Positions 1 through 64,000 of a DNA stretch of 64,000 nt are shown here, piece by piece; the stretch's first letter is position 1, and each line of letters begins with the position of its first letter. The notes below the pieces were generated by a model. The model saw only the letters and a program-made list of their open reading frames with translations, had not been told where the DNA came from and ran no database searches. The position numbers and the translations under genes were made by a program. The DNA is from Prevotella sp. GTDB lineage: Bacteria > Bacteroidota > Bacteroidia > Bacteroidales > Bacteroidaceae. The stretch spans positions 218,447 to 282,446 of the forward strand of contig JAFYZT010000027.1 of assembly GCA_017548605.1 (NCBI GenBank). The letters run 5' to 3'.

Positions 1-1592
1 TTGCCCATGTCGAAAATAAATATCTCGCCGCCCTTGCCATGAGTTCCAGCTTCGAGCACCAGTTTGCAAGCCTCGGGGATGAGCATGAAGAAACGGATGA
101 TATTCGGGTCGGTAACAGTGACGGGACCGCCTGCCTTGATCTGTCGCTCAAAGAGAGGAATGACCGACCCATTGGACCCGAGTACATTTCCGAAACGTGT
201 GGTGACAAACTGCGTCACACCTTTCACCTTGCCGTCCTTGATGGCCTTGTCAAGACTTTGTACGTAGATTTCGCAGATGCGTTTCGAACAACCCATAACA
301 TTCGTCGGATTGACGGCCTTGTCGGTAGAAAGCATAACAAATTTCTTCACGCCATATTTCACCGACAAGTCAGCAATGACCTTGGTGCCATACACATTGT
401 TCTGTATGCTCTCGCTTGGATTGTTCTCCATCATCGGCACATGCTTGTAAGCTGCGGCATGGAACACATAGTCGGGCTGGAAATGCTGAAAGATGTTTTC
501 CATCCTATTCTTGTTTGATATACTGCCCACGATGGTCGTCGTCTTAATTTCCGGCCATTTGCGGGCCATCATCAAACGTATGTCGTGTTGAGGAGTCTCT
601 GCGATATCAATGAGCATCAGTTCCTTGGGGTGATAGTCGGATATCTGTCGTAGGATTTCGCTGCCAATGGAACCGGCCGAACCCGTAAGCAAAATCTTCT
701 TGCCCGTAAGCATCTCTCCCACCTTTTTCATGTCCACCTCGATAACATTGCGCGGCAATAGGTCCTCAATGCTAATCTCCTTAAGCTGCGTGCTGTCGAA
801 ATCACTGTCTTGCGACCACTCCTTCGTCTCAGCCGACATATAAATCTTGATGCCCGCCTCGATAAGCATGTCTTGCAGTTCCTGGTTGTTGCGGAACGTC
901 TCGTTCTGCAAAGGCGAAACAAGCACGGCACCGATGTTCATCTCCTTAAGGATATCGGGTAAACGGTTGTTTACGTCGTACACCTTCACCCCCATGAGTA
1001 TCTTGCCATGGAAAGAGTTGTCATGGCTGATGAATCCCTTGAGTTGGAACTTCGAGTTCTTGTCGTTGCGGATGTTCTTCGCCAATCCCACGCCACCATC
1101 TTTCACGCCGAAAATAAAGGTACGGATGCCCTTGTCGGAGCTGAAAACCACATCATACAGGGTTTTCACGAGCACCCTCATGGCCCACATAAGGATAGTG
1201 GCCACCACATACATGGCGATAATCTGCCGTCCCTGCAGCCTGACGAACCTCAAATCAAGATAATAAATGGGATAATGAACGATGAGAGCGATGATACATG
1301 ACAACCCCATAGCCAATCCCACACGTTGCAGGTCAACGAACGAAGAATATCTCAACACACCGGAATAAGTATGAAACACCCTGAATCCGATGATATTAAA
1401 TATCATATATACGAAGATAGTCTTCGACAGCAGGACGATGTTACCCAAGGTGACTGCGCCATTATAATAAAGCCAGAACACAAACAGTCCCGAGAAATAA
1501 CAGATAAGACAATCCATGATGAATACCAGCCAATAAGGCAAGGCATTCTTCGAGAAGTACCAGCTGAGCAGTTTATTAAGCAATCCTCTCAC
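1..1592 (-). CDS. Membrane nucleotide-sugar 4,6-dehydratase, PglF/WbpM/CapD type (3' end outside window)
   Basis: Predicted to convert UDP-GlcNAc to its 4-keto-6-deoxy form at the inner membrane for glycan synthesis. The reverse strand reads without a stop from position 1592 to the window edge, about 530 residues. The N-terminal part has four hydrophobic segments, a Rossmann-like cofactor region follows, and the C-terminal dehydratase domain carries the glycine motif TGSAGSIGSE, then LSTDKAVNPTNVMG and GCSKR. The Met...Lys pair in place of the Tyr...Lys of ordinary SDR enzymes is typical of large PglF/WbpM dehydratases. The start is GTG at 1592: an in-frame TAA lies just upstream, and AGAAG sits at ribosome-binding distance. 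It lies 27 bp after the aminotransferase gene and is probably co-transcribed with it. The family call is firm; the exact sugar is inferred. Confidence 0.88.
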   Translation of the reverse strand, partial: MRGLLNKLLSWYFSKNALPYWLVFIMDCLICYFSGLFVFWLYYNGAVTLGNIVLLSKTIFVYMIFNIIGFRVFHTYSGVLRYSSFVDLQRVGLAMGLSCIIALIVHYPIYYLDLRFVRLQGRQIIAMYVVATILMWAMRVLVKTLYDVVFSSDKGIRTFIFGVKDGGVGLAKNIRNDKNSKFQLKGFISHDNSFHGKILMGVKVYDVNNRLPDILKEMNIGAVLVSPLQNETFRNNQELQDMLIEAGIKIYMSAETKEWSQDSDFDSTQLKEISIEDLLPRNVIEVDMKKVGEMLTGKKILLTGSAGSIGSEILRQISDYHPKELMLIDIAETPQHDIRLMMARKWPEIKTTTIVGSISNKNRMENIFQHFQPDYVFHAAAYKHVPMMENNPSESIQNNVYGTKVIADLSVKYGVKKFVMLSTDKAVNPTNVMGCSKRICEIYVQSLDKAIKDGKVKGVTQFVTTRFGNVLGSNGSVIPLFERQIKAGGPVTVTDPNIIRFFMLIPEACKLVLEAGTHGKGGEIFIFDMG

Positions 1593-1619
1593 GATTCTTC
1601 TGCTTTAAGTCATCAATCT

Positions 1620-2747
1620 TTATTTCATAATAGCTCCGATGATTCGTTGGAACGCTTTGTCGTCAACCATCGGTCCAGAGGGCAGGCACAATCCCTGTTC
1701 GAAGAGCCGCTCCGACACGCCATTAACATAGGCTGGAGCATCTTTGTAGACGGGCTGTGAATGCATGGGTTTCCACAACGGTCGGCTCTCTATGCCATAA
1801 GAATCGAGTTTAATCCTCAATTCGTCGTAAGTGTATCCCGTTTTCTTCTCGTCCACAATGATGGTATTGAGCCAATAGTTCGACTCCATATAGTCTTCGG
1901 GGGCAAGGTGTACCCGTATGCCGTCGATGTCAGCAAGAGCCTGTTGGTAAGCCTTCGCCAGTTTCTGGTGATGACGGATATGCTCTTCAGCCACTGTCAT
2001 TTGTCCACGGCCGATACCGGCGCAGATATTACTCATGCGGTAGTTATAACCAATCTCTTTGTGCAAGTAATAAGGCATGTTTTCACGAGCCTGTGTAGCG
2101 TAGAACATGATTTTGCGTTTCACGTCCTCATTAGGACAGATAAGCGCACCGCCTCCACTGGTAGTAATCATCTTGTTGCCGTTGAAACTCATGATGCCAA
2201 ACTCGCCGAATGTGCCACACATCTGTCCTTTGTATTTAGAACCAAATCCCTCTGCAGCATCTTCAATCACGGGGATGTCGTACCTACGAGCCACTTCCAT
2301 AATCTCGTCGATATAGGCTGGCATGCCATAGAGGTAGACGGGTACGATGGCTTTGGGCTTCTTTCCCGTTTTCTTGATACGGTCTTTGATAGCGTCTTCC
2401 AACAGGTTCGGATCCATGTTCCAGGTTGCCTCTTCAGAGTCGACGAACACAGGTGTGGCACCTTGGTAGACAATGGGGTTGCACGAAGCCGCAAAGGTGA
2501 ATGACTGGCATATTACCTCATCACCCGGTTTGATACCTAAGTACACCATGGCCAGATGAACGGCAGCGGTACCGGCTGAGAGGGCTACCACTTGTTTTCC
2601 TTCACCCGCAAACTGTTCAAGATCTTTCTCAAAAGCATTGACATTCGGCCCGAGAGGCACCACCCAATTAGTGTCAAATGCCTCCTGGATATATTTCATT
2701 TCATTGCCGCTCATGTGAGCCAGGCACAGATAAATACGCTCTTCCAT
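1620..2747 (-). CDS. DegT/DnrJ/EryC1/StrS-family PLP sugar aminotransferase (PglE-like)
   Basis: Predicted PLP-dependent aminotransferase acting on a nucleotide-linked 4-keto sugar. It has 375 residues, the normal family length. Visible motifs are LSAGTAAVHLA near residue 56, the IEDAAEGFGS block near 161, and SFNGNKMITTSGGG, whose Lys192 should form the Schiff base with PLP. Directly downstream lies a PglF-like 4,6-dehydratase, so the pair could make UDP-4-amino-2,4,6-trideoxy-HexNAc, the precursor of bacillosamine-like sugars. The acetyltransferase that would finish bacillosamine is not in view. A good sigma-ABfr-type promoter precedes it, at 2790-2820. The family is certain; the substrate is inferred from context. 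Confidence 0.9.
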   Translation of the reverse strand: MEERIYLCLAHMSGNEMKYIQEAFDTNWVVPLGPNVNAFEKDLEQFAGEGKQVVALSAGTAAVHLAMVYLGIKPGDEVICQSFTFAASCNPIVYQGATPVFVDSEEATWNMDPNLLEDAIKDRIKKTGKKPKAIVPVYLYGMPAYIDEIMEVARRYDIPVIEDAAEGFGSKYKGQMCGTFGEFGIMSFNGNKMITTSGGGALICPNEDVKRKIMFYATQARENMPYYLHKEIGYNYRMSNICAGIGRGQMTVAEEHIRHHQKLAKAYQQALADIDGIRVHLAPEDYMESNYWLNTIIVDEKKTGYTYDELRIKLDSYGIESRPLWKPMHSQPVYKDAPAYVNGVSERLFEQGLCLPSGPMVDDKAFQRIIGAIMK

Positions 2748-2789
2748 CTATCGTTTACTTTTAACCGTAAAGTTTCATGTTTGCGGATG

Positions 2790-2820
2790 CAAAGGTACTG
2801 CAAACATCAGACATATCAAA
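2790..2820 (-). promoter_or_regulatory. Bacteroidota sigma-ABfr-type promoter for the aminotransferase/dehydratase pair
   Basis: On the minus strand TTTG (2817-2820) is followed after exactly 19 bases by TACCTTTG (2790-2797). This matches the known Bacteroidota consensus TTTG-N19-TAnnTTTG. It leaves a leader of roughly 35-40 bases before the ATG at 2747. Confidence 0.75.
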
Positions 2821-2908
2821 AAATAAACACAGTTTTGTGTTCTTTTTGCCGTTGTTCCATGGCTTTTACTCGCCCAAACTTTCTTTTTTACATCTTGTAT
2901 CTTCGTCC

Positions 2909-4330
2909 TCAACTATCCTCGTTTTCATCGTCACCCCGTTTTAATCTTTCCACGAATTCATCAATCTTGCGCAGTTCACGTGGTATACGTATATTCTGCG
3001 GGCAATGCGGCTCACACTGTCCGCACCCTATACAGTGGTCTGCTTGTCGAAGACGTGGCACCGAGCGGTCAAGTCCAATGAGATATTCACGGCGATAACG
3101 GTCGTAATTTTCATCACGACTGTCATTAGGTAACGTACCTTCGTTCTTGCATTTATTGTAATGGACGAAGATGGCCGGGATATCGATACCGTATGGACAG
3201 GGCATGCAGTATTTACAGTCATTGCAGGGAATGGTTTCCACGCCAACTATCTTTCTGGCTATCTCATAAAGAAAATCTTCATCCTCTTTGCTGACTGGTT
3301 TGAGGGGGCTATAGGAGAGCAGGTTATCCTTGAGGTGCTCCATATAGGTCATACCACTGAGCACAGTAAGCACTCCCTCCGGCGTTCCTGCATACCTGAA
3401 TGCCCATGAGGCCACGCTCTTTTCTGGGTCACGCGTTTTCAATTCCTTGACAAGGAACTGGGGTAAGTTAGACAACCGCCCACCAAGCAACGGTTCCATG
3501 ATGACCGCCGGTATGCCTCGCTTTTCCAGTTCTGCATAGAGATATCTGGCATCGGTGTTACTGTCATTGATTTCATTGGCATAGTCCCAGTCAAGGTAGT
3601 TCAGTTCTATCTGCACAAAGTCCCATTTATACTTGTCGTGCTGTGAGAGCAGATAGTCGAACACTTCAATGGCTCCATGGTATGAAAAGCCGAGATTTCT
3701 TATTTTTCCTTTTTTACGTTCTTCGACCAAAAAGTCGAGCATACCATTGTCAATATAACGACGATTCAGGTCATCCATCCCACTTCCTCCGATGGCATGA
3801 AGGAGATAGTAGTCAATATAATCCACCTGTAGTTCCTTGAAGGAATTGTGATACATCTCCATCGAACCTTCACGAGTCTGTGTCGCAGGATTAAAGTTCG
3901 ACAATTTAGTAGCCACAAAGAACTTGTTGCGTGGATACTTGTGTAATGCAATACCGGTGGATTTTTCCGACTGGCCCTGACAATAAGCCGGTGACGTGTC
4001 AAAATAGTTCACACCATGCTCAATGGCATAATCTACCAGGCGGTTTACCTGCTCTTGGTCGATTTCCTCCTTACCTTCTCGCGCCGAAGCGCCGCCCACT
4101 GTGGGCAGACGCATCATGCCATAGCCTAGGAGCGACACCTTGTCACCAGTGACTGGATTGGTGCGAAAGGTCATCTTGTCCTTAGGCGGTTCCACCTGAT
4201 TAACGTATTCGTTTCCAATGGCTGATTCTTCTCTCTTGTCTTTACATGCCGTTAGCAGTGCCGATGAAGCCACTGTTCCTGCTCCCAGCATCTGGAGAAA
4301 TCGCCTGCGGTTTATATGTTTCTTGCTCAT
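2909..4330 (-). CDS. Tat-exported aldo/keto reductase with C-terminal 2x[4Fe-4S] ferredoxin domain
   Basis: Aldo/keto reductase of the iron-sulfur COG1453 type, 473 residues. The N-terminus shows a twin-arginine motif, NRRRFLQML, followed by a hydrophobic stretch and lipobox LLTAC, so it is a likely Tat-exported lipoprotein. The reductase barrel follows, with the catalytic tetrad visible: Asp and Tyr in YFDTSPAY, Lys in VATKLS, His in YYLLHAIGG. The C-terminus holds two cysteine clusters, CNDCKYCMPCP and CIGCGQCEPHCP. It is the last gene of the tatA-tatC-FeS operon, 55 bp after the iron-sulfur gene, which supports Tat export. NADPH should be unavailable outside the cytoplasm, so the clusters may deliver electrons instead; that is inference. 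Substrate unknown. Confidence 0.88.
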   Translation of the reverse strand: MSKKHINRRRFLQMLGAGTVASSALLTACKDKREESAIGNEYVNQVEPPKDKMTFRTNPVTGDKVSLLGYGMMRLPTVGGASAREGKEEIDQEQVNRLVDYAIEHGVNYFDTSPAYCQGQSEKSTGIALHKYPRNKFFVATKLSNFNPATQTREGSMEMYHNSFKELQVDYIDYYLLHAIGGSGMDDLNRRYIDNGMLDFLVEERKKGKIRNLGFSYHGAIEVFDYLLSQHDKYKWDFVQIELNYLDWDYANEINDSNTDARYLYAELEKRGIPAVIMEPLLGGRLSNLPQFLVKELKTRDPEKSVASWAFRYAGTPEGVLTVLSGMTYMEHLKDNLLSYSPLKPVSKEDEDFLYEIARKIVGVETIPCNDCKYCMPCPYGIDIPAIFVHYNKCKNEGTLPNDSRDENYDRYRREYLIGLDRSVPRLRQADHCIGCGQCEPHCPQNIRIPRELRKIDEFVERLKRGDDENEDS

Positions 4331-4385
4331 AAATGATCAATAGTTAAATATTAGCTCCCACCCATGGTAAGGAGTGGGGTGGAAT

Positions 4386-5894
4386 TTATATGGTTCTATG
4401 TACCTCGTGCCCCTCTACGATAATAGCAGAGAATGGACGGGCAGGACAAAGGTTTTCACAGGCTCCGCAACCGATACATTTCTCGGTGTTTACAGCAGGG
4501 ACCATGAACGACTCTTCGTCGTTGGGATCCGACGGCACCATCTCGATAGCTCCCGTAGGACAATGGCGGGAGCAATTGTCACAGTCGATGCTATCGGTAA
4601 TGTTTACACAATTTTTATGAATAGGAACAGCATGACCAATTTGTATCGCTGACTTCTCTGCCCGAGTAATGGGTTGTATGGCTCCAGTAGGACAGACCTC
4701 TGCACAGTCGACACACTCAGGACGGCAATAGCCACGTTCAAACGACATAATCGGTTGCATAAGTGTGGAAAGGTTCGCCGAGGGTCGCAACACCTGGTTG
4801 GGACATTTCGACACACACAGTTGACAAGCCGTACAACGACGCGCCATATTATTGGCACTCAACGAACCGGGAGGGGTTATAGGCGTCTGACGTTCAGGAG
4901 CTACTTTCTCTTCAATGACAGCCAGACCACCATCCACCTTTTTCTTTTCCTGGGCCAAGGCAGCGGTCGTAGCCGCGGCTGTGGCCAGAAGGAAAGCGCG
5001 GCGCCCCTCACACACATTCTTCTCCTGCCCTGCATCTATGGCGGAGTCTGTTTCTGTTTTTTTCTTCCTTGGCATGAGGGGACCGGGAGCATAGCTCAAA
5101 GCACCGAACTTACATTGGTCTATACAATTGCCACACACCACGCAGCGCGAATAGTCAACAGTCATCGTCTTATAGTCGATGCACGATGCCTTGCAGTTTT
5201 TCGAGCACAGGCTGCACTGCTTGCATTTATCCTCTACAAACCGTACCTTGAACCACGAGAACCGGGCAAAGAAGCCCAACACCGTGCCCACCGGACAAAT
5301 GGTGTTGCACCATGTGCGACCATGCCGCCACGCCAAGTAACCGATGACCAGAAAGGTGACTGCGGCGATGCCAAAGGTTGTCAGGCTCTTTATCCACACA
5401 TCTACATGATAGAACGTGTAGCTGTCCATCCGTTCTGCGATGCCGGCTAACACATTGTTGCCCAACATCCACAAAGGTTGGAAAAGGTTCTGAACCATTC
5501 GTCCGAAAGTGCTGTAGGGAGCCAGTAATGCCACCAATGCTCCCACACCTGCAATGATGGCCACTACCAACACCGCTAACATCAGATAGCGCAACCACGA
5601 CATGGCAGGAGAATAGGAATACCTGTTTTTCTTACGTTTGCCATGAATCCATGCCACGATGTCTTGAAATACTCCCAGTGGACAAATGACCGAGCAATAG
5701 ATACGTCCGAACACCAATGTCAGTATGACAAGTACGACTATCACCACCACATTCACGGCGAGCACAGCAGGTAAGAACTGTACCTTGGCCATCCATCCCA
5801 GCCAGGTATGGAGGGCTCCCGTGAAGTCAAGCAGCAGTAGTGTTATCAAAGTAAAAAACACAACCGCCAATAATCTTCTTGTTTTCTTTAGCAT
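4386..5894 (-). CDS. NapH-NapG-like polytopic iron-sulfur fusion with internal twin-arginine segment
   Basis: Predicted quinol-linked electron-transfer membrane protein, 502 residues from ATG 5894. The frame runs further upstream, but that part overlaps tatC and looks non-native. Residues 1-220 resemble NapH: several membrane spans and two CxxxCP motifs (YCSVICP, WCNTICP). Residues 224-265 carry two [4Fe-4S] clusters (CKQCSLCSKNC, CVVCGNCIDQC). A twin-arginine motif, GRRAFLL, then sits at residues 298-303, leading into a short hydrophobic alanine-rich segment. The rest resembles NapG, with four further cluster motifs (CTACQLC, CVDCAEVCP, CDNCSRHCP, CIGCGACENLCP). This arrangement implies that the C-terminal ferredoxin half is moved out by the Tat system encoded just upstream. 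Likely partner: the downstream aldo/keto reductase. Confidence 0.85.
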   Translation of the reverse strand: MLKKTRRLLAVVFFTLITLLLLDFTGALHTWLGWMAKVQFLPAVLAVNVVVIVVLVILTLVFGRIYCSVICPLGVFQDIVAWIHGKRKKNRYSYSPAMSWLRYLMLAVLVVAIIAGVGALVALLAPYSTFGRMVQNLFQPLWMLGNNVLAGIAERMDSYTFYHVDVWIKSLTTFGIAAVTFLVIGYLAWRHGRTWCNTICPVGTVLGFFARFSWFKVRFVEDKCKQCSLCSKNCKASCIDYKTMTVDYSRCVVCGNCIDQCKFGALSYAPGPLMPRKKKTETDSAIDAGQEKNVCEGRRAFLLATAAATTAALAQEKKKVDGGLAVIEEKVAPERQTPITPPGSLSANNMARRCTACQLCVSKCPNQVLRPSANLSTLMQPIMSFERGYCRPECVDCAEVCPTGAIQPITRAEKSAIQIGHAVPIHKNCVNITDSIDCDNCSRHCPTGAIEMVPSDPNDEESFMVPAVNTEKCIGCGACENLCPARPFSAIIVEGHEVHRTI

Positions 5895-5929
5895 AGAATT
5901 GTTGGATTTATTTAGAGTGTAATTAATTG

Positions 5930-6670
5930 TTACTTCACTACAAAGATGCTCACTTCGTAGAGCAACCAGATAGGCAACGAGACGACAACAAGTGTGAACA
6001 TGTCGACCGTAGGAGTGATGATGGCCGCAGCAATGAGAATCACCACTATTGCATGACGACGATATTTCCTCATCATCGAGGCCGTGAGAATGCCCATCTT
6101 TCCCAAGCAAGCACAAAGCACAGGTAGTTCAAACACCACGCCAAGCACAATAGCCATCATAAAGAACGCATCCATATATGATTGAAGGGTGAGCATGTTG
6201 GCCACCTCTTCACTCACCTGATAGGTACCCAGAAACCGCACCGTGAACGGGAAAACCAAGAAATAATTCACCAAGGTGCCCAAAATGAACATTACATATG
6301 TCCACCCTAACGCCCTAACGGCATACTTCTTCTCTTTTTCATAGAGAGCAGGCGACACGAAGCCGAAAAGTTGGTATAGCACAAAAGGAGATGCCACCAG
6401 CAAACCAGCATACAGCGCTGTCTTAAGATGGGTCATGAACTGTTCAGCCAACTGCGTGTTTACCAACTGCAAAGAGAAAGGCTCCGCACCCATCCACTGA
6501 TAAGTAATGAAGTCGCTCTTTGCGGGGGCCAGCACAATGTAGAACAGCCCTTCCTTCCACATAAAGGCCACACAGGCCAAGACAACCACCACAGCCACAA
6601 TCCTGACTATCACCCATCGCAAAGCCTCAAGGTGATCCCAGAAAGAGCCCATTTGGCTATCTTTGTCCAT
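5930..6670 (-). CDS. tatC: Sec-independent protein translocase TatC
   Basis: Core receptor of the twin-arginine translocase in the inner membrane, 246 residues, the usual size. The N-terminus SFWDHLEALRWVI is the conserved cytoplasmic TatC motif. Six hydrophobic spans follow, with SPFVLYQLFGFVSPALYEKEKKY in the conserved loop (cited here only as family context) and the FELPVL motif. The start lies 3 bp after tatA, indicating coupling. Downstream genes encode two iron-sulfur proteins with twin-arginine motifs, so this appears to be a translocase packaged with its clients. Confidence 0.96.
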   Translation of the reverse strand: MDKDSQMGSFWDHLEALRWVIVRIVAVVVVLACVAFMWKEGLFYIVLAPAKSDFITYQWMGAEPFSLQLVNTQLAEQFMTHLKTALYAGLLVASPFVLYQLFGFVSPALYEKEKKYAVRALGWTYVMFILGTLVNYFLVFPFTVRFLGTYQVSEEVANMLTLQSYMDAFFMMAIVLGVVFELPVLCACLGKMGILTASMMRKYRRHAIVVILIAAAIITPTVDMFTLVVVSLPIWLLYEVSIFVVK

Positions 6671-6673
6671 GAA

Positions 6674-6898
6674 TCAGTCTTTCGGTTTTTCTGGTTCGCT
6701 TTCTTTTTTTTCTTCTTTCGCCGGTTGGTCCTTATCAAGTTCCAAATCGTTCATACCCTCCTTGAAACTCCTCACGCCCTTGCCCAGGCCCTTCATCATT
6801 TCAGGGATTTTCTTTCCACCAAACAGAAGGAGGATAACCAAGGCAATGAGGACGATTTCCGGCATTCCCAATGAAAACAGCAGCATATTGTCAATCAT
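6674..6898 (-). CDS. tatA: Twin-arginine translocase subunit TatA/TatE type
   Basis: Pore-forming Tat subunit, 74 residues. It has one N-terminal membrane span ([21 protein letters not shown]), the FGGKKIPE hinge motif and an amphipathic helix containing [15 protein letters not shown], followed by a charged lysine/glutamate tail. No separate TatB is present, so a two-component TatAC system is likely here. First gene of the tatA-tatC-FeS-aldo/keto reductase operon, with a promoter at 6937-6968. Confidence 0.95.
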
Positions 6899-6936
6899 AA
6901 TGAAATTTTATAACTTCCCTAATAAATATTATCTTG

Positions 6937-6968
6937 CAAAAATAAGGAAAAAAACAGACAATTCCAAA
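6937..6968 (-). promoter_or_regulatory. Sigma-ABfr-type promoter of the tatAC operon
   Basis: On the minus strand TTTG (6965-6968) is separated by 20 bases from TATTTTTG (6937-6944), close to the TTTG-N19-TAnnTTTG consensus. The tatA ATG lies about 39 bases downstream. Confidence 0.65.
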
Positions 6969-7024
6969 TTTCAAGTAGGAAAAGTAAGATGTTACGTATT
7001 TTTTCCGTACCTTAGCCGCCGCTT

Positions 7025-7666
7025 ATGAGTATCAATTATACCCACAAAGAAGAGCTTTGGAACACCTGGTCACACGCCCTAGGCATAGCCGGCGGGGCGG
7101 TTATCGGCACCATTTTCATCTGCAAAGCCATCAACAAGAGTGATGGACTTGGGCTTTTCAGCATTATCCTCTATCTTTTGGGCATGTTGGGGTCGTATGT
7201 TACCTCTACCACTTATCACGCGCTGTCTTCTACATCTGCACACAAGGAACCATGGCGCAAATGGGATCATGCTGCCATCTACTGGCACATTGCAGGTAGC
7301 TATTCACCAATAACATTGATAGCCTTGCGCAATCATTCATATTGGGGTTGGTCACTCTTTACGTTTGTCTGGCTGTGTGCCATAGTGGGCACTTCACTCA
7401 GTTTATGGAGGCTAAAAGAACATTCCAACCTTGAGACATGTTGTTTTGTGGGAATGGGACTGAGTGTATTGGTGGCATTCAAGCCATTGATGGAGGCCGT
7501 GAGTACTCCCACGCTGGCCTGGATTATCGCTGAAGGTGTCTGTTATATCACGGGAGCCGTGTTTTATAGCCTTCGTCGTCATCATAATACCCATACCATC
7601 TTCCATTTCTTCGTATTGGCCGGCACCGCCTGCCACATCGTAGCAGTATGGAAGATTCTTGGCTGA
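7025..7666 (+). CDS. PAQR/hemolysin III family seven-helix membrane protein (YqfA-like)
   Basis: Integral membrane protein of the PAQR/hemolysin III family, 213 residues with about seven hydrophobic segments. Motifs are NTWSHALG near the N-terminus, TSTTYHAL followed by WDHAAIYWHIAGSY, and a terminal His region near FHFFVLAGTACHI. These conserved Ser/Asp/His residues are thought to bind zinc in PAQR hydrolases. The bacterial role is poorly defined (membrane lipid homeostasis in some species). Monocistronic on the plus strand, divergent from tatA. A TACCTTAG sequence just upstream is an imperfect promoter -7 element. Confidence 0.9.
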   Translation: MSINYTHKEELWNTWSHALGIAGGAVIGTIFICKAINKSDGLGLFSIILYLLGMLGSYVTSTTYHALSSTSAHKEPWRKWDHAAIYWHIAGSYSPITLIALRNHSYWGWSLFTFVWLCAIVGTSLSLWRLKEHSNLETCCFVGMGLSVLVAFKPLMEAVSTPTLAWIIAEGVCYITGAVFYSLRRHHNTHTIFHFFVLAGTACHIVAVWKILG

Positions 7667-7762
7667 AAGTCATCACCACACTTTTTTCCAAACAAACACT
7701 CATGGTTTCAAATATTCTTTGTACCTTCGCAGCATGAAAGCATGAATTGCTATTCTTAGACT

Positions 7763-8956
7763 ATGAGAAGACGACTTACTGACCGTCAGGTCACATACAT
7801 AGGCATTATCCTAGGCATCCTCATTACTGGTGGTATCGGCGGATTATGGTACGCTGTCCGTCAGGTGAGCGATAATCAGGCTCAGGAAGTGTTCGAGAAA
7901 GACTCTCTACGTGAAGCAAGCAAATTGCGCATGGTGGCCGAATATGCTGCTGAACAAGCTTTGCAGGACTCTATCGTGGAGTTCGAACGCACCCACTCAG
8001 CACAGGCTATTGCGCACAGGATGCAAGTGATTGTGAGCCAAGAACTGAAGAAGAGCAGCATCAAACCTTATGACCCTCGCTACCGCACAGCCTCGTTTCA
8101 GGAACTGTTACAACAATGTAAGACCTTCGACCGTGACAGCGCAAAGAAAGGATGGCACTTTTACGACATACCTTTTTATGAATATATCCCCAAAAAAGAA
8201 GTCATAGGCTGCGAAATATCACGTGTGTATTACGTGACGAACACGACAGCTTCAGCCGATGTGCGCTATGACCTGAACAACGATAGTATCCCCTCGAAAA
8301 GTGCCGTCTACCGATTGGTATATGTTAACGATGAATGGATGGTCGATGACTGTATCATCGATCAGGAATCGGAACGTGAGAGCCTACGCTGGTACATGGA
8401 TGGGTATTATTTCATCGAGCATCCCGACACCACACAAGTGGATAGCGTCTCGAGTGACGAACGACAAGTGACGAGTGACGAGCGAAGAGTGTCGAGTGAC
8501 ACGAAGAAATCGGATGTCAAGAAGTCTGACAGCAAGCCGAAGACGGAAAGTAAGGGGCAAGGAACAGGAAGTAAGGAGCAAGCAAGTAAAAAGTCCGAGA
8601 CCAAAAAGTCGGACACAAAGAAGTCTGACAGCAAACCCAAGACTGAAAGCAAGGGGCAGGGAACTGGGAGCAAAGAACAAGCAAGCAAAAAGTCAGACAC
8701 CAAGAAGATAGACACAAAAAAGTCTGACAGCAAGCCGAAGACGGAAAGTAAGGGGCAAGGAACAGGGAGCAAGGAGCAAGCAAGCAAAAAGTCCGACACC
8801 AAGAAGACAGACACAAAAAAGTCTGATAGCAAGCCAAAGACTGAAAGCAAGGGGCAAGGAACAGGAAGTAAGGAGCAAGCAAGCAAAAAGTCCGACAGTA
8901 AGAAGACAGAAACAAAGAAGTCTGACAGCAAACCGAAAACAACCACAAAGAAATAA
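7763..8956 (+). CDS. Membrane-anchored protein with lysine/serine-rich tandem-repeat tail
   Basis: Not recognised as a named family. It has 397 residues: a basic N-terminus, one membrane span (IGIILGILITGGIGGLWYAV), then a folded domain to about residue 225 that looks like an NTF2/DUF-type extracytoplasmic domain. The tail of about 170 residues is low-complexity. It begins with SSDERQVTSDERRVSSD and then contains four full 33-residue units of the type KSDSKPKTES-KGQGTGSKEQ-ASKKSD, with a partial fifth. The tail is strongly basic and may bind anionic wall or surface polymers; that is inference. The tail DNA resembles intergenic minisatellites found elsewhere in the window. The next gene starts on the last base of its stop codon. 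Confidence 0.75.
   Translation: MRRRLTDRQVTYIGIILGILITGGIGGLWYAVRQVSDNQAQEVFEKDSLREASKLRMVAEYAAEQALQDSIVEFERTHSAQAIAHRMQVIVSQELKKSSIKPYDPRYRTASFQELLQQCKTFDRDSAKKGWHFYDIPFYEYIPKKEVIGCEISRVYYVTNTTASADVRYDLNNDSIPSKSAVYRLVYVNDEWMVDDCIIDQESERESLRWYMDGYYFIEHPDTTQVDSVSSDERQVTSDERRVSSDTKKSDVKKSDSKPKTESKGQGTGSKEQASKKSETKKSDTKKSDSKPKTESKGQGTGSKEQASKKSDTKKIDTKKSDSKPKTESKGQGTGSKEQASKKSDTKKTDTKKSDSKPKTESKGQGTGSKEQASKKSDSKKTETKKSDSKPKTTTKK
8522..8956 (+). repeat. Coding tandem repeat, 99-bp unit, about 4.4 copies
   Basis: Successive units begin at 8522, 8621, 8720 and 8819, each exactly 99 bp (33 codons), with a partial copy from 8918. Within each unit lies AAGGGGCAAGGAACAGG, related to a GGGGCAAG minisatellite that also occurs at 16231-16264. 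The unit length is a multiple of three, so copy-number change would keep the frame. Confidence 0.92.
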
Positions 8957-9510
8957 TGAGGCGGCATTATAAACATACCATAGCATTCACCTTTGCCTTC
9001 CTCGTCATAATCCTGACAATAGGATTTGGATGCAAAGGACACTCCAGCAAGGGAGATGACAAACACGCTAAGCCATGGGCCGATGCCGATTCCACTGCTC
9101 AGTTGGAGGCAGACACCAATGCCTTGGAACCAGCTGACACGCTGACAATTGCCGACAGCATGCAACTAGTCGATAGCACGTTATCCACACGCGACACCAT
9201 CACTACCAGTCGTGGTCCTATATCAGGAAACCAATATTTGGAGGGGCATGCCGGAAAGCACGCCATATCACTGAGTTTCAGTACCATCAGCGGCAATGAT
9301 TTTCTTGGCAATGCCACCATTGATGGTCTCCATCATGAGATAACAGGTAGATACATTAAGGACGACCGCAGTCAACTAGTATTGGATGAGGCAGTTAGGG
9401 AACGTTCCTCCACACCGTTCCACATGGAATTACATGCCGTAAATGGTGGTTACGAAGGTACCTTCACGACAGCTGGGGAACGACTGGGAATAACGCTGGT
9501 CAGAAAATAG
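8956..9510 (+). CDS. Hypothetical envelope lipoprotein
   Basis: No family recognised; 184 residues. The N-terminus has a basic start, a long hydrophobic core (IAFTFAFLVIILTIGFGC) and a cysteine at residue 26 that could be a lipidation site, though GFGC is an imperfect lipobox. An Asp/Ser/Thr-rich linker follows, then a compact beta-rich C-terminal domain (roughly residues 75-184) with many alternating hydrophobic residues. The start overlaps the upstream stop by one base, so translation is coupled to the repeat-tail protein and they may act together. Confidence 0.7.
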   Translation: MRRHYKHTIAFTFAFLVIILTIGFGCKGHSSKGDDKHAKPWADADSTAQLEADTNALEPADTLTIADSMQLVDSTLSTRDTITTSRGPISGNQYLEGHAGKHAISLSFSTISGNDFLGNATIDGLHHEITGRYIKDDRSQLVLDEAVRERSSTPFHMELHAVNGGYEGTFTTAGERLGITLVRK

Positions 9511-9521
9511 GAAAAAGATGG

Positions 9522-9725
9522 TTAACGGGTCTTACTACCCGATTTGCGGAAGTTATTTCCTATGAGGAAGAGCAGGATGCCAAGACCCAACCACAAGACG
9601 AGATAGAAAATGAAGAAATGCACTTTGCTGCCTTCGGTGAGCAAGTACATAACGCTCAGCGCCGAGCCGGAAATGGCAATGATGGCTCCGAGAATCATAT
9701 TGATGATGCCTATTGTCTTTCTCAT
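9522..9725 (-). CDS. Small two-helix membrane protein
   Basis: A 67-residue hypothetical protein with two hydrophobic segments (MILGAIIAISGSALSVMYLL and FFIFYLVLWLGLGILLFLI) and a basic C-terminal tail. No family recognised. It is convergent with the preceding lipoprotein gene and divergent from the thioredoxin-hydrolase gene. A TACTTTTG -7-like element lies about 30 bp upstream on the minus strand. Coding status is supported by the clean hydrophobic pattern and position, not by known homology. Confidence 0.6.
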   Translation of the reverse strand: MRKTIGIINMILGAIIAISGSALSVMYLLTEGSKVHFFIFYLVLWLGLGILLFLIGNNFRKSGSKTR

Positions 9726-9802
9726 GACATAAAAGATAAATGGTTTCTGGTTACAAAAGTAAGTATTTATTTCGAAAAAACAATAAAAACGAAGAAATAA
9801 TC

Positions 9803-11110
9803 ATGAAGAAAACGATTTTGACCTGCTTTTTGGCCTGCATGGGTCTGTTGGGCATGGCCCAAGGTATGGATGACGATCCCGACAACCGTTATGCCACCGA
9901 CCTGCTCAAGCCAGGGGCTGCGGCACCCGACTTCCAGATAAAGACATTGGACGGGAAGAAATTCAAACTGAGTAAGTTGCGCGGCCGTTATGTGGTGCTT
10001 GACTTTTGGGCATCATGGTGCCCTGACTGCCGGAAGGACATCCCTAACCTACAGCGCATGTACGAACGTTTCCACGGCAAGGGAGTGGAATTTGTCGGTG
10101 TGTCATTCGACGACAACGTAACGGCTTGGCAGGATGCCGTGCAGAAATACCAGATTCCTTACACCCAGGTGAGTGAATTGAAGAAGTGGAAAGAGACGGC
10201 CATCTCACCCCTCTACGGTGTGAAGTGGATTCCGTCGATATATATTATCGACCCCGACGGCAAGGTGGTGCTTTCAACGGTCGTCTCCGACAAAGTGGAA
10301 GCTAAGTTGTATGAACTAACCGCACCCACGCCTTCCCCCATCGGCACGAAGGAGAGTATTTGGATTGATGGTAGCAAAGGACGCCTCAAGGCCGTGATAC
10401 AAAAGCCTGAGCTAACACAAGGACAGCAATGTCCGATGGTGATGTTCTGCCACGGCTTCGGCGGAACGAAGGAAGGACCGCTCTTTGAAATAACTGCCGA
10501 CAGTCTGTGTGCCCACGGAATAGCCTCCATCCGTTTTGACTTCAACGGCCATGGTGAAAGCGAGGGTGACTTCCAAGAGATGACCGTTCCCAACGAGATA
10601 GAAGATGCGAAAAAGGTATATGAATACGTTCGCGACTTGCGTTATGTGAGCGATGTGGCTATCGTAGGCCATTCTCAGGGTGGTGTGGTATCAGCCATGG
10701 TCGCAGGTGAGTTGGGCTCTGAAGCGTTCAAGGCTGTGGTGCTTCTGGCTCCAGCAGCAGTACTGCGCGAAGATGCTATCCGAGGAAGTACGATGGGTAA
10801 AACATACAACCCGCTCGACCCGCCAGAGTACGTTGAACTATGGGGCGGCAAGCGTTTAGGACGCGATTATATCAAGACGGCCTTCTACCTGCCCATTTAT
10901 GAGACAGCATCCGGATACTCCGGCCCGGCACTCATCATCCACGGCACAGCCGACCGCGTAGTGCCCTATACCTATGGCGAACGGTTCCACCAACTTTGGA
11001 CCGGCAGTCAATGGGAACTGCTTGACGGACTGGACCACGGCTTCGGCCCCAATGTCTATCGTGCCGACCAACTGATGATTGACTTTCTTGTGAAAGAATT
11101 CAAGAGGTAA
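9803..11110 (+). CDS. Secreted TlpA-like thioredoxin fused to an alpha/beta hydrolase
   Basis: A two-domain periplasmic protein of 435 residues from ATG 9803, chosen because it directly begins the signal peptide (KKTILTCFLACMGLLGMAQ). Residues about 25-160 are a TlpA/AhpC-type thioredoxin fold with active site WASWCPDC. Residues about 180-435 are an alpha/beta hydrolase: oxyanion region CHGFGG, nucleophile elbow VGHSQGG, Asp in HGTADRVVPY, catalytic His in GLDHGFG. The hydrolase half resembles cinnamoyl/feruloyl or acetyl esterases. A disulfide reductase joined to an esterase is unusual; the redox domain may keep the hydrolase active. An esterase gene lies next downstream on the same strand. 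Confidence 0.85.
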   Translation: MKKTILTCFLACMGLLGMAQGMDDDPDNRYATDLLKPGAAAPDFQIKTLDGKKFKLSKLRGRYVVLDFWASWCPDCRKDIPNLQRMYERFHGKGVEFVGVSFDDNVTAWQDAVQKYQIPYTQVSELKKWKETAISPLYGVKWIPSIYIIDPDGKVVLSTVVSDKVEAKLYELTAPTPSPIGTKESIWIDGSKGRLKAVIQKPELTQGQQCPMVMFCHGFGGTKEGPLFEITADSLCAHGIASIRFDFNGHGESEGDFQEMTVPNEIEDAKKVYEYVRDLRYVSDVAIVGHSQGGVVSAMVAGELGSEAFKAVVLLAPAAVLREDAIRGSTMGKTYNPLDPPEYVELWGGKRLGRDYIKTAFYLPIYETASGYSGPALIIHGTADRVVPYTYGERFHQLWTGSQWELLDGLDHGFGPNVYRADQLMIDFLVKEFKR

Positions 11111-11149
11111 GAGGTGAGAGGTGAGGGGTAAGAGGTGAGAGGTGAGAGA
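11103..11149 (+). repeat. Purine-rich minisatellite (AGAGGTGAGGGGTA type)
   Basis: Four to five degenerate copies of an 8-10 base purine-rich unit, reading AGAGGTAAGAGGTGAGAGG and so on, fill the gap after the thioredoxin-hydrolase stop. A related run occurs at 49427-49456. No secondary structure is obvious. Confidence 0.8.
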
Positions 11150-11208
11150 ACACCCACAGGTTATCCCTCCTGTAATATCCCAATAAAAAATCAAAAACAT
11201 ATAAAAAA

Positions 11209-12168
11209 ATGAAACGACTTATATTATCATTAGCCATATTGATGGGCGCATTATCATCATGTGCTTTGGACAAAGGAAAGCAACAATCTTCAGAGACTAC
11301 GGCCAATGACAGCATCGTACAGGAAACTGTCAGCGCAGCACCACAGGCTAAGAAAACGCAGAAAGAAGGCAAGAGCCGTATCGTAAATGCCACATATCAC
11401 AGCGGCATACTTGGTGCTGACCGTAACTATACCGTCTACCTGCCTAAGAGTTACGATGTGGAACCCGACCGTCAATACCCCATCCTCTATCTGCTCCATG
11501 GCATGCACGACGACAATTATTGCTGGACCACTCGTGGACATCTGAAAGAGGTGATGGACACCCTGGTAGCGCAGGGTAAAGCCTGTGAAATGGTCATCGT
11601 CACCCCGTGTGCCGGTGGCGAGGCCAACAAGGACTGGAACGGCTATTTCAACATGCGTGGCTGGAACTATGAGGACTTTTTCTTTAAGGAGTTCATGCCA
11701 TTCATCGAAAAGGAATACCGTATCCTGACCGACCGTGGTCACCGTGCCGCCGCCGGTCTGTCAATGGGTGGCGGAGCGGCCACCAGTTTCTGCCAACGTT
11801 ATCCCGACCTGTTCTGTGCCTGTTATGCCATGAGCGCATTGATGGACATCGTACCACTACCGGGACACAAGGCTGGTCCCAACAGCAAGGTAGGCATCAT
11901 GAGTGCCAAGGTGGGCGAGCTGAGCTGCTCGAAATTCCTCCGCCGAGCCGATGCCGCTACTATCGCCAAGATGAAAACCATCCGTTGGTATGTGGACTGT
12001 GGTGACCGCGACTTTCTGCTGAAGAAGAACCAAGAATTTATGGCCGCCATGGATCGTGCCGGTATTCCCTACAAAAAGCAGATACGCAAAGGCACACACT
12101 CGTGGCAGTACTGGCATTCCGGTCTCTTCATCTGCTTACCCTTCATCAGCGAAAGTTTTACAAAATAG
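11209..12168 (+). CDS. Esterase D/feruloyl esterase-like alpha/beta hydrolase, lipoprotein
   Basis: Serine esterase of the Esterase D (PF00756) group, 319 residues. It has a lipoprotein signal ending in LSSC (Cys 18), a linker, then the hydrolase domain with LLHGMHDD (oxyanion/substrate region), the nucleophile elbow GLSMGGGAA, Asp in VDCGDRD, and His in THSWQYW. The family includes tributyrin esterases, feruloyl esterases and S-formylglutathione hydrolases. An envelope location suggests action on acylated polysaccharides. It probably belongs with the upstream thioredoxin-hydrolase gene, though a 98-bp repeat-rich gap separates them. A long perfect hairpin follows at 12219-12254. Confidence 0.87.
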   Translation: MKRLILSLAILMGALSSCALDKGKQQSSETTANDSIVQETVSAAPQAKKTQKEGKSRIVNATYHSGILGADRNYTVYLPKSYDVEPDRQYPILYLLHGMHDDNYCWTTRGHLKEVMDTLVAQGKACEMVIVTPCAGGEANKDWNGYFNMRGWNYEDFFFKEFMPFIEKEYRILTDRGHRAAAGLSMGGGAATSFCQRYPDLFCACYAMSALMDIVPLPGHKAGPNSKVGIMSAKVGELSCSKFLRRADAATIAKMKTIRWYVDCGDRDFLLKKNQEFMAAMDRAGIPYKKQIRKGTHSWQYWHSGLFICLPFISESFTK

Positions 12169-12218
12169 CCGAAGACGTGTTAATCATTCGCTTTTCTATG
12201 CGCTCATGTACGAAATAT

Positions 12219-12254
12219 AAATCGGGGACGGTCACAAATGACCGTCCCCGATTT
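12219..12254. terminator. Perfect 16-bp hairpin between convergent genes (bidirectional terminator)
   Basis: Arms 12219-12234 and 12239-12254 pair perfectly around the loop CAAA, with AAATC at one base and GATTT at the other. It lies between the convergent esterase and GrpE-like genes. The A/T ends could serve as weak U-tracts in both directions. Confidence 0.8.
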
Positions 12255-12279
12255 ATTATATAGAATGTGAAGAATCTAT

Positions 12280-12726
12280 TCAACGATAGACGACAACTTC
12301 AGCCAGGCGTAACACCTTGTCGCCACGGATATAGCCATCTTTCTTGATAGTGACGATGGCACCCGACTTCTGTGATCCGTCTTTCTCAGTGCCTACAACA
12401 TTGCAAAAACGCTCGTCGTACATATTGTCAGGGAATTCTATTCTTTTCACCCCATGACGCTCGAGCACAGCTAATGTCTTTGTCTTGGCAGCCAACAGAC
12501 GAGTAATGGCCTTGGTGGAAATCTGACTCTGGTCCAGTCCACGTTGTTTAATGGTTTCCTCAGCCCAGTCGAAAGTATCTACCACTTCAAGGAAATCGGC
12601 TAGTATCTCATTGATTTTGTCTTCATTTTGTTTGGTCTGACGCTCATTGCGGTGAATAAGCGCCAAATTTTCGTTTTGCAGCTTGGCCACCAGGCCTGCT
12701 ATCTCGCTAATTGTACTAAGTCCCAT
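12280..12726 (-). CDS. GrpE-like nucleotide-exchange factor homologue (orphan)
   Basis: 148 residues with GrpE-like architecture. An N-terminal helical/coiled-coil segment (LVAKLQNENLALIHRNERQ) leads to a helical middle, then a C-terminal beta domain ending GYIRGDKVLRLAEVVVY, which matches the GrpE tail pattern GY-x(4)-vLRpA-xV. True housekeeping GrpE is longer and normally sits next to dnaJ; neither dnaJ nor dnaK is here. It follows a zinc-ribbon/LysM gene in the same direction (44-bp gap) and is divergent from an SPFH gene. A specialised co-chaperone role for that locus is inferred. Confidence 0.7.
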   Translation of the reverse strand: MGLSTISEIAGLVAKLQNENLALIHRNERQTKQNEDKINEILADFLEVVDTFDWAEETIKQRGLDQSQISTKAITRLLAAKTKTLAVLERHGVKRIEFPDNMYDERFCNVVGTEKDGSQKSGAIVTIKKDGYIRGDKVLRLAEVVVYR

Positions 12727-12735
12727 AATATATTG

Positions 12736-12771
12736 AGAAGTTAAAGGGGAGTTTTGGGGAAGTTAAAGGGT
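12736..12771. repeat. GAAGTTAAAGGGG-type minisatellite
   Basis: Two copies of GAAGTTAAAGGG separated by GAGTTTTGGG fill the gap between the LysM and GrpE-like genes. The same sequence type appears at 20470-20518 and, degenerately, at 28930-28956. Confidence 0.7.
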
Positions 12772-13406
12772 TACGGTTCGTAGACAATGATGGAGTCGCC
12801 CACAGTGAGGTTACTCGATTTTTTCTTACTGTTAAGCTTTGCTATCTCATCTACATGACTGGCATTACCATAGAGTTTTGTACTGATTCTCGAATAATTA
12901 TCGCCTTTCTGAATGACATAGTATTTCTTCCCTTTGGGTGCCGGAGCAGCCGTGGTTTGTGACTGCTGCTGAGGCTGTTGCTGTGCCTGTGTAGCCTCGG
13001 GTTGCTTGGTAGATGTTGCTGTGGCAGTGGGAGCAGGTGCGTTCGTCTTAGCATCTTCTGTCCCAGGTGTCACAGGCGCCTTGAGCGACGGATTCAGCTG
13101 TCGCTGTAAGTCGCTGACATTCTCTTGCAGGCTCTTGATAGAGTCGCGCAACTGGCCCACCAGTTTGTTCTCAGCCGCCTTGCCGCCGCCAGAAGCGCTC
13201 AACAAAGCGAAGAGCACGGCAGCTACGATGGCGATGATGGCAATAGGTTTCCAGATGTTTCGTTTAGCCACCTGTTCCTCCCTCAAGTCATCAAGTAGTT
13301 GGTATATTTTCAGTTCGCTCCCGCAATTAGGGCATTTGGGGTCGTTCTCTTCACCGAAATTTTCGATATCTTTGCCACAAACGGGACATGTGAAGTGTTG
13401 TCTCAT
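12771..13406 (-). CDS. Zinc-ribbon, single-pass membrane, LysM-domain protein
   Basis: 211 residues with a clear domain order. The N-terminal zinc ribbon reads CPVCGKD...CPNCG. A membrane span follows (IAIIAIVAAVLFALLSASGG, residues about 54-73), then a short coiled coil (QLRDSIKSLQENVSDLQRQL), a Pro/Thr/Gln-rich linker, and a C-terminal LysM domain (YYVIQKGDNYSRISTKLYG, ending VGDSIIVYEP). The ribbon should lie in the cytoplasm and LysM should bind peptidoglycan, so the protein bridges membrane and wall. It is upstream of the GrpE-like gene and divergent from the SPFH operon, whose members also carry zinc ribbons. Confidence 0.85.
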   Translation of the reverse strand: MRQHFTCPVCGKDIENFGEENDPKCPNCGSELKIYQLLDDLREEQVAKRNIWKPIAIIAIVAAVLFALLSASGGGKAAENKLVGQLRDSIKSLQENVSDLQRQLNPSLKAPVTPGTEDAKTNAPAPTATATSTKQPEATQAQQQPQQQSQTTAAPAPKGKKYYVIQKGDNYSRISTKLYGNASHVDEIAKLNSKKKSSNLTVGDSIIVYEP

Positions 13407-13572
13407 AAAGATTTGCCTAAATTAAACACATTATGTAGCCCCACAAACATGTTGTACGGCCACCCTTTCGTTTTTCCGCTGCAAAGGTAATAAAAAATCC
13501 TCATGCGGCTAAATATTTTGTTGAAATATATAAAAAAGAACGAAATAATTTGTACTTTTGCACTTAATAAAG

Positions 13573-13614
13573 GGAGCGATGAGCGACAAGTGTCGATCGA
13601 TGAACGATGAACGG
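13573..13614. repeat. GAGTGACGAG-type minisatellite in SPFH leader
   Basis: A run of degenerate units (GCGATGAGCGACAAGTGTCG, then GATGAACGATGAACGG) lies just after a TACTTTTG -7-like element at 13553-13560, so it would be in the transcript leader of the SPFH gene. Related runs occur at 8450-8508 (coding) and 27734-27790. The remainder of the 264-bp gap 13407-13670 holds a minus-strand TACCTTTG element (13482-13489) suited to the LysM gene. Confidence 0.65.
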
Positions 13615-13670
13615 TTGTATCAACTACTGAACTCCTTTACTTCTAAATCAATAACTAAAAGAACAAAACC

Positions 13671-15008
13671 ATGGGATTATTCCGCAATCCGAACGAATCA
13701 GCCTACCAAGGCGGCAAGAAACATATTCTAGAGTCGCTAAAAAACACATCCCCTGCTGGCGTACTTATCTGGAAACAACCTGAAGAAGATTTCAACACCC
13801 ATTCCGTATTGACCGTCAACCCCGGCGAGGAAGCCATCTTCGTTAAAGATGGTGAAATCGTGGCAGTCTTCCAAAATGGCCGGCACGTGCTGAAAACCGA
13901 GAACTATGTGTTTCTCTCCCGCTTGCGCAATATGCTCAGTGGAGGTATCAGCACCTTCAACTGCTTCGTCTATTTCGTGCGCAAAGCCACGACGATGGAG
14001 CTTTTGTGGGGCACCTCTTCGCCCATCCAACTGCGCGACCCCGTGCAGGGCATTGCCACGAGCATCAAAGCACGAGGCAGCTACAAGGTGAAAATCGATG
14101 ACAGCGTGAAATTTCTCACCACACTCATGGGAAGCAACGTGAGCAAGTTTGAGCCTAACGACATCGAGCGGTATTTCAGTAATGAGTTCCAGCAGAAAAT
14201 CAAGTCGACGATAGCCAAGGGACTGAAAGCGCAGAACGAAGAGTTATTGGGCGTATGCGCCGAGATGGACGCGTTCGCCACGCAGATAACACCCGCCATC
14301 CAAGAGATGTTGGCAGAATATGGTATCGGACTGGCTCAGTTCACTATAGCCGCCATGGACATACCCGAGGACGACCCCAACCGTCAGTTGCTGGAACAGG
14401 CGTATGCCAAGAAGCGCGAATTCGACCTTATGGGTCAGGACTACCGCACCATCAAAGGTATGGACATTATGGCCGACATGGCACATGGTGTGAGCACACA
14501 AGGAGGCGACAGCGCCGTGGGCAGCATGATGGGCGTGGGTATGGGTCTGAGCATGGGCATGGCTACCGGCGGAGCTTTCGGACAGATGGCCCAAAACGCC
14601 TTCCAAGGGGTGCAGGGACAACCCGGACAACAATATCCACCGCAGGGACAGCAAGGCTACCAACAATACCCGCCACAGGGACAACAATACCCACCGCAAC
14701 AAGGACAGCCCCAAGGCTATCAACAATACCCACCGCAGGGACAGCAATATCCACCCCAACAGGGTCAGCCCCAAGGCTATCAGCAGTACCCGCCGCAGGG
14801 ACAACCTCAGGGTTATCCGCAATATCCACCTCAGGGACAGCAAGGCTACCAACAATACCCGCCACAGGGACAACCTCAGGCTCCCCAGCCCGCAGCTGAA
14901 GACCCGATGGCGCGTCTCACCAAACTCAAGCAGATGCTTGATGCCGGCCTCATCCAACAAAGCGAATACGATGCCGTGAAGAATGAAATACTCAGTAAAA
15001 TGATTTAA
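13671..15008 (+). CDS. SPFH/YdjI-like protein with Tyr-Pro-Gln repeats and C-terminal SHOCT domain
   Basis: 445 residues. The N-terminal SPFH (band 7-like) region resembles Bacillus YdjI, a protein annotated as virion-core-like: start MGLFRNPNE, then VNPGEEAIFVKDGEIVAVFQNG, and GTSSPIQLRDPVQGIA. A helical part follows with RQLLEQAYAKKREFDLMGQD, then a glycine/methionine-rich stretch. Residues about 320-405 are a proline/tyrosine/glutamine repeat (YPPQGQQGYQQ units), flexible and phase-separation-like. The last 35 residues form a SHOCT motif (LTKLKQMLDAGLIQQSEYDAVK). First gene of a three-gene operon, 4 bp before the next. Likely role: membrane-associated scaffold in envelope stress; the function is inferred from YdjI context. 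Confidence 0.85.
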   Translation: MGLFRNPNESAYQGGKKHILESLKNTSPAGVLIWKQPEEDFNTHSVLTVNPGEEAIFVKDGEIVAVFQNGRHVLKTENYVFLSRLRNMLSGGISTFNCFVYFVRKATTMELLWGTSSPIQLRDPVQGIATSIKARGSYKVKIDDSVKFLTTLMGSNVSKFEPNDIERYFSNEFQQKIKSTIAKGLKAQNEELLGVCAEMDAFATQITPAIQEMLAEYGIGLAQFTIAAMDIPEDDPNRQLLEQAYAKKREFDLMGQDYRTIKGMDIMADMAHGVSTQGGDSAVGSMMGVGMGLSMGMATGGAFGQMAQNAFQGVQGQPGQQYPPQGQQGYQQYPPQGQQYPPQQGQPQGYQQYPPQGQQYPPQQGQPQGYQQYPPQGQPQGYPQYPPQGQQGYQQYPPQGQPQAPQPAAEDPMARLTKLKQMLDAGLIQQSEYDAVKNEILSKMI

Positions 15009-15012
15009 CCCT

Positions 15013-16074
15013 ATGGCAACAATAGAACTACAACAAGTAAGATGCCCTAACTGTGGGGCCAATATCAGCCAATTTAACCGTTTCAAACAGACCGTAGAGT
15101 GTCCATACTGCCACACCGTGCTACAGAATCCTGCAGCCATGGCCGTGCAGCGTAATATGCCTACGCCGGAAAGAATCATCCCTTTTCAGACACAGGACTA
15201 CGACTTCGGCCAGCAGTTACTGAAAGCACTCATCAAGCGCAATTACGTTCCGCGTGACATCTTCGACTACATGAAGACTGACAACGTGATGAAGGCCTAT
15301 CTGCCCATGTATCTGTTCGAGGGTGTTTATCAAGCGAACTGGAACGGTAAGGTGACCGACCGCTACCAAGATAATGGCGAGACGAAATCAAGGGAACGAT
15401 TCGTCAACGGTATGGCAGGAGGCAACTTCTCGTTCTACTGTCTGGCCTACGAGGGAAATGACATACCACCAGAGCTGCAAGATTTCGCCCGTGTGATTAC
15501 CTTCAACCAGAATTTCACGCAGGGCTTTGACTTCAGTATACTCGGTGCCGAGAACGCCGATTACATCACCATGGAAGCCAATACCGATAAAAACGCCATG
15601 TGGCAACGCTATGGCAATCAGGAGGTACACCGACAGGCTGAGGAGGGAGTAAAGGATGCAGCCGGCAGCAGTGTCCACGATCTGAACTGGAGTGTCTTCC
15701 CACAATTGATGAACCAAGGCCAATTGGTGCTCGTGCCTTTCTGGTTCATCTACTATTTCTACCGCGACACACAGTATTATTTCATGATGGACGGTCTGGG
15801 CACCAGACACAACCTGACAGCACCCGTCGACCAAGGTGAAAAAGACGAGGTGAACAAATACAACTGGTCCATGTGGTTGTCTTTAGCCGTTCTTTTGATT
15901 GGCCTCATCCTTCTGGCAGCCAAGGTAAGTATTGCATCTGTCGTGGCTGCAGTGGGTGGTATTGCATCACTGGCCACCATCATCTTCTATTTCGTACGAC
16001 GCAGTCAAATATTGAAAGCCTCGCGCTCCTTCCGCGACCAAGCGGCACAACGCTTTATGCAGCAGCAACAGTAG
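15013..16074 (+). CDS. YdjG-like zinc-ribbon membrane protein
   Basis: 353 residues. The N-terminal zinc ribbon VRCPNCGANI...VECPYCHTVL is followed by a long soluble domain with LPMYLFEGVYQANWNGKVTD and LVLVPFWFIYYFYRDTQYY, then two membrane spans near the C-terminus (LSLAVLLIGLILLAA; ASVVAAVGGIASLATIIFYF). The layout of TFIIB-type ribbon, beta-rich domain and membrane helices resembles Bacillus YdjG, encoded beside the SPFH protein YdjI. Start 4 bp after the SPFH stop; the next gene begins immediately after its stop (TAGATG). Operon context makes a shared membrane complex likely. No PspA homologue is visible in this window. Confidence 0.75.
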   Translation: MATIELQQVRCPNCGANISQFNRFKQTVECPYCHTVLQNPAAMAVQRNMPTPERIIPFQTQDYDFGQQLLKALIKRNYVPRDIFDYMKTDNVMKAYLPMYLFEGVYQANWNGKVTDRYQDNGETKSRERFVNGMAGGNFSFYCLAYEGNDIPPELQDFARVITFNQNFTQGFDFSILGAENADYITMEANTDKNAMWQRYGNQEVHRQAEEGVKDAAGSSVHDLNWSVFPQLMNQGQLVLVPFWFIYYFYRDTQYYFMMDGLGTRHNLTAPVDQGEKDEVNKYNWSMWLSLAVLLIGLILLAAKVSIASVVAAVGGIASLATIIFYFVRRSQILKASRSFRDQAAQRFMQQQQ

Positions 16075-16542
16075 ATGAAATGCCCCTATTGCCATAAGAC
16101 GGTGGCTAAAGGCTCCGACTATTGTGACAAGTGCGGTGCCTCGCTCAGTGACGTTCACTACTGTGAGCGTTGCGGCACTATCAGGCAACGAGGCATTCTG
16201 AAATGTCCGGTATGCGGTACTCCTTATCCCAAAGGGCAAGGGGCAAGGGGCAAGGGGCAAGGAGCAGCCGCTTACGGCATGAAGAAAGGCCCGGCTTCAC
16301 TTTGGAAACCGGGCATCATCATATTATTACTCTCCGTCCTCGTGGGTACCTTCGCGTTCATGAAACGAGCTAACAACCAGCAATATGCCAAGGCTCTGGA
16401 GCGCGAATATGCCGCATGGAACGCAGCACAGGCAGAAGCCACCCAAGCCAAGGCGAAGAAAGCGAAGAGCACCACAAAGGGAACGAAGAAGAGTACGAAG
16501 AAAAGTTCTTCAAGCAGTAGTAAGAAAAAAGGAACTAACTAA
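16075..16542 (+). CDS. Double zinc-ribbon single-pass membrane protein
   Basis: 155 residues with two adjacent zinc ribbons: CPYCHKT...CDKCGAS, then CERCGTI...CPVCGTP. A short linker PKGQGARGKGQGA is encoded by a GGGGCAAG minisatellite. One membrane span follows (IIILLLSVLVGTFAFM), then an alanine-rich helix and a very basic Lys/Ser/Thr tail. It starts directly at the stop of the YdjG-like gene, so it is co-translated. The topology is the same as the divergent zinc-ribbon/LysM protein (ribbon, span, extracytoplasmic tail) but without LysM; the basic tail could contact wall or membrane lipids. Function unknown. Confidence 0.75.
   Translation: MKCPYCHKTVAKGSDYCDKCGASLSDVHYCERCGTIRQRGILKCPVCGTPYPKGQGARGKGQGAAAYGMKKGPASLWKPGIIILLLSVLVGTFAFMKRANNQQYAKALEREYAAWNAAQAEATQAKAKKAKSTTKGTKKSTKKSSSSSSKKKGTN
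16231..16264 (+). repeat. GGGGCAAG minisatellite inside a coding region
   Basis: About four copies of the 7-base unit GGGGCAA encode the KGQGARGKGQGA linker of the zinc-ribbon protein. Three units would be 21 bp, so in-frame expansion is possible. The unit resembles the repeat core at 8549-8570. Confidence 0.75.
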
Positions 16543-16550
16543 TAGAATAG

Positions 16551-18410
16551 TCAACCTTTCTTCAGTACTACTTTCTGTGCGTATGCCAAAGCAGCTGAGC
16601 GGAAAAACGCACGGAATTCACTGTAATTGCTGGCAGGGAATAATCCATTGTGTATTACGATGTGGTGCATAACCCGTAAATGTCCATCCACGGCATTTAC
16701 CTCAAACGAAGACGAGCCGAAAGGTGAATCCACTTTCATGGGCATGGGGGCAGACTCAACCACATATCCTTCAGGCAAGACGATGTCCATCTCCATCTCG
16801 AAAGAACGTCCCATTTCCACCTCGATGGCAATATCACGGTTACCGTCAGGCAGGTTTGGGAACGACATATCCAGAGGAGCCAGTTGCAGGAACAAACGTT
16901 GTCCTGTGACCGAAGCCATCCTATCCACCTTGGCCTTGCATTGCGCTTTCAAGAGAGGATGACGACCATCTACACACCGTTCCTCTATCCTCAATTCTTC
17001 TATCAAGCATTGATTGACTTTCATGAGCCCTTTCACCTTTGCCTTGCGCTCATTATCGTCTGCCATTACTAATGGCAGGAAACGTTCATACATCCCACAG
17101 GCTGCAGAAAAAGTCCAATCTACATCTGCACTACCATCAGGATGCATGGCTGTTACCATATATGTGTGTACCACATTGTCACGTTCATCATATTGTGGAA
17201 GTCGAACCAATTCTCCTCCCTGCGATGTGATGGCCAGCGCATCATGACCAGCAATAAGACTATGAATGTAACCTAATGGAATGTGCTGGTTGGTACATTC
17301 AAGCCATAAGGTGTCACCATCAATAGATGCCATGGCTATGGCATGATTGAACTGATTGGCATTGGAAAAGTCAGGAAAAAGCCGCCGCTGGTCGGTCCCG
17401 ATAATGACATATTGAGCAGGCACTCCCACTTCCTTCAGCATGGCAACCATGAGATTGGAGAGCCCCTTACAATCACCAAAGCCTGTGCGCCATACCTCCT
17501 CGGCAGAAAAGGGCTGGTAGCCGCCGACTCCCAACTGAATACTTACATAGCGGGTGTTTTGCTGAAGCAGTCGATATGCCACGTTGATTTTCGACAACAT
17601 GGAACGGCAGGTATCTGTCGCTTGACGAAGTTGTTCTTTCAAGTTTTCGGGAAGGGTCTGCCTGCCCTCCAACAGGCTGCTATGCCATTGGCCAAAAGAC
17701 CGCCAAGAAGACATATCACCTTTCCATTTATCAAAAGCGAAAGTAATCGGGGCAAAATAAACAGTCGGTAGTATGCTTTCAAGATCAGGGGCGAAGTCCA
17801 AATCTGCAATCGGCTCCACGTTGTCACAAGCAATGGTATACACTTTCCTCCCTTTCTCGTCAATACGCTCCTCCACCTTGTTGTCCATATTCACCACATG
17901 CCAACGGCAAGATTGAGTAGCAGGAAGTGTAAGGGTATAATCAGCGTGTACCAAAGACATCTTTGGACGTGTAAGCGGCTGAAACGGTGGATAAGACAAA
18001 ACACCGTCGTTACGGCGAATGGTGAAGGTGTAAGTCACCACACAAGGATAGACGGGCGGTGTGACATCAGCATACATCGTGGTGACATCATCAGCCAGCC
18101 CGGCTGAGAGTTGTGTCGACTTCAGGTCTCCCTTCTTTAGTTTCCGAAGCACATTGCCATCGCCATCGGTCACCACACCCGAGAAGTCGATCAGACGGGT
18201 GTTATTGTCCACACCGACACCCCAGTCGGCACCCCATGAACCACGTGCATTCATCAGTTTATACGACTGCGTCTGCCGCCATTCCATGCCCCCTTTGTCA
18301 TCAACCATCACCGATGTGGTCTGGTTGAGCACGACCACATCAGCCTGCTGTGCCAAGGCTGACAGACCCGACAACACAGCCACCACGTAAGCAATAATGT
18401 ACCGTTTCAT
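16551..18410 (-). CDS. DUF3857 transglutaminase-like protein, catalytic residues mostly present
   Basis: Periplasmic protein of 619 residues with a signal peptide (ending SALAQ), an N-terminal DUF3857 beta domain, a central transglutaminase-like domain and a C-terminal DUF3858-type beta domain. The core shows GFGDCKGLSNLM, whose Cys is the nucleophile, then FNHAIAMASI, whose His is the second triad member, and WLECTNQ, where the usual Asp is Glu. It lies 16 bp after a longer paralogue in the same direction. The family is widespread in Bacteroidota, where substrates are unknown. This copy may retain activity, in contrast to its neighbour. Confidence 0.87.
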   Translation of the reverse strand: MKRYIIAYVVAVLSGLSALAQQADVVVLNQTTSVMVDDKGGMEWRQTQSYKLMNARGSWGADWGVGVDNNTRLIDFSGVVTDGDGNVLRKLKKGDLKSTQLSAGLADDVTTMYADVTPPVYPCVVTYTFTIRRNDGVLSYPPFQPLTRPKMSLVHADYTLTLPATQSCRWHVVNMDNKVEERIDEKGRKVYTIACDNVEPIADLDFAPDLESILPTVYFAPITFAFDKWKGDMSSWRSFGQWHSSLLEGRQTLPENLKEQLRQATDTCRSMLSKINVAYRLLQQNTRYVSIQLGVGGYQPFSAEEVWRTGFGDCKGLSNLMVAMLKEVGVPAQYVIIGTDQRRLFPDFSNANQFNHAIAMASIDGDTLWLECTNQHIPLGYIHSLIAGHDALAITSQGGELVRLPQYDERDNVVHTYMVTAMHPDGSADVDWTFSAACGMYERFLPLVMADDNERKAKVKGLMKVNQCLIEELRIEERCVDGRHPLLKAQCKAKVDRMASVTGQRLFLQLAPLDMSFPNLPDGNRDIAIEVEMGRSFEMEMDIVLPEGYVVESAPMPMKVDSPFGSSSFEVNAVDGHLRVMHHIVIHNGLFPASNYSEFRAFFRSAALAYAQKVVLKKG

Positions 18411-18426
18411 CTTCTCCTACAAATTA

Positions 18427-20418
18427 TCAGTTCTTCTTCAAGACCAACATTTCCGAGAATTTCGCAGCCATATTCTCGAAGAACGTCTTAATATCAGGAT
18501 AATCAAGTTGAGAATAGAGAAGGTTGTTGATGTTGAACGTAAACTTCACGGCCACAGCCTGGGGCGATGGGTTCAGTCTTACCGAATAAGCCAACCCACC
18601 ATCTTTTGTTGTCATCGAAGCACCCTGAGGCATCTCTTCCACTGTATAGCCGTCGGGCAATTGGAGCAGAAGGCTGACAGTGACCTGTTGCTTGAATGGG
18701 AATTCTATAGGCAGGATACGCTTCTCAGCCTTGAAGAGTGCATCCTCCACAGGGCGGAACAGGAAGGGGTTGACATAAATATGGTCGGCGGTGGCATCGC
18801 CATTACCACTATAGGTGATACTCTCCTCCACTGTAGGCAGGAAATCATCCCTGCCTATCTGTGAATAACTGTCCACCTGTGCTCCCACATTCTTTGCCAA
18901 CGCACGGATATAGGCACTGCTGTCGGCCGCCTCACGGTATTCCTCACGCATCTTTAACGCCGCTGACCGCTCGTATTTGATTTTCGCATTTCCCGTGAAC
19001 GACCCGTCGGCGGACAGTTTCACCATGGCCCTGATAGAGGTTTCTGCTCCTGGCAACTGCTGAAGGTTCACCCAGAAGCCTTCGCCTTTGGGAGTGATTA
19101 CCCTAGCCTGCTCCACTAACAGTTTAGCGGGCAGCACATTTATATATCCCTGTTCTGCCGAGGCATCGATGAAACTCATGGTTGAGTCGGTTTCCATCAC
19201 TCCCACAATAAAGGTGTTCAGATTCTTGATGGTAGGATGGGTCAAAGGTATCCGCCCGTGATTGCGCGTGCTCATCACAACGGGACAGGCCGTCACACCC
19301 GCATCTGAAAGCATATTGATCAAGATGAAGTTGAAGTCGGCATTGCTGGCCGTTCCCTCCTTGAGCACCTGTGAGGCAGATTTTCCCCAAATGGCATATT
19401 TGCCATTCCACGACAACCTTTGTCGCAGCAGCGCAAAGGCGGCGGTCACCTTCTCCCTCACATCACCCATCGCTGCAATACCCGCAGCCTGCATCTCCTG
19501 CTTGAGGGGGTTGCTCCTTTTGCAACATCCGCCAAATTCGCTGTCACCCATCAGTTCCTTGTCAATGTCGCTCCATGATGACGTGTAGTCTTCGTAGACA
19601 GAGCCGGGGATTTCCAAACTACGGAATTCAGCCTCTACCTTATTGCTGAAATCTGAGGCGCACCATACGAATTTGTCATCTTTGAGAGCCGGTAAATTCC
19701 GTGCTATGAATCGGTATTCATCGGTGGCACAATGCAACAGTGAACCGCTGACATTCAAGTTCACTGCTCCACTCTCTATTTTCCTCTCCATAGGAGAGGC
19801 TCCCGTCTCTTCCACGTTGAACTTAAAATATTCGGGGATGACCAGTTCATATGATGCATACGCCACAGGGATGGAATACTGGGCATGCCAAGTGTCGATA
19901 TGATAGTAAAAATCACTTTCTTTGGTGTACTGGTATTCGATGACCGAACCCACCTTGGCTTGCGGCACGGTAAATTTCAACAGTTTGAGACCTTTCTCGT
20001 ACTTCTCGCGGAAAACCATGTCGTTGGTTATCTTCGACTTTGTCACCGCACCGTTTTCCGTGTTATAGGCGGTGGCCTTGACACCCGTGACCACTTCCTT
20101 CAACCTCCTCCCTGACTCCATCTCCTGATAGGGAACAGTAACGTTGGCGTAATCCAAGCCCTCTTCTTTGAGGATTTTAATTCGTGTCTTGACTTCGGTA
20201 ATCACCTTGAAACTATTATTACGTACTTCATAGAATGTTTTCGTCATGGAGCAGAGCACCACGGCAGGAGCATCGGGGTCGAGTTCATACACTGTCATCG
20301 CCATTTCCTGATCAGTAGGTTTGCCGAATTTCAGGTTAGGTTCTATTGACTGTGCCATTGCAAGAATGCTTGACAGGCAAAAACATGCCCAAACAATAAA
20401 TAATCTTTTTGTTCTCAT
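18427..20418 (-). CDS. DUF3857/DUF3858 protein with degenerate transglutaminase domain
   Basis: 663 residues: signal peptide (LSSILAMAQ), DUF3857 domain, central transglutaminase-fold domain, and DUF3858 C-terminus. In the central domain the position of the nucleophilic Cys reads EGTASNADFNFIL, with no Cys, and the His position reads NLNTFIVGVM, with no His; only the Asp remains (FIDASAE). It is therefore probably a non-catalytic binding module. Tandem paralogue of the downstream 619-residue protein; the two likely work as a pair. A TTTG-N20-TATATTTG promoter precedes it at 20562-20593. Confidence 0.87.
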   Translation of the reverse strand: MRTKRLFIVWACFCLSSILAMAQSIEPNLKFGKPTDQEMAMTVYELDPDAPAVVLCSMTKTFYEVRNNSFKVITEVKTRIKILKEEGLDYANVTVPYQEMESGRRLKEVVTGVKATAYNTENGAVTKSKITNDMVFREKYEKGLKLLKFTVPQAKVGSVIEYQYTKESDFYYHIDTWHAQYSIPVAYASYELVIPEYFKFNVEETGASPMERKIESGAVNLNVSGSLLHCATDEYRFIARNLPALKDDKFVWCASDFSNKVEAEFRSLEIPGSVYEDYTSSWSDIDKELMGDSEFGGCCKRSNPLKQEMQAAGIAAMGDVREKVTAAFALLRQRLSWNGKYAIWGKSASQVLKEGTASNADFNFILINMLSDAGVTACPVVMSTRNHGRIPLTHPTIKNLNTFIVGVMETDSTMSFIDASAEQGYINVLPAKLLVEQARVITPKGEGFWVNLQQLPGAETSIRAMVKLSADGSFTGNAKIKYERSAALKMREEYREAADSSAYIRALAKNVGAQVDSYSQIGRDDFLPTVEESITYSGNGDATADHIYVNPFLFRPVEDALFKAEKRILPIEFPFKQQVTVSLLLQLPDGYTVEEMPQGASMTTKDGGLAYSVRLNPSPQAVAVKFTFNINNLLYSQLDYPDIKTFFENMAAKFSEMLVLKKN

Positions 20419-20773
20419 CTTTGATTGATATTATTAGTTAATTCAAGTTTCTAAGATTATCACTTCACTTTGGGAGTTAAGGAGAAGTACTCTGCTTCGC
20501 TTGGAAGTTAAAAGGACAATAACCCTGATGTAATAGAGGGGAGTTTGTCTATATTTTGCTACAAATATATGAAAAGAAAAACAAAATTCCAAATAATAAT
20601 TTAGGATTATTTCTTGATATTTACCCATAACCCTCTGTAAAACAGCGAATAGTACGTTTTTTACATATTTTACATAACACACCATTTTTGTACGTTTTTT
20701 ACACCGTTTCTCCTTGTTTCATATGTAGGGACTGTCTTTCTTTCTATTCTATAGTTTCATTTTCCCATTCTCC
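20419..20773. other. 355-bp AT-rich intergenic region
   Basis: Holds the DUF3857 promoter (20562-20593), a GAAGTTAAAAGG-type minisatellite (20470-20518) in the leader, and two copies of GTACGTTTTTTACA at 20652-20665 and 20690-20703. A short open frame at 20443-20685 has no recognisable protein features, overlaps the promoter and is judged non-coding. Confidence 0.6.
20562..20593 (-). promoter_or_regulatory. Sigma-ABfr-type promoter for the DUF3857 pair
   Basis: On the minus strand TTTG (20590-20593), then a 20-base spacer, then TATATTTG (20562-20569). The leader of about 140 bases contains the GTTAAAAGG minisatellite. Confidence 0.65.
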
Positions 20774-21442
20774 CTAAATATATACGTTCTCATCCTTTTT
20801 TAATCTCAAATATTTCTCTTTTTCCCAAGGTAATCGCTCTGTATCTATAGATATAACAATTGGTTTGAAATTTCTATTAAACCTGACATCACCCTCCTTC
20901 TTCACTTTATATGAATTAGAATTATTAATATTCCTCAAATAATAAGCATCAATGGAATCAAACATGCATCTAATATCAGTTTCTCTTGAAATTCCAACCT
21001 CAGCCAATGATTTTTCATATAATTCAACCTCAAAAAACAAAGTGTCTTTAGCTGGAAAAATACCATTTTTCACATAGTCAAAATCATACCACTTATAATG
21101 ATTCTTGAAACGGAAAGATTGCATTGTCTTCAATTCTTTTCCTTTATAATAGAAGCGGAAAGCTGGCTCACTTTGTTTATCTTGAGAAAGATATAAAGGG
21201 AACCGTAAATCCTCGTCCATTAAGTTTACACACCTGAACAAAAGTATATAAATTCTTGGATAATAACCTACAGAGTCTTGGGTTTCCCTATTCTCATAAT
21301 AATTAGTGTAAACATATTGTAAAATACAATCAATGTTTCTGTTGTCACTTTTGCAACACATGAAACAAAAACCAATGGCAAGAATCATCAATCTGGTTGC
21401 CTCCTTGCTGATTCTTTGACATAATAGCTTTTTCATGAACAT
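20774..21442 (-). CDS. Hypothetical lipoprotein, AT-rich
   Basis: No family recognised. The likely start is ATG 21442, with AAGGAAAA upstream, giving 222 residues; the frame extends to 21517. The N-terminus has a hydrophobic signal ending GFCFMCCKSD, consistent with a lipidation cysteine. The mature part is rich in Tyr, Asn and Lys, with a beta-like pattern and no clear motif. Its base composition is clearly more AT-rich than the neighbouring genes, suggesting recent acquisition. It stands alone: 331 bp from the DUF3857 start and 185 bp from the HAD gene. It could be a surface or immunity-type protein; there is no evidence for either. Confidence 0.6.
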   Translation of the reverse strand: MFMKKLLCQRISKEATRLMILAIGFCFMCCKSDNRNIDCILQYVYTNYYENRETQDSVGYYPRIYILLFRCVNLMDEDLRFPLYLSQDKQSEPAFRFYYKGKELKTMQSFRFKNHYKWYDFDYVKNGIFPAKDTLFFEVELYEKSLAEVGISRETDIRCMFDSIDAYYLRNINNSNSYKVKKEGDVRFNRNFKPIVISIDTERLPWEKEKYLRLKKDENVYI

Positions 21443-21627
21443 TGTATTTTCCTTCAACTGTTTCAAGTGGACAAGGGAATAAATTTCTTGTTTCATCTTT
21501 TTTGCAAAGATAACCATAAAACCCGTCTATTGCAATACCATCTTCATTATTGAAACGCTTGAAAATCATAATATTCTATATTACAGAACATTATAAAAAT
21601 GCAAACATACTCATTGACACAAAAAGG

Positions 21628-22350
21628 TCACTCTCCATTCAGCAGATTCACCAATTGGGTGATATGTTCCAACTCGGCCAAGCGTTCGTGGCGGAACGTT
21701 GGTGCGTGTTCCAGTTCCCATGTCACGTGGAACGGAATATGTACGGCATAGCCCCCTATTTCGAGCACTGGTCGGATATCACTTTTAAATGAGTTGCCCA
21801 CCATCAACAGTTCATGGGGCTGGCAATTGCAGTCACGGCATAGATTTCGATATTCATCGGGAGTCTTGTCGCTGACGATGAACGTACGTGAAAAGAAATG
21901 AGCCAGACCTGAACGTTGGAGCTTGCTCTCTTGGTCAAGCAGTTCGCCCTTAGTGAAAAGCACCATGCGCCCTTTCCACCTCTTTTCCAAGTAACGGAGC
22001 GTCTCCTCCACCCCGTCGAGCGGTGTGGCAGGCAGGTGGAGCAGTCCACGTCCTAATTCAAGTATGCGTCCCACATCTTCAGCAGGCACCTTGCCCTTAG
22101 ATACCTTGACAGCATTCTCTACCAGTGAGAGGGTAAATGCTTTGGTGCCAAAGCCCAAATCGGGCATATTCTTCGTCTCTGTCTGGAAGAGTGAAGTCCT
22201 GACCGTCTCGAAATCAGCAAAGGGAGCTAAAATTTCACAATAACGGTCTGTAGCCTCTTCGAAATGTCCCTGACAATCCCAAAGCGTGTCATCGGCATCA
22301 AAAGCCAACACCTTTATCCCGCTGATATCCATTGTTAGCGGTTGGTTCAT
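21628..22350 (-). CDS. HAD-superfamily hydrolase
   Basis: Predicted phosphatase of 240 residues. Motif I is FDADDTLWD near residue 16, motif II is the serine/threonine strand MVLFTKGE, motif III Lys is near FIVSDKTPDEY, and motif IV is MVGNSFKSDI. The cap is the short helical type of the YjjG/phosphoglycolate phosphatase-like group. The start overlaps the stop of the upstream deoxynucleoside kinase by 4 bp (ATGA), implying translational coupling and a possible role as a (deoxy)nucleotide phosphatase. Start could also be at the internal MDISG. Confidence 0.85.
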   Translation of the reverse strand: MNQPLTMDISGIKVLAFDADDTLWDCQGHFEEATDRYCEILAPFADFETVRTSLFQTETKNMPDLGFGTKAFTLSLVENAVKVSKGKVPAEDVGRILELGRGLLHLPATPLDGVEETLRYLEKRWKGRMVLFTKGELLDQESKLQRSGLAHFFSRTFIVSDKTPDEYRNLCRDCNCQPHELLMVGNSFKSDIRPVLEIGGYAVHIPFHVTWELEHAPTFRHERLAELEHITQLVNLLNGE

Positions 22351-22979
22351 TTGTCAGTGTCCTCCATAGGGAAGAGACCATACAAACGAGAGTCAATCTG
22401 ATCGGTAATGGTCTGGAAATCAGCCAAACTGGCCTCGAATTTCACATGGTCACCATCAACAATTATCAGGTTACCCTTGAACGTCTCAATCCATTCTTCA
22501 TAACGTTTGTTCAATCCTTCAAGGTAATCGATGCGGATGGATTGTTCATATTCCCTTCCGCGTTTGGCAATCTGCGCCACAAGGTTGGGCACCGATGAGC
22601 GGATGTAAATCATGAGATCGGGCAGTTTGACCAGTGACATCATCAAATCGAAGAGGTCGGTGTAATTGTCGAAATCACGGTCACTCATAAATCCACCATC
22701 GTGGAGGTTGGGTGCAAAGATTTTCGCATCCTCGAAGATGGTGCGGTCCTGTATGATATAATCCTTCGACTTGGAAATCTCCACCACCTCGCGGAACCGT
22801 TTGTTAAGGAAATATATCTGCAGGTTAAACGACCAGCGCGACATATCGGCATAGAAATCCGACAGATAAGGGTTGTTGTCGACGGGTTCAAAACGGGGTG
22901 TCCACCCATATCTGCGGGCAAGCATCTTGGTGAGTGTGGTTTTACCACTACCTATGTTTCCGGCTACTGCTATATGCAT
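22347..22979 (-). CDS. Deoxynucleoside kinase, paralogue 1
   Basis: Phosphorylates deoxynucleosides in salvage. 210 residues of the dNK family: P-loop GNIGSGKTT at residue 7, the FEPVDNNPYL substrate region, QDRTIFEDA (the DRS-type motif), and an arginine-rich lid region (IAKRGREYEQSI). It is encoded 69 bp after a close paralogue; in Lactobacillus, paired dNKs form a dAK/dGK heterodimer, so the same is plausible here. Followed by an overlapping HAD hydrolase gene. Substrate preference cannot be assigned from sequence alone. Confidence 0.92.
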   Translation of the reverse strand: MHIAVAGNIGSGKTTLTKMLARRYGWTPRFEPVDNNPYLSDFYADMSRWSFNLQIYFLNKRFREVVEISKSKDYIIQDRTIFEDAKIFAPNLHDGGFMSDRDFDNYTDLFDLMMSLVKLPDLMIYIRSSVPNLVAQIAKRGREYEQSIRIDYLEGLNKRYEEWIETFKGNLIIVDGDHVKFEASLADFQTITDQIDSRLYGLFPMEDTDK

Positions 22980-22988
22980 ATTATGAAT

Positions 22989-23022
22989 TAATTAACGAGT
23001 TGACAAGTTGACGAGTAATTTA
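22989..23022. repeat. GAGTTGACAAGTTGACGAGT-type minisatellite
   Basis: Degenerate units (ACGAGTTGACAAGTTGACGAG) in the gap between the two deoxynucleoside kinase genes. The same type occurs in two nearby gaps, 24168-24231 and, inverted, 25198-25244. Confidence 0.75.
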
Positions 23023-23048
23023 CAGAGAAGTCTTTTTACACCAGCCCC

Positions 23049-23672
23049 TTAACTCTCGGTGAACAATCCATATAGATTGGCATCTATACGGTCGGTGATG
23101 GAAGAGAAATCCTTGGGGTTATGTTCAAAATCGAGATCATCGACTTCGACGATGAGCACCTGTCCTTTGTATTTGTTATGGATAAAGTCCTCGTAACGGT
23201 TATTCAGGTTGGTGAGGTATTCCAGTTGGATGGACTGCTCGTAGTCGCGACCGCGTTTCTGAATATTCTGCACGAGATGGGGTACTGATGCCCGTAAGTA
23301 GATCATCAGTTGCGGATAGCGTACCGCTGTCATCATCGACTCAAATAGTTCCATATATGTATCGAAATCGCGGTCGCTGAGGTTACCCATGGCATAGTTG
23401 TTGGCTGCGAACACATACACACCCTCAAAAATGCTCCGGTCCTGAATGATATCATTGTCCGACTGTGCTATTTCCAGCAAATCACGGAACCGTTGTTTCA
23501 GAAAATACACTTCCAGGTTAAATGCCCACCGAGGTATGTCACTGTAGTAATCATCGAGATACGGATTATAATCTACGGCCTCAAACTGAGGAGTCCACCC
23601 GTAGTGCCTCGCCAACATATTGGTGAGTGTGGTCTTACCACTTCCCATATTTCCTGCTACGACAATATGCAT
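23049..23672 (-). CDS. Deoxynucleoside kinase, paralogue 2
   Basis: 207-residue dNK family protein with P-loop GNMGSGKTT, the FEAVDYNPYLDD substrate region, QDRSIFEGV, and IQKRGRDYEQSI in the lid. Compared with its downstream paralogue, Thr becomes Ser in the DRS motif and Pro becomes Ala near the substrate pocket, so specificity may differ. It is 25 bp after the MaoC gene, in the same direction. Tandem duplication is evident; a heterodimer is inferred from known Lactobacillus dAK/dGK. Confidence 0.92.
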   Translation of the reverse strand: MHIVVAGNMGSGKTTLTNMLARHYGWTPQFEAVDYNPYLDDYYSDIPRWAFNLEVYFLKQRFRDLLEIAQSDNDIIQDRSIFEGVYVFAANNYAMGNLSDRDFDTYMELFESMMTAVRYPQLMIYLRASVPHLVQNIQKRGRDYEQSIQLEYLTNLNNRYEDFIHNKYKGQVLIVEVDDLDFEHNPKDFSSITDRIDANLYGLFTES

Positions 23673-23697
23673 AATAACCTAAAGTTCTGAAATCCTC

Positions 23698-24162
23698 CTA
23701 AATAAAATAATACAGGAATGAGGCAATACCTTCGAGTGCCGGTTTTCGTTGACCTTCGATTTCTATCTTGAATGCTATCTCTGCCTTACATATACCGCGT
23801 AGGTTGGCTATGTTATGCAACGTAGTAACCAACCGTACACGGCTGCCCGTAACCACAGGTTGGCCGAAACGCATCTTATCCATGCCGTAATTGACCAGCA
23901 TCTTGATATTGTTCACCTCGATAATCTGGTCCCACATATGGGGAAGAAGGGACAAGGTGAGATAACCATGGGCTATGGTACTTTTGTATTGACTTTCTTT
24001 TTGTGCCCTTTCCACATCCACATGAATCCATTGATGGTCGAGTGTGGCATCGGCAAAAAGGTTGATTCGTTCCTGGTCGACAAGCAACCACTCCGAACAA
24101 CCCAGTTCTTCTCCCAGATGCGAAGCAAATTCCTCGTAAGAATTAACAATCAGTTTTGACAT
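23698..24162 (-). CDS. MaoC-family (R)-specific enoyl-CoA hydratase
   Basis: Hot-dog fold protein of 154 residues, the single-domain MaoC size. The catalytic Asp/His pair is in FADATLDHQWIHVD, and the HGYLTLSLL segment follows. It is predicted to hydrate enoyl-CoA or a related thioester. Next upstream is a phosphate acyltransferase; in some bacteria these two are fused as one enoyl-CoA hydratase/phosphate acetyltransferase, so the adjacency supports a joint acyl-CoA pathway. Its stop is 25 bp before the dNK gene. Confidence 0.88.
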   Translation of the reverse strand: MSKLIVNSYEEFASHLGEELGCSEWLLVDQERINLFADATLDHQWIHVDVERAQKESQYKSTIAHGYLTLSLLPHMWDQIIEVNNIKMLVNYGMDKMRFGQPVVTGSRVRLVTTLHNIANLRGICKAEIAFKIEIEGQRKPALEGIASFLYYFI

Positions 24163-24167
24163 AATTT

Positions 24168-24231
24168 GGTTGACGTGTTAACAAGTTGGACAATTTAACG
24201 AGTATTTTGTTAGTTGACGAATTGACAAACA
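24168..24231. repeat. GTTGACGAATTGACAA-type minisatellite
   Basis: Degenerate run (GGTTGACGTGTTAACAAGTT... GTTGACGAATTGACAAAC) between the MaoC and phosphate acyltransferase genes, of the same family as 22989-23022. Confidence 0.7.
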
Positions 24232-24259
24232 TTTGCGCCCTACCTTGGGAGGAGGGGTA

Positions 24260-25168
24260 TTATCCAATAATCGCCGCAGCGGCCAAGGAATAGAACTTCG
24301 ACTGTATGCTATCGCCCCGTGAGGCGAGCACCACAGGAGCCTTGGCACCTTGCAACATACCTGCCGTGCTGGCACCGGCAAAAAGTGTGATGGTCTTGTA
24401 GAACACGTTTCCTGCCTGTATGTCAGGGAATATAAGCACGTCGGCTTCGCCGTTCAACGGCGAATGCAGTCCCTTCTTCTCCAAAGCATGGCGGTCAAGC
24501 GACGTCTTCAGGTCGAGCGGACCATCGACAATACACGGTCCGTAAGTTCCTTTTTCAGCCTCGTCAATGATGTCCTTATACCCTACGGTAAATGGAAAAG
24601 CCTTCTCGCTTACCTTTTCCGAACAGTTGATTAACGCCACCTTAGGCTGTTCAATGCCAAACGAACGACAGATGTGGGTGGTATATTTCAATTGCTCTAC
24701 CCGTTGCTCCTGCGTAGGATAAGGGATGACAGCAGGATCGGTGAAGAAAAGAAGACGCGGATAATTGGGTACTTCGGCCACAGTGACATGAGTGAGCACC
24801 CTACCCTTCGGTAGTATTCCCCACTCTTTGTTGAGCACAGCACGAAGCAAATTATCTGTATTAATGAGTCCCTTCATAAGCACGTCGGCACGCCCCTCTC
24901 TTACGAGTCTGACAGCTTTACCAGCTGCATCGTCGGGGTCGTCGGCATCAATTATCGAGAGATGGTCTTTGTATTTCATCATCTCGGCATTGGCCTCCAC
25001 TTCTTCTCGACAACCTACAAAGATGGCATCAATAATACCCGCTTGCAAAGCCTTGAGTACTGCACCTTGTGTCGATTCATCGGCACCACATACCACAGCC
25101 ACCTTCTTCCTTTGGCCGAGGTCGGCCAGATGAGCAATTAATTCACTGAAATTCTGTATGGTTTTCAT
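24260..25168 (-). CDS. Phosphate acetyl/butyryltransferase
   Basis: Catalyses reversible transfer of an acyl group from CoA to phosphate. 302 residues, the length of phosphotransbutyrylase-type enzymes, which lack the long N-terminus of Pta. Motifs: VAVVCGADESTQGAVLKAL near the N-terminus, VLMKGLINTDNLLRAVLNKE, VIPYPTQEQ, ALINCSEKV, VDGPLDLKTSLD, and near the C-terminus LIFPDIQAGNVFYKT. No butyrate kinase gene is adjacent. Paired with a MaoC hydratase gene, so it may act on a short-chain acyl-CoA. Butyryl versus acetyl specificity is open. Confidence 0.9.
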   Translation of the reverse strand: MKTIQNFSELIAHLADLGQRKKVAVVCGADESTQGAVLKALQAGIIDAIFVGCREEVEANAEMMKYKDHLSIIDADDPDDAAGKAVRLVREGRADVLMKGLINTDNLLRAVLNKEWGILPKGRVLTHVTVAEVPNYPRLLFFTDPAVIPYPTQEQRVEQLKYTTHICRSFGIEQPKVALINCSEKVSEKAFPFTVGYKDIIDEAEKGTYGPCIVDGPLDLKTSLDRHALEKKGLHSPLNGEADVLIFPDIQAGNVFYKTITLFAGASTAGMLQGAKAPVVLASRGDSIQSKFYSLAAAAIIG

Positions 25169-25197
25169 TTCTTAGGGTTTAGTAATAAGCGTCGAGA

Positions 25198-25244
25198 GTA
25201 ACAACTCTTTAATTTGTCAACTCGTCCACTCATTCACTTGACAA
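25198..25244. repeat. Inverted copy of the GTTGAC minisatellite
   Basis: On the minus strand it reads GTCAAGTGAATGAGTGGACG then AGTTGACAAATTAAAGAG, the same family as the two previous gaps but in opposite orientation. Confidence 0.65.
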
Positions 25245-25664
25245 TTAAAATCTGAAGAAAAAGAAATAGGCAGCCGCCCACTGCGGATTTACCCCCCGAG
25301 CTTCACCGATATATGACCCGGAACTGTTGTAGATACGCCCACCACTCTCAATGCGTCCGATGTAAGAGCCCGAACTGTTGTAGACACGTCCGTCGCTCTC
25401 AATGCGTCCGATGTAAGAGCCCGAACTGTTATAGACACGTCCGCCACTTTCAATACGTCCGATGTAGGAACCAGAAGAATTATATACCCGATCACCATCG
25501 AAACGACCGGAATAAGACCCTGAACTGTTATATACCCGTCCACTGCTCTCTATTTTTCCCATATAGGAACCTGACGAATTACGTATGTCCTGTGCCTGAG
25601 CATGCGTGACCGCCAAAAACATGAAAGCGAAAAAAGAAATGATGCAAAGAATTCTCTGTCTCAT
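25245..25664 (-). CDS. Secreted beta-repeat protein (six 17-residue NSSGSYIGRIE repeats)
   Basis: 139 residues: signal peptide (FLAVTHAQAQ), six copies of a 17-residue unit NSSGSYIGRIESGGRVY with small changes, then a short hydrophobic end (AAAYFFFFRF). Each unit looks like a beta hairpin, so the chain may close into a small beta-propeller/flower; Bacteroidota proteins called 5-fold beta-flower have this style of repeat, an identification I hold with moderate confidence. Units are 51 bp at DNA level but clearly diverged, so it is not a fresh expansion. Own promoter at 25687-25718. Function unknown. Confidence 0.75.
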   Translation of the reverse strand: MRQRILCIISFFAFMFLAVTHAQAQDIRNSSGSYMGKIESSGRVYNSSGSYSGRFDGDRVYNSSGSYIGRIESGGRVYNSSGSYIGRIESDGRVYNSSGSYIGRIESGGRIYNSSGSYIGEARGVNPQWAAAYFFFFRF

Positions 25665-25686
25665 AAGGCTGATTTTTTAGTATATG

Positions 25687-25718
25687 CAAAGATACTTATT
25701 TTCCCACAAATAAGCAAA
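25687..25718 (-). promoter_or_regulatory. Sigma-ABfr-type promoter for the beta-repeat protein
   Basis: On the minus strand TTTG (25715-25718), a 20-base spacer, then TATCTTTG (25687-25694), with the ATG 23 bases downstream at 25664. Confidence 0.65.
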
Positions 25719-25776
25719 AGGAAAAACCCTATTTTTATAGTTTCAAATCCCTATTTTTATCTATGGCTTTTCGCTC

Positions 25777-26583
25777 TCATTGTTTCATCATGATAGCGGT
25801 CAAGATACGCCCCGATTGAATACCCATCCGACGGGCGGAAAAGAAACGCTCCACATGGTCATAAGTACAGATGCCACAGTCGAACACCCGGTCTTCCCTC
25901 AGTCCCTCGCCTAACAGCTGCATCTGATTGCACAGGGGGAGGTTAATGTGCCATTTCGAATAACGACAAGCAATGGCCGACATGTCAAAACCAGCGTCTT
26001 CAAACTGTTCATACACCTCGTCGCCCACTTCGAAACGTGACAGCGAGATACCCGGACCGACAACAGCGTATAAGTCTGAAGAATCGGAATGGAACATCTC
26101 ACCCATCCGACGAATTGTATTCACAGCTATGCGGGCCACAGTACCCCGCCAGCCGGCATGTACGGCCGCCACTGCTTTGTGAACAGGGTCATAAAGTAGA
26201 ATGGGTATGCAATCAGCCGTCGATACTCCGATGCATACATCTTTCATATCGGTGATGAGCGCATCGACACCTTCAAGCATCGAGGCCCTGTCGGTCGGCG
26301 AAAGAGAAAAGAAAGAATGGTCTATCTTGCGTATCTCCACGCCATGAGTCTGATGAGGAAAAACAAGACGGGATGATGGCAAATGTAACGTTTGGCATAA
26401 CGCTTGGCGGTTGGCTGCCACAACTGCGGGACTATCACCGCAATAGTCATTGACATTGAATTCAGCATACGGCCCTATCCCTACACCGCCCAGACGGGTG
26501 GTGCTGAATGCCAGCACACCATCGGGCAAATTATAGTGATGTAGTTGCGGCCTACGCTTAGCGTGACTGTTCTTCGTCGTCAT
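25777..26583 (-). CDS. pgeF: Peptidoglycan editing factor PgeF / YfiH (multicopper-oxidase-like, DUF152)
   Basis: 268 residues from ATG 26583; the frame extends to 26646 inside obgE but that extension is acidic and lacks homology. The DUF152 signature is present: [17 protein letters not shown], then [14 protein letters not shown] and VGPGIS, with the metal-binding His/Cys set. Known members remove wrongly inserted L-Ser from peptidoglycan precursors or act as purine nucleoside phosphorylase/adenosine deaminase; which applies here is not decided. The start overlaps the obgE stop by 26 bp, and upstream lies a purine-salvage fusion, which fits a nucleoside role. Confidence 0.9.
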
Positions 26584-27733
26584 CTTCGTATTCGAAATCC
26601 TCCAAGTCATCGACATCTTCCACATCCACATATTCGATGTCGCCATCCTCGCCTTCGGCCAGCATCTCGGCTTGGAACCGTGTCATGTCCTTGTCACGGT
26701 GGACAAGGGTATCCTCTGACATGATGCTCTGCAGTTTGTTGCTCTCGCTGTTCAGTTCACGCCAGAGCATATCTTTCAGTTCATCAAGGCCCATTCCCGT
26801 AACAGCGGAAATGAATACCACCGGCACATCGGTAGGAAGAGTTTCGTGGAGCATCTCGATGAGCTCATCGTCGAGCAAGTCACATTTTGTCACGGCCAAC
26901 ACGCGGTGTTTGTCAAGCATGTCGGGGCTAAAATTCTGCAATTCCTTGAGCAGCAACTCATATTCCCTGCCAATGTCATCGGTATCACCTGGCACCATGA
27001 ACAGTAACAGCGAGTTACGCTCAATATGGCGAAGAAAGCGCAGGCCGAGGCCTTTTCCCTCCGAAGCGCCCTCGATGATACCCGGAATATCGGCCATGAC
27101 AAACGACTGACGCTCATGATAGGCCACGATGCCCAGCGACGGCTCCAAGGTTGTGAAAGGATAATTGGCAATCTTAGGTTTGGCACTCGACAAGGCGGAG
27201 AGCAAAGTGCTCTTTCCCGCATTTGGTAGCCCCACCAGTCCCACATCAGCCAGTAACTTGAGCTCGAGGATAACGGTCATCTCTTCCATCGGCTCACCCG
27301 GCTGTGCATAACGCGGAGCCTGATTGGTAGCTGACCTAAATTGAAAATTCCCCAGGCCGCCGCGACCGCCACGGAGAAGCATCACCACCTGCCCGTCTTT
27401 AGTTACGTCGCAAATATATTTGCCCGTCTCCGCATTGTAAACTACTGTTCCACAAGGTACGTCGATATACTCGTCCTTGCCATTGGTTCCATGTTTCTTG
27501 TCACGTCCACCGTTTCCACCATGACCAGCAAACACATGGCGTTGGTATTTCAAGTGCAGCAAGGTCCAATAATTATGGTTTCCACGCAGGTAAACATGTC
27601 CGCCACGTCCGCCGTCACCGCCGTCTGGTCCACCGTTAGGCTGGTATTTCACATGGCGCAGGTGCATAGAACCCTTGCCGCCCTTACCTGAGCGGCAACA
27701 GATCTTCACGTAATCTACAAAATTGGATTCCAT
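26558..27733 (-). CDS. obgE: Obg-family GTPase ObgE/CgtA
   Basis: Ribosome-assembly GTPase, 391 residues. The glycine-rich Obg domain (residues 1-158) begins [21 protein letters not shown] and includes GGDGGRGG. The G domain has G1 [12 protein letters not shown]3 [11 protein letters not shown]4 TKCD and G5 SAVTG. The C-terminal tail is very acidic ([21 protein letters not shown]) instead of a folded OCT domain, a known variant. Operon: HPRT-adenylate kinase, then obgE, then pgeF, with a 59-bp repeat-filled gap before obgE and overlap after. Confidence 0.96.
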
Positions 27734-27790
27734 TCGTCATTCATCGTTTGTCATCGCGTCAGCGACCAGTCGTCACTCGCGACTCGTCAC
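27734..27790. repeat. GAGTGACGAG-type minisatellite (inverted)
   Basis: On the minus strand degenerate units GTGACGAGTCGCGAGTGACG and GATGACAAACGATGAATGACG fill the gap between the purine-salvage fusion and obgE, matching the type at 8450-8508 and 13573-13614. Confidence 0.7.
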
Positions 27791-27792
27791 TA

Positions 27793-28911
27793 TTAAACAG
27801 CCTCTACCACCTGGCAGATGTCGGCAAAGATACGGTCGAGGTCACCGAAGCCATCAATATGCTTACGTATCCCTTCCTTCTCATACCACTCGATGAGCGG
27901 CGAGGTCTGTTTGTGGTACACATTCAGTCGTTGGCGTATGGTTTCCTCATTGTCATCGGAACGGCCACTCATTTGACCACGCAGGAGCAAACGTTTCATC
28001 AATTCGTCCTCAGGCACATCCAATTCAATCATGGCAGCCACCTTATGTCCACGTTTGGCCAACATTTCTTTCAAAGCCTCAGCCTGTGGGATAGTGCGGG
28101 GGAAACCGTCAAAGATGACACCGGCATGTTCTGCTCCGAATGTGTCGTAAACACTGGCCAGAATGTCAATCATCAACTCATCGGGAATGAGCTGCCCCTG
28201 GTCGATATAAGCCTTGGCTGTCTTGCCGAGTTCAGTACCTTGTTTGATTTCATTGCGAAGCACGTCGCCGGTGGAGATGTGGTTCAGCCCGTATTTCTTG
28301 ATGAGCAGCTCACTCTGTGTGCCCTTGCCTGAGCCTGGCGCACCGAAAATAACAATGTTTTTCATAATCTTCTTCTCTTTTACTAAAGTATATATATCAC
28401 GCAGGTTGCGTCCTTGCTGGTCATAATCAAGGCCATAGCCCAAGATGAAGTCGCTGGGAATCTCCATGACCACATATTCAATGTCGAGCTCTACCTTCAG
28501 TTCCTTAGGTTTGAGGAGCAGTGTACAGATATGCACCGACTCGGGGTTACGTGTTCCTAACGTCTCTATCATCTTCTTCATGGTCAATCCCGACTCCACG
28601 ATATCCTCGAGGATGATGATGGTGCGTCCAGACAGGTCTTCATTGATGCCTATCACCTCCGTCACCTTACCCGTGGAGGTTGTGCCTTGGTAAGAAGCCA
28701 ACTTCACGAACGAAATCTCGCATGGAATGGTGATGCGCCGTAGCAGGTCGGCGGCGAAGATGAACGCTCCATTCAACACGGCGAGGAATAATGGATTTTT
28801 GTCGGCCATGTCTTTATTGATACGGTCGGCCACTACTTGGATACGCTTGAGGATTTCCTCCTCAGGAATAGACGTGCGGAATGTCTTGTCCTTGATTCTT
28901 ACAGTACTCAT
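27793..28911 (-). CDS. Hypoxanthine phosphoribosyltransferase-adenylate kinase fusion
   Basis: One uninterrupted frame of 372 residues encodes two enzymes. Residues 1-180 are a hypoxanthine phosphoribosyltransferase: AVLNGAFIFAADLL and the PRPP loop IILEDIVESGLTM. A short KEKK linker leads to Met183, from which a complete adenylate kinase runs: P-loop GAPGSGKGTQ, IFDGFPRT, and RGQMSGRSDDNEETIRQRL, with a short lid. No frameshift or stop separates them; Met183 could also serve as an internal start giving free adenylate kinase. The fusion would link IMP/GMP formation to AMP-ADP balance. Followed by obgE. Confidence 0.93.
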   Translation of the reverse strand: MSTVRIKDKTFRTSIPEEEILKRIQVVADRINKDMADKNPLFLAVLNGAFIFAADLLRRITIPCEISFVKLASYQGTTSTGKVTEVIGINEDLSGRTIIILEDIVESGLTMKKMIETLGTRNPESVHICTLLLKPKELKVELDIEYVVMEIPSDFILGYGLDYDQQGRNLRDIYTLVKEKKIMKNIVIFGAPGSGKGTQSELLIKKYGLNHISTGDVLRNEIKQGTELGKTAKAYIDQGQLIPDELMIDILASVYDTFGAEHAGVIFDGFPRTIPQAEALKEMLAKRGHKVAAMIELDVPEDELMKRLLLRGQMSGRSDDNEETIRQRLNVYHKQTSPLIEWYEKEGIRKHIDGFGDLDRIFADICQVVEAV

Positions 28912-29067
28912 TGGATTAATTATTTAAGGCTTGAAAGTTAAAAGTGGAAAATTCACCTTTCATCAGTGCAAAAATACTATTTTTTTTCGTTTTCCGAGAT
29001 TTTGTATCATAGAATTTGTTCCCTTTTCTCTCTTTTTTCACACAATTATACTTGAATCATCAAGCTA
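28912..29067. other. Intergenic region before the purine-salvage fusion
   Basis: Contains a minus-strand TATTTTTG -7-like element near 28969-28976 that could serve the fusion gene, and a weak GAAAGTTAAAAG minisatellite at 28930-28956 in the leader. No convincing TTTG element lies 19-20 bases upstream. Confidence 0.4.
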
Positions 29068-30177
29068 TTACTCCATTTTTCCAGCCAAACGCTTGCGAAC
29101 AGAGACTGGAGTAGTGGGAGCCGTAATGTCGGCGGTACGAATTTCACGCTGCTGGCCCTCAATGTCAAACTGGAGGGTTGCTCCATCAGTGCGCACATCC
29201 ATCGTTACGGGAGCACCCATCACCAGTGGAAGGTTCACGTCACCATGACCAGCAGGGAAGCCGCAGAGCACGGGGATATGGTATTCTTTCAACACCTCAT
29301 GAAGCATCGCCTCAACACTCTCAAATGTGAACTCGGAACCGCAGTCGGTGAACTCACCAAGCACAATGCCCTTGCAGCGGTCTAGCACGCCATTCATCTG
29401 CAGGATGCGCATCTGGCGGTCAATATTGTGCATCGATTCCTCAACCTCTTCAACGAAGAGTATCAGGTCTTTACCCTTGGTGGCATCAGCTTGTGAGCCA
29501 AGGTTGGGCACGAAGGTACAGATGTTACCACCCACAAGCACACCGCTGGCATGGCCTTGGATATTATACTTATGTGTCGGGACCTCATAGCAAGGCACCT
29601 GTCCTAAGAGCAGGTCACGCATCAACGTACTGGTCTCATCGGTGCCTCCCTTCGCCAAAAAAGAACTCATAGTTCCGTGGACGCTCATCACTCCAGCGCG
29701 AGTGAGCAGTCCGTGCAGGGTAGTAATGTCGCTAAAGCCAACTAACCATTTTGGCGATGCTTTCATTTCAGCCAGCGACAACTGGCCAATCAGTTGGATA
29801 GTACCATAGCCGCCACGGTTGCAGATGATGGCCTTGATGGTTGGATCTTCAAGAGCCCAGCGGACATCACTCACACGCTCGTCCACAGTCCCGGCATACT
29901 GTCCGTCAACCTTCTTACCCACGTTGGGGCCGATGACGGGTTCCAATCCCCATGAGCGCAACAAGGCTGCCGTTTTCTCCACGTTTTCCATCGGGGTGAA
30001 GTATGAAGGGGAAATCAGTGCCACCTTGTCGCCCGTCTTCAGATAATCTGGTTTTACACAGTTTAGAACAACTTGTTCAGCGGGGGCTGGTGCTTTATCG
30101 TCATCATCGCTGCACGATGTCAGCATGAGGCCGCACGTCAGCATGGCGGATAGCAGCCAAATAAGATTCCTTTTCAT
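29068..30177 (-). CDS. LD-carboxypeptidase-family (S66) lipoprotein
   Basis: Peptidoglycan-recycling serine peptidase family, 369 residues from ATG 30177, chosen because it starts the lipoprotein signal (LIWLLSAMLTCGLMLTSC). Motifs: VALISPSYF near the domain start, CNRGGYGTIQLI, nucleophile region VGFSDITTLHGLL, Glu in the GEFTDCG region, and catalytic His in AGHGDVNLPL. Family members hydrolyse the L,D bond between meso-DAP and D-Ala of tetrapeptides, usually in the cytoplasm; the lipidated envelope form is common in Bacteroidota. A TATCTTTG element lies about 35 bp upstream. Divergent from nnr. Confidence 0.88.
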   Translation of the reverse strand: MKRNLIWLLSAMLTCGLMLTSCSDDDDKAPAPAEQVVLNCVKPDYLKTGDKVALISPSYFTPMENVEKTAALLRSWGLEPVIGPNVGKKVDGQYAGTVDERVSDVRWALEDPTIKAIICNRGGYGTIQLIGQLSLAEMKASPKWLVGFSDITTLHGLLTRAGVMSVHGTMSSFLAKGGTDETSTLMRDLLLGQVPCYEVPTHKYNIQGHASGVLVGGNICTFVPNLGSQADATKGKDLILFVEEVEESMHNIDRQMRILQMNGVLDRCKGIVLGEFTDCGSEFTFESVEAMLHEVLKEYHIPVLCGFPAGHGDVNLPLVMGAPVTMDVRTDGATLQFDIEGQQREIRTADITAPTTPVSVRKRLAGKME

Positions 30178-30291
30178 TTTATTTATGATAGTCTGTTTAG
30201 AATAATAATATTTGCAAAGATAACACAAAAAGATGAGAAAAAGAAGAAAGGCGGAAAAAACAGTCGAACTGCATGAATATTGCAAAATCGT

Positions 30292-30322
30292 TTTGCCACG
30301 TCAGCATTATTTTGTAATTTTG
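30292..30322 (+). promoter_or_regulatory. Sigma-ABfr-type promoter of nnr
   Basis: TTTG (30292-30295), a 19-base spacer, then TAATTTTG (30315-30322): a full consensus match. The ATG of nnr lies 47 bases downstream. Confidence 0.75.
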
Positions 30323-30368
30323 CCGCCGTATGTACTATAGAAGCCTATAGTCTATTAGAGGAAAGATA

Positions 30369-31883
30369 ATGAAAATACTTACAAGTATTCAGCTGCATGA
30401 GCTGGACGAATATACGATAGAGCACGAGCCCATCAAGTCTATCGACCTGATGGAACGAGCCGCCAAAGCCATCTCACGCGCCATCAGTGAACGGTGGAAC
30501 GTGCGCACGCCTATCGTTACCTTCGCCGGTCCCGGAAATAACGGCGGCGACGCGCTGGCCGTATCACGCATGTTGGCAGAACAGGGTTATAACGTAACGG
30601 TCTATCTGTTCAACACCAAGGATCACTTGTCTGAGGACTGTGCCATCAACCGCGACCGTCTCACTTCACGCGTGAACAAATTCACGGAAGTAACACGGGG
30701 TGAGTTTGAACTGCCCACTCTCACTGCCGAGACGCTCGTTATCGACGGTCTGTTCGGCAGTGGTTTGATGAAACCGCTCTCCGGCGGTTTCGCCTCGTTG
30801 GTGAAATTCATCAATCAGACGCCCTCGACCGTAGTGAGCATCGACGTGCCGTCGGGTCTGCTGTGTGAAGACAACAGCAACAATATCCATTCTAATATTA
30901 TCCGTGCTGATCTCACCCTCACGCTCCACCAAAAGAAATTGGCTTTCCTCTTTGCCGACAACCAACAATATGTGGGCAAGGTGAAGGTGCTCGACATTGG
31001 CCTGTCGAAAGAGTTTATTGAGCAGACAAACACCGAATATACCATTTTGGAAGAGCAGGATGTTCGCAAGCTCATGCAGCCACGCGACGATTTCGCCCAC
31101 AAGGGTAGCATGGGTAGCGCCCTGCTTGTTGCCGGCAGCTACGGCATGGCCGGTGCCGCCATCCTGGCTGCACGTGCCTGTACACGCAGTGGCGTGGGAA
31201 AGGTGACTGTCCAGATACCATCCAACAACTATGCGGTGATGCAGATGAGCGTTCCTGAGGCATTGGTACAAATTGGCAGCGACCCCAACTACTTCGCCGA
31301 GTCAGTCGACTCCGAGCCGTTCGATGCATTGGGTATCGGTCCCGGACTGGGACAAAGCGAAAACACCGCCATCGCCTTAATAGGACAGTTGCGCCGCACG
31401 CGCTCGGCTATCGTCGTCGATGCTGACGCACTGAATATCCTGGCCAGCCATCGTGCATGGATGCAACAACTGCCCAAGGAGATCATCATGACCCCCCACC
31501 TCAAGGAGATGGAGCGTTTGGACGGCAACCGTTATAACACCGACTACGAACTGTTTATTAAGGCGCGTGAGTTAGCCGCCCACCTCAAGGCATATATCAT
31601 CCTAAAAGGTCACTACAGTGCCCTCTGTCTGCCCGACGGCAATGTTGTTTTCAACAGCACGGGCAACAGCGGCATGGCCACGGCAGGATGCGGCGACGTG
31701 CTCACCGGTTTGATAACCGGCCTGCTGGCCCGCGGTTACAGTCAGGCTGATGCCTGTAAAATCGGCATGTACCTGCACGGACTAGCCGGTGACCTGGCTA
31801 TTGCTGATATCGGCAAAGAGAGTCTCGTGGCAGGCGATTTAATCACTTACCTGCCCACCGCCTTCAAGATGCTGGGAGGTTAA
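30369..31883 (+). CDS. nnr: Bifunctional NAD(P)H-hydrate epimerase / ADP-dependent dehydratase
   Basis: Repairs hydrated NADH and NADPH. 504 residues, the full bifunctional length. The N-terminal YjeF_N epimerase domain (about 1-215) has FAGPGNNGGDALAVSRML and DGLFGSGL. The C-terminal ribokinase-like dehydratase domain (about 225-504) has HKGSMGSALLVAGSYGMAGAA, VVDADALN, and NSGMATAGCGDVLTGLI. Has its own promoter and a strong terminator, so it is monocistronic. Confidence 0.95.
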   Translation: MKILTSIQLHELDEYTIEHEPIKSIDLMERAAKAISRAISERWNVRTPIVTFAGPGNNGGDALAVSRMLAEQGYNVTVYLFNTKDHLSEDCAINRDRLTSRVNKFTEVTRGEFELPTLTAETLVIDGLFGSGLMKPLSGGFASLVKFINQTPSTVVSIDVPSGLLCEDNSNNIHSNIIRADLTLTLHQKKLAFLFADNQQYVGKVKVLDIGLSKEFIEQTNTEYTILEEQDVRKLMQPRDDFAHKGSMGSALLVAGSYGMAGAAILAARACTRSGVGKVTVQIPSNNYAVMQMSVPEALVQIGSDPNYFAESVDSEPFDALGIGPGLGQSENTAIALIGQLRRTRSAIVVDADALNILASHRAWMQQLPKEIIMTPHLKEMERLDGNRYNTDYELFIKARELAAHLKAYIILKGHYSALCLPDGNVVFNSTGNSGMATAGCGDVLTGLITGLLARGYSQADACKIGMYLHGLAGDLAIADIGKESLVAGDLITYLPTAFKMLGG

Positions 31884-31923
31884 ATTGAATGACAAATTAA
31901 GAATAACGAATGAATATTGACGT

Positions 31924-31960
31924 GCCACTGGGAAACAATTTCCCGGTGGCCTCATTTTTT
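31924..31960 (+). terminator. Rho-independent terminator of nnr
   Basis: Arms 31924-31935 and 31939-31950 form a 12-bp stem (one G-U pair) with loop CAA, followed by CTCATTTTTT (31951-31960). It insulates the riboswitch unit from nnr transcription. Confidence 0.9.
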
Positions 31961-31970
31961 CATCCATGCT

Positions 31971-32002
31971 TTTGGTCAATAGGAAAATAGTTTTTACCTT
32001 TG
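31971..32002 (+). promoter_or_regulatory. Promoter of the cobalamin-riboswitch transcript
   Basis: TTTG (31971-31974), a 20-base spacer, then TACCTTTG (31995-32002), beginning transcription just ahead of the riboswitch. Confidence 0.72.
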
Positions 32003-32021
32003 CACGGCAATACAGAAATGT

Positions 32022-32200
32022 GTTGCCCGCTTAGGTGCACTTAGCTGTGCTTAATTGGGAACGTGAGTGTGAATCTCCGACTGTCCCGCAGCTGTGAACT
32101 CCGTTATGGCTCCGAAGCAAGACAAGCCATTGTCCATTTGGACGAGAAGGCGCTTGGGGGTGGAGGAAAGTCAGAAGACCAGCCTTTTGCGGAAAAGACA
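32022..32200 (+). ncRNA. Cobalamin (adenosylcobalamin-type) riboswitch
   Basis: The leader contains the conserved core of a B12 riboswitch in the right order: TTAGGTGC at 32031-32038, CTTAATTGGGAA near 32050-32061, GTGTGAATCTCCGACTGTCC near 32067-32086, CGCAGCTGTGAA at 32087-32098, and the B12-box element AGTCAGAAGACCAGCC at 32169-32184. These match the consensus GGTGC...TTAATAGGGAA...GACTGTCCCGCAACTGT...AGTCAGGAGACCTGCC. A following hairpin (GCCA..TGGC near 32217-32232) and the T-rich stretch before the gene may form the expression platform. Ligand binding would normally lower expression of the transporter at 32269. Exact borders are approximate. Confidence 0.9.
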
Positions 32201-32268
32201 CTTTCAAGCCACGATGCATGGCTCCGGTTAGTGCAAGTTAAATTTTTAGTAGTTATAAATATTCCGTT

Positions 32269-33774
32269 ATGTTTAAGAACTTCAACGGGTTCCATCTTGT
32301 GGATGCATATCACAGTATGCGTCTGGAGAAATGGATCCAGTCTGGAATGGTGATTAAGAAATCGGCAATGGCCATTGTGGTGGTTTTAATTACACTGCTG
32401 CTGTGGAATTTGCCAAGTAGTTCATTCGGCATTGAGGGTTTGAACGTGGTGCAGCAACGCATCATCGCCATCTTTGCATTTGCCACCTTGATGTGGATAC
32501 TGGAAGTAGTGCCGTCATGGGCCACCAGTGTAGCCATCATTGTTTTATTGTTGCTCTTCTGCAGCGACTCCGGTCTAAAGCCCATGTGTAATCCCGACGA
32601 AGTGGGGGAACTGTTGTCATACAAGGGGGTGATGGCCTGCTTTGCCGATCCAGTCATCATGCTGTTCATCGGAGGCTTCATACTGGCCATTGCTGCCACC
32701 AAAACGGGTCTCGACGCACAATTGGCAAAAATCCTGCTCAAGCCCTTTGGAACAAAAAGTGAGACGGTGCTTTTAGGTTTTCTGCTCATCACGGGCTTAT
32801 TCTCCATGTTTGTTTCCAATACGGCAACAGCGGCTATGATGCTGACGTTTCTCACTCCCGTTTTCCGTCAGTTACCGCCGGAGGGCAAAGGACGTATCGC
32901 ACTGGCATTGTCCATACCCGTGGCAGCCAACCTCGGTGGCATGGGCACTCCTATCGGCACGCCTCCCAACACCATTGCCTTGAAATACCTAAATGACCCC
33001 GAGGGGCTGAACCTTAATTTAGGTTTCGGTCAGTGGATGTTGTTCATGGTTCCTTTGGTCATCGTATTGTTGTTTATCAGCTGGTTTCTGTTGCGCAAGA
33101 TGTTCCCCTTCACGCAGAAGCGGATAGAACTGAGCATCGAGGGCGGCATGAAGCCAGGTATTCATACGAAGATTGTTATTGTGACATTTATCGTTACCGT
33201 TGCACTGTGGCTGCTTGACTCTGTCACAGGCATCAACTCCTATACCGTGGCACTCATCCCCTTTGTCATCTTTTCATTAACGGGTGTTATCAACCGTCGT
33301 GACCTGGAAGAAATTAACTGGAGTGTCATCTGGATGGTAGCCGGCGGATTCGCCTTAGGTTACGGACTGAACCAGTCAGGACTGGCAGCACTGGCCGTTA
33401 AGAGTATCCCCTTCGGTGACTTCTCGCCCATCATCATTCTGATTCTATCGGGAATCATCTGCTACGTACTATCGAACTTCATCAGCAATTCTGCCACGGC
33501 GGCATTGCTCATGCCCATTCTTGTGGTGGTATGCTCGGCCATGGGTGACAAGCTCACCGCCATCGGCGGCACGCCTACCATACTCATTGGTGTAGCAGTG
33601 GCTGCCAGCTCCGCCATGGTATTACCTATCAGTACCCCACCCAACGCACTTGCCTACGCCACTAACCTTGTCGAACAGCGCGACATGGCTCGCATCGGCA
33701 TCTTTACAGGCATCATTTCTATGATATTGGGATACGTACTGCTCTATTTCATGGGGCTTGTGCACTTTATTTGA
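32269..33774 (+). CDS. DASS/SLC13-family dicarboxylate transporter under B12 riboswitch control
   Basis: Inner-membrane carrier of 501 residues with about 11-12 hydrophobic segments. It carries both SNT-type signatures of the divalent anion:sodium symporter family: VSNTATAAMM near residue 182, and the matching SNSATAALLMP in the second half, plus LGGMGTPIGTPPN and STPPNALAYA in the paired tip regions. Family substrates are succinate, malate, fumarate, citrate or sulfate; the sequence alone does not choose. The leader carries a cobalamin riboswitch, so it should be turned up when B12 is short. ATG 32269 is used; later in-frame ATG codons at 32317 and 32347 are possible starts. Confidence 0.9.
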   Translation: MFKNFNGFHLVDAYHSMRLEKWIQSGMVIKKSAMAIVVVLITLLLWNLPSSSFGIEGLNVVQQRIIAIFAFATLMWILEVVPSWATSVAIIVLLLLFCSDSGLKPMCNPDEVGELLSYKGVMACFADPVIMLFIGGFILAIAATKTGLDAQLAKILLKPFGTKSETVLLGFLLITGLFSMFVSNTATAAMMLTFLTPVFRQLPPEGKGRIALALSIPVAANLGGMGTPIGTPPNTIALKYLNDPEGLNLNLGFGQWMLFMVPLVIVLLFISWFLLRKMFPFTQKRIELSIEGGMKPGIHTKIVIVTFIVTVALWLLDSVTGINSYTVALIPFVIFSLTGVINRRDLEEINWSVIWMVAGGFALGYGLNQSGLAALAVKSIPFGDFSPIIILILSGIICYVLSNFISNSATAALLMPILVVVCSAMGDKLTAIGGTPTILIGVAVAASSAMVLPISTPPNALAYATNLVEQRDMARIGIFTGIISMILGYVLLYFMGLVHFI

Positions 33775-33828
33775 AGCTCTCTCGTTATTTGACTCATAAC
33801 AAGTAAAGCGTGTATTAAAAGGTTATGT

Positions 33829-33865
33829 GGGGAGCCCCCGTCGTGAGACAGCATCTCCCTTTTTT
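33829..33865 (+). terminator. Probable terminator after the DASS transporter
   Basis: GGGAG (33830-33834) can pair with CTCCC (33855-33859). Inside, GTC-GTGA-GAC forms a small hairpin closed by a GNRA-type loop, leaving a symmetric internal loop, and TTTTTT follows directly. It lies between the transporter stop and the flavodoxin-like start, so it could also be a regulated element. Confidence 0.55.
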
Positions 33866-33887
33866 ACCACTATTTAAGAAGATTCAG

Positions 33888-34283
33888 ATGAAATCTACAA
33901 TAGTTATCTACGGACATGAGTCCAAACTGACAAAATCTGACGCCAAGCACATTGCCTACTATCTTGGAGCACAGACCACCTGCACCCATCACATTAACAA
34001 GGCCATCATGAACGGTGTGGACAATATCGTTCTCTGCCTTCCTTCTTTCAATGCTGAAGGGGCGGAAAAGGAATGGGTAGAATTCTTTTGCACATTCCGT
34101 GATATGGACTTGACAGGCAAATGCTTTGCTCTTTACGTACCTTCCGACAGTTTTTATGCCAAAAAGGTAATTGAGTTAGAAGATGTTCTCTATCATCAAG
34201 GGGCAAGGGTTATCAATCGTCCTTTCTGCAAACCACACTACACCATTGACACTTGGATTTGCGTTGTTTCGCCCAATCTGTAA
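33888..34283 (+). CDS. Degenerate long-chain flavodoxin-like protein
   Basis: 131 residues from ATG 33888 with AGAAGA upstream; the frame extends further but overlaps the terminator. The order of elements follows FldA flavodoxins: strand TIVIYGHES, helix DAKHIAYYLGA, strand NIVLCLPSF, EGAEKEWVEFFCTFRDMDLTG (cited in part), then FALYVPSD and HQGARVINRP. However, the FMN phosphate loop (normally SxTGNT) reads GHESKLT, and the GDQxGY motif reads SDSFYA, so FMN binding is probably lost or changed. Shorter than normal flavodoxins (about 165). Separated from the transporter by a terminator-like hairpin. Function unknown. Confidence 0.65.
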   Translation: MKSTIVIYGHESKLTKSDAKHIAYYLGAQTTCTHHINKAIMNGVDNIVLCLPSFNAEGAEKEWVEFFCTFRDMDLTGKCFALYVPSDSFYAKKVIELEDVLYHQGARVINRPFCKPHYTIDTWICVVSPNL

Positions 34284-34336
34284 GAGCTTTTCTGAACCAG
34301 TGCATTACTATCCAGAGAACCCAATGATAAAAATGA

Positions 34337-34366
34337 AATGAGGGCGTGCCGCGGCATGCCCTCATT
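34337..34366. terminator. 14-bp hairpin between convergent genes
   Basis: Arms 34337-34350 and 34353-34366 are complementary with a single G-U pair. It sits between the flavodoxin-like gene (+) and the sialate esterase gene (-), with AATGA/TCATT ends giving weak U-tracts in both directions. Confidence 0.75.
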
Positions 34367-34417
34367 ATTTGTTAATACTTTTTCCTCTTTCTGGTTACCC
34401 CTGAAGGGAAAGGGAGA

Positions 34418-35533
34418 TTACTGTCTTTGCATCTCAATCGACACGGTGTCACCATTCTGGGCGGTGAAGAGGAAGACGAGCGAGCTCTCCTCGGGGAAAT
34501 CATTGGTATTGATGTTCACCGTCGTCTTACCATTGCAATTGATGGTTTTCAGCACCTGTCCCGAATAGCTCACGATGTCGACTTTCTTCAGTGGCTCGGT
34601 GGACTGTGCGAAGAGCAGTCCCTTATCGTCGGTGGCAGCAGTAACGTCGAAGGTCGGTCCCTGCGGCACGATGGTCGACGAATAGCTCTTGTGCTCCGAC
34701 AGTTCGAAGCCCATGGCCTGAAGCATCTTGTTTCCGTAACGCTGTCCCATCACGCGGCAACCGTCGGCATTGAAGTGCAGTCTGTCAGCAGCAGCGGGAG
34801 CACCTTTCGAAGAGATGACGTAAGCCTCTTGGAATCCGCGGGTAATCTGGTTGATGGTTTGGTTAGCACGGGCGCAAACACCATTCTGGTCTTCTCCCAC
34901 CACCTCACCTACCAGGAGCGACACCTTGTTGCGCTCGAGGTCAAGGTCACGAATGATGTCGTTGTAAATCTTACGCACCTTCTGCAACCAACGGGCATCG
35001 TAGGCATCAGTCTCACCCTGGTGAATCAGGATACCGCGTATCTCACCCTCATCCATGGCCTGCTCTGCCAGTTGAATGAGCAGTCCGTAGGGATTGTTGT
35101 CATAAGCGGCAATCTCACGTTTTTTCCAGTCTTCCGTCACACCGGCGATATAGCTGCGGTAAGCGTCTTTGTCGAACAGGTCGATGCCACAGCCGTCAAC
35201 GGCAATATGTATCACACCCACACGGGCGTTCTTGGGCAGGTTGTCGAGCAAGGTACGTCCGAAATAGTCGACGAGCGACAGTTTAGTATCTTGGCGGCAG
35301 AGTGGTGGCACGGCCTTACGCCACTGTCCGCGTTTACGGTCCTTGCCGTCAACAGCAGACAGGCTCAGGAAGCGGTCGCTCACCTGCATGTCAGCATCGG
35401 AGATATCGCCCTGTCCCACCATGTTCGACTGTCCTATGCACAGGAAGATGTAGAAATTCTCGTCTTGGGCACTCATGGTAGCGGGTAATGCAGCCAGTCC
35501 CATCATAACAAACAGTTTTTTCAGGATTTTCAT
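34418..35533 (-). CDS. Sialate O-acetylesterase-family (SGNH) secreted esterase
   Basis: 371 residues with a signal peptide (VMMGLAALPATMSAQ). The SGNH/DUF303 domain has block I FLCIGQSNMVGQG (nucleophile Ser in GQSN), HQGETDAYD, and a late RLHFNADG containing the catalytic His. Predicted to remove O-acetyl groups from sialic acid or plant polysaccharide. The last 75 residues (KKVDIVSYSGQVLKTI...) look like a beta-sandwich resembling a type A Por/T9SS sorting domain, a weak call. Monocistronic; a TATTTTTG -7-like element lies about 35 bp upstream. Confidence 0.87.
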   Translation of the reverse strand: MKILKKLFVMMGLAALPATMSAQDENFYIFLCIGQSNMVGQGDISDADMQVSDRFLSLSAVDGKDRKRGQWRKAVPPLCRQDTKLSLVDYFGRTLLDNLPKNARVGVIHIAVDGCGIDLFDKDAYRSYIAGVTEDWKKREIAAYDNNPYGLLIQLAEQAMDEGEIRGILIHQGETDAYDARWLQKVRKIYNDIIRDLDLERNKVSLLVGEVVGEDQNGVCARANQTINQITRGFQEAYVISSKGAPAAADRLHFNADGCRVMGQRYGNKMLQAMGFELSEHKSYSSTIVPQGPTFDVTAATDDKGLLFAQSTEPLKKVDIVSYSGQVLKTINCNGKTTVNINTNDFPEESSLVFLFTAQNGDTVSIEMQRQ

Positions 35534-35643
35534 ATTGTTTAAGTGATTGGTTTTACAAAAAGAACCTATTCAACTTGCAAAAATAGGAAAAAAAACAATA
35601 TCTCCCCATTTTTTGTCTAAAAAAATACAAAAAGGGGAAATAT

Positions 35644-35684
35644 AAAGGGACAATGGCATATCCAACTCATGCTATTGTCCCTTT
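35644..35684 (-). terminator. Terminator of the PhoN-VanX fusion gene
   Basis: Arms 35644-35659 and 35669-35684 form a 16-bp stem with one G-U pair around a 9-base loop; on the minus strand it is followed by a short T-rich stretch (TATATTTCC). It lies 20 bp beyond the stop of the fusion gene. Confidence 0.75.
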
Positions 35685-35703
35685 CATCTCTCTTATTAAG
35701 TCC

Positions 35704-37122
35704 TTATTTATGAAGCTGCTTGACTGGGAAAGTGAAATAGGTGTCAGGGAAGGGCTCTTCACGCAGTGTAAAATGCCACCACTCCGAATCGAGGGGCTTG
35801 AAACCGTGACGAAGCATGGCCTGACGCAGAATCATACGGTTCCTGAACTGTTCAGCGGTAATGCTGCGACCCGTAGGCGACTTGCTGTTGTTGCCGGTGT
35901 ACTGACCCGTGTCAGGATTGCCGCAGAAATCGGGATGACTCTCCGGACCGAACCAGTCGAAGGTACCACCCATGTCAAGTTCCTTTTCGGTGGCCATATC
36001 GAAGAGGGTAAGGTCAACGGTGGAGCCACGTGTGTGGCCGCTCTTCTCCATAATATACTCCTGATCGAAAAGCACTCCCTTGTCAAGGTCTGGATAGAAA
36101 TAGTTTTTCATACGGACATCAGGAACGTTCTTCGACCACCTCACGAAATGGTCGACAGCCTTTTGCGGCCGATAGGCATCGTAAATCTTCAGGCGATAGC
36201 CCAATGACATCACATCGTCACTCACGGCACGTAACGCTTCAGCCGCTTTTCTCGTGAGCAATGCCGTAGGCTCCAGATAACCATCGATACGGTCGCCCAC
36301 GAAGTTGTAAGTACCGAAATAACGAATCTCCAAAATGGCGTCGGGAACGGCATCGGTAAGTGTCACAAACTGACTTGAATCATCGGTAGCCACACGTCCC
36401 AAGGAGCCCGTCTTCTCAGCATATTCAGCCTTGGCCTTAGCCATCTGCTCACGGAAAGCGGGACTGTTTTGCAGGGCACAGTATCCGATGCTCGCAGCCA
36501 CACGGCTGGCATCCACATCACTCTGCCAGTGGGCGCCCTCAATGACGCGGCTCTCGCCATACATCCAACCTCGGGCAAAGATGGTGTCGCTATTGGCTGG
36601 AGCAATCTCAGCCAGTAACAGGGCACAGGTCCAACCACGGGCGGTGTGTCCGGAGGGATAACTACCCTCACCGCGTATATCATCCTCAAATTGAGGCGAG
36701 AGCATATGCTCGTTGTACATCACGAAGGGACGCATGCGGTGGTAATGAGCCTTTGGTGCGACACGCATCTGGTCGGTGGTAACAAGACTCGTCTTCAACA
36801 ATTTCCAAATCTCGGGGGTCTCCTCTTTTGAAATATGCAATCCGAAGGGAACATCGAACTCGGCGAACAACGCGTCGTACGACCATATGGCGTCGCGTTG
36901 GGCAACAGAAGCTCTTTCGGGATTGAGCCGCTGGGTTTTTCCCCACTGGTATCGTATCACATCATAGGCAAATTCGGGGCTGTTAAATGCCGGAGGTGGA
37001 GGCAGGCACTTTATAAGGTCGGGCAATTGCCCTACAGTGAAATATGGTTTCACGGCATCTTGTGCCAAGCCTTTGAAAACGCCACAAACTAAAAGGATGG
37101 CGGCAAAGAGTGTCTTCTTCAT
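35704..37122 (-). CDS. Class A acid phosphatase (PhoN-like) fused to VanX-type D-Ala-D-Ala dipeptidase
   Basis: 472 residues, secreted (signal ending KGLAQ). The N-terminal half is a PAP2-superfamily class A acid phosphatase with the three signatures KAHYHRMRP, GSYPSGHT and SRVIEGAHWQSD. The C-terminal half (about 265-472) is a VanX/DdpX-like zinc D,D-dipeptidase: YDAYRPQKAV, SGHTRGSTVDLTL (metal His and Asp), and DSEWWHF (catalytic Glu and metal His). Both parts have all key residues. Together they may process envelope phosphate compounds and D-Ala-D-Ala in the periplasm. No vancomycin-resistance genes (VanA/VanH) are near, so a recycling role is more likely than resistance. Confidence 0.9.
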   Translation of the reverse strand: MKKTLFAAILLVCGVFKGLAQDAVKPYFTVGQLPDLIKCLPPPPAFNSPEFAYDVIRYQWGKTQRLNPERASVAQRDAIWSYDALFAEFDVPFGLHISKEETPEIWKLLKTSLVTTDQMRVAPKAHYHRMRPFVMYNEHMLSPQFEDDIRGEGSYPSGHTARGWTCALLLAEIAPANSDTIFARGWMYGESRVIEGAHWQSDVDASRVAASIGYCALQNSPAFREQMAKAKAEYAEKTGSLGRVATDDSSQFVTLTDAVPDAILEIRYFGTYNFVGDRIDGYLEPTALLTRKAAEALRAVSDDVMSLGYRLKIYDAYRPQKAVDHFVRWSKNVPDVRMKNYFYPDLDKGVLFDQEYIMEKSGHTRGSTVDLTLFDMATEKELDMGGTFDWFGPESHPDFCGNPDTGQYTGNNSKSPTGRSITAEQFRNRMILRQAMLRHGFKPLDSEWWHFTLREEPFPDTYFTFPVKQLHK

Positions 37123-37197
37123 ATACTATTATTTTTTGAAATTAAAGAGGGGATTAAAAGGTAGAGAGGATAATACCCCAGAACACCAAGCCCTCAC

Positions 37198-39156
37198 TTA
37201 GAATGAGATGGTAAAAGCACCACCGAGAATAAAGGTATGACGGTCTTTCTTAACACTTTGGGTTTCAGAGAAATCAAAGTCGCTTAACTCAGTAAAATCA
37301 GCAAGAGAAGACCACTCCCTTAACGATAATCCTAACATTGTGGTGGCATCCAACATAAACTCTCCAGGGTTGTATGTCATGGTGTATTTTTTGCGGCTGA
37401 AGTCATAGTCTAAGAACACCTTCCACGCATAGTTCTCCTTGTAGGCGTAAGTCAATGATAAACCTGTGCCGAACTTCATCGTGTTATTCGCCCCAACGGT
37501 GAAATAGTCCCAGTTCGATATGTATGTTTCTGGCAGGTGTGTTACCATCATCTCGTTAGTATCGTCATCTATCATGACATCTCGACGTCCACCCTCCACG
37601 GTTGCGTTCAGGTCGATATCCTGCATGACACTACGTCCAAGGAGCAATTTCGAACCCAGGGCAAAACGGTCCGAAAGCGGCAGGTTAAAATACACGCCCA
37701 GGTCGGCAGAGAACTCCGTCAAATGGTCGCTCTTAATGGTGAATTTGGCTTCGGTAATAAGGTTGGGACTGTAGTTGGGGTCGCCCGGTTGACCATATCC
37801 GTTGACCATATCTTGAACGAATTGGCTTTCGTTGCTGGCATTACCAGCCAATACCTCCACCATATCTTTCCATGCATATCGCTCTATGCCATCCCATCCC
37901 TTAACAGGTGAACTGTTGACACGTAAACGGCCACCCACGCCAAAATACTTGTTGAAGAAATAGGCTCCCTCCACCCCTACAACGGTGGAAGCACCAAACT
38001 TCAGGTTGAAGGCTTTATCTTCATCATCAGTGAAATCAAAATGTTCCATGTTGAATTTCATATCACGTGAACCCATTCCGATACCCATCGATACGGAGAA
38101 GAACGAGGGATTGTCGATGATGCTCTTTTCACCACTGATGTCGCCGCGCAACAACCCACGTCCCTTAAAAATCACGTCGCTCAGGGCATAGGCCAACTCG
38201 CCCGACATGATGCCGATACCCGCCCCCGAGAGCACGTCCGACACCCAATGGCGGTTGTTCAGCACACGCATCACGCCCGTTGCCGTGGCTACGGTATATC
38301 CCGCCACGGAATACCAAGGCGAGCGTGTCAGTCCATACTCCTTGTGCAAGATAGTGGCACCGACAAAGGCCGTGGCAGTATGTCCTGAAGGCCAGGAATT
38401 ACGTGTCGACCCATCAGGACGCATCTCCTTGGCCGTATATTTGATACTGTTGACAAAAAGAGCCATGAAGCCATACGACATGGCCGTGGAAGCCAAGTAA
38501 CGCCCCCAATCAGAGCGACCCTCCACACCTGCTATTTTCAGTCCCGTGGCAAGCGTCGGTCCGAAAAACTGCGTATAATTGTCTATCTCCGTCTTGAATT
38601 CGGTTACCAGCGTATGCTTATTATCTTTCACGTTCTGGCGGAACGATTTTTTCTCGCTCTTGGCGATGATACCCGCCACGAACAAGGGCACGCCGGCAAA
38701 AGTAAGGTCGTTCATGAACTTATAGGGCTGTACGCCCTCATTGGTGCGCATCCATGTGATGCGGTACTCGTCGGTCTCCGGCACTGTGACAGGCAAGGTC
38801 ATCGCCGTCTCGGAACGGTTGTTCGACTCCCAGGATATGAGTGAAGGAGCCATGGCCGATGCCAGGGAATCAGCCCATTCGGAAACCCACCCCGGCCCTC
38901 CCGAAGGGAGGGAGTATGGAATATCACTGAGACATTCGGAAACCCACCCCGGCCCTCCCGAAGGGAGGGAGTATGGAATATCACTGAGACATTCGGAAAC
39001 CCACCCCGGCCCTCCCGAAGGGAGGGAGTATGGAATATCACTGAGACATTCGGAAACTGATGGCTGAGGTAAGTCGGCATCATCGATGGTTTCGGCTGCC
39101 ACCACACCACTCATTCCGAGGACTGCCACCAATAATAAAAACTTCATTCTTATCAT
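37198..39156 (-). CDS. PAP2-family phosphatase with C-terminal outer-membrane beta-barrel and N-terminal repeat insertion
   Basis: About 652 residues from ATG 39156 (ATG 39147 also possible); the signal ends SGVVAAE. Residues about 30-95 hold a 19-residue unit (SECLSDIPYS-LPSGGPGWV) in three near-identical copies, encoded by a REP-like DNA repeat. A PAP2 domain follows: KEMRPDG, SWPSGHTATAF, and RVLNNRHWVSDVLSG. The last 300 residues alternate polar and hydrophobic residues and end in GGAFTISF, typical of an outer-membrane beta-barrel. It could dephosphorylate lipid A, undecaprenyl pyrophosphate or other phospholipids near the outer membrane. It lies 75 bp before the PhoN-VanX gene and may be co-transcribed. 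Confidence 0.85.
   Translation of the reverse strand: MIRMKFLLLVAVLGMSGVVAAETIDDADLPQPSVSECLSDIPYSLPSGGPGWVSECLSDIPYSLPSGGPGWVSECLSDIPYSLPSGGPGWVSEWADSLASAMAPSLISWESNNRSETAMTLPVTVPETDEYRITWMRTNEGVQPYKFMNDLTFAGVPLFVAGIIAKSEKKSFRQNVKDNKHTLVTEFKTEIDNYTQFFGPTLATGLKIAGVEGRSDWGRYLASTAMSYGFMALFVNSIKYTAKEMRPDGSTRNSWPSGHTATAFVGATILHKEYGLTRSPWYSVAGYTVATATGVMRVLNNRHWVSDVLSGAGIGIMSGELAYALSDVIFKGRGLLRGDISGEKSIIDNPSFFSVSMGIGMGSRDMKFNMEHFDFTDDEDKAFNLKFGASTVVGVEGAYFFNKYFGVGGRLRVNSSPVKGWDGIERYAWKDMVEVLAGNASNESQFVQDMVNGYGQPGDPNYSPNLITEAKFTIKSDHLTEFSADLGVYFNLPLSDRFALGSKLLLGRSVMQDIDLNATVEGGRRDVMIDDDTNEMMVTHLPETYISNWDYFTVGANNTMKFGTGLSLTYAYKENYAWKVFLDYDFSRKKYTMTYNPGEFMLDATTMLGLSLREWSSLADFTELSDFDFSETQSVKKDRHTFILGGAFTISF
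38881..39055 (-). repeat. 57-bp in-frame tandem repeat, three copies, REP-like core
   Basis: Units start at 38881, 38938 and 38995, each 57 bp (19 codons) and essentially identical. Each contains the palindrome CCCTCCCGAAGGGAGGG, preceded by ACCCACCCCGG. A related sequence with the same ACCCACCCC...CCCTCCC core lies in non-coding DNA at 48509-48563. Confidence 0.92.
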
Positions 39157-39277
39157 AGTCTTGCGCAGTTTTATCAATCATCACCCGTAGAAATACCTGT
39201 ACCGTATTCCTACCCTATAGGAAATACGCCACAAAGATAAGAAAAAAAACGAAACGAACCGTCAACAACAAAGAAAA

Positions 39278-39313
39278 AAGCGAGCGGTATCTCCCAAGGA
39301 CACCGCTCGCTTT
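39278..39313 (-). terminator. Terminator of fructose-bisphosphate aldolase
   Basis: Arms 39278-39289 and 39302-39313 form a 12-bp stem (AAAGCGAGCGGT), followed on the minus strand by a run of T (39273-39279). Confidence 0.85.
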
Positions 39314-39348
39314 ACTATAATTAATTGCTAATGAATAAATGCTTCTGC

Positions 39349-40353
39349 TTATTCAGCCAGTTTGTTGTCGGAACCGAGCACCTCAACAATCTTGTGCTTG
39401 TACATCTTCTCCATCTCATCGCGAGCGGGACCGCAGAACTTACGCGGGTCGAACTCGCCGGGTTTCTCCACGAGCACCTTGCGCACAGCGGCGGTAAAGG
39501 CCAGACGTGAGTCAGAGTCGATGTTAATCTTGCAAACGGCGCTCTTTGAAGCCTTGCGCAACTGCTCCTCGGGAATACCCACTGCATCGGGCAGTTTGCC
39601 ACCATACTCATTGATGATGTCAACATATTCCTGGGGAACTGACGATGAACCATGGAGCACGATGGGGAAGCCGGGGAGTTTTTCCATCACAGCGTCAAGC
39701 ACGTCGAATGCCAGTGGTGGGGGAACGAGTTTGCCCGTCTTCGGGTCACGTGTACACTGCTCGGGAGTGAACTTGTAGGCACCATGGCTGGTACCGATGG
39801 AGATAGCCAGTGAGTCACAGCCAGTACGGGTAGCGAAGTCAATCACCTCCTCGGGTTTGGTATAGTGCGATTCGGTAGCCACCACATCATCTTCCACGCC
39901 AGCGAGCACACCAAGCTCAGCCTCGACGGTGACATCAAACTGATGGGCATATTCCACCACTTTCTTGGTCAGGGCGATATTCTCCTCATAGGGGAGAGCA
40001 CTACCGTCAATCATCACGCTCGAGAAGCCAGAGTCGATGCAGCTCTTGCAGGTCTCGAAGCTGTCGCCATGGTCAAGATGCAAGGCAATCTCAGGATGCT
40101 CGCATCCCAGTTCCTTGGCATACTCCACGGCACCCTGTGCCATGTAACGCAGCAGTGTGGCATTGGCATAGTTGCGTGCACCTTTCGACACTTGCAGGAT
40201 GACCGGTGAGCGCAATTCCGACGAAGCCTTGATGATGGCCTGCAACTGCTCCATGTTGTTGAAATTGAAAGCGGGGATGGCATATCCACCGTTGATGGCG
40301 CGGGCGAACATTTCTTTGGTGTTCACCAAGCCGAGGGTTTTGTAATCTACCAT
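39349..40353 (-). CDS. fba: Class II fructose-bisphosphate aldolase
   Basis: Glycolytic/gluconeogenic zinc aldolase, 334 residues. The metal-binding signature is LHLDHGDSFE, followed by GFSSVMIDGSALPYEENI, with EAELGVLAGVEDD and SIGTSHGAYKF carrying further zinc and phosphate residues, and LHGSSSVPQE near residue 230. Monocistronic, with a full-consensus promoter at 40401-40431 and a strong terminator at 39278-39313. The gene symbol follows family usage. Confidence 0.95.
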   Translation of the reverse strand: MVDYKTLGLVNTKEMFARAINGGYAIPAFNFNNMEQLQAIIKASSELRSPVILQVSKGARNYANATLLRYMAQGAVEYAKELGCEHPEIALHLDHGDSFETCKSCIDSGFSSVMIDGSALPYEENIALTKKVVEYAHQFDVTVEAELGVLAGVEDDVVATESHYTKPEEVIDFATRTGCDSLAISIGTSHGAYKFTPEQCTRDPKTGKLVPPPLAFDVLDAVMEKLPGFPIVLHGSSSVPQEYVDIINEYGGKLPDAVGIPEEQLRKASKSAVCKINIDSDSRLAFTAAVRKVLVEKPGEFDPRKFCGPARDEMEKMYKHKIVEVLGSDNKLAE

Positions 40354-40400
40354 AATAATTTAAATATTAAAGTTTTGAATGTCTTACTATTTAACGAGCG

Positions 40401-40431
40401 CAAAATTACGAAAATTCTTCCGACATACAAA
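40401..40431 (-). promoter_or_regulatory. Sigma-ABfr-type promoter of fba
   Basis: On the minus strand TTTG (40428-40431), a 19-base spacer, then TAATTTTG (40401-40408): a full consensus match. The leader is about 45 bases. Confidence 0.78.
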
Positions 40432-40532
40432 ATTATCGTCTTCTTTTTCGTGGTTAAAATACGCTAAAAAGACATCGTTGTTTTGATACCTGACAGAAAA
40501 GCGGCCATTTGACAAGTGGGTTTGACAAAACA

Positions 40533-40793
40533 TCATTCTACTTGCCATTCTGAGCTCAAATCGTCACGCCATGCGCTTTGTCCTCGACGCATATCGGGAA
40601 GGCTGGCGAGAGTCGGGTCAAGTGCCAGTGCCTCTTCCAAGGAGATACAGTCATAGTCGTCGCTCTCGGTAATTCCGAAAGCCTGCCAGTCGTCCTCATC
40701 GTCAAGGGTCACTTGCATGATGGGTTCCTTGCCCTCGATTACCGTCAAAGGGGTAATGATCGGTTTCCAGGGGTCGTCGTCAATGATTTTCAT
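40533..40793 (-). CDS. Small acidic hypothetical protein
   Basis: 86 residues, strongly acidic, with no signal peptide or membrane span. No family recognised. The sequence (for example PWKPIITPLTVIEGKEPIMQ, then LDDEDDWQAFG) looks like a small folded cytosolic protein. Its ATG overlaps the stop codon of mscS by 4 bp (ATGA), so it is translationally coupled and is the last gene of the PH-PBP4-MscS operon. It might be an MscS-associated factor, but only position suggests that. Confidence 0.7.
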   Translation of the reverse strand: MKIIDDDPWKPIITPLTVIEGKEPIMQVTLDDEDDWQAFGITESDDYDCISLEEALALDPTLASLPDMRRGQSAWRDDLSSEWQVE

Positions 40794-41956
40794 TTTTCAA
40801 AAGATTGTTGGTAAATCTTTAAATTGAACACCGGGATGGTAGCATATATCACATTGAGTATTTCGGCGAGTTGGTGTTCGTATGTTTTCCATTCCTTTTC
40901 ATGAAGGAAGAAATAGAACTCGATAGGCAGACCGGTATTAGTTGCTTCAAACTGTCGAACCATGAGCAGCATCTTCTCATTCACTTCCGGTCTCTTGGCA
41001 AGGTAGCGTTCCATATATTGACAGAACAGGGTGAGGTTCACCTGTTCACCTTTCAGTTCACTATCCTTGAAAAAGCCTCTGTCAATGAGTTGCCTACGCA
41101 ACTCGTCATCAATGAATGTCACGCTTTGGAAGTCAACATACAGTTGCCGGTTCACCCGCCGTCCGTCGCTTTCCTCCATGCCAATCCAGTTCTGGAAGGA
41201 ATCATCTACCAATGTCTTGGGCGACACGGTGATGATGGTATTGTCGAAGTTGCGCACTTTAACCGTGGTGAGCGACATATCCTCGACGATGCCGTTGGCA
41301 CCAGCCTTGGGCACAGTTATCCAATCGCCTTTGTGCAACATATCGTTACTGGTGAGCCTGACACCTGCCACCAAGCCCTCGATGGTATCCTGAAACACCA
41401 ACATAAGCACCGCCGAGGTGGCACCCAGTCCCGCAAAAATGGCCAACGGGTTGCGGTTGAAGATTATCGACACGACGATAATGGCAGCCACGAAGATGAT
41501 GATTATTTTCAGCACACCGATGAACGACTGGAAATACTGTTGCGCTGACGTGCGTCGTCCCTCCTCAAGGTCTTTGAAGGAATTGATGAATACGACCACT
41601 GTGCGCACACTCATCACCGTGATGTATATGGCCGTGGCCCGGGTCAACAACTCACGCACCAAGGGAAATTCATAAAACACCAAGGGTAACAGCTGCCACA
41701 CTACGATGGCAGGCACGATATGACAAGCAGAAATGAGAACCTTGCGATTAAAAAGCACCTCATCCCACTTCACATCTGTTTTCCTCGTCAGCCGAACGAC
41801 GAGCGGCACGAACAACCGTCGGCACACCCAATAAGAAATCCATGCCAAGACAACGGCTACAAGCACCATGAGCAAGAGCCGTGTCACGGTGAGCGGTGTT
41901 CCTGAAAGTCCCAGGAATCCGATGAGTTCCTCTACGTATGTCTTAATCCGTTCCAT
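40790..41956 (-). CDS. MscS-family mechanosensitive ion channel
   Basis: 388 residues. The start is ATG 41956, which overlaps the PBP4 stop as ATGA; an upstream in-frame GTG is less likely. It has one N-terminal span plus three further hydrophobic segments. The pore-lining TM3 region is FAGLGATSAVLMLVFQDTIEG, preceded by IIFNRNPL. The beta domain carries DWITVPKAGANGIVEDMSLTTVKVR. A C-terminal alpha/beta domain follows. Predicted to release solutes on hypo-osmotic shock from the inner membrane. Coupling with a D,D-carboxypeptidase suggests joint envelope maintenance. Confidence 0.93.
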   Translation of the reverse strand: MERIKTYVEELIGFLGLSGTPLTVTRLLLMVLVAVVLAWISYWVCRRLFVPLVVRLTRKTDVKWDEVLFNRKVLISACHIVPAIVVWQLLPLVFYEFPLVRELLTRATAIYITVMSVRTVVVFINSFKDLEEGRRTSAQQYFQSFIGVLKIIIIFVAAIIVVSIIFNRNPLAIFAGLGATSAVLMLVFQDTIEGLVAGVRLTSNDMLHKGDWITVPKAGANGIVEDMSLTTVKVRNFDNTIITVSPKTLVDDSFQNWIGMEESDGRRVNRQLYVDFQSVTFIDDELRRQLIDRGFFKDSELKGEQVNLTLFCQYMERYLAKRPEVNEKMLLMVRQFEATNTGLPIEFYFFLHEKEWKTYEHQLAEILNVIYATIPVFNLKIYQQSFEK

Positions 41957-43209
41957 CACCGACACAACAAGTCACACAATTTGTTCTGGAACTCTCGTCC
42001 ATCGGAAGCTTTCAATATGCCTTGGTTGACGATGGAGAAACATATTTTGTGGCCATTCGAGGCCGTACAATAGCCCGCCAATGCACTCACACTCGTCACC
42101 GTACCTGTCTTCGCATGTACATTACCCTCGGCACGGGTGCCCTTCATGCGGTTTTGCAGCGTACCGTCAACACCGGCGATGGGCAATACGGGATAGAGGT
42201 GGTCGTAAATCTCACGGGTGGAGAAGGCATGGCGCAACAGACGCACCATCAGTTCGGGAGTGACGTAATTATACAACGAGAGACCGCTGCCGTCGGCCAC
42301 GGCATACATGCCAGCCGGAAGGCCCAGGCGGCTGATGAGCCGTTTCACAGCCGTGGTACCCTTTTTCGCAGTACCTGGTTTGCCCTCACCGGCAGCCACT
42401 TGGTAGAACACCGCCTCGGCATAGAGGTTGTCGCTGTTTTTCATCATGCGTTTGAGCACCGTATCGATAGAGGTGATGTGTTCTTTTACAATGGTCACCC
42501 CTTGTGGCGTACGTCCCTGGTCGGAGCCGCCCGTGACCGTCACGCCACGCTGTCGCAGCATCTGCACCAGCCGTTCAGCAAAATTATCCTTGCGATCAAC
42601 AAGCAAAGCCGAGAGTGTGGGATTGTCATCGTCCCAGCACCAACCTTCGCCCCATTTGTCTCCGCTATACATTCCCTTATCGGCCACCACCTGACCCTGT
42701 ATGCGTGTGATTCCCTCATTCTTGACGGCATCGGCAAATTCAGCCATGTCGTCGGCAGAAAACGTCGGGTCCATGGTACCCATGCAATAGAGGTTGCCAT
42801 AAAGGACGCCCTCGCGCACCTCACCGTTGCGGAATAGGGAGGTGCGGAAACGGTAATTGCCGCCCAACATATCGAGCGCCGTGATGGCACTCACCAATTT
42901 CATGGTCGAGGCCGGACGCATACGCTGCCGTTCGTTGTGACGATAGACCACCGTCTGGTCGGTGAGGTCATAGACCATCAGTCCCAGTTGCGAGATTTTC
43001 AACAGGTCGTCACGCAACATACGGTCCAATCCCTCACGTATGCGCTCCGCCCAGGCCGAGCCGGAGAAGTTGGACTCCTCCACAGTTGATGGCGCATATA
43101 CGGTGTCGTTCACATAACGGTCCAACTCCTCTTCGGTAAGCTGAGCCGACACTGGCAGGGCCATGGTACATGCCACGGCCAAGAAACAAAGGAACTTTCT
43201 TGTTTTCAT
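41956..43209 (-). CDS. dacB: D-alanyl-D-alanine carboxypeptidase/endopeptidase, PBP4 (S13) family
   Basis: Periplasmic peptidoglycan hydrolase, 417 residues with signal peptide (LAVACTMALPVSAQ). All three penicillin-binding motifs are visible: SxxK in RPASTMKLVSA, SxN in MMKNSDNLYAEA, and KTG in VHAKTGTVTSVSALAG. The insert typical of PBP4 lies between the first two motifs. The start overlaps the upstream PH-domain gene by 4 bp, and the stop overlaps mscS, so the three are coupled. Confidence 0.92.
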   Translation of the reverse strand: MKTRKFLCFLAVACTMALPVSAQLTEEELDRYVNDTVYAPSTVEESNFSGSAWAERIREGLDRMLRDDLLKISQLGLMVYDLTDQTVVYRHNERQRMRPASTMKLVSAITALDMLGGNYRFRTSLFRNGEVREGVLYGNLYCMGTMDPTFSADDMAEFADAVKNEGITRIQGQVVADKGMYSGDKWGEGWCWDDDNPTLSALLVDRKDNFAERLVQMLRQRGVTVTGGSDQGRTPQGVTIVKEHITSIDTVLKRMMKNSDNLYAEAVFYQVAAGEGKPGTAKKGTTAVKRLISRLGLPAGMYAVADGSGLSLYNYVTPELMVRLLRHAFSTREIYDHLYPVLPIAGVDGTLQNRMKGTRAEGNVHAKTGTVTSVSALAGYCTASNGHKICFSIVNQGILKASDGREFQNKLCDLLCR

Positions 43210-43634
43210 ATTTCGTATTGTTTTATTTCGTTATCAGAGTTGTATTGAACCTGCCGCTTCGCCATCTCCCCGATGAACGCGCCGGCATTGGCTGGTTGTA
43301 AGGCCACATGATGTCCTGCACCATACGAAATGAGGACATACTTCACGATGCCAAACATCGCCCCCACCTCTTTCACCTCAGTAATGTCGGCCAAAGGGAT
43401 GTTCTTCTCCTTGAGCCACCGGCCACGACGCACTACCAACCGTCCATCGCCGGTAAGCACATACTCCGTATGCACCAAACGTTCCACCACCACGGCGGTG
43501 AGGGCAAAAAGAGCCATGCCAAGGAGTGCCGCCACACCCGTCCGCTGCCAAAAGAAGAACAATGCCAGTGCAGCCATGACAACCACCATCATGATGGCTG
43601 GAATGGTTAAACGAGAATGAAAAGAACGGTCCAA
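43206..43634 (-). CDS. Bacterial PH-domain membrane protein
   Basis: 142 residues: two membrane spans (IPAIMMVVVMAALALFFFW and GVAALLGMALFALTAVVV) followed by a bacterial PH (bPH) domain (YVLTGDGRLVVRRGRWLKEKNIPLAD cited in part; VKEVGAMFGIVKYVLISYG). Start uncertain: TTG 43634 directly follows an in-frame TAA region, while the first ATG is at 43592. A TACATTTG -7-like element lies at 43651-43658. First gene of the PH-PBP4-MscS-small protein operon; its stop overlaps the PBP4 start by 4 bp. Function of bPH proteins is unknown. Confidence 0.78.
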   Translation of the reverse strand: MDRSFHSRLTIPAIMMVVVMAALALFFFWQRTGVAALLGMALFALTAVVVERLVHTEYVLTGDGRLVVRRGRWLKEKNIPLADITEVKEVGAMFGIVKYVLISYGAGHHVALQPANAGAFIGEMAKRQVQYNSDNEIKQYEI

Positions 43635-43683
43635 AACGTATTATTTTTCTGCAAATGTACGAAAAATGTGCGAAAAAAAAGGA

Positions 43684-43702
43684 GCAGGACTAAAAATCCT
43701 GC
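43684..43702. other. Short palindrome upstream of nadB
   Basis: GCAGGA (43684-43689) and TCCTGC (43697-43702) form a 6-bp inverted repeat about 35 bp before a TACTTTTG -7-like element (43735-43742). It could be an operator for nadB or its divergent neighbour; no known motif is recognised. Confidence 0.35.
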
Positions 43703-43771
43703 CTACTATTTCATCAATTCCCAAAATTAATGACTACTTTTGCACATAATACTAACCTCATCTTTATTCCC

Positions 43772-45364
43772 ATGATTTACAAGTACGACTTTCTCATCAT
43801 CGGTGCCGGCGTGGCTGGCATGAGTTACGCATTGAAAATAGCTCGCGCCAAGAAAGGCAAAGTATGTATGATATGCAAGACTTCGCTCGATGAGGCGAAC
43901 ACTTCGTTTGCCCAAGGCGGCGTGGCCAGTGTGACGAACCTGAAAGTGGACAATTTCGACAAACATATCGAGGACACGATAATTGCCGGCGACTACATCA
44001 GCGACCGCGCCGCCGTGGAGCAAGTGGTACGCAACGCTCCCTCACAGATAGAGGAACTGGTGCGCTGGGGCGTGAATTTCGACCGTAACGAAGACGGCGA
44101 GTTCGACCTTCACCGCGAGGGCGGTCACTCCGAGTTCCGCATCCTCCACCATGCCGACGACACGGGCGCGGAGATACAACGTGGACTGATGGCTGCCGTC
44201 AGAGCCAACCCCGACATCATAGTCAAGGAGAACCATTTCGCCGTGGAAATCATCACACAGCACCACTTAGGAGCCCGTGTCACACGGCGCACGCCCTACA
44301 TCAACTGCTACGGAGCATACGTGCTCAATCCCGACACGCAGAAGGTGGACACCTACCTGAGCAAGGTGACACTGATGTGTACAGGTGGTTGCGGTGCCGT
44401 CTACCAGACCACCTCGAACCCTGTCATCGCCACGGGCGACGGCATCGCCATGGTATATCGCGCCAAGGGAACGGTGGCCGACATGGAGTTTGTGCAGTTC
44501 CATCCCACGGTGCTTCACTCCCCTACCGAGACGCATCCCGCCTTCCTCATCACGGAGGCTATGCGAGGCTATGGCGGTATACTGCGCCTGCCCAACGGAC
44601 AGTCGTTCATGGAGAAATATGACGAACGCTTGTCGCTGGCACCACGCGACATCGTGGCACGTGCCATCGACAAGGAGATGAAGATTCACGGTCTGGACCA
44701 TGTGTGTCTCGACGTGACACACAAAGATGCCGAGGATACCAAACACCACTTCCCCAACATCTACCAAAAATGCAAGACGATGGGCATCGACATCACCACC
44801 GACTATATCCCCGTACGTCCCGCAGCGCATTACATGTGCGGCGGTATCAAGGTTGACCTCAACGGCTGTTCGAGTATTGAACGGCTCTATGCCATCGGTG
44901 AATGCTCCTGCACAGGCCTGCACGGCGGTAACCGTCTCGCCTCGAACTCACTCATCGAGGCGGTGGTCTATGCCGACGCCGCGGCCAAACATTCGCTGGA
45001 ACATGTGGACCTCTATGATTTCAACGACAAGGTGCCGGAATGGAACGATGAGGGCACGATGTCGAACGAAGAGAAGGTGCTCATCACCCAGAGCGTGAAA
45101 GAAGTGGGCGAAATCATGTCGAACTATGTAGGCATCGTGCGCTCCGACCTACGTCTGAAACGAGCCTGGGACCGTCTCGACATGCTCTATGAAGAGACGG
45201 AGAACCTGTTCAAGCGTGTCAAGGCCAGCAAGGACATCTGCGAACTGCGCAACATGATTAACGTGGGTTATCTCATCACCCGTTGGGCCATCGAACGCAA
45301 GGAGTGCCGCGGCCTCCACTTCACCATTGACTACCCCGTCCACGCCTACGACGAGAAGAAATAA
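43772..45364 (+). CDS. nadB: L-aspartate oxidase
   Basis: First enzyme of de novo NAD synthesis from aspartate. 530 residues from ATG 43772; the frame runs 14 codons further upstream through the -7 element, so that part is not coding. FAD-binding FLIIGAGVAGMSYAL at the N-terminus, the active-site loop DEANTSFAQGGVASV, HREGGHSEFRI, RPAAHYMCGGIKVD and GLHGGNRLASNSL. nadA and nadC are not adjacent, unlike in many Bacteroidota. Strong hairpin at 45408-45448 follows. Confidence 0.95.
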   Translation: MIYKYDFLIIGAGVAGMSYALKIARAKKGKVCMICKTSLDEANTSFAQGGVASVTNLKVDNFDKHIEDTIIAGDYISDRAAVEQVVRNAPSQIEELVRWGVNFDRNEDGEFDLHREGGHSEFRILHHADDTGAEIQRGLMAAVRANPDIIVKENHFAVEIITQHHLGARVTRRTPYINCYGAYVLNPDTQKVDTYLSKVTLMCTGGCGAVYQTTSNPVIATGDGIAMVYRAKGTVADMEFVQFHPTVLHSPTETHPAFLITEAMRGYGGILRLPNGQSFMEKYDERLSLAPRDIVARAIDKEMKIHGLDHVCLDVTHKDAEDTKHHFPNIYQKCKTMGIDITTDYIPVRPAAHYMCGGIKVDLNGCSSIERLYAIGECSCTGLHGGNRLASNSLIEAVVYADAAAKHSLEHVDLYDFNDKVPEWNDEGTMSNEEKVLITQSVKEVGEIMSNYVGIVRSDLRLKRAWDRLDMLYEETENLFKRVKASKDICELRNMINVGYLITRWAIERKECRGLHFTIDYPVHAYDEKK

Positions 45365-45407
45365 AGGTTAAAATTGTTGATAAGAAAAAGAGAAAGCAAT
45401 GCAAAAT

Positions 45408-45448
45408 TAGCGCCTGGCTGCGAACACAATGTTCGCAGCCAGGCGCTA
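45408..45448. terminator. Perfect 19-bp hairpin between convergent nadB and LRR gene
   Basis: Arms 45408-45426 and 45430-45448 pair without mismatch around loop CAA, 43 bp after the nadB stop and 27 bp before the LRR stop. No clean U-tract on either side, but the stem is very stable. Confidence 0.8.
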
Positions 45449-45475
45449 TAACTATTTGGGTATTCTTAAAAACGA

Positions 45476-47092
45476 CTAAATGCCGCTTACTGTGCGGAAT
45501 TTCTTCCATCCTTTCGCCTTCTTATATAAATCGACAGAGGCGGCGGGCACCACCAAGGCCACTTTTCCGTCAGTCACTTTGCTCACTTCTGGCGGTGTGG
45601 GACACAGGCTGAAAAATGTGTTGAGATTTTTGCAGTCGTAAACAATTTTGTCACCCATCTTTGTCACACCATCATACATCTTAAACATCGTCATGTTTTT
45701 GCAGCCGCGAAATGCCTCGTCGCCAATGGTCGTGACACCGCGCGGCAAAGTCACTTCAGTGAGAGAGGTGCATTTGTGGTAGGCTTCTTCACCAATGCTG
45801 ACCACGCCCTCTGGCATGCACGTGGTTGTCAGTTTTCCACATTCATCAAACATCTCCGCAGGAATTTGAGTAAGTGTTGAGGGCAGAGTTACCGTTGTCA
45901 ATGACGAGCAACCGCTGAGAGCTCCCTTGCCGATGTGTGTCGCAGTCTCGGGCAGTGTCAGCGTGGTCAAGGATGTGCATTTACTAAAAGCATAAGCTCC
46001 GACAGACGCCACCGTTTCGGGGATGTCTATCATGGTGATGTTCCGACAGTTGTTCATGGCATAATCGCCAATGGCAACGGTACCCTGAGGGATGCTGAAC
46101 ATACCCTGACGTTTGCACGGTACCAACAGCAGTTGTGCAAGGTCGGCACTGAACAGCGCCCCATCGATGTCGGCATACTGGGCGTTGCCTTGTTCCACGA
46201 AGATGTTTTGAAGTCGGTCGCAGCGCTCCACAGCTGTCGTGCTGAAGAAGGTGGCTGAGGCAGGTATCGTCAATTCAGTAATCGAGGTGCCTTTGAATGC
46301 GTATTTCCCTATCTCAACTACATGATAAGGTAAAGTTATTTCTTTGAGTGCCGTGCCGGAAAAAGCCCTTTCAGGTATCACGCTCAGTTGTTCGGGCATT
46401 GACACCTTTTCCAATCGGTCACAACTTTCAAAGGCCCCTTTCCCCAATGATGTCAGTTCGTCAGGCAGATAAACATCTACAAGCCGCTCGCAATCATAAA
46501 AAGCGTTGTCACCGATGGTTTGTATCCGACGGGGTAATGCTATATGGTGCAACCGGCGACATCCCGAAAAAGCGGCATCGCCGATGATACGCACTTCGCG
46601 AGGCATATCCACACGTTCCAACTGATAACATCCGTAAAAGGCACGGTCACCAATCTCCTCTGTGGTACGGGGCAGAACGACGTAGCGCAGCAGACGACAG
46701 TTGGAAAAGAGCGAAGACCACACGGCACGGCTGTCGGAATGGCCACCTAACAGGCCACCACGAACCAAGCGGGCCTCTTCCATGTCAAGGTCAAAGTAAG
46801 CCTCCACTTTTTCTCCTTTATCGTTGACCACTTTCGAACGGTCTGCCAGACGTTTCACAAATCTCATATCGTCGCTGTTAAGCGGTCCCCGCAGATGCAG
46901 CGCGCGCACCTGTTCCATTTTCTCTTTGGGGAACTCATTTTCCAGTTTGCCCGGTTGGCGAAGGTCGATAGAGACCTCGTCGAAAGCAGCTCTGCCCCTT
47001 CCGTGGTGCTGAGCCCACAATGCTGGAGCATACGCCAGCAACAACAGCATTATCGCTATTCTCATCGTTCTCTGTATGGCATAGGTTTTCAT
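45476..47092 (-). CDS. BspA-like secreted leucine-rich repeat protein
   Basis: 538 residues from ATG 47092 (ATG 47104 also possible). Signal peptide IAIMLLLLAYAPALWAQ. From about residue 110 the protein consists of roughly sixteen LRR_5 (BspA/Treponema type) units, with signatures such as IGDRAFYGCYQLERVDMP, IGDNAFYDCERLVDVYLP and IGKGALSGCSSLTTVTLP. The C-terminal tail ends VPAASVDLYKKAKGWKKFRTV, a common ending of this family. BspA proteins of oral Bacteroidota mediate adhesion and coaggregation; this one lacks a visible anchor. Monocistronic. Confidence 0.92.
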   Translation of the reverse strand: MKTYAIQRTMRIAIMLLLLAYAPALWAQHHGRGRAAFDEVSIDLRQPGKLENEFPKEKMEQVRALHLRGPLNSDDMRFVKRLADRSKVVNDKGEKVEAYFDLDMEEARLVRGGLLGGHSDSRAVWSSLFSNCRLLRYVVLPRTTEEIGDRAFYGCYQLERVDMPREVRIIGDAAFSGCRRLHHIALPRRIQTIGDNAFYDCERLVDVYLPDELTSLGKGAFESCDRLEKVSMPEQLSVIPERAFSGTALKEITLPYHVVEIGKYAFKGTSITELTIPASATFFSTTAVERCDRLQNIFVEQGNAQYADIDGALFSADLAQLLLVPCKRQGMFSIPQGTVAIGDYAMNNCRNITMIDIPETVASVGAYAFSKCTSLTTLTLPETATHIGKGALSGCSSLTTVTLPSTLTQIPAEMFDECGKLTTTCMPEGVVSIGEEAYHKCTSLTEVTLPRGVTTIGDEAFRGCKNMTMFKMYDGVTKMGDKIVYDCKNLNTFFSLCPTPPEVSKVTDGKVALVVPAASVDLYKKAKGWKKFRTVSGI

Positions 47093-47431
47093 TTTATGAG
47101 TCATTATTGTTGGTGATAAATATGGTTGATGTGCTATAACCGTCGTAAATACGACCGAACACAAATTGCACGCAAAGTACGTTAAAAAACTCGAGATATG
47201 CAAGTAATTATTGGAGAAACTGCGAGGTCACGAGCTGAATATTTGCGAGAATCATTGTTAGGAAGGAACAGGCATGTGGAAACGTAACAAAATCTCACAG
47301 TAATAATTTAAGGCAAAGAAGCTAGCTCTAAGTTTGCATAAAAAAGAAAGGATAAGAATCGGTTAATTGAAGAATTTTTATTACATTTGTGGCATAATTA
47401 TTGGAGAACACTAATTTCAATCTTTTGAACC
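47093..47431. other. Divergent intergenic region between LRR and serine hydrolase genes
   Basis: Roughly 340 bp with no gene. It contains a TACATTTG -7-like element at 47382-47389 for the serine hydrolase gene and a direct repeat TAATTATTGGAGAAC-like at 47205-47219 and 47395-47409, 190 bp apart. Nothing else recognised. Confidence 0.45.
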
Positions 47432-48499
47432 ATGAGAAAAAGTATCTATTTATTTGCGGCCATCTTGTTGACAGTATTGATGGGTTGCAAGAACAGTGCA
47501 ACGGAAAAGGCCGAAATCATTGACCTGCCCCGCGCAGAGACACCCGACAGTGTGGCCAAAGCCTTGGAAACCTTCTTCCAAGAAGTTGCCAAGGACTCAA
47601 TGGATGTCCACAGTGTGATGATTGTGAAAGACGGCAACGTCATCTTCAGCCGTTGGCAGAGCGAAGGTGTGGACACGGTGCCCCATGTGCTGCATTCCGT
47701 GAGCAAGACCTTTACCGCCACAGCAGTGGGTCTCGCCATCAACGAAGGAAAGATGAAGCTAACGGACAAAATCATCGATTTCTTCCCCGACAAGGTACCC
47801 GCCAATCCGAGCGACAACCTGAAGGCCATGACGGTGCGCGACCTGCTGACAATGTCGTGCGGACATGACGATGACCCCACGGGCATCATACGCAATGCCA
47901 GTGACGACTGGGTGAAGGCCTTCCTCGCCTACCCCGTGAAACACAAGCCCGGCACGTTCTACTGCTACAACAGTCTGGGAACCTACGTGCTATCGGCCAT
48001 CGTGCAAAAGGTGACGGGCGAGAAAGTCGTCGACTACCTGAACACACGTCTTTTCGAACCGTTGCATATCAACAAGCCCAAATGGGAAGAGAGTCCGCAG
48101 GGTATCAATACCGGCGGTTGGGGGCTTTACCTCAAGACCGAGGACCTGGCCAAGATGGGACAGCTGTTGTTGCAGAATGGTGAGTGGAACGGCAAGCAGC
48201 TTATCCCTGCCGATTGGGTGAGCGAGATGTCGAAGAAACAGGTGGACAGCGTCAACCCCGGCACCCGCATGGAACAAGCGGCAGAACGCGGCATGACTGT
48301 TGAGACGAGTGACTGGATGCAAGGCTACGGCTATCAGATGTGGCGGTGTCGTCCCGGCTGTTTCCGTGCCGACGGTGCCAATGGTCAGTACATCATCGTT
48401 GTTCCCGAGAAACAAGCTGTCATCGCCATCACTTCGAACGTGCAGAACCTGCAGGGCGAACTCAACCTTGTTTGGAACCATATCCTCCCTGTCTTATAG
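47432..48499 (+). CDS. Class C beta-lactamase-like serine hydrolase lipoprotein
   Basis: 355 residues of the beta-lactamase/AmpC-fold family. The lipoprotein signal ends LMGC (Cys 19). The nucleophile motif SxxK is in LHSVSKTFTATAVG; the second motif Tyr-x-Asn/Ser is in FYCYNSLGTYVLSAIV. The C-terminal HxG/KTG position reads FRADGANGQYIIVVPE, as in many EstB/penicillin-binding esterase-like members. Function may be esterase, D-aminopeptidase or peptidoglycan-related; beta-lactam resistance is unlikely without closer similarity. Monocistronic; long hairpin downstream at 48621-48659. Confidence 0.85.
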   Translation: MRKSIYLFAAILLTVLMGCKNSATEKAEIIDLPRAETPDSVAKALETFFQEVAKDSMDVHSVMIVKDGNVIFSRWQSEGVDTVPHVLHSVSKTFTATAVGLAINEGKMKLTDKIIDFFPDKVPANPSDNLKAMTVRDLLTMSCGHDDDPTGIIRNASDDWVKAFLAYPVKHKPGTFYCYNSLGTYVLSAIVQKVTGEKVVDYLNTRLFEPLHINKPKWEESPQGINTGGWGLYLKTEDLAKMGQLLLQNGEWNGKQLIPADWVSEMSKKQVDSVNPGTRMEQAAERGMTVETSDWMQGYGYQMWRCRPGCFRADGANGQYIIVVPEKQAVIAITSNVQNLQGELNLVWNHILPVL

Positions 48500-48508
48500 T
48501 AACTCGGA

Positions 48509-48563
48509 GCACCCACCCCAGGGCCCTCCCCTAGGGAAGGGAGACCGAGCAGAGAAGGGAGGG
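48509..48563. repeat. Intergenic ACCCACCCC...CCCTCCC REP-like element
   Basis: Sequence ACCCACCCCAGGGCCCTCCC with an imperfect palindrome CCCTCCCCTAGGGAAGGGAG shares its core with the in-frame repeats at 38881-39055. It lies just after the serine hydrolase gene. Confidence 0.7.
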
Positions 48564-48620
48564 TGTTCAGTGTCGAGCATCCCGAATCAAGGAATGACAT
48601 GATTCATACCCATCATCACA

Positions 48621-48659
48621 ATGACAGCAGCTACAACACGTGGTTGTAGCTGCTGTCAT
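48621..48659. terminator. Perfect 17-bp hairpin between convergent genes
   Basis: Arms 48621-48637 and 48643-48659 pair without mismatch around the loop ACGTG. It lies between the serine hydrolase (+) and the SDR gene (-). No U-tract. Confidence 0.78.
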
Positions 48660-48716
48660 AATGGTAAATCAGGTATTAGTACCTGACTAAGCCGGATTAC
48701 ATCCTTCTATCTTCCC

Positions 48717-49412
48717 CTATTTATAACAATACCCTCCGTTCACTTCTATCAGACTGCCGTTAACGAAAGGATTGTCAATGCAGAAACGGAAGGCATCAAC
48801 AATCTCCTCCACCGCCGCGAAGCGGTGGATAGCGGTCTTCCGATAGATGTTTTGTTTGATTTCTTCGGGTTTCTCTTTCTGCCAAGGTGTTTCCACGAAG
48901 CCCGGCACTACGGCATTGATTGTGGTACCCGAACCCTCAAATTCCTTTACCAGGTTCTTTACCAACGCATGGACGGCCGATTTCGTAACGCCATAGGCCA
49001 GCACTGTGGCATGAGGGTGCAAACCCATCTGCGAACCCGTGAATAGGATGCGCGATCCCTGAGGGATAAGGCTGAAAAGCTCACGGATGAGGATATAATG
49101 CGAATTGACTGCCACCTCCATCATCTTGTCCCAATCGTCGTCGGTGGTCTCTGTGAACGATTTGCGTATGGTCAAACCAGCGTTGCACACTATACAGTCA
49201 ACCGTTTCAAACTCCTTTTTCACCTGCTCGATGAACCCATAGAGTTCCTTGCGCGAGGTCTGGTCTACCTTCACTGGTATAAAGCCCTCTATCTTCTCGG
49301 TGAAGTCCGGTCCCACATAGGTTGACATCACACGATAGCCCTTAGCGAGCAACATTTTCACTACTCCCAGACCGATGCCTGAGGTTCCTCCTGTTACAAT
49401 AGCATTTTTCAT
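48717..49412 (-). CDS. Short-chain dehydrogenase/reductase
   Basis: Rossmann-fold oxidoreductase of 231 residues. Cofactor motif TGGTSGIGLG, structural NAG in VCNAGLTI, catalytic Ser in LFTGSQMGL and YxxxK in YGVTKSAVHA. Substrate unknown; last gene of the capsule cluster, 74 bp after the TagD-oxidoreductase fusion, so a role in reducing or epimerising a sugar or alditol precursor is possible. A purine-rich minisatellite fills the gap upstream. Confidence 0.9.
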   Translation of the reverse strand: MKNAIVTGGTSGIGLGVVKMLLAKGYRVMSTYVGPDFTEKIEGFIPVKVDQTSRKELYGFIEQVKKEFETVDCIVCNAGLTIRKSFTETTDDDWDKMMEVAVNSHYILIRELFSLIPQGSRILFTGSQMGLHPHATVLAYGVTKSAVHALVKNLVKEFEGSGTTINAVVPGFVETPWQKEKPEEIKQNIYRKTAIHRFAAVEEIVDAFRFCIDNPFVNGSLIEVNGGYCYK

Positions 49413-49426
49413 AATTTTTTGTTGAA

Positions 49427-49456
49427 GTGAGGGGTAAGAGGTAAGGGGTGAGAGAA
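49427..49456. repeat. Purine-rich minisatellite (GAGGGGTAAGAGGTAAGGGGTGAG)
   Basis: Degenerate units in the gap between the SDR and TagD-fusion genes, of the same type as 11103-11149. Confidence 0.7.
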
Positions 49457-49486
49457 TACCCCAAAACTCTCTACACTAAACATTTA

Positions 49487-50854
49487 TCAAATTTCTATGA
49501 AATTCTCACGACGTGTAAACTGCTCCATGAGCCGTGCCATGACGACACTCTCCTTCGGACGCAGTCGGGCAGATGTGAGACGGTGGTTGTAGATGCATGA
49601 GATGAACTCCTGCACCTCGTAACGCAAACCCTCCCCATCCCACGAATAGAAGAATTTCTGATTCTTGTTCTGGTCTTCGTAACGCAACTCAAAATAATCC
49701 GTTTTCCACCAAGGGGCAGGCACATAAGCATACCCTTTCGTGCCGGAAATCACCAAGTTGCCCTCGGTCTTCACGCCTAGGCCCAATTTGAACGAACAAA
49801 CGGCCTTAGGATAGCGCACTACACCCTTGGTGTAAATATCCACGCCATTCTCCATACGCGAATAAAGATTCATATTCTCAATGTCGGTGCCCATCAGTCG
49901 AAAAATGGGCAGCAAAGGATACGAGCCCATCTCATAGAACGAGCCACCAGCCTGCTTCGGGTCTAGTTCACGCAATGTAGGATCGCCCCACACCTTCGAC
50001 TCAGACGCTTCGATATCGACCACCTCGCCTATCCAACCGCTCTTGATGAGCGTCACCAGATGGTTAAAGGCAGGACAGTAGGCCGTCTTGTTGGCCTCCA
50101 TGAGCACCAAATGCTTTTCCTCGGCGATGGCGAACAGTTCACGTGCTTGGTCTTCGCGAAGCACCATCGGTGTCTCACAGAGCACATGACGTCCGTGTTC
50201 CAGGGCGTATTTTGCCTGCTCATAATGGCAAAGGTGGGGTGTTGCGATATACACAGCGTCAACACGTTCGACCAGATTCTCGAAGGAAGAGGCCATGAGA
50301 GATAAGGAATCGTTTTCTTTCTTCTGAGCTATCATTCCACACAAATCCTCAGCCTTCGTCATGTCAGTATCATAGACGGCATTGATGGTTACGGCGCTTA
50401 CCACGGCTGCTTCTTTGGGGAACCGTCGAGCGATACGTCCTGCGCCCACGATGCCGATCTTCACCTCATCGTCTTGTTCCTCACGCAGCATCGTTGACGA
50501 TATACCCTCCGTGCGAGGCAAATACACCACCTGGCAGTATTCGTTCAAATAGTCGAAGTGCCCCACCCAATCAGAGCCAACGGTAAAGATATCGACATCA
50601 TACTTTTGGATGTCATCAATCTTCTGTCCGAAATAATCCTCGATAATAATCTTGTCGGCGATGCCCGTGGCACGTACCGCCTCCACGCGCTCCAACACGT
50701 TGTTCTTCACATTGAGTTTGCCGCGCAGGCGGTCGAAATTATCGTTCGTCACGCCCACAATCAGGTAGTCGCCCAAAGCTTTCGCCCGTTTCAACAAGTT
50801 GATGTGCCCCTGGTGCAACAGGTCGTAAGTTCCGTAAGTGATTACTTTTTTCAT
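49487..50854 (-). CDS. Glycerol-3-phosphate cytidylyltransferase (TagD-like) fused to Gfo/Idh/MocA oxidoreductase
   Basis: 455-residue bifunctional protein. Residues 1-128 are a TagD-type cytidylyltransferase: GTYDLLHQGHINLL (HxGH), FTVGSDWVGHF, and RTEGISSTMLR. From about residue 131 an oxidoreductase begins with Rossmann motif IGIVGAGRIARRFP, then AVYIATPHLCHYEQA and GRHVLCETPM, and extends to the end. The first domain should make CDP-glycerol; the second may oxidise or reduce the alditol or a related keto-sugar. No poly(glycerol phosphate) polymerase is seen here. Lies between the phosphodiesterase and SDR genes of the capsule cluster. Confidence 0.9.
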   Translation of the reverse strand: MKKVITYGTYDLLHQGHINLLKRAKALGDYLIVGVTNDNFDRLRGKLNVKNNVLERVEAVRATGIADKIIIEDYFGQKIDDIQKYDVDIFTVGSDWVGHFDYLNEYCQVVYLPRTEGISSTMLREEQDDEVKIGIVGAGRIARRFPKEAAVVSAVTINAVYDTDMTKAEDLCGMIAQKKENDSLSLMASSFENLVERVDAVYIATPHLCHYEQAKYALEHGRHVLCETPMVLREDQARELFAIAEEKHLVLMEANKTAYCPAFNHLVTLIKSGWIGEVVDIEASESKVWGDPTLRELDPKQAGGSFYEMGSYPLLPIFRLMGTDIENMNLYSRMENGVDIYTKGVVRYPKAVCSFKLGLGVKTEGNLVISGTKGYAYVPAPWWKTDYFELRYEDQNKNQKFFYSWDGEGLRYEVQEFISCIYNHRLTSARLRPKESVVMARLMEQFTRRENFIEI

Positions 50855-50934
50855 ATCTTATTGTTCATTGTACATGCATGGGTTAAGCATCAAGAGTGTC
50901 ATCTTGTCTTCCCGCTGGAGGAGCGAAATGAATA

Positions 50935-51720
50935 CTATTGTTTTTTCAACTCCAGTTCAGGCTTGTCTGTCGTCACATAAACGCCCTGTTCGATGTATTT
51001 CTGGATGGTGGCTACATCGTTGACAGTCCACACCCATACTTTCAGGCCCAGTGCCTGGGCTTCATTAATCCAGTTGGGATGTGAAAGAAAAACATCTTTT
51101 TTATAGTCAATTCCACCATACCCTATTTTCTTCGCGTTTTCAGGCGACATTCCCCCTCCAAGGAAAAGAGTTTTATAGCCCAAGCCGTATTTTATCAATT
51201 TTGTACATATAGTACCATTGCCCGACACGAAATCCACCCTATCAAGAACGCCGTAAGAACAAATCAAGTTGAGCAGTTTGGCAACGCCACACATTTTCAG
51301 GTCCAATACCAATCGAACCTTTCCCTTGTCTTGACTTAAGGCTAAGAGGAAATCCTCCAAAAGGGGCAGCGGCTCTCTGTTGAACGAAAAATGTCCACTG
51401 AGCGTGGCATAGTCGTTGTCAGCTATCGTCATGCCGTTGTATGTCTCATCGTGGCATACAACCAAACACCCATCCTTCGTCTGTCTGACATCACACTCCG
51501 ACCCATATATATCCAGAAAGAGAGCTGCCTTAAATGCGGAAAGAGAGTTGGGGGGATAACCTGCCGCCTTCCATGCCCCTTGATGGGCAATTATCATGCT
51601 CGCCTCGTTGCATTTCTCCTTAGAGGGGATAACGATGCTTAGTTCTTCCTCTTCCAGTCCCTGATTACTCAGCGAACAGGATAGTAGAAAACACATAAAC
51701 AAGGGAGCCAGGCGAATCAT
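50935..51720 (-). CDS. Glycerophosphodiester phosphodiesterase-family lipoprotein
   Basis: GDPD-fold enzyme, 261 residues, with a lipoprotein signal (LFMCFLLSCS, Cys 15). The first catalytic motif, normally HRG, reads IIAHQGAW, and the ENT position reads PNSLSAF. The metal pair is intact in GSECDV, followed by CHDETYNG and LDLKMCGVAKLL. Such Arg-to-Gln variants may have altered substrates. Placed next to a CDP-glycerol-type cytidylyltransferase gene, it could trim glycerol-phosphate side groups or recycle them. Family call firm; activity uncertain. Confidence 0.85.
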   Translation of the reverse strand: MIRLAPLFMCFLLSCSLSNQGLEEEELSIVIPSKEKCNEASMIIAHQGAWKAAGYPPNSLSAFKAALFLDIYGSECDVRQTKDGCLVVCHDETYNGMTIADNDYATLSGHFSFNREPLPLLEDFLLALSQDKGKVRLVLDLKMCGVAKLLNLICSYGVLDRVDFVSGNGTICTKLIKYGLGYKTLFLGGGMSPENAKKIGYGGIDYKKDVFLSHPNWINEAQALGLKVWVWTVNDVATIQKYIEQGVYVTTDKPELELKKQ

Positions 51721-51759
51721 TTTTTATCGTTTAATCTTCCTTCTGCCGAGACGAAATTA

Positions 51760-52974
51760 CTATTTCAACTTCTTTTTCATTTCCTTCAACCAACGCCACA
51801 AGGGAAGGATACAATCTACTTTGGAAAACTCCTTGTACGGTTTGTTGTCGTCATTGTGTTTCAGGCACAAGATGTCCGAATTCCTTACGACCTCTTTAAA
51901 CTCCTTCATCGACATTGTTTTGTCATAAAAAAAGTCGCGAAGTACTTTTTCACTGGCAAATGTCTTTTCCTCGAAATCTGTTGGTCCATCATAAGTTCCG
52001 TCACCTTCGCCGAGCATATATTTCACATACAAACCTGGGACATTGGACACCCCATATGTTAGGGCAAATCCATTGGCTCCCAAACGTACATTGAACTCGT
52101 TGAAATATAGTTTACCATTATTTATATAAAATTCCATGTCAAAAATGCCCGTCATCCCTGTTTCCTTTAAGAAAGCATTCACGTGGGCTTGCAATTCCGG
52201 CATATTTTTGATGGGGAGTATTTTTCCTGTTGCGGTGATACCCTGACGGCTACTATCCTTTGCCACAACCGCTGGAGCCACTGCGCGGCCATCGAACGTG
52301 GCTCCCTGCACGCCGAATTCCTGAGTAATATCCACAAACTCTTCCACCAGCATAGTTTTGTGAGAACCTTTGGGTATTCTATCCAACACCACCTTCAACT
52401 CTTGCTCGTTGTCGCATCGTTTCTGCAAGTATTTCAAAGGACGGGGATAACTCTCTTGGGGCTTGGTAAAACAAGGATAAGTAACACCTTCAGGAATCTG
52501 ATACTCGCCATTCACTTCTTGGCATAACCAACCTTCAGCCACCCGGGCCCCTATTTTTTTCGCAATGCTCTTCTGATAATCCTTGTCCATTAGCCGTAAA
52601 ATACCACCCTGTTGTTGATGGACATGAGGCACTAGACAACATTTGGAGAGCGTGTCATAGTGAATGTCCAACACCGACGCCACCCAGTCATCAGCAGGCA
52701 ACAACACCACTTTGCGACCTTTATCGGCATAGCTTAATATCAACTCCACCAACGCCTTGTCGTCGGGTTCCGGGCAATGGTGGCATGCTGTCACATATTT
52801 ACTGCTACTATCAGTCTTCAGGTAATAACCCTTTTCCTGAGTCTGTATCAGCACCACATCGCAACCTACCATACCTGCTGCACGGACCAATGTCAAGCGG
52901 GTCGTATATAGCCGTCCCATGACAATGGCTAATGGTTTTGCACCGCCATTGGCAATTATTTCTTCTTCAAGCAT
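51760..52974 (-). CDS. ATP-grasp ligase-like protein, capsule cluster (copy 2)
   Basis: 404 residues from ATG 52974; the frame extends to 53016 inside the upstream gene. An N-terminal Rossmann-like subdomain (residues 20-120) precedes the ATP-grasp core: the substrate-Lys region YPCFTKPQESYPRPLKYLQK, VEEFVDITQEFGVQG, and the metal motif LYFNEFNVRLGANGF with Glu-x-Asn-x-Arg. Family enzymes join a carboxylate to an amine through an acyl-phosphate. It is a tandem homologue of the next upstream gene, with overlapping ends. Likely adds an amino acid or opine to a sugar amine or carboxyl; inferred. Confidence 0.85.
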   Translation of the reverse strand: MLEEEIIANGGAKPLAIVMGRLYTTRLTLVRAAGMVGCDVVLIQTQEKGYYLKTDSSSKYVTACHHCPEPDDKALVELILSYADKGRKVVLLPADDWVASVLDIHYDTLSKCCLVPHVHQQQGGILRLMDKDYQKSIAKKIGARVAEGWLCQEVNGEYQIPEGVTYPCFTKPQESYPRPLKYLQKRCDNEQELKVVLDRIPKGSHKTMLVEEFVDITQEFGVQGATFDGRAVAPAVVAKDSSRQGITATGKILPIKNMPELQAHVNAFLKETGMTGIFDMEFYINNGKLYFNEFNVRLGANGFALTYGVSNVPGLYVKYMLGEGDGTYDGPTDFEEKTFASEKVLRDFFYDKTMSMKEFKEVVRNSDILCLKHNDDNKPYKEFSKVDCILPLWRWLKEMKKKLK

Positions 52975-54149
52975 TTCTTTATGGTTTTTTTTATGAATAT
53001 TTTCCTTAGTTCCCATTTGAACATTTTCTCAGGTTTCTTGTCCTGTTCATCTCTTACAAAACTGATGTCAGATGAAGAGAACAATTCCCGCATCTCCCGC
53101 TTAGTAATGAAGCCCGCTCCCCAGTTGTCAGAACAAATGCGTTCATTTGCATAAGTAGCTGTGCCCCCAACTTCCTTTCTCATGTCATCAATCGACTCTC
53201 CAAGCTGAGATTTGACAAACATGGCAGGCAGATTCACGCCCATTTTCAGCACTGCTGTTCCCGAACCTCCCATGCGCATGTTGATTTCCGCAAAATAATA
53301 TTCCCCCTTACTTAAGTAGAAATCAATATCAAACAGACCGACGAAACCGACGGTTAGAATCATTTGCTTGAATTTCTCCACTAATACCTCAAAGCCCGAT
53401 ATAGGCATCACCTTTCCTTGACAAGCCACGCCCCTGTCATCGCCCTTAGCCATGACCAATATTTCCAAGATACCAGGAATGACGACCTCTTTACCGTCGG
53501 AGAATCCCACCACGGCATACTCTGTCTCTATCTCTTTGTAATCCTCTACCATGATGGTAAGAGGGCGATGCCATCCGGCCAAACGATCCAACACCTTGCG
53601 CAGAGCGGCCTCATCGTCACATCGATTGAGGGTGAATTTATACCCCTTTGTGTAAGCCCGCGTTTTGGTGAAACAGGGATAATTGATTCCCTCGGGCAGT
53701 CGGTAATGGCCATCCTTCAACTCCACATTCACTGAATTGGCCACACTCAACCCCACCTTCTTGGCTACTTCCTTTTGCTTTTCCTTGTTCATCCACTCCG
53801 TGACGGCACCTTGCCTACCATGGATATGGGGAAAAAGGAAATGCTCTTTCAGCGTATCGACATTTTGGTCTACGACGGTAGCAGCGAAATCGTTGATGGG
53901 GATAAGGATACCTTTTCGATTAGGTTCAGCACATTGCTCTTGTAGGATCTGCAAGACTCTATCCTTATCGTTTCCCTTGACATAATAGTAGCGGTGAATG
54001 TATTTACTATAGCAGTCAACAGGTTTAAACCGTCCGTGACCAACCACGATGACATCTATCTCCGCACCTGTTTCTGCCACGGCACGTATCATTCCCAGAC
54101 GGGATGTGAAACCAATACCAATGACAATGACTTTTGGAGGCATATTCAT
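52956..54149 (-). CDS. ATP-grasp ligase-like protein, capsule cluster (copy 1)
   Basis: 397 residues from ATG 54149; an upstream in-frame TTG is less likely. Begins with a Rossmann-type strand (KVIVIGIGFTSRLGMIRA), has YPCFTKTRAYTKGYKFTL in the ATP-grasp lobe, VEDYKEIETEYAV, and the metal motif YYFAEINMRMGGSGTA (Glu-x-Asn-x-Arg). Homologous to its downstream neighbour, whose start lies 19 bp inside its stop region. The two may act on successive residues or as a heterodimer. Substrate unknown. Confidence 0.85.
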   Translation of the reverse strand: MNMPPKVIVIGIGFTSRLGMIRAVAETGAEIDVIVVGHGRFKPVDCYSKYIHRYYYVKGNDKDRVLQILQEQCAEPNRKGILIPINDFAATVVDQNVDTLKEHFLFPHIHGRQGAVTEWMNKEKQKEVAKKVGLSVANSVNVELKDGHYRLPEGINYPCFTKTRAYTKGYKFTLNRCDDEAALRKVLDRLAGWHRPLTIMVEDYKEIETEYAVVGFSDGKEVVIPGILEILVMAKGDDRGVACQGKVMPISGFEVLVEKFKQMILTVGFVGLFDIDFYLSKGEYYFAEINMRMGGSGTAVLKMGVNLPAMFVKSQLGESIDDMRKEVGGTATYANERICSDNWGAGFITKREMRELFSSSDISFVRDEQDKKPEKMFKWELRKIFIKKTIKKCLKKK

Positions 54150-54202
54150 GTCAAACAAGAGAATTGAATACTATTTATTTTTTTGAAAAGGTTTCCCCTT
54201 TT

Positions 54203-55174
54203 TTAATATAAAGGATTTGAGATTTCATACGGTTTTTCCAAAGCCGACATGGCGCTTCGCTTACAGATAGCGTATTCTTCGTCGTTACCTTCAATCACCG
54301 AACCATGCATGCCTGGAACAGCAAGACTGTTCACCCATTGTTTCGTTACTCTCAAAGTACTGCTTTCAATGGAAGCATCTTCTTCAATGAAATCCAACAA
54401 AAATTGAGTCCCCACATACGCCTCTATCAGACAAGGAAGTCCCTCCTGCAAATGGTTGCCATCATAACTCAAGTGTCCGAAATCACCATAATTGTCCAAC
54501 GAAGTCTGCCGCGCATTTTGTATCGCCGTTCCACATGGAATGATATAGTCAACTGCATTGTTGGCCAAGAGCAATTGCGATGTTTTCACATACAGATTCC
54601 ACACATCATCGCTAGTGTAATTGCCCAATGCGGGCGAACCTTCCGGTTTAGCAGGACTCAACATGAAAGCCAACTTAACAGACGGTTGCCTTTCCCTGAG
54701 ATAGGAACCTATTGTCTGGACATGTTCCAAAGTCAACTCGCTGTTTCGAGCGGTACTACTTCCTTCTTGTAAGATGACCAAGTCCCAGTTTTGAGAAGAT
54801 ATAATATCACCTCCAAAAATATTGGCATAAGAATACCATTTATCATTATTCGGTGAATATTCATCGAGAATGAAATTATTTTTATCATTGCTTATGTAAT
54901 CCCAATGATATTTCAAGCCTTTGCCACCCAAATACAACAACTCCATATCCAAGTATATCTCTGGCCGAACGTCCGCCATGACGCCAGGAACATATCCAAA
55001 AGCGTCGCGGCTGAAAGAATCCCCCATAATAAGGACATGGACTTCCTTGGTGAAGGAATGCTGTTGTGCCTCTTTTCTATTTGGTTTTACTTCATTGTCA
55101 TCCTCTGCCGAGCACGAGGTGATGACAAAGAAAATGGCAAAGGTAAAGATCCATATAATATTAATCTTTTTCAT
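54203..55174 (-). CDS. DUF4886-type SGNH-like lipoprotein
   Basis: 323 residues with lipoprotein signal (FVITSCS, Cys 21). Central domain resembles DUF4886 SGNH hydrolases: nucleophile block IMGDSFSRDAFGYVP, DLVILQEGSS, and late DGNHLQEGLP with catalytic Asp/His spacing. Predicted to remove acyl groups from a glycan in the periplasm or at the surface. Lies 44 bp before the ATP-grasp pair and 14 bp after a CapA gene, all same direction. Confidence 0.8.
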   Translation of the reverse strand: MKKINIIWIFTFAIFFVITSCSAEDDNEVKPNRKEAQQHSFTKEVHVLIMGDSFSRDAFGYVPGVMADVRPEIYLDMELLYLGGKGLKYHWDYISNDKNNFILDEYSPNNDKWYSYANIFGGDIISSQNWDLVILQEGSSTARNSELTLEHVQTIGSYLRERQPSVKLAFMLSPAKPEGSPALGNYTSDDVWNLYVKTSQLLLANNAVDYIIPCGTAIQNARQTSLDNYGDFGHLSYDGNHLQEGLPCLIEAYVGTQFLLDFIEEDASIESSTLRVTKQWVNSLAVPGMHGSVIEGNDEEYAICKRSAMSALEKPYEISNPLY

Positions 55175-55188
55175 ATCTTATTTGTTTT

Positions 55189-56328
55189 TCATGTGTCTAT
55201 TTCCAATAATTTTTCCATCCCGACAATTGCAGTTTCCCTATTTTGCTCGGAACGAAGTGTATGAAGAGCAAACATCAAATCCTTACGACGGTATGCCTTA
55301 GAACGAAGCCATTTGTTAAAACGTTTGGGGAACACCTTCCGTAAGGCACGAAGGACCAAACCAGGACTTTTAAAAGCAGTCAAATACAGTCGCAGCTCCT
55401 TCATACAGAATTGTTGAAATTGAGCATCGAGAAACGCGTCATCATTTACATGACTTGAGCGTTCTTCAAATTCGGAAAAATCGTAATTCTTAACATATTG
55501 CAAACAATAATTGTCTGTGCATTTTACAAAATGCTTCTTAATTTGCATTTGTCCCTCTTTGAAAGATAATTCCACAATGATTCCCGTATCAGTAAGTTTG
55601 GGACGGAAATTATTAAAAAGGAAATCACCTTGTCCATAAAGCAAATAAGAACCATTATAGTATTCCTCGCACCCTATACAATGAGTGTGCTGTGAAAGAA
55701 TGACATCAGCCCCACTGTCAGCCATCCGATGAAAACGTTTTTTTGTTTCGGGGGATGGGTAACGGAATTTCTCTATACCACCATGATATACCACAACAAT
55801 GAAATCGCACTGTTTTTTAAGTGACTCCAACTCCTTACAAACTACATACTCATCATACAACCAAGCACCAGCATGAATGGACGATGGTTTATTGTACATT
55901 GTTTCGCACACATTGTATATACATATTTTCTTCCCGCCAACGGAAATAAAAAAATGATGTGGAATGGCACTTTCATCCTTGCCCGCTCCGACATATTGAA
56001 TCCCTGCATTTTCCAAGGTTGTCATGGTGTCAACAACCCCTTGATCTCTTGCATCTGTAATATGATTGTTGGCTAAGAGGCAATAGTCAATTCCCAAGGC
56101 CTTATAGGCATTGACAACCTTGGTTGGCGCCACAATAACAGGACCCGTCTTCTCCATTCGAATGGAACTGTCCGTCAATGCCCCTTCCAAATTACAAGCC
56201 CTATAATCAGTGTTAGTGAATAGTTGTATGATTTCGTTGTCGAACAATTCTCCAACATTGCCATCGGCAAAGAAAGAAAGATTCGACTGAACTGGAAAGA
56301 AATCGCCTACAATGAGAATATTATTCAT
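55189..56328 (-). CDS. CapA-family metallophosphatase-like protein, copy 1
   Basis: 379 residues, no signal peptide. CapA/PgsA (poly-gamma-glutamate synthesis) fold with calcineurin-like metal motifs: VGDFFPV, ACNLEGALTD, LLANNHITD, VVVYHGGIEKF, ADVILSQHTHCIGC, and YGQGDFLFNNF. In Bacillus CapA is needed for export or release of poly-gamma-glutamate; the capB ligase is absent here, but ATP-grasp ligases flank it. A paralogue lies 2 kb upstream in the cluster. C-terminal 90 residues are basic and helical. Confidence 0.87.
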   Translation of the reverse strand: MNNILIVGDFFPVQSNLSFFADGNVGELFDNEIIQLFTNTDYRACNLEGALTDSSIRMEKTGPVIVAPTKVVNAYKALGIDYCLLANNHITDARDQGVVDTMTTLENAGIQYVGAGKDESAIPHHFFISVGGKKICIYNVCETMYNKPSSIHAGAWLYDEYVVCKELESLKKQCDFIVVVYHGGIEKFRYPSPETKKRFHRMADSGADVILSQHTHCIGCEEYYNGSYLLYGQGDFLFNNFRPKLTDTGIIVELSFKEGQMQIKKHFVKCTDNYCLQYVKNYDFSEFEERSSHVNDDAFLDAQFQQFCMKELRLYLTAFKSPGLVLRALRKVFPKRFNKWLRSKAYRRKDLMFALHTLRSEQNRETAIVGMEKLLEIDT

Positions 56329-56423
56329 TTTAGGTTCTAATATCTGTTTTATCAGATTATTTTACAGAAAAAGAATGCCAGTGAAAAAAGGCATGGTCCT
56401 TAATCATTTATTTCAAAGAAGAA

Positions 56424-57008
56424 CTAACGAGAAACCATCTTAGAAACAACTGCTCTAATTTTGCTTTTTCGATACTTCATCCAACTATAGTATTTGGAAA
56501 AAGGGAAGCCTTCTGTCCATTTAACCAAAATAACACTGAAATGGTCTTTGTCTCTAGTCAGGAAATAACGCACGATGCGATAACCATTTTTGATGGCATT
56601 TTTTTGAATAACCTTGTTCTTTGCATTTGTATCCATCATAAAAACCTTATACCCCAAATTCTTCGCGATTTCTTCACGCTTCCTTAGCAAATTACGATAA
56701 ATGCCTTGACCTTGATATTGAGGTAGGACACCAGCAAAACACATATAAGCATAATTGCCTTTAGCATACCAAGCGTTCCCAGCCTTGTCAGCTATTGCAG
56801 CGGTCCCTATTACCTTTCTTTCATCCAATGCGACTAGCATCACCCCCTTTTTTCCCAAAAAATCTATGATTTTCTCCTTGGGCCAATGATAATGTGACAT
56901 GTTGATTCCCTTGTCACGGTTAATAGAATGCGCATCTTCTAAACACTGTTTAATCTCATCCCATGACACCCAATCTGGCTTTTCGACAATTTGTATTGAC
57001 GAATACAT
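56424..57008 (-). CDS. GNAT-family N-acetyltransferase
   Basis: 194 residues with the acetyl-CoA motif A QYQGQGIYRNLLRKREE, followed by a beta-strand MDTNAKNKVIQKNAIKNGY typical of the GNAT fold's fourth segment. Preceding strands: VMLVALDERKVIGTAAIAD. Likely acetylates an amino group of a sugar or amino acid in capsule assembly. Gap of 95 bp to the following CapA gene; 11 bp from the ATP-grasp gene upstream, suggesting coupling. Substrate unknown. Confidence 0.88.
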   Translation of the reverse strand: MYSSIQIVEKPDWVSWDEIKQCLEDAHSINRDKGINMSHYHWPKEKIIDFLGKKGVMLVALDERKVIGTAAIADKAGNAWYAKGNYAYMCFAGVLPQYQGQGIYRNLLRKREEIAKNLGYKVFMMDTNAKNKVIQKNAIKNGYRIVRYFLTRDKDHFSVILVKWTEGFPFSKYYSWMKYRKSKIRAVVSKMVSR

Positions 57009-57019
57009 ATTGGCAAATT

Positions 57020-58165
57020 CTATTTTAATCGATAATTACGCATATTCATAATCGCCATGGTAGAAGGTGTCCATGAATTCCGACGACTCATAGCATCTTT
57101 CAAAATCATTTCCGTAAATTCTCCAAAAGCTGGCCCATTGGCTGACTGACTTAGATCTGGATTCAAGTTTAATTCTATCATAATAGGAGTTCCATCTTCT
57201 TCAATTGCGATATCCCATCCTATCAAATTAAAATATGGTAAATGCATGTGGCTTTCCTTAACGAGTTCAATTGCTTTGTCGTATGAAGGCACTGCATATC
57301 CTTCCAAGAGGACACCAGAGTCTGTATATTCAACTTTATCCACACCTGGGGCGCCATATGCATATTTCCCAATAGTCCCATCAGGCCTGATAATAGCACT
57401 AATACCCCCGGCGCTTTCATTGTCAACGTTCATTCCTTTGCGACCTATTCTAACCACCGTATATACAGAATCGACATCCATGTCATGTCTATAAGTAACA
57501 ATTCTTATCGTATTGATGGAACTAGGATTAAGAGCGGCCATATCCTTATGTTGTTTGATAACCCTTTGGACGAGAAAATCCGCGCGATATATATCAAACA
57601 CATCTGACAATGTTTTTCCGTCATAATCCGTAATACCGTTTTCAATATGGATTTTCTTCACTTTTTTTCCTCTTCCCGTTAAGGAAGGTTTTATGATAAC
57701 ATCACCAAGATTTTTACACAATTCCAATGCTTCTTCTCGGGAAATGGGATTGCCGCTGGCATAATAATAGCCTCCCATGTTCTTTAAATAAATATGCGGT
57801 TGATGAGTATTGGGCAACGTAACATCGGTCATGTTTTTGTCGTTGTATGCAAGATGAAGTGGATATGTGTTCAACCTGCCAATAATATGAAGCTTATATT
57901 CGCTTGTAGGAATATAGAGTTTAGAATAGATTCCCGTTCTAGAATTAAAATACTCATGCCACTCCAAAGGAACCTTATATCCAAGTGTTTTTTTGTAGAA
58001 ATCTTGAATCTCTTCTTTCTGTTCTTTTGAAAGAGTCTTTTTAACTTTTAATTTTGAATAACTCGATTTAATCTGATCAATCTTGTTCCTAATAATGGCT
58101 TTCTCCCTGGAACGAGTAAGCACTTCTATCGCCTTGTAAACAAGCGAATCTAAAAGTTTCGACAT
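57020..58165 (-). CDS. Sugar-transfer-associated ATP-grasp protein
   Basis: 381 residues of the sugar-transfer-associated ATP-grasp type (PF14397-like). N-terminal helical part, then SGNPISREEAL, KPSLTGRGKKVKKIH (ATP-binding Lys), FLVQRVIKQHKDMAAL, VVRIGRKGMNVDNESAGG, and the metal motif MIELNLNPDLSQSANG (Glu-x-Asn). Such proteins occur in polysaccharide clusters and may link an amino acid to the glycan or precursor. Third ATP-grasp gene in this cluster. Placed between GNAT and CapA copy 2. Confidence 0.82.
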   Translation of the reverse strand: MSKLLDSLVYKAIEVLTRSREKAIIRNKIDQIKSSYSKLKVKKTLSKEQKEEIQDFYKKTLGYKVPLEWHEYFNSRTGIYSKLYIPTSEYKLHIIGRLNTYPLHLAYNDKNMTDVTLPNTHQPHIYLKNMGGYYYASGNPISREEALELCKNLGDVIIKPSLTGRGKKVKKIHIENGITDYDGKTLSDVFDIYRADFLVQRVIKQHKDMAALNPSSINTIRIVTYRHDMDVDSVYTVVRIGRKGMNVDNESAGGISAIIRPDGTIGKYAYGAPGVDKVEYTDSGVLLEGYAVPSYDKAIELVKESHMHLPYFNLIGWDIAIEEDGTPIMIELNLNPDLSQSANGPAFGEFTEMILKDAMSRRNSWTPSTMAIMNMRNYRLK

Positions 58166-58189
58166 TTTTTGTTATTATTTAATTAACTA

Positions 58190-59344
58190 TTAATATTTGC
58201 TCTTTAACTTCATTGTCCACATCAACAAGCTCCGTCTTGCGTCATGGGTAAGCAACCTTTTAAGAGGATAGTCGTTTTGGGGTCTCTTACGAAGAACATT
58301 CCACCAACTATTCCACAATGTTTTTGTGCTTTGTTTAAAGGATTTAGAATGAAAAGTTCGGTCTATAATATACATTTCTTTATTTCCCAAATCTTTACAA
58401 ACTGTTTGCAAGCATTCCAAATATTTTTTTTTATCCATTATATATGACACTATCAATTCATTATGTTCTGCTCGCTTTTCTGAAGTATCTATCTCTATTC
58501 CTAGATTATCAACATTCCTGGTGTTAACCACTTCCCAGCTCATTTTTCCGTCTAAAAGAGTCATTAACACGCACCACCCTTCATACCAATGTGGGCGATT
58601 CCAAGCACGATAATCATAGCCTACTTTGCTATTAAACAAGAAGTTGCCAAGGCTGTAGAAGATAGGTTTTCCTTTATATACTTCCCATCCTTGAGGACAA
58701 TGTGGATGCGTACCCACCACGCCGTCAGCGCCATAATCAATGAAATCACGATAACGTGCCATGGTCTCAGGCATGGGTATATCAATGTATTCTATACCAT
58801 CATGAGGCAAAACGAAAAGAAAATCAACACTCTTCTTGGCCTCGATGATAATATGATTCACTTTCAAATCGTTAATATAAGCACAGCCCAAACCCTCGCG
58901 GTTCAACACATCATCAAACACGCCTTTATAAGCAGCAAACGACAAGGCTAGAAAGCCTATTTTAACGCCATTTTTCTCAACTACCTTTATCTTGTAAGAT
59001 TCCTCGTATGTACCAGCACCAAATGCGGCATCACCTAATACTGCCTTGGTTTTCTTGAACCCTTCATCTCCCCAATCAAAGGCATGGTTGTTGGCAAGTT
59101 GGAACAAATTAAAACCTAAGTCCTTCAAAAAAGCCGGAGCGTCATCATGTTGAAAAAAACGTTCCTGCTTTTGGTGGGGTAAATGAACATTTTCTGGTTT
59201 CAGGGGAACTTCAAAATTGACCACCTTGAAGTCGCAAGATTGAATTAAACCTTTCAATTCTTCCGACACCTTGATAGGCGCGGTAGATGGCTTTGAGCAA
59301 AAATCGCCAGCAAAGAATATGGTTATTTTACTGTAATTTTGCAT
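58190..59344 (-). CDS. CapA-family metallophosphatase-like protein, copy 2
   Basis: 384 residues from ATG 59344; the start lies inside the end of the deacetylase-like gene (17-bp overlap). Metal motifs as in CapA: FAGDFCSKPS, VNFEVPL, QLANNHAFDWGDE, LFVLPHDGIEYI, DYGADGVVGTHPHCPQG, and YSLGNFLFNSK. No signal peptide. Paralogous to the protein at 55189-56328 but clearly diverged, so the two are not a recent duplication. Confidence 0.87.
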   Translation of the reverse strand: MQNYSKITIFFAGDFCSKPSTAPIKVSEELKGLIQSCDFKVVNFEVPLKPENVHLPHQKQERFFQHDDAPAFLKDLGFNLFQLANNHAFDWGDEGFKKTKAVLGDAAFGAGTYEESYKIKVVEKNGVKIGFLALSFAAYKGVFDDVLNREGLGCAYINDLKVNHIIIEAKKSVDFLFVLPHDGIEYIDIPMPETMARYRDFIDYGADGVVGTHPHCPQGWEVYKGKPIFYSLGNFLFNSKVGYDYRAWNRPHWYEGWCVLMTLLDGKMSWEVVNTRNVDNLGIEIDTSEKRAEHNELIVSYIMDKKKYLECLQTVCKDLGNKEMYIIDRTFHSKSFKQSTKTLWNSWWNVLRKRPQNDYPLKRLLTHDARRSLLMWTMKLKSKY

Positions 59345-60698
59345 ATTGGACGACGTTTTCACACCATTTATAGTAGTCATGAATTAGTTTTTTGTTCCGG
59401 ATGTATATATGCCACGTGAGTATTAATTCACAATTATATCTCTTTGCCGACTCGACCACAGGCCTTATCTCCTCCCAAATTTCTTCTTCTGTTTTCTCCT
59501 TCCGATGGTAACGAATAACAGTATCCATAATTTGGCATGGATGTTCGCGTAAATTCATAGGCTTTCTTCTATATATATCAAAAAGAAAATAAGGAACAGC
59601 CACGCCACTTCTATATCCCAATTTGTTGTGGAACACGCAATTACTGATTTCCAAGACCCCACCTAAAGTGTTTTCAGCCATCTTTTCCCACATCCTAAGC
59701 ATTTCATAGTTGTAAAGCAAATGATGGTTACGTCCTATTTCTGGGGTAATCTCTAATAGTGTAGTAATTCTATTGCGTTCTTTCTCCCATCGCCTTTCAT
59801 TTCCAAAGGTGTTTTGGGACGGGTGAAAACCCAAAACCAATTTCGGATTGTTCATTTCTTTAAGGCGTTTTACTATTTCTATCGTTTGGTCCGCATCATA
59901 ATTGTAAGTACACTCTTTTTCTCCCTTATTACACACTTTGAAGTAAAACCATTCATATATGTCAAACTTCTTACATAATTCCGTGTAAAAAAGGAACTGA
60001 CTGAACGCATTAAACGCCTTCTTGTATTTAATCTTTTCTGTCCATGTCAAATTAAGGACTTTATTCTTAGGAGGCCCATGCCTAAGATGACGCACAATAC
60101 TCTTTGCGATATCTCCATAAGAAGGAGTCAAGAACCCATCCACATCATGTGACATGACAACCTTGTATTCCCTTTTCTTGAATAGGACTCCACAATCAGA
60201 AAGTATAAAACGAAGCAATTCCTCATACTCATGCACAATAGGACGCGAATATATGTCGTTCTTAACGGAAAAAAGATTTGTTTCATCACAATCTCCTTTT
60301 TCTTCTCTTCCCAACAAAGATTCTTCCCATCTAGATACCATAAAAAAAGTAGATGCAAAAACGTCCAACCCAATCGTTATTGTATTTCCTTCTTTTTCAA
60401 ACCTGTCTTTGCCGTAAATGATGGGTATTGTGTTGTTTAATGCATGGAGAAAAATCAATTCTGTTGGAATGTTGGTCTTGTCAAGATAAGATAAGGGCTC
60501 GGGATGGTTTTTGAAGAAATGGTCCTCGATGATAATTTGCCTGTCATCAATTTGGATCATATATGATTCTGCTGTGGCATCAAAAACAATTTTGTAATCG
60601 TTTTTGCTTATTTCCAGCAATGTTTGAAAAAGAATATCAATTGCGTATGTACGCTCTGGGATATTATCATTATGACAGGTTATTGTTATCATGGACAT
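59328..60698 (-). CDS. Polysaccharide deacetylase-like protein with N-terminal DUF7033-type domain
   Basis: 456 residues. N-terminal half (1-160) is a domain of unknown function often joined to deacetylases. The C-terminal half resembles NodB-fold carbohydrate esterases: MSHDVDGFLTPS holds the metal Asp-x-Asp/His pattern, then LVLGFHPSQNTFGNE with metal His, and ILTWHIYIRNKKL near the end. No signal peptide, so it may act on lipid-linked or nucleotide sugars. Position between Wzx and CapA genes fits trimming of an N-acetyl sugar before transport or decoration. Confidence 0.78.
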   Translation of the reverse strand: MSMITITCHNDNIPERTYAIDILFQTLLEISKNDYKIVFDATAESYMIQIDDRQIIIEDHFFKNHPEPLSYLDKTNIPTELIFLHALNNTIPIIYGKDRFEKEGNTITIGLDVFASTFFMVSRWEESLLGREEKGDCDETNLFSVKNDIYSRPIVHEYEELLRFILSDCGVLFKKREYKVVMSHDVDGFLTPSYGDIAKSIVRHLRHGPPKNKVLNLTWTEKIKYKKAFNAFSQFLFYTELCKKFDIYEWFYFKVCNKGEKECTYNYDADQTIEIVKRLKEMNNPKLVLGFHPSQNTFGNERRWEKERNRITTLLEITPEIGRNHHLLYNYEMLRMWEKMAENTLGGVLEISNCVFHNKLGYRSGVAVPYFLFDIYRRKPMNLREHPCQIMDTVIRYHRKEKTEEEIWEEIRPVVESAKRYNCELILTWHIYIRNKKLIHDYYKWCENVVQYAKLQ

Positions 60699-60722
60699 CC
60701 TTTCTGAAATAATGAAAAAACA

Positions 60723-62198
60723 CTATGAAGTAAATTTCTTCTTATATTTTGCTAAAATGGGGGTGACAATACTCTTTGTATAGAGATAAGACTCTGGTTT
60801 AAAGAAATGCGACCAACAAATATAGAGCACTACAAAAATGATTAGTTTTACTGCGCCGTCAGCATACAAGTTCAAATGTAAGATTGTTCCACATAAATAG
60901 CTAATGATACCCGCCACGACGACAGCTACACTTATGGGAAGAAGATCCATAAGTTGCTGAGTCCATTTGTATCCTATATGCTTAGATACCAACCAAATAT
61001 TAATAAAGTAAGAAAACCAACAATTAAAAATAACCCCACCCAACAAGCCATACATCCCAAAAACCAACAATCCCACCAGTACGGCGGTCACACCTAACAC
61101 ACGCTTTACTACTGTCCAAATAAACATAGTCTTGCTTTTCCCTATAGCAGCAATAGGTTGGGTGTTAACGGCAGTAAGGCATGCGCCCAATCCTGAAATA
61201 CATAAAACTTGGAAATAGGGTATACTCTCCACCCACCGGTCTGAATAGAGGATGATGAAGAGGGGGCGCGCCACCAATAAAAGGATGGCAAGCAAAGGGA
61301 AGGTGATATAAGCGATGGTTGTTGTGATACGCTTAATCATATTACGCATCGCAGGCATATCATCTTGCACTTCAACATATAGTGGATATGTAACCGAGAT
61401 CATTACACCGGAAATGGTATGCGATGCCAATTTTTCGGTACTTTGCGCTTTCGAATAGTAACCTAATGTGTCTGCTCTATAGAATCTTCCAATTAAAAGG
61501 TTTTGAACTTGACCACTAAGACTATTCAACAGATGGGTAAAGAACATATATATTCCAAAGCTGAATAGTTCCTTGAACGATTTCCAAGAGAACGTCCAAG
61601 ATGGCCTCCACTTAGTATAAAACCAAAACGCTACCATTGGAATGGCTGCGCCAATGAGGTATTGAGTAACCAAGGCCCACACACCAAATCCCAAATATGC
61701 CATGATGATAGTGACAATAAGCGCAATAATGGAAGTGGCAATCCTTGTTACCGCTATCACCTTGAATTTTAGTTGTTTCCTAAGCTGGTTACGTTGCACA
61801 AGATTAAGGGCATAAATGAAAAGAATGATTCCTTGTACACGTAACACATCACACAACACAGGTATTTTGTAGAACCTTGCGATGGCAGGAGCCGACAAGA
61901 ACAAAGCTATATAAAAAATAACAGCTAAAAAAAGATTCCAATGAAAAACTGTAGAATAATCCGCCTGAGTAGGTTTCTTCTTTTGAATTAATGCGGCGCC
62001 AAAACCTCCGTCAATAAATGAATCCGCAAAAGTGATAAACACAGTTAGCATCCCGATGCAACCATAATCGTACGGCGTAAGCAGACGAGCGAGCACGATG
62101 CCCGAGATGAACTGAATGCCCATCTTCGAGAATTTCTGGATGGTAGTCCAGATCATTCCCGAAGCGGCTTTCTTTTTGAGATTCTTTTTTCGAGGCAT
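60723..62198 (-). CDS. Wzx/MOP-family polysaccharide flippase (WzxC-like)
   Basis: 491 residues with about 12-14 membrane spans. Start KKKAASGMIWTTIQKFSKMG, then FISGIVLARLLTPYDYGCIGM, and the FYRADTLGYYSKAQ loop are typical of WzxC/polysaccharide exporter proteins of the MOP superfamily. Predicted to flip undecaprenyl-linked repeat units across the inner membrane. AT-rich relative to genes outside the cluster. Confidence 0.92.
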   Translation of the reverse strand: MPRKKNLKKKAASGMIWTTIQKFSKMGIQFISGIVLARLLTPYDYGCIGMLTVFITFADSFIDGGFGAALIQKKKPTQADYSTVFHWNLFLAVIFYIALFLSAPAIARFYKIPVLCDVLRVQGIILFIYALNLVQRNQLRKQLKFKVIAVTRIATSIIALIVTIIMAYLGFGVWALVTQYLIGAAIPMVAFWFYTKWRPSWTFSWKSFKELFSFGIYMFFTHLLNSLSGQVQNLLIGRFYRADTLGYYSKAQSTEKLASHTISGVMISVTYPLYVEVQDDMPAMRNMIKRITTTIAYITFPLLAILLLVARPLFIILYSDRWVESIPYFQVLCISGLGACLTAVNTQPIAAIGKSKTMFIWTVVKRVLGVTAVLVGLLVFGMYGLLGGVIFNCWFSYFINIWLVSKHIGYKWTQQLMDLLPISVAVVVAGIISYLCGTILHLNLYADGAVKLIIFVVLYICWSHFFKPESYLYTKSIVTPILAKYKKKFTS

Positions 62199-62214
62199 TC
62201 TTGCGGTTTAGGTA

Positions 62215-63303
62215 TTATCCTTTTATCGCTTGCTTGATATCTTCTACAGTCACATTGTCCTTGCCCAACAAATACTGTATCGTCCTTGCCCCATAACGCA
62301 GGTCTTTGTTCAACAAGGCGGAAGACAAAGCAACAATTCCTTCTTGAATAGAAGTGTCAACACCTACCAACTTGGCAACTGATATATATAGCCCCAACCC
62401 CATAGGAACATCTTCGTTTAAATAACGATGGTTGATAAATGAAGGACCTTTGTTAGATGAGTCTGCAAAGGAACGGAACACCGTCATGGCATCTATACTC
62501 AAATCTTCCTCATTGCGCCATTTGGCAGCCTCGAAATAGTCCAACGGCTCGCAATCGAAAGCTTGTAAGACTTTGTTCTTCTCTACGTCGAATGCCTTGA
62601 TTACATTCACGACGGATGGAGTGAAAGCTTCACGATACATCCAAAACTCGCCATTGCTATATTCTATTCTCGAAGCGGAGAATAGGATACCTATAGGATG
62701 TACTATCATGTTGGGATTGTGGAAAGCAGACTCTAGAATATGCCTACGGGTGTACTTAGTGTTGTCGAAGCAGGCTGAAAGCATGTCAACAACCTCTTGA
62801 GTACGAGACACCGGCAAGACAGAAATGGCATTTCTCGGATTATAGAAAGAGATCCTCACATATTCCGAATTAACTATTCGGCCATTATAGGCCGTTGTTT
62901 CCCACTCGCTATAAGTGATATCCTTGTTGATGTATTTCTTGAAAATCAGACTGCCCATATAACCGGGAACGAGAATGATGGTTTGGCCGTCTTTTACAAA
63001 TGGTGCGATTAATTGAGCGACAAATTCATGTTGCGACGTGGTTGTCGTCACCATGATAACATCTGCAAAACGAATAGCCGCCTTTACATCCCTAGTGATA
63101 AGAACAGGTTTCACAACAAATTCACGCCCATTACCCTGTATGGTATCGTCTTTGGCACGGAAGCATTTCTCTTCTTTAATAATGTCGAAATATCTTCCGT
63201 TGGTATTTGAGGTCTTCAACAAGGCTACCTCATGACCTTTTTCATAAAGTTTGGCTGCATGTATCAAACCGGAATTGCCACAGCCTACTATTGAAATCTT
63301 CAT
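62215..63303 (-). CDS. NAD/NADP octopine/nopaline (opine) dehydrogenase-family protein
   Basis: 362 residues from ATG 63303; earlier in-frame codons lack homology. Rossmann motif ISIVGCGNSGLIHAAKL, SQHEFVAQLIAPFVKDG, then the helical opine-dehydrogenase domain: FHNPNMIVHPIGILFSASRIE, with WMYREAFTPSVVNVIKAFDVEK. Known members condense an amino acid with a 2-keto acid to form opines such as octopine or alanopine. In Gram-negative O-antigens opine residues are amide-linked to sugars, so with nearby ATP-grasp genes such decoration is plausible. Exact substrates unknown. Confidence 0.85.
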   Translation of the reverse strand: MKISIVGCGNSGLIHAAKLYEKGHEVALLKTSNTNGRYFDIIKEEKCFRAKDDTIQGNGREFVVKPVLITRDVKAAIRFADVIMVTTTTSQHEFVAQLIAPFVKDGQTIILVPGYMGSLIFKKYINKDITYSEWETTAYNGRIVNSEYVRISFYNPRNAISVLPVSRTQEVVDMLSACFDNTKYTRRHILESAFHNPNMIVHPIGILFSASRIEYSNGEFWMYREAFTPSVVNVIKAFDVEKNKVLQAFDCEPLDYFEAAKWRNEEDLSIDAMTVFRSFADSSNKGPSFINHRYLNEDVPMGLGLYISVAKLVGVDTSIQEGIVALSSALLNKDLRYGARTIQYLLGKDNVTVEDIKQAIKG

Positions 63304-63376
63304 AATTTTTGTGATATTAAAGAACTTGGTATTAATATATTTCAAATTCCGCAAATCTATCTCTACAAACAACTAA

Positions 63377-64000
63377 TTAAGAGGATAGATTGTCTACAAC
63401 TTTCTCTTTGATGGCGTTAAGGTCTTCTGGATAAGTCACCTTGATATTTCGAGAGTCTCCTTCAACAACATAGATGGGTATTTCAGGCAGGTAACGTTGC
63501 ACCACGCCGCAATCATCGGTGGTGACGAAAGCGGGGTCGGCCAGTGCCACATCATAGGCGCGGCGTATAGTGCCGGCACGGAAACCCTGCGGGGTCTGTG
63601 CATTGCGAAGGTGTGAGCGTGGGGGGATGTTGACAATCATCTGGTTGTCATCGACACGGTAGATGGTGTCGGTTGTGGGAACAGCCACGGTCACAGCGTC
63701 GAAGCTTTCCAATGCCTTGACGCAGTCAGTAATGATGCGCTCACTCACGAACGGACGCACCGCATCGTGGAAAAGCAGGCAATCTTCATCGTTGTCATAC
63801 ACTGCAAGGGCCACAAGGCTGGAATAGTAACGTTCCTTGCCACCGGGAAGTACCTTTTTGACCTTGCTATATTGGTTGGAGGCCACAATACTCTCCATTT
63901 CGGCCAGGTGGTCAGCATGACAGACTACAGCCACCTCGTCGATGAGCGGATGACGTTCAAAGGCATCGATGGTGTATTCTATGATACGGCTACCACCCAC
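63377..64000 (-). CDS. TarI/IspD-family cytidylyltransferase (5' end outside window)
   Basis: 207 residues visible; the N-terminal nucleotide-binding glycine loop is beyond the window edge, and the first codon seen is internal. Visible motifs: VLPGGKERYYSS, FHDAVRPFVS, TDTIYRVDD, IPPRSHLRNAQTPQGF, DDCGVVQRY, and IKVTYPEDL. These are shared by IspD (2-C-methyl-D-erythritol 4-phosphate) and TarI (ribitol 5-phosphate) cytidylyltransferases. The capsule setting and the Ile-Pro-x-Arg motif favour TarI-like activity making CDP-ribitol, but IspD is not excluded. Gap to the opine dehydrogenase start 73 bp. Confidence 0.85.
   Translation of the reverse strand: MGGSRIIEYTIDAFERHPLIDEVAVVCHADHLAEMESIVASNQYSKVKKVLPGGKERYYSSLVALAVYDNDEDCLLFHDAVRPFVSERIITDCVKALESFDAVTVAVPTTDTIYRVDDNQMIVNIPPRSHLRNAQTPQGFRAGTIRRAYDVALADPAFVTTDDCGVVQRYLPEIPIYVVEGDSRNIKVTYPEDLNAIKEKVVDNLSS

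Follow-up and report, generated by a model that had tools for sequence, protein, structure and literature searches.

A cobalamin riboswitch upstream of a DASS-type organic-acid carrier gene in Prevotella sp. and its relatives

The window, a stretch of 64,000 nucleotides from Prevotella sp. (contig JAFYZT010000027.1, positions 218,447 to 282,446), carries a cobalamin riboswitch directly ahead of a gene for a carrier of the DASS/SLC13 family. The anatomy of the locus makes it nearly certain that the riboswitch RNA leads the carrier transcript. The explanation favoured here, to which we give slightly less than an even chance, is that the riboswitch has a promoter of its own and regulates a Na+-coupled carrier for di- or tricarboxylates, and that the purpose of this carrier lies at the succinate node. 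A cobamide would bind to the aptamer and the expression of the carrier would fall; when B12 is short, the carrier would be made. The B12-dependent methylmalonyl-CoA mutase would decide between succinate and propionate, and this is the node where the carrier would act, the cell resetting its transport of C4 acids to the B12 supply.

The leader and the carrier in the window

The gene upstream of the leader is nnr (30369-31883). The gap between the two contains a terminator-like hairpin (31924-31950, forward strand) whose stem has 12 pairs and whose T-rich tail extends to 31960, in agreement with an earlier note on this DNA, made from the sequence alone, which had placed a terminator there. The hairpin has a long stem and, together with its flanks, a folding energy of -26.8 kcal/mol; the terminator scan as a whole returned two sites compared to a shuffle mean of 2.1, which is no excess. 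Two promoter-like elements can be read from the forward strand further downstream: TTTG at 31971-31974 and, 20 nt after it, TACCTTTG (TAnnTTTG) at 31995-32002. They are called promoter elements on the basis of what we take to be the Bacteroidota -33/-7 consensus; a sigma-70 scan gave no promoter match at 31971-32002. TAnnTTTG is found by the aptamer start in 18 of the 20 leaders in which a riboswitch lies directly upstream of a carrier, compared to 4 of 172 background stretches, which lends support to the promoter that the note had proposed.

The aptamer occupies positions 32016-32201 of the forward strand. The Rfam search, a check that the earlier note had suggested for its riboswitch, matched RF00174 with 87.5 bits (E 3.2e-20, gathering score 31.5) along the full length of the model, positions 1-189 of 189, and this was the sole Rfam match at the gathering thresholds in the 64 kb. 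With such a score, chance or a misread RNA was rejected. A second model, R1, was built from 10 riboswitch copies including that of the window, so that its score of 192.9 bits for the window aptamer partly reflects the copy itself; its E-values are rough. The aptamer ends 67 nt before the ATG of the carrier. The genome of the window (3.25 Mb, 55 contigs, 92% complete) contains four cobalamin riboswitches. Judged by eye, one of the other three is ahead of a locus that starts with a TonB receptor, and the remaining two are ahead of large or surface-type proteins.

The gene directly downstream (32269-33774, forward strand) encodes a carrier of 501 aa. Its assignment to the SLC13 type is borne out by the NCBIfam DASS model TIGR00785 (255.1 bits, cut-off 198.6), and Pfam gives matches to CitMHS (159.3 bits) and Na_sulph_symp (151.4 bits). 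Each of the two repeats of the protein has an SNT-type motif, the first reading SNT (codons 32815-32823) and the second SNS (codons 33484-33492); Ser in place of Thr in the second motif is also present in 130 of 193 matched relatives. Among solved structures, a profile of 10 relatives best matches the cotransporters VcINDY (211 bits) and NaCT (200 bits), followed by Pho90 (phosphate, 185 bits), SLC13A2 (161 bits) and SLC13A1 (sulfate, 137 bits). The exchangers score lower, LaINDY at 89 bits and the chloroplast exchangers at 43-46 bits. The carrier does not group with sulfate or citrate transporters only, a grouping that would have refuted the earlier note. When the window protein is used as a single sequence, Pho90 comes first (129 bits), ahead of VcINDY (122 bits), which counts against the explanation favoured here.

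In DASS exchangers both Na+ sites carry basic residues (PMC7553777; here and below, papers are cited for the parts of their text that were accessible). No Lys, Arg or His was found near the SN motifs in any of the matched proteins, 202 at the first motif and 193 at the second, the check covering the neighbourhood of the motifs rather than a residue-by-residue alignment with LaINDY. This trait of the LaINDY-type exchangers was thus not seen in the surroundings of the motifs. Because the profile favours cotransporters and there are no basic residues near the motifs, the carrier looks Na+-coupled and VcINDY/NaCT-like, for C4 or tricarboxylates. Its nearest solved relatives transport C4-dicarboxylates and citrate. 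C4 acids are the likely substrate, and, given the scores of NaCT and Pho90, citrate or phosphate may take their place.

The type of sequence points to Na+-driven uptake rather than to export. The suggestion of the earlier note that the carrier exports succinate when B12 is scarce is a possible logic, but one that the cotransporter-type profile and the lack of basic residues do not favour. The genome of the window contains no second match to the carrier at E <= 0.001, and it contains two DcuA/DcuB genes side by side (G000:C20:151870-154546, loci L307 and L308). DcuA/DcuB is a usual route of succinate excretion, and as these two genes could serve succinate, they count against a role for the carrier with this acid and likewise speak against the export claim. 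P. bryantii is reported to have a relative of dcuB and two putative Na+-coupled dicarboxylate carriers (PMC8516057).

Several other features of the window were seen in passing. A hairpin, GGGAG...CTCCC followed by six T, lies past the carrier at 33830-33865, and its core, GTCGTGAGACAGCATC, resembles a hairpin in the leader of the ortholog L013. A short flavodoxin-like ORF (33888-34283, forward strand) is situated 114 nt past the carrier, its best NCBIfam match being FldA with 41 bits, under the cut-off; it was rejected as a regular operon partner, being present at 3 of 232 loci (the window, L092 and L095 only). An ORF of 659 aa (37198-39177, reverse strand) has an N-terminal repeat (38741-39067) in which one peptide block is found three times. 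At 27793-28911 (reverse strand) a hypoxanthine phosphoribosyltransferase and an adenylate kinase form one ORF of 372 aa.

Recurrence of the pair and the B12 genes around it

Carrier loci were assembled in five sets: 80 close orthologs from public contigs, 82 loci (30 + 52) from 200 sampled genomes of the window's genus, 40 more distant carriers from that same sample, another 29 loci from 201 sampled genomes of the family, and 20 regions, of which 19 are from the family sample and one from a second look at a genus genome. Removal of 19 duplicates reduced these 251 loci to 232, and of three with short upstream DNA to 229; the tree holds 228 carriers, four short proteins having been left out of the 232. 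The Rfam search was run on part of the loci and the R1 search on all 251. Close and distant carriers (groups A and B) were separated by identity to the window protein.

A riboswitch lies directly upstream (within 500 nt) of the carrier at 20 of the 229 distinct loci, compared to an expected 0.04-0.07, where kinship among the loci makes the Poisson and Fisher figures overstate the certainty. Together with two loci that have intervening genes, this gives a same-strand upstream riboswitch at 22 of 232 loci. The carrier is divergent from a riboswitch-led btuB unit at 10 of the 232 loci, adjoins another B12 gene at 24, and has no B12 link at 173. Counted over the 229 loci, 56 are linked to B12 by a riboswitch or an adjoining B12 gene. 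A control set of 40 random regions of 13.5 kb, taken from contigs that hold carriers, had no riboswitch and a single weak match to a B12-locus protein.

The 20 occurrences rule out a peculiarity of the window alone. The arrangement is not a fixed one either: most carrier orthologs have no riboswitch, and among the first 80 orthologs it is directly upstream solely in two (L008 and L013). The flanks of these 80 contain B12 genes in nine cases and a riboswitch anywhere (E < 0.001) in six, one of them weak (25 bits). On the FastTree phylogeny of the 228 carriers, the presence of an upstream riboswitch must have changed at least 10 times, and that of any B12 link at least 22 times. The direct pair is present in at least four genus groups: that of the window (the window, G035, G182, G115, G187 and, in decayed form, G043), g21 (G384, G370 and G220, with more distant copies in G246 and G356), g14 (seven genomes) and g30 (G373). 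L008, which also has the pair, has no genus code assigned. The link of the carrier family to B12 loci is well supported by these comparisons, and from the recurrence of the pairing it seems that organic-acid transport is tied to the B12 supply in these bacteria.

The copy in G043 (L095 731-988) has an insertion, has lost its 5' core and scores 35.2 bits in Rfam. Such decay, and the 173 unlinked loci, would be expected if a rearrangement beside a btu locus had left the riboswitch in front of the carrier, where it had no use. A neutral or decaying link of this kind is very unlikely, because the aptamers have stayed intact across species, promoter elements and a covarying hairpin have been kept as well, and the pair is spread over the carrier tree. 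A loose pattern had pointed to a decayed riboswitch in L009, which the R1 search did not confirm.

The surroundings of the carrier in relatives would also fit a different kind of role. In the cluster riboswitch-btuB-cbiK-DASS-cbiK-pduO-cobQ (L056) the carrier stands between two cbiK genes. The order riboswitch-cobO-DASS is found in L059, where CobO was named by eye, and in L301, which duplicates L164 and is counted as 'adjoining B12 gene'. In L174 the carrier is the last in a run of genes for a DUF5074 protein, a DUF4465 protein, a btuF-like and a btuC-like product. DUF4465 proteins are reported to bind B12 (PMC13398666); the proteins called BtuB-like and BtuC-like score under the NCBIfam cut-offs. 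In the distant carrier group, btuF, btuB or pduO adjoins the carrier at 25 of 40 loci, 24 of them divergent and one on the same strand. All of these arrangements would be accounted for by a carrier that serves the acquisition of corrinoid or cobalt, for example as a cobalt-organic acid complex or a carboxylated precursor, and for that reason is found in btu and cob/cbi loci and under a riboswitch. This is nevertheless unlikely. DASS pockets are known for small anions and are not known for corrinoids, and the gene content of the genomes with a direct pair, described below, also speaks against it.

Two of these loci have features of their own. The first cbiK-like gene of L056 (L056 4852-8493) appears by eye to have a lipoprotein-like signal, which is odd for a cobalt chelatase. 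In L063 (6001-9706) two different DASS genes in tandem are followed by a cobalamin riboswitch and a BtuB-like gene.

Methylmalonyl-CoA mutase, B12 synthesis and the sign of the switch

The genome sets used to compare mutase and carrier were compiled by hand from result tables, and draft or MAG-like genomes are common among them, which makes absences soft. The mutase (TIGR00641) is present in all 19 checked genomes with the direct pair, including that of the window, the genome of L008 lying outside the check. CobQ is over the cut-off in 14 of the 19 and under it in five, the window's own among them; G043, with its decayed riboswitch, has no CobQ above the cut-off. CbiK was not found in 3 of the 12 direct-pair genomes examined for it (G000, G182 and G043). 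The genome of the window (G000) therefore combines a mutase with neither CbiK nor a CobQ above the cut-off. The mutase in 19 of 19 genomes, with cobQ missing in five, favours a succinate/propionate logic over cobalt supply.

Of the 200 genomes in the genus sample, the mutase is present in 74 of the 85 with a close carrier, 3 of the 51 with a distant carrier and 54 of the 64 that have no carrier of either kind. The occurrence of the close carrier by itself thus does not follow that of the mutase; that it is no commoner with the mutase than the lack of any carrier is a point against the explanation favoured here. The direct pair was found in 6 of the 69 mutase-bearing genomes examined and in none of the 50 that lack the mutase (p 0.035, kinship ignored). 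That the direct riboswitch was seen only alongside the mutase is in line with a function at the succinate node in those lineages. The mutase-poor group keeps its carrier by B12 genes, which succinate logic leaves unexplained. The connection between B12 and succinate drawn in the earlier note has thus held in part: the mutase accompanies every checked pair and the pairing recurs, but the 25 of 40 B12-linked loci in the mutase-poor group fall outside it.

The hairpin AGCCA-CGATGCA-TGGCT (32207-32223, forward strand), directly 3' of the aptamer, is a candidate expression platform. It is common to nine relatives, in which CGATG in the loop is invariant, the stem covaries and 94.4% of cells are paired. 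The covariation score of 0.731 exceeds the 0.271 of shuffles and the scores of the slid hairpin, which reach 0.130 at most. One of five measures is unremarkable: pairs changed on both sides number 4 against a shuffled mean of 2.8, and 109 of 500 shuffles reach that number. In the other groups the same hairpin was not found right 3' of the aptamer. The loop CGATG is complementary to CATTG of the aptamer (32128-32132), and the two may pair. A kissing loop as in class-I aptamers was rejected, because the loop of the aptamer P5 arm varies among the relatives, and the claim is therefore limited to the covarying hairpin.

The search of the window leader showed neither a terminator nor masking of the start site. 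In L013 a strong hairpin followed by a T-rich tail lies between the aptamer and the gene, which fits OFF control. L259 has a weaker terminator-like hairpin that overlaps the shared hairpin, so that the two could compete. Most cobalamin riboswitches lower expression (PMC11575231), and because they act so, we infer that cobamide binding lowers carrier expression here and that a shortage of B12 leads to production of the carrier. An ON switch, in which B12 would raise expression and the carrier would import outside succinate for conversion to propionate while the mutase is active, is quite unlikely. It would agree with the cotransporter-type sequence, with the mutase in every direct-pair genome checked, with the possible competition in L259, and with an SLC13/DASS gene of Phascolarctobacterium that occurs with succinate-to-propionate genes (PMC7568257). 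The usual direction of these riboswitches, the window leader without a terminator in the scan and the hairpin of L013 are against it.

A wider statement, which is possible although the chances are against it, would be that a B12-sensing RNA, joined repeatedly with the carrier in several genera, gates organic-acid transport. It would help to set the release of succinate against the conversion of the cell's own or outside succinate to propionate, and its sign might be ON.

Comparison with known systems

The targets described for cobalamin riboswitches are B12 synthesis, B12 uptake, cobalt transport and isozymes of B12-dependent enzymes; the source, a 2013 survey of RNA regulons in Bacteroidaceae, mentions transporters for B12 and cobalt in general terms (PMC3766115). 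No description of a DASS gene led by a B12 riboswitch was found in the literature searched, supplementary tables such as those of PMC3766115 lying outside the search. Transcripts of a citrate:sodium symporter, traced to Lachnospiraceae, were lower under cyanocobalamin in the mouse caecum (PMC9896722); the accessible text of PMC11405475 yielded no transport terms. The target in the window is an organic-acid carrier, and its link to the riboswitch is found again in several genus groups among gut and rumen bacteria. A B12-controlled carrier would be a directly testable candidate for the steering of succinate versus propionate output by B12. A DASS subfamily stands by B12 genes in many relatives, and no role there was found in the literature searched.

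Xylanibacter ruminicola KHP1 is a close relative with B12-dependent propionate formation and, like the window genome, four cobalamin riboswitches, but none of these is by the propionate genes and the accessible text names no DASS target (PMC11575231). The propionate pathway genes of X. ruminicola are reported to respond little to B12 (PMC11575231). The ortholog in X. ruminicola Ga6B6 (L061) has no riboswitch upstream in the Rfam and R1 searches although propionate is B12-dependent in this species, which weighs against the explanation favoured here. The SLC13/DASS gene of Phascolarctobacterium faecium is placed with succinate-to-propionate metabolism and was highly expressed in co-culture; it is thought to be a succinate importer, and the accessible text mentions no riboswitch for it (PMC7568257).

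The riboswitches of btu operons 1-3 of Bacteroides thetaiotaomicron belong to the same RNA family and phylum and lead B12-responsive transport loci; their targets are B12 uptake proteins, whereas that of the window is an organic-acid carrier (PMC12751083). VcINDY and NaCT share the SNT motif and the TPPNA segment with the window carrier, but the identity, by impression from the alignment, is about 30% or less, and the second motif is SNS in the window carrier compared to SNT in the two solved proteins.
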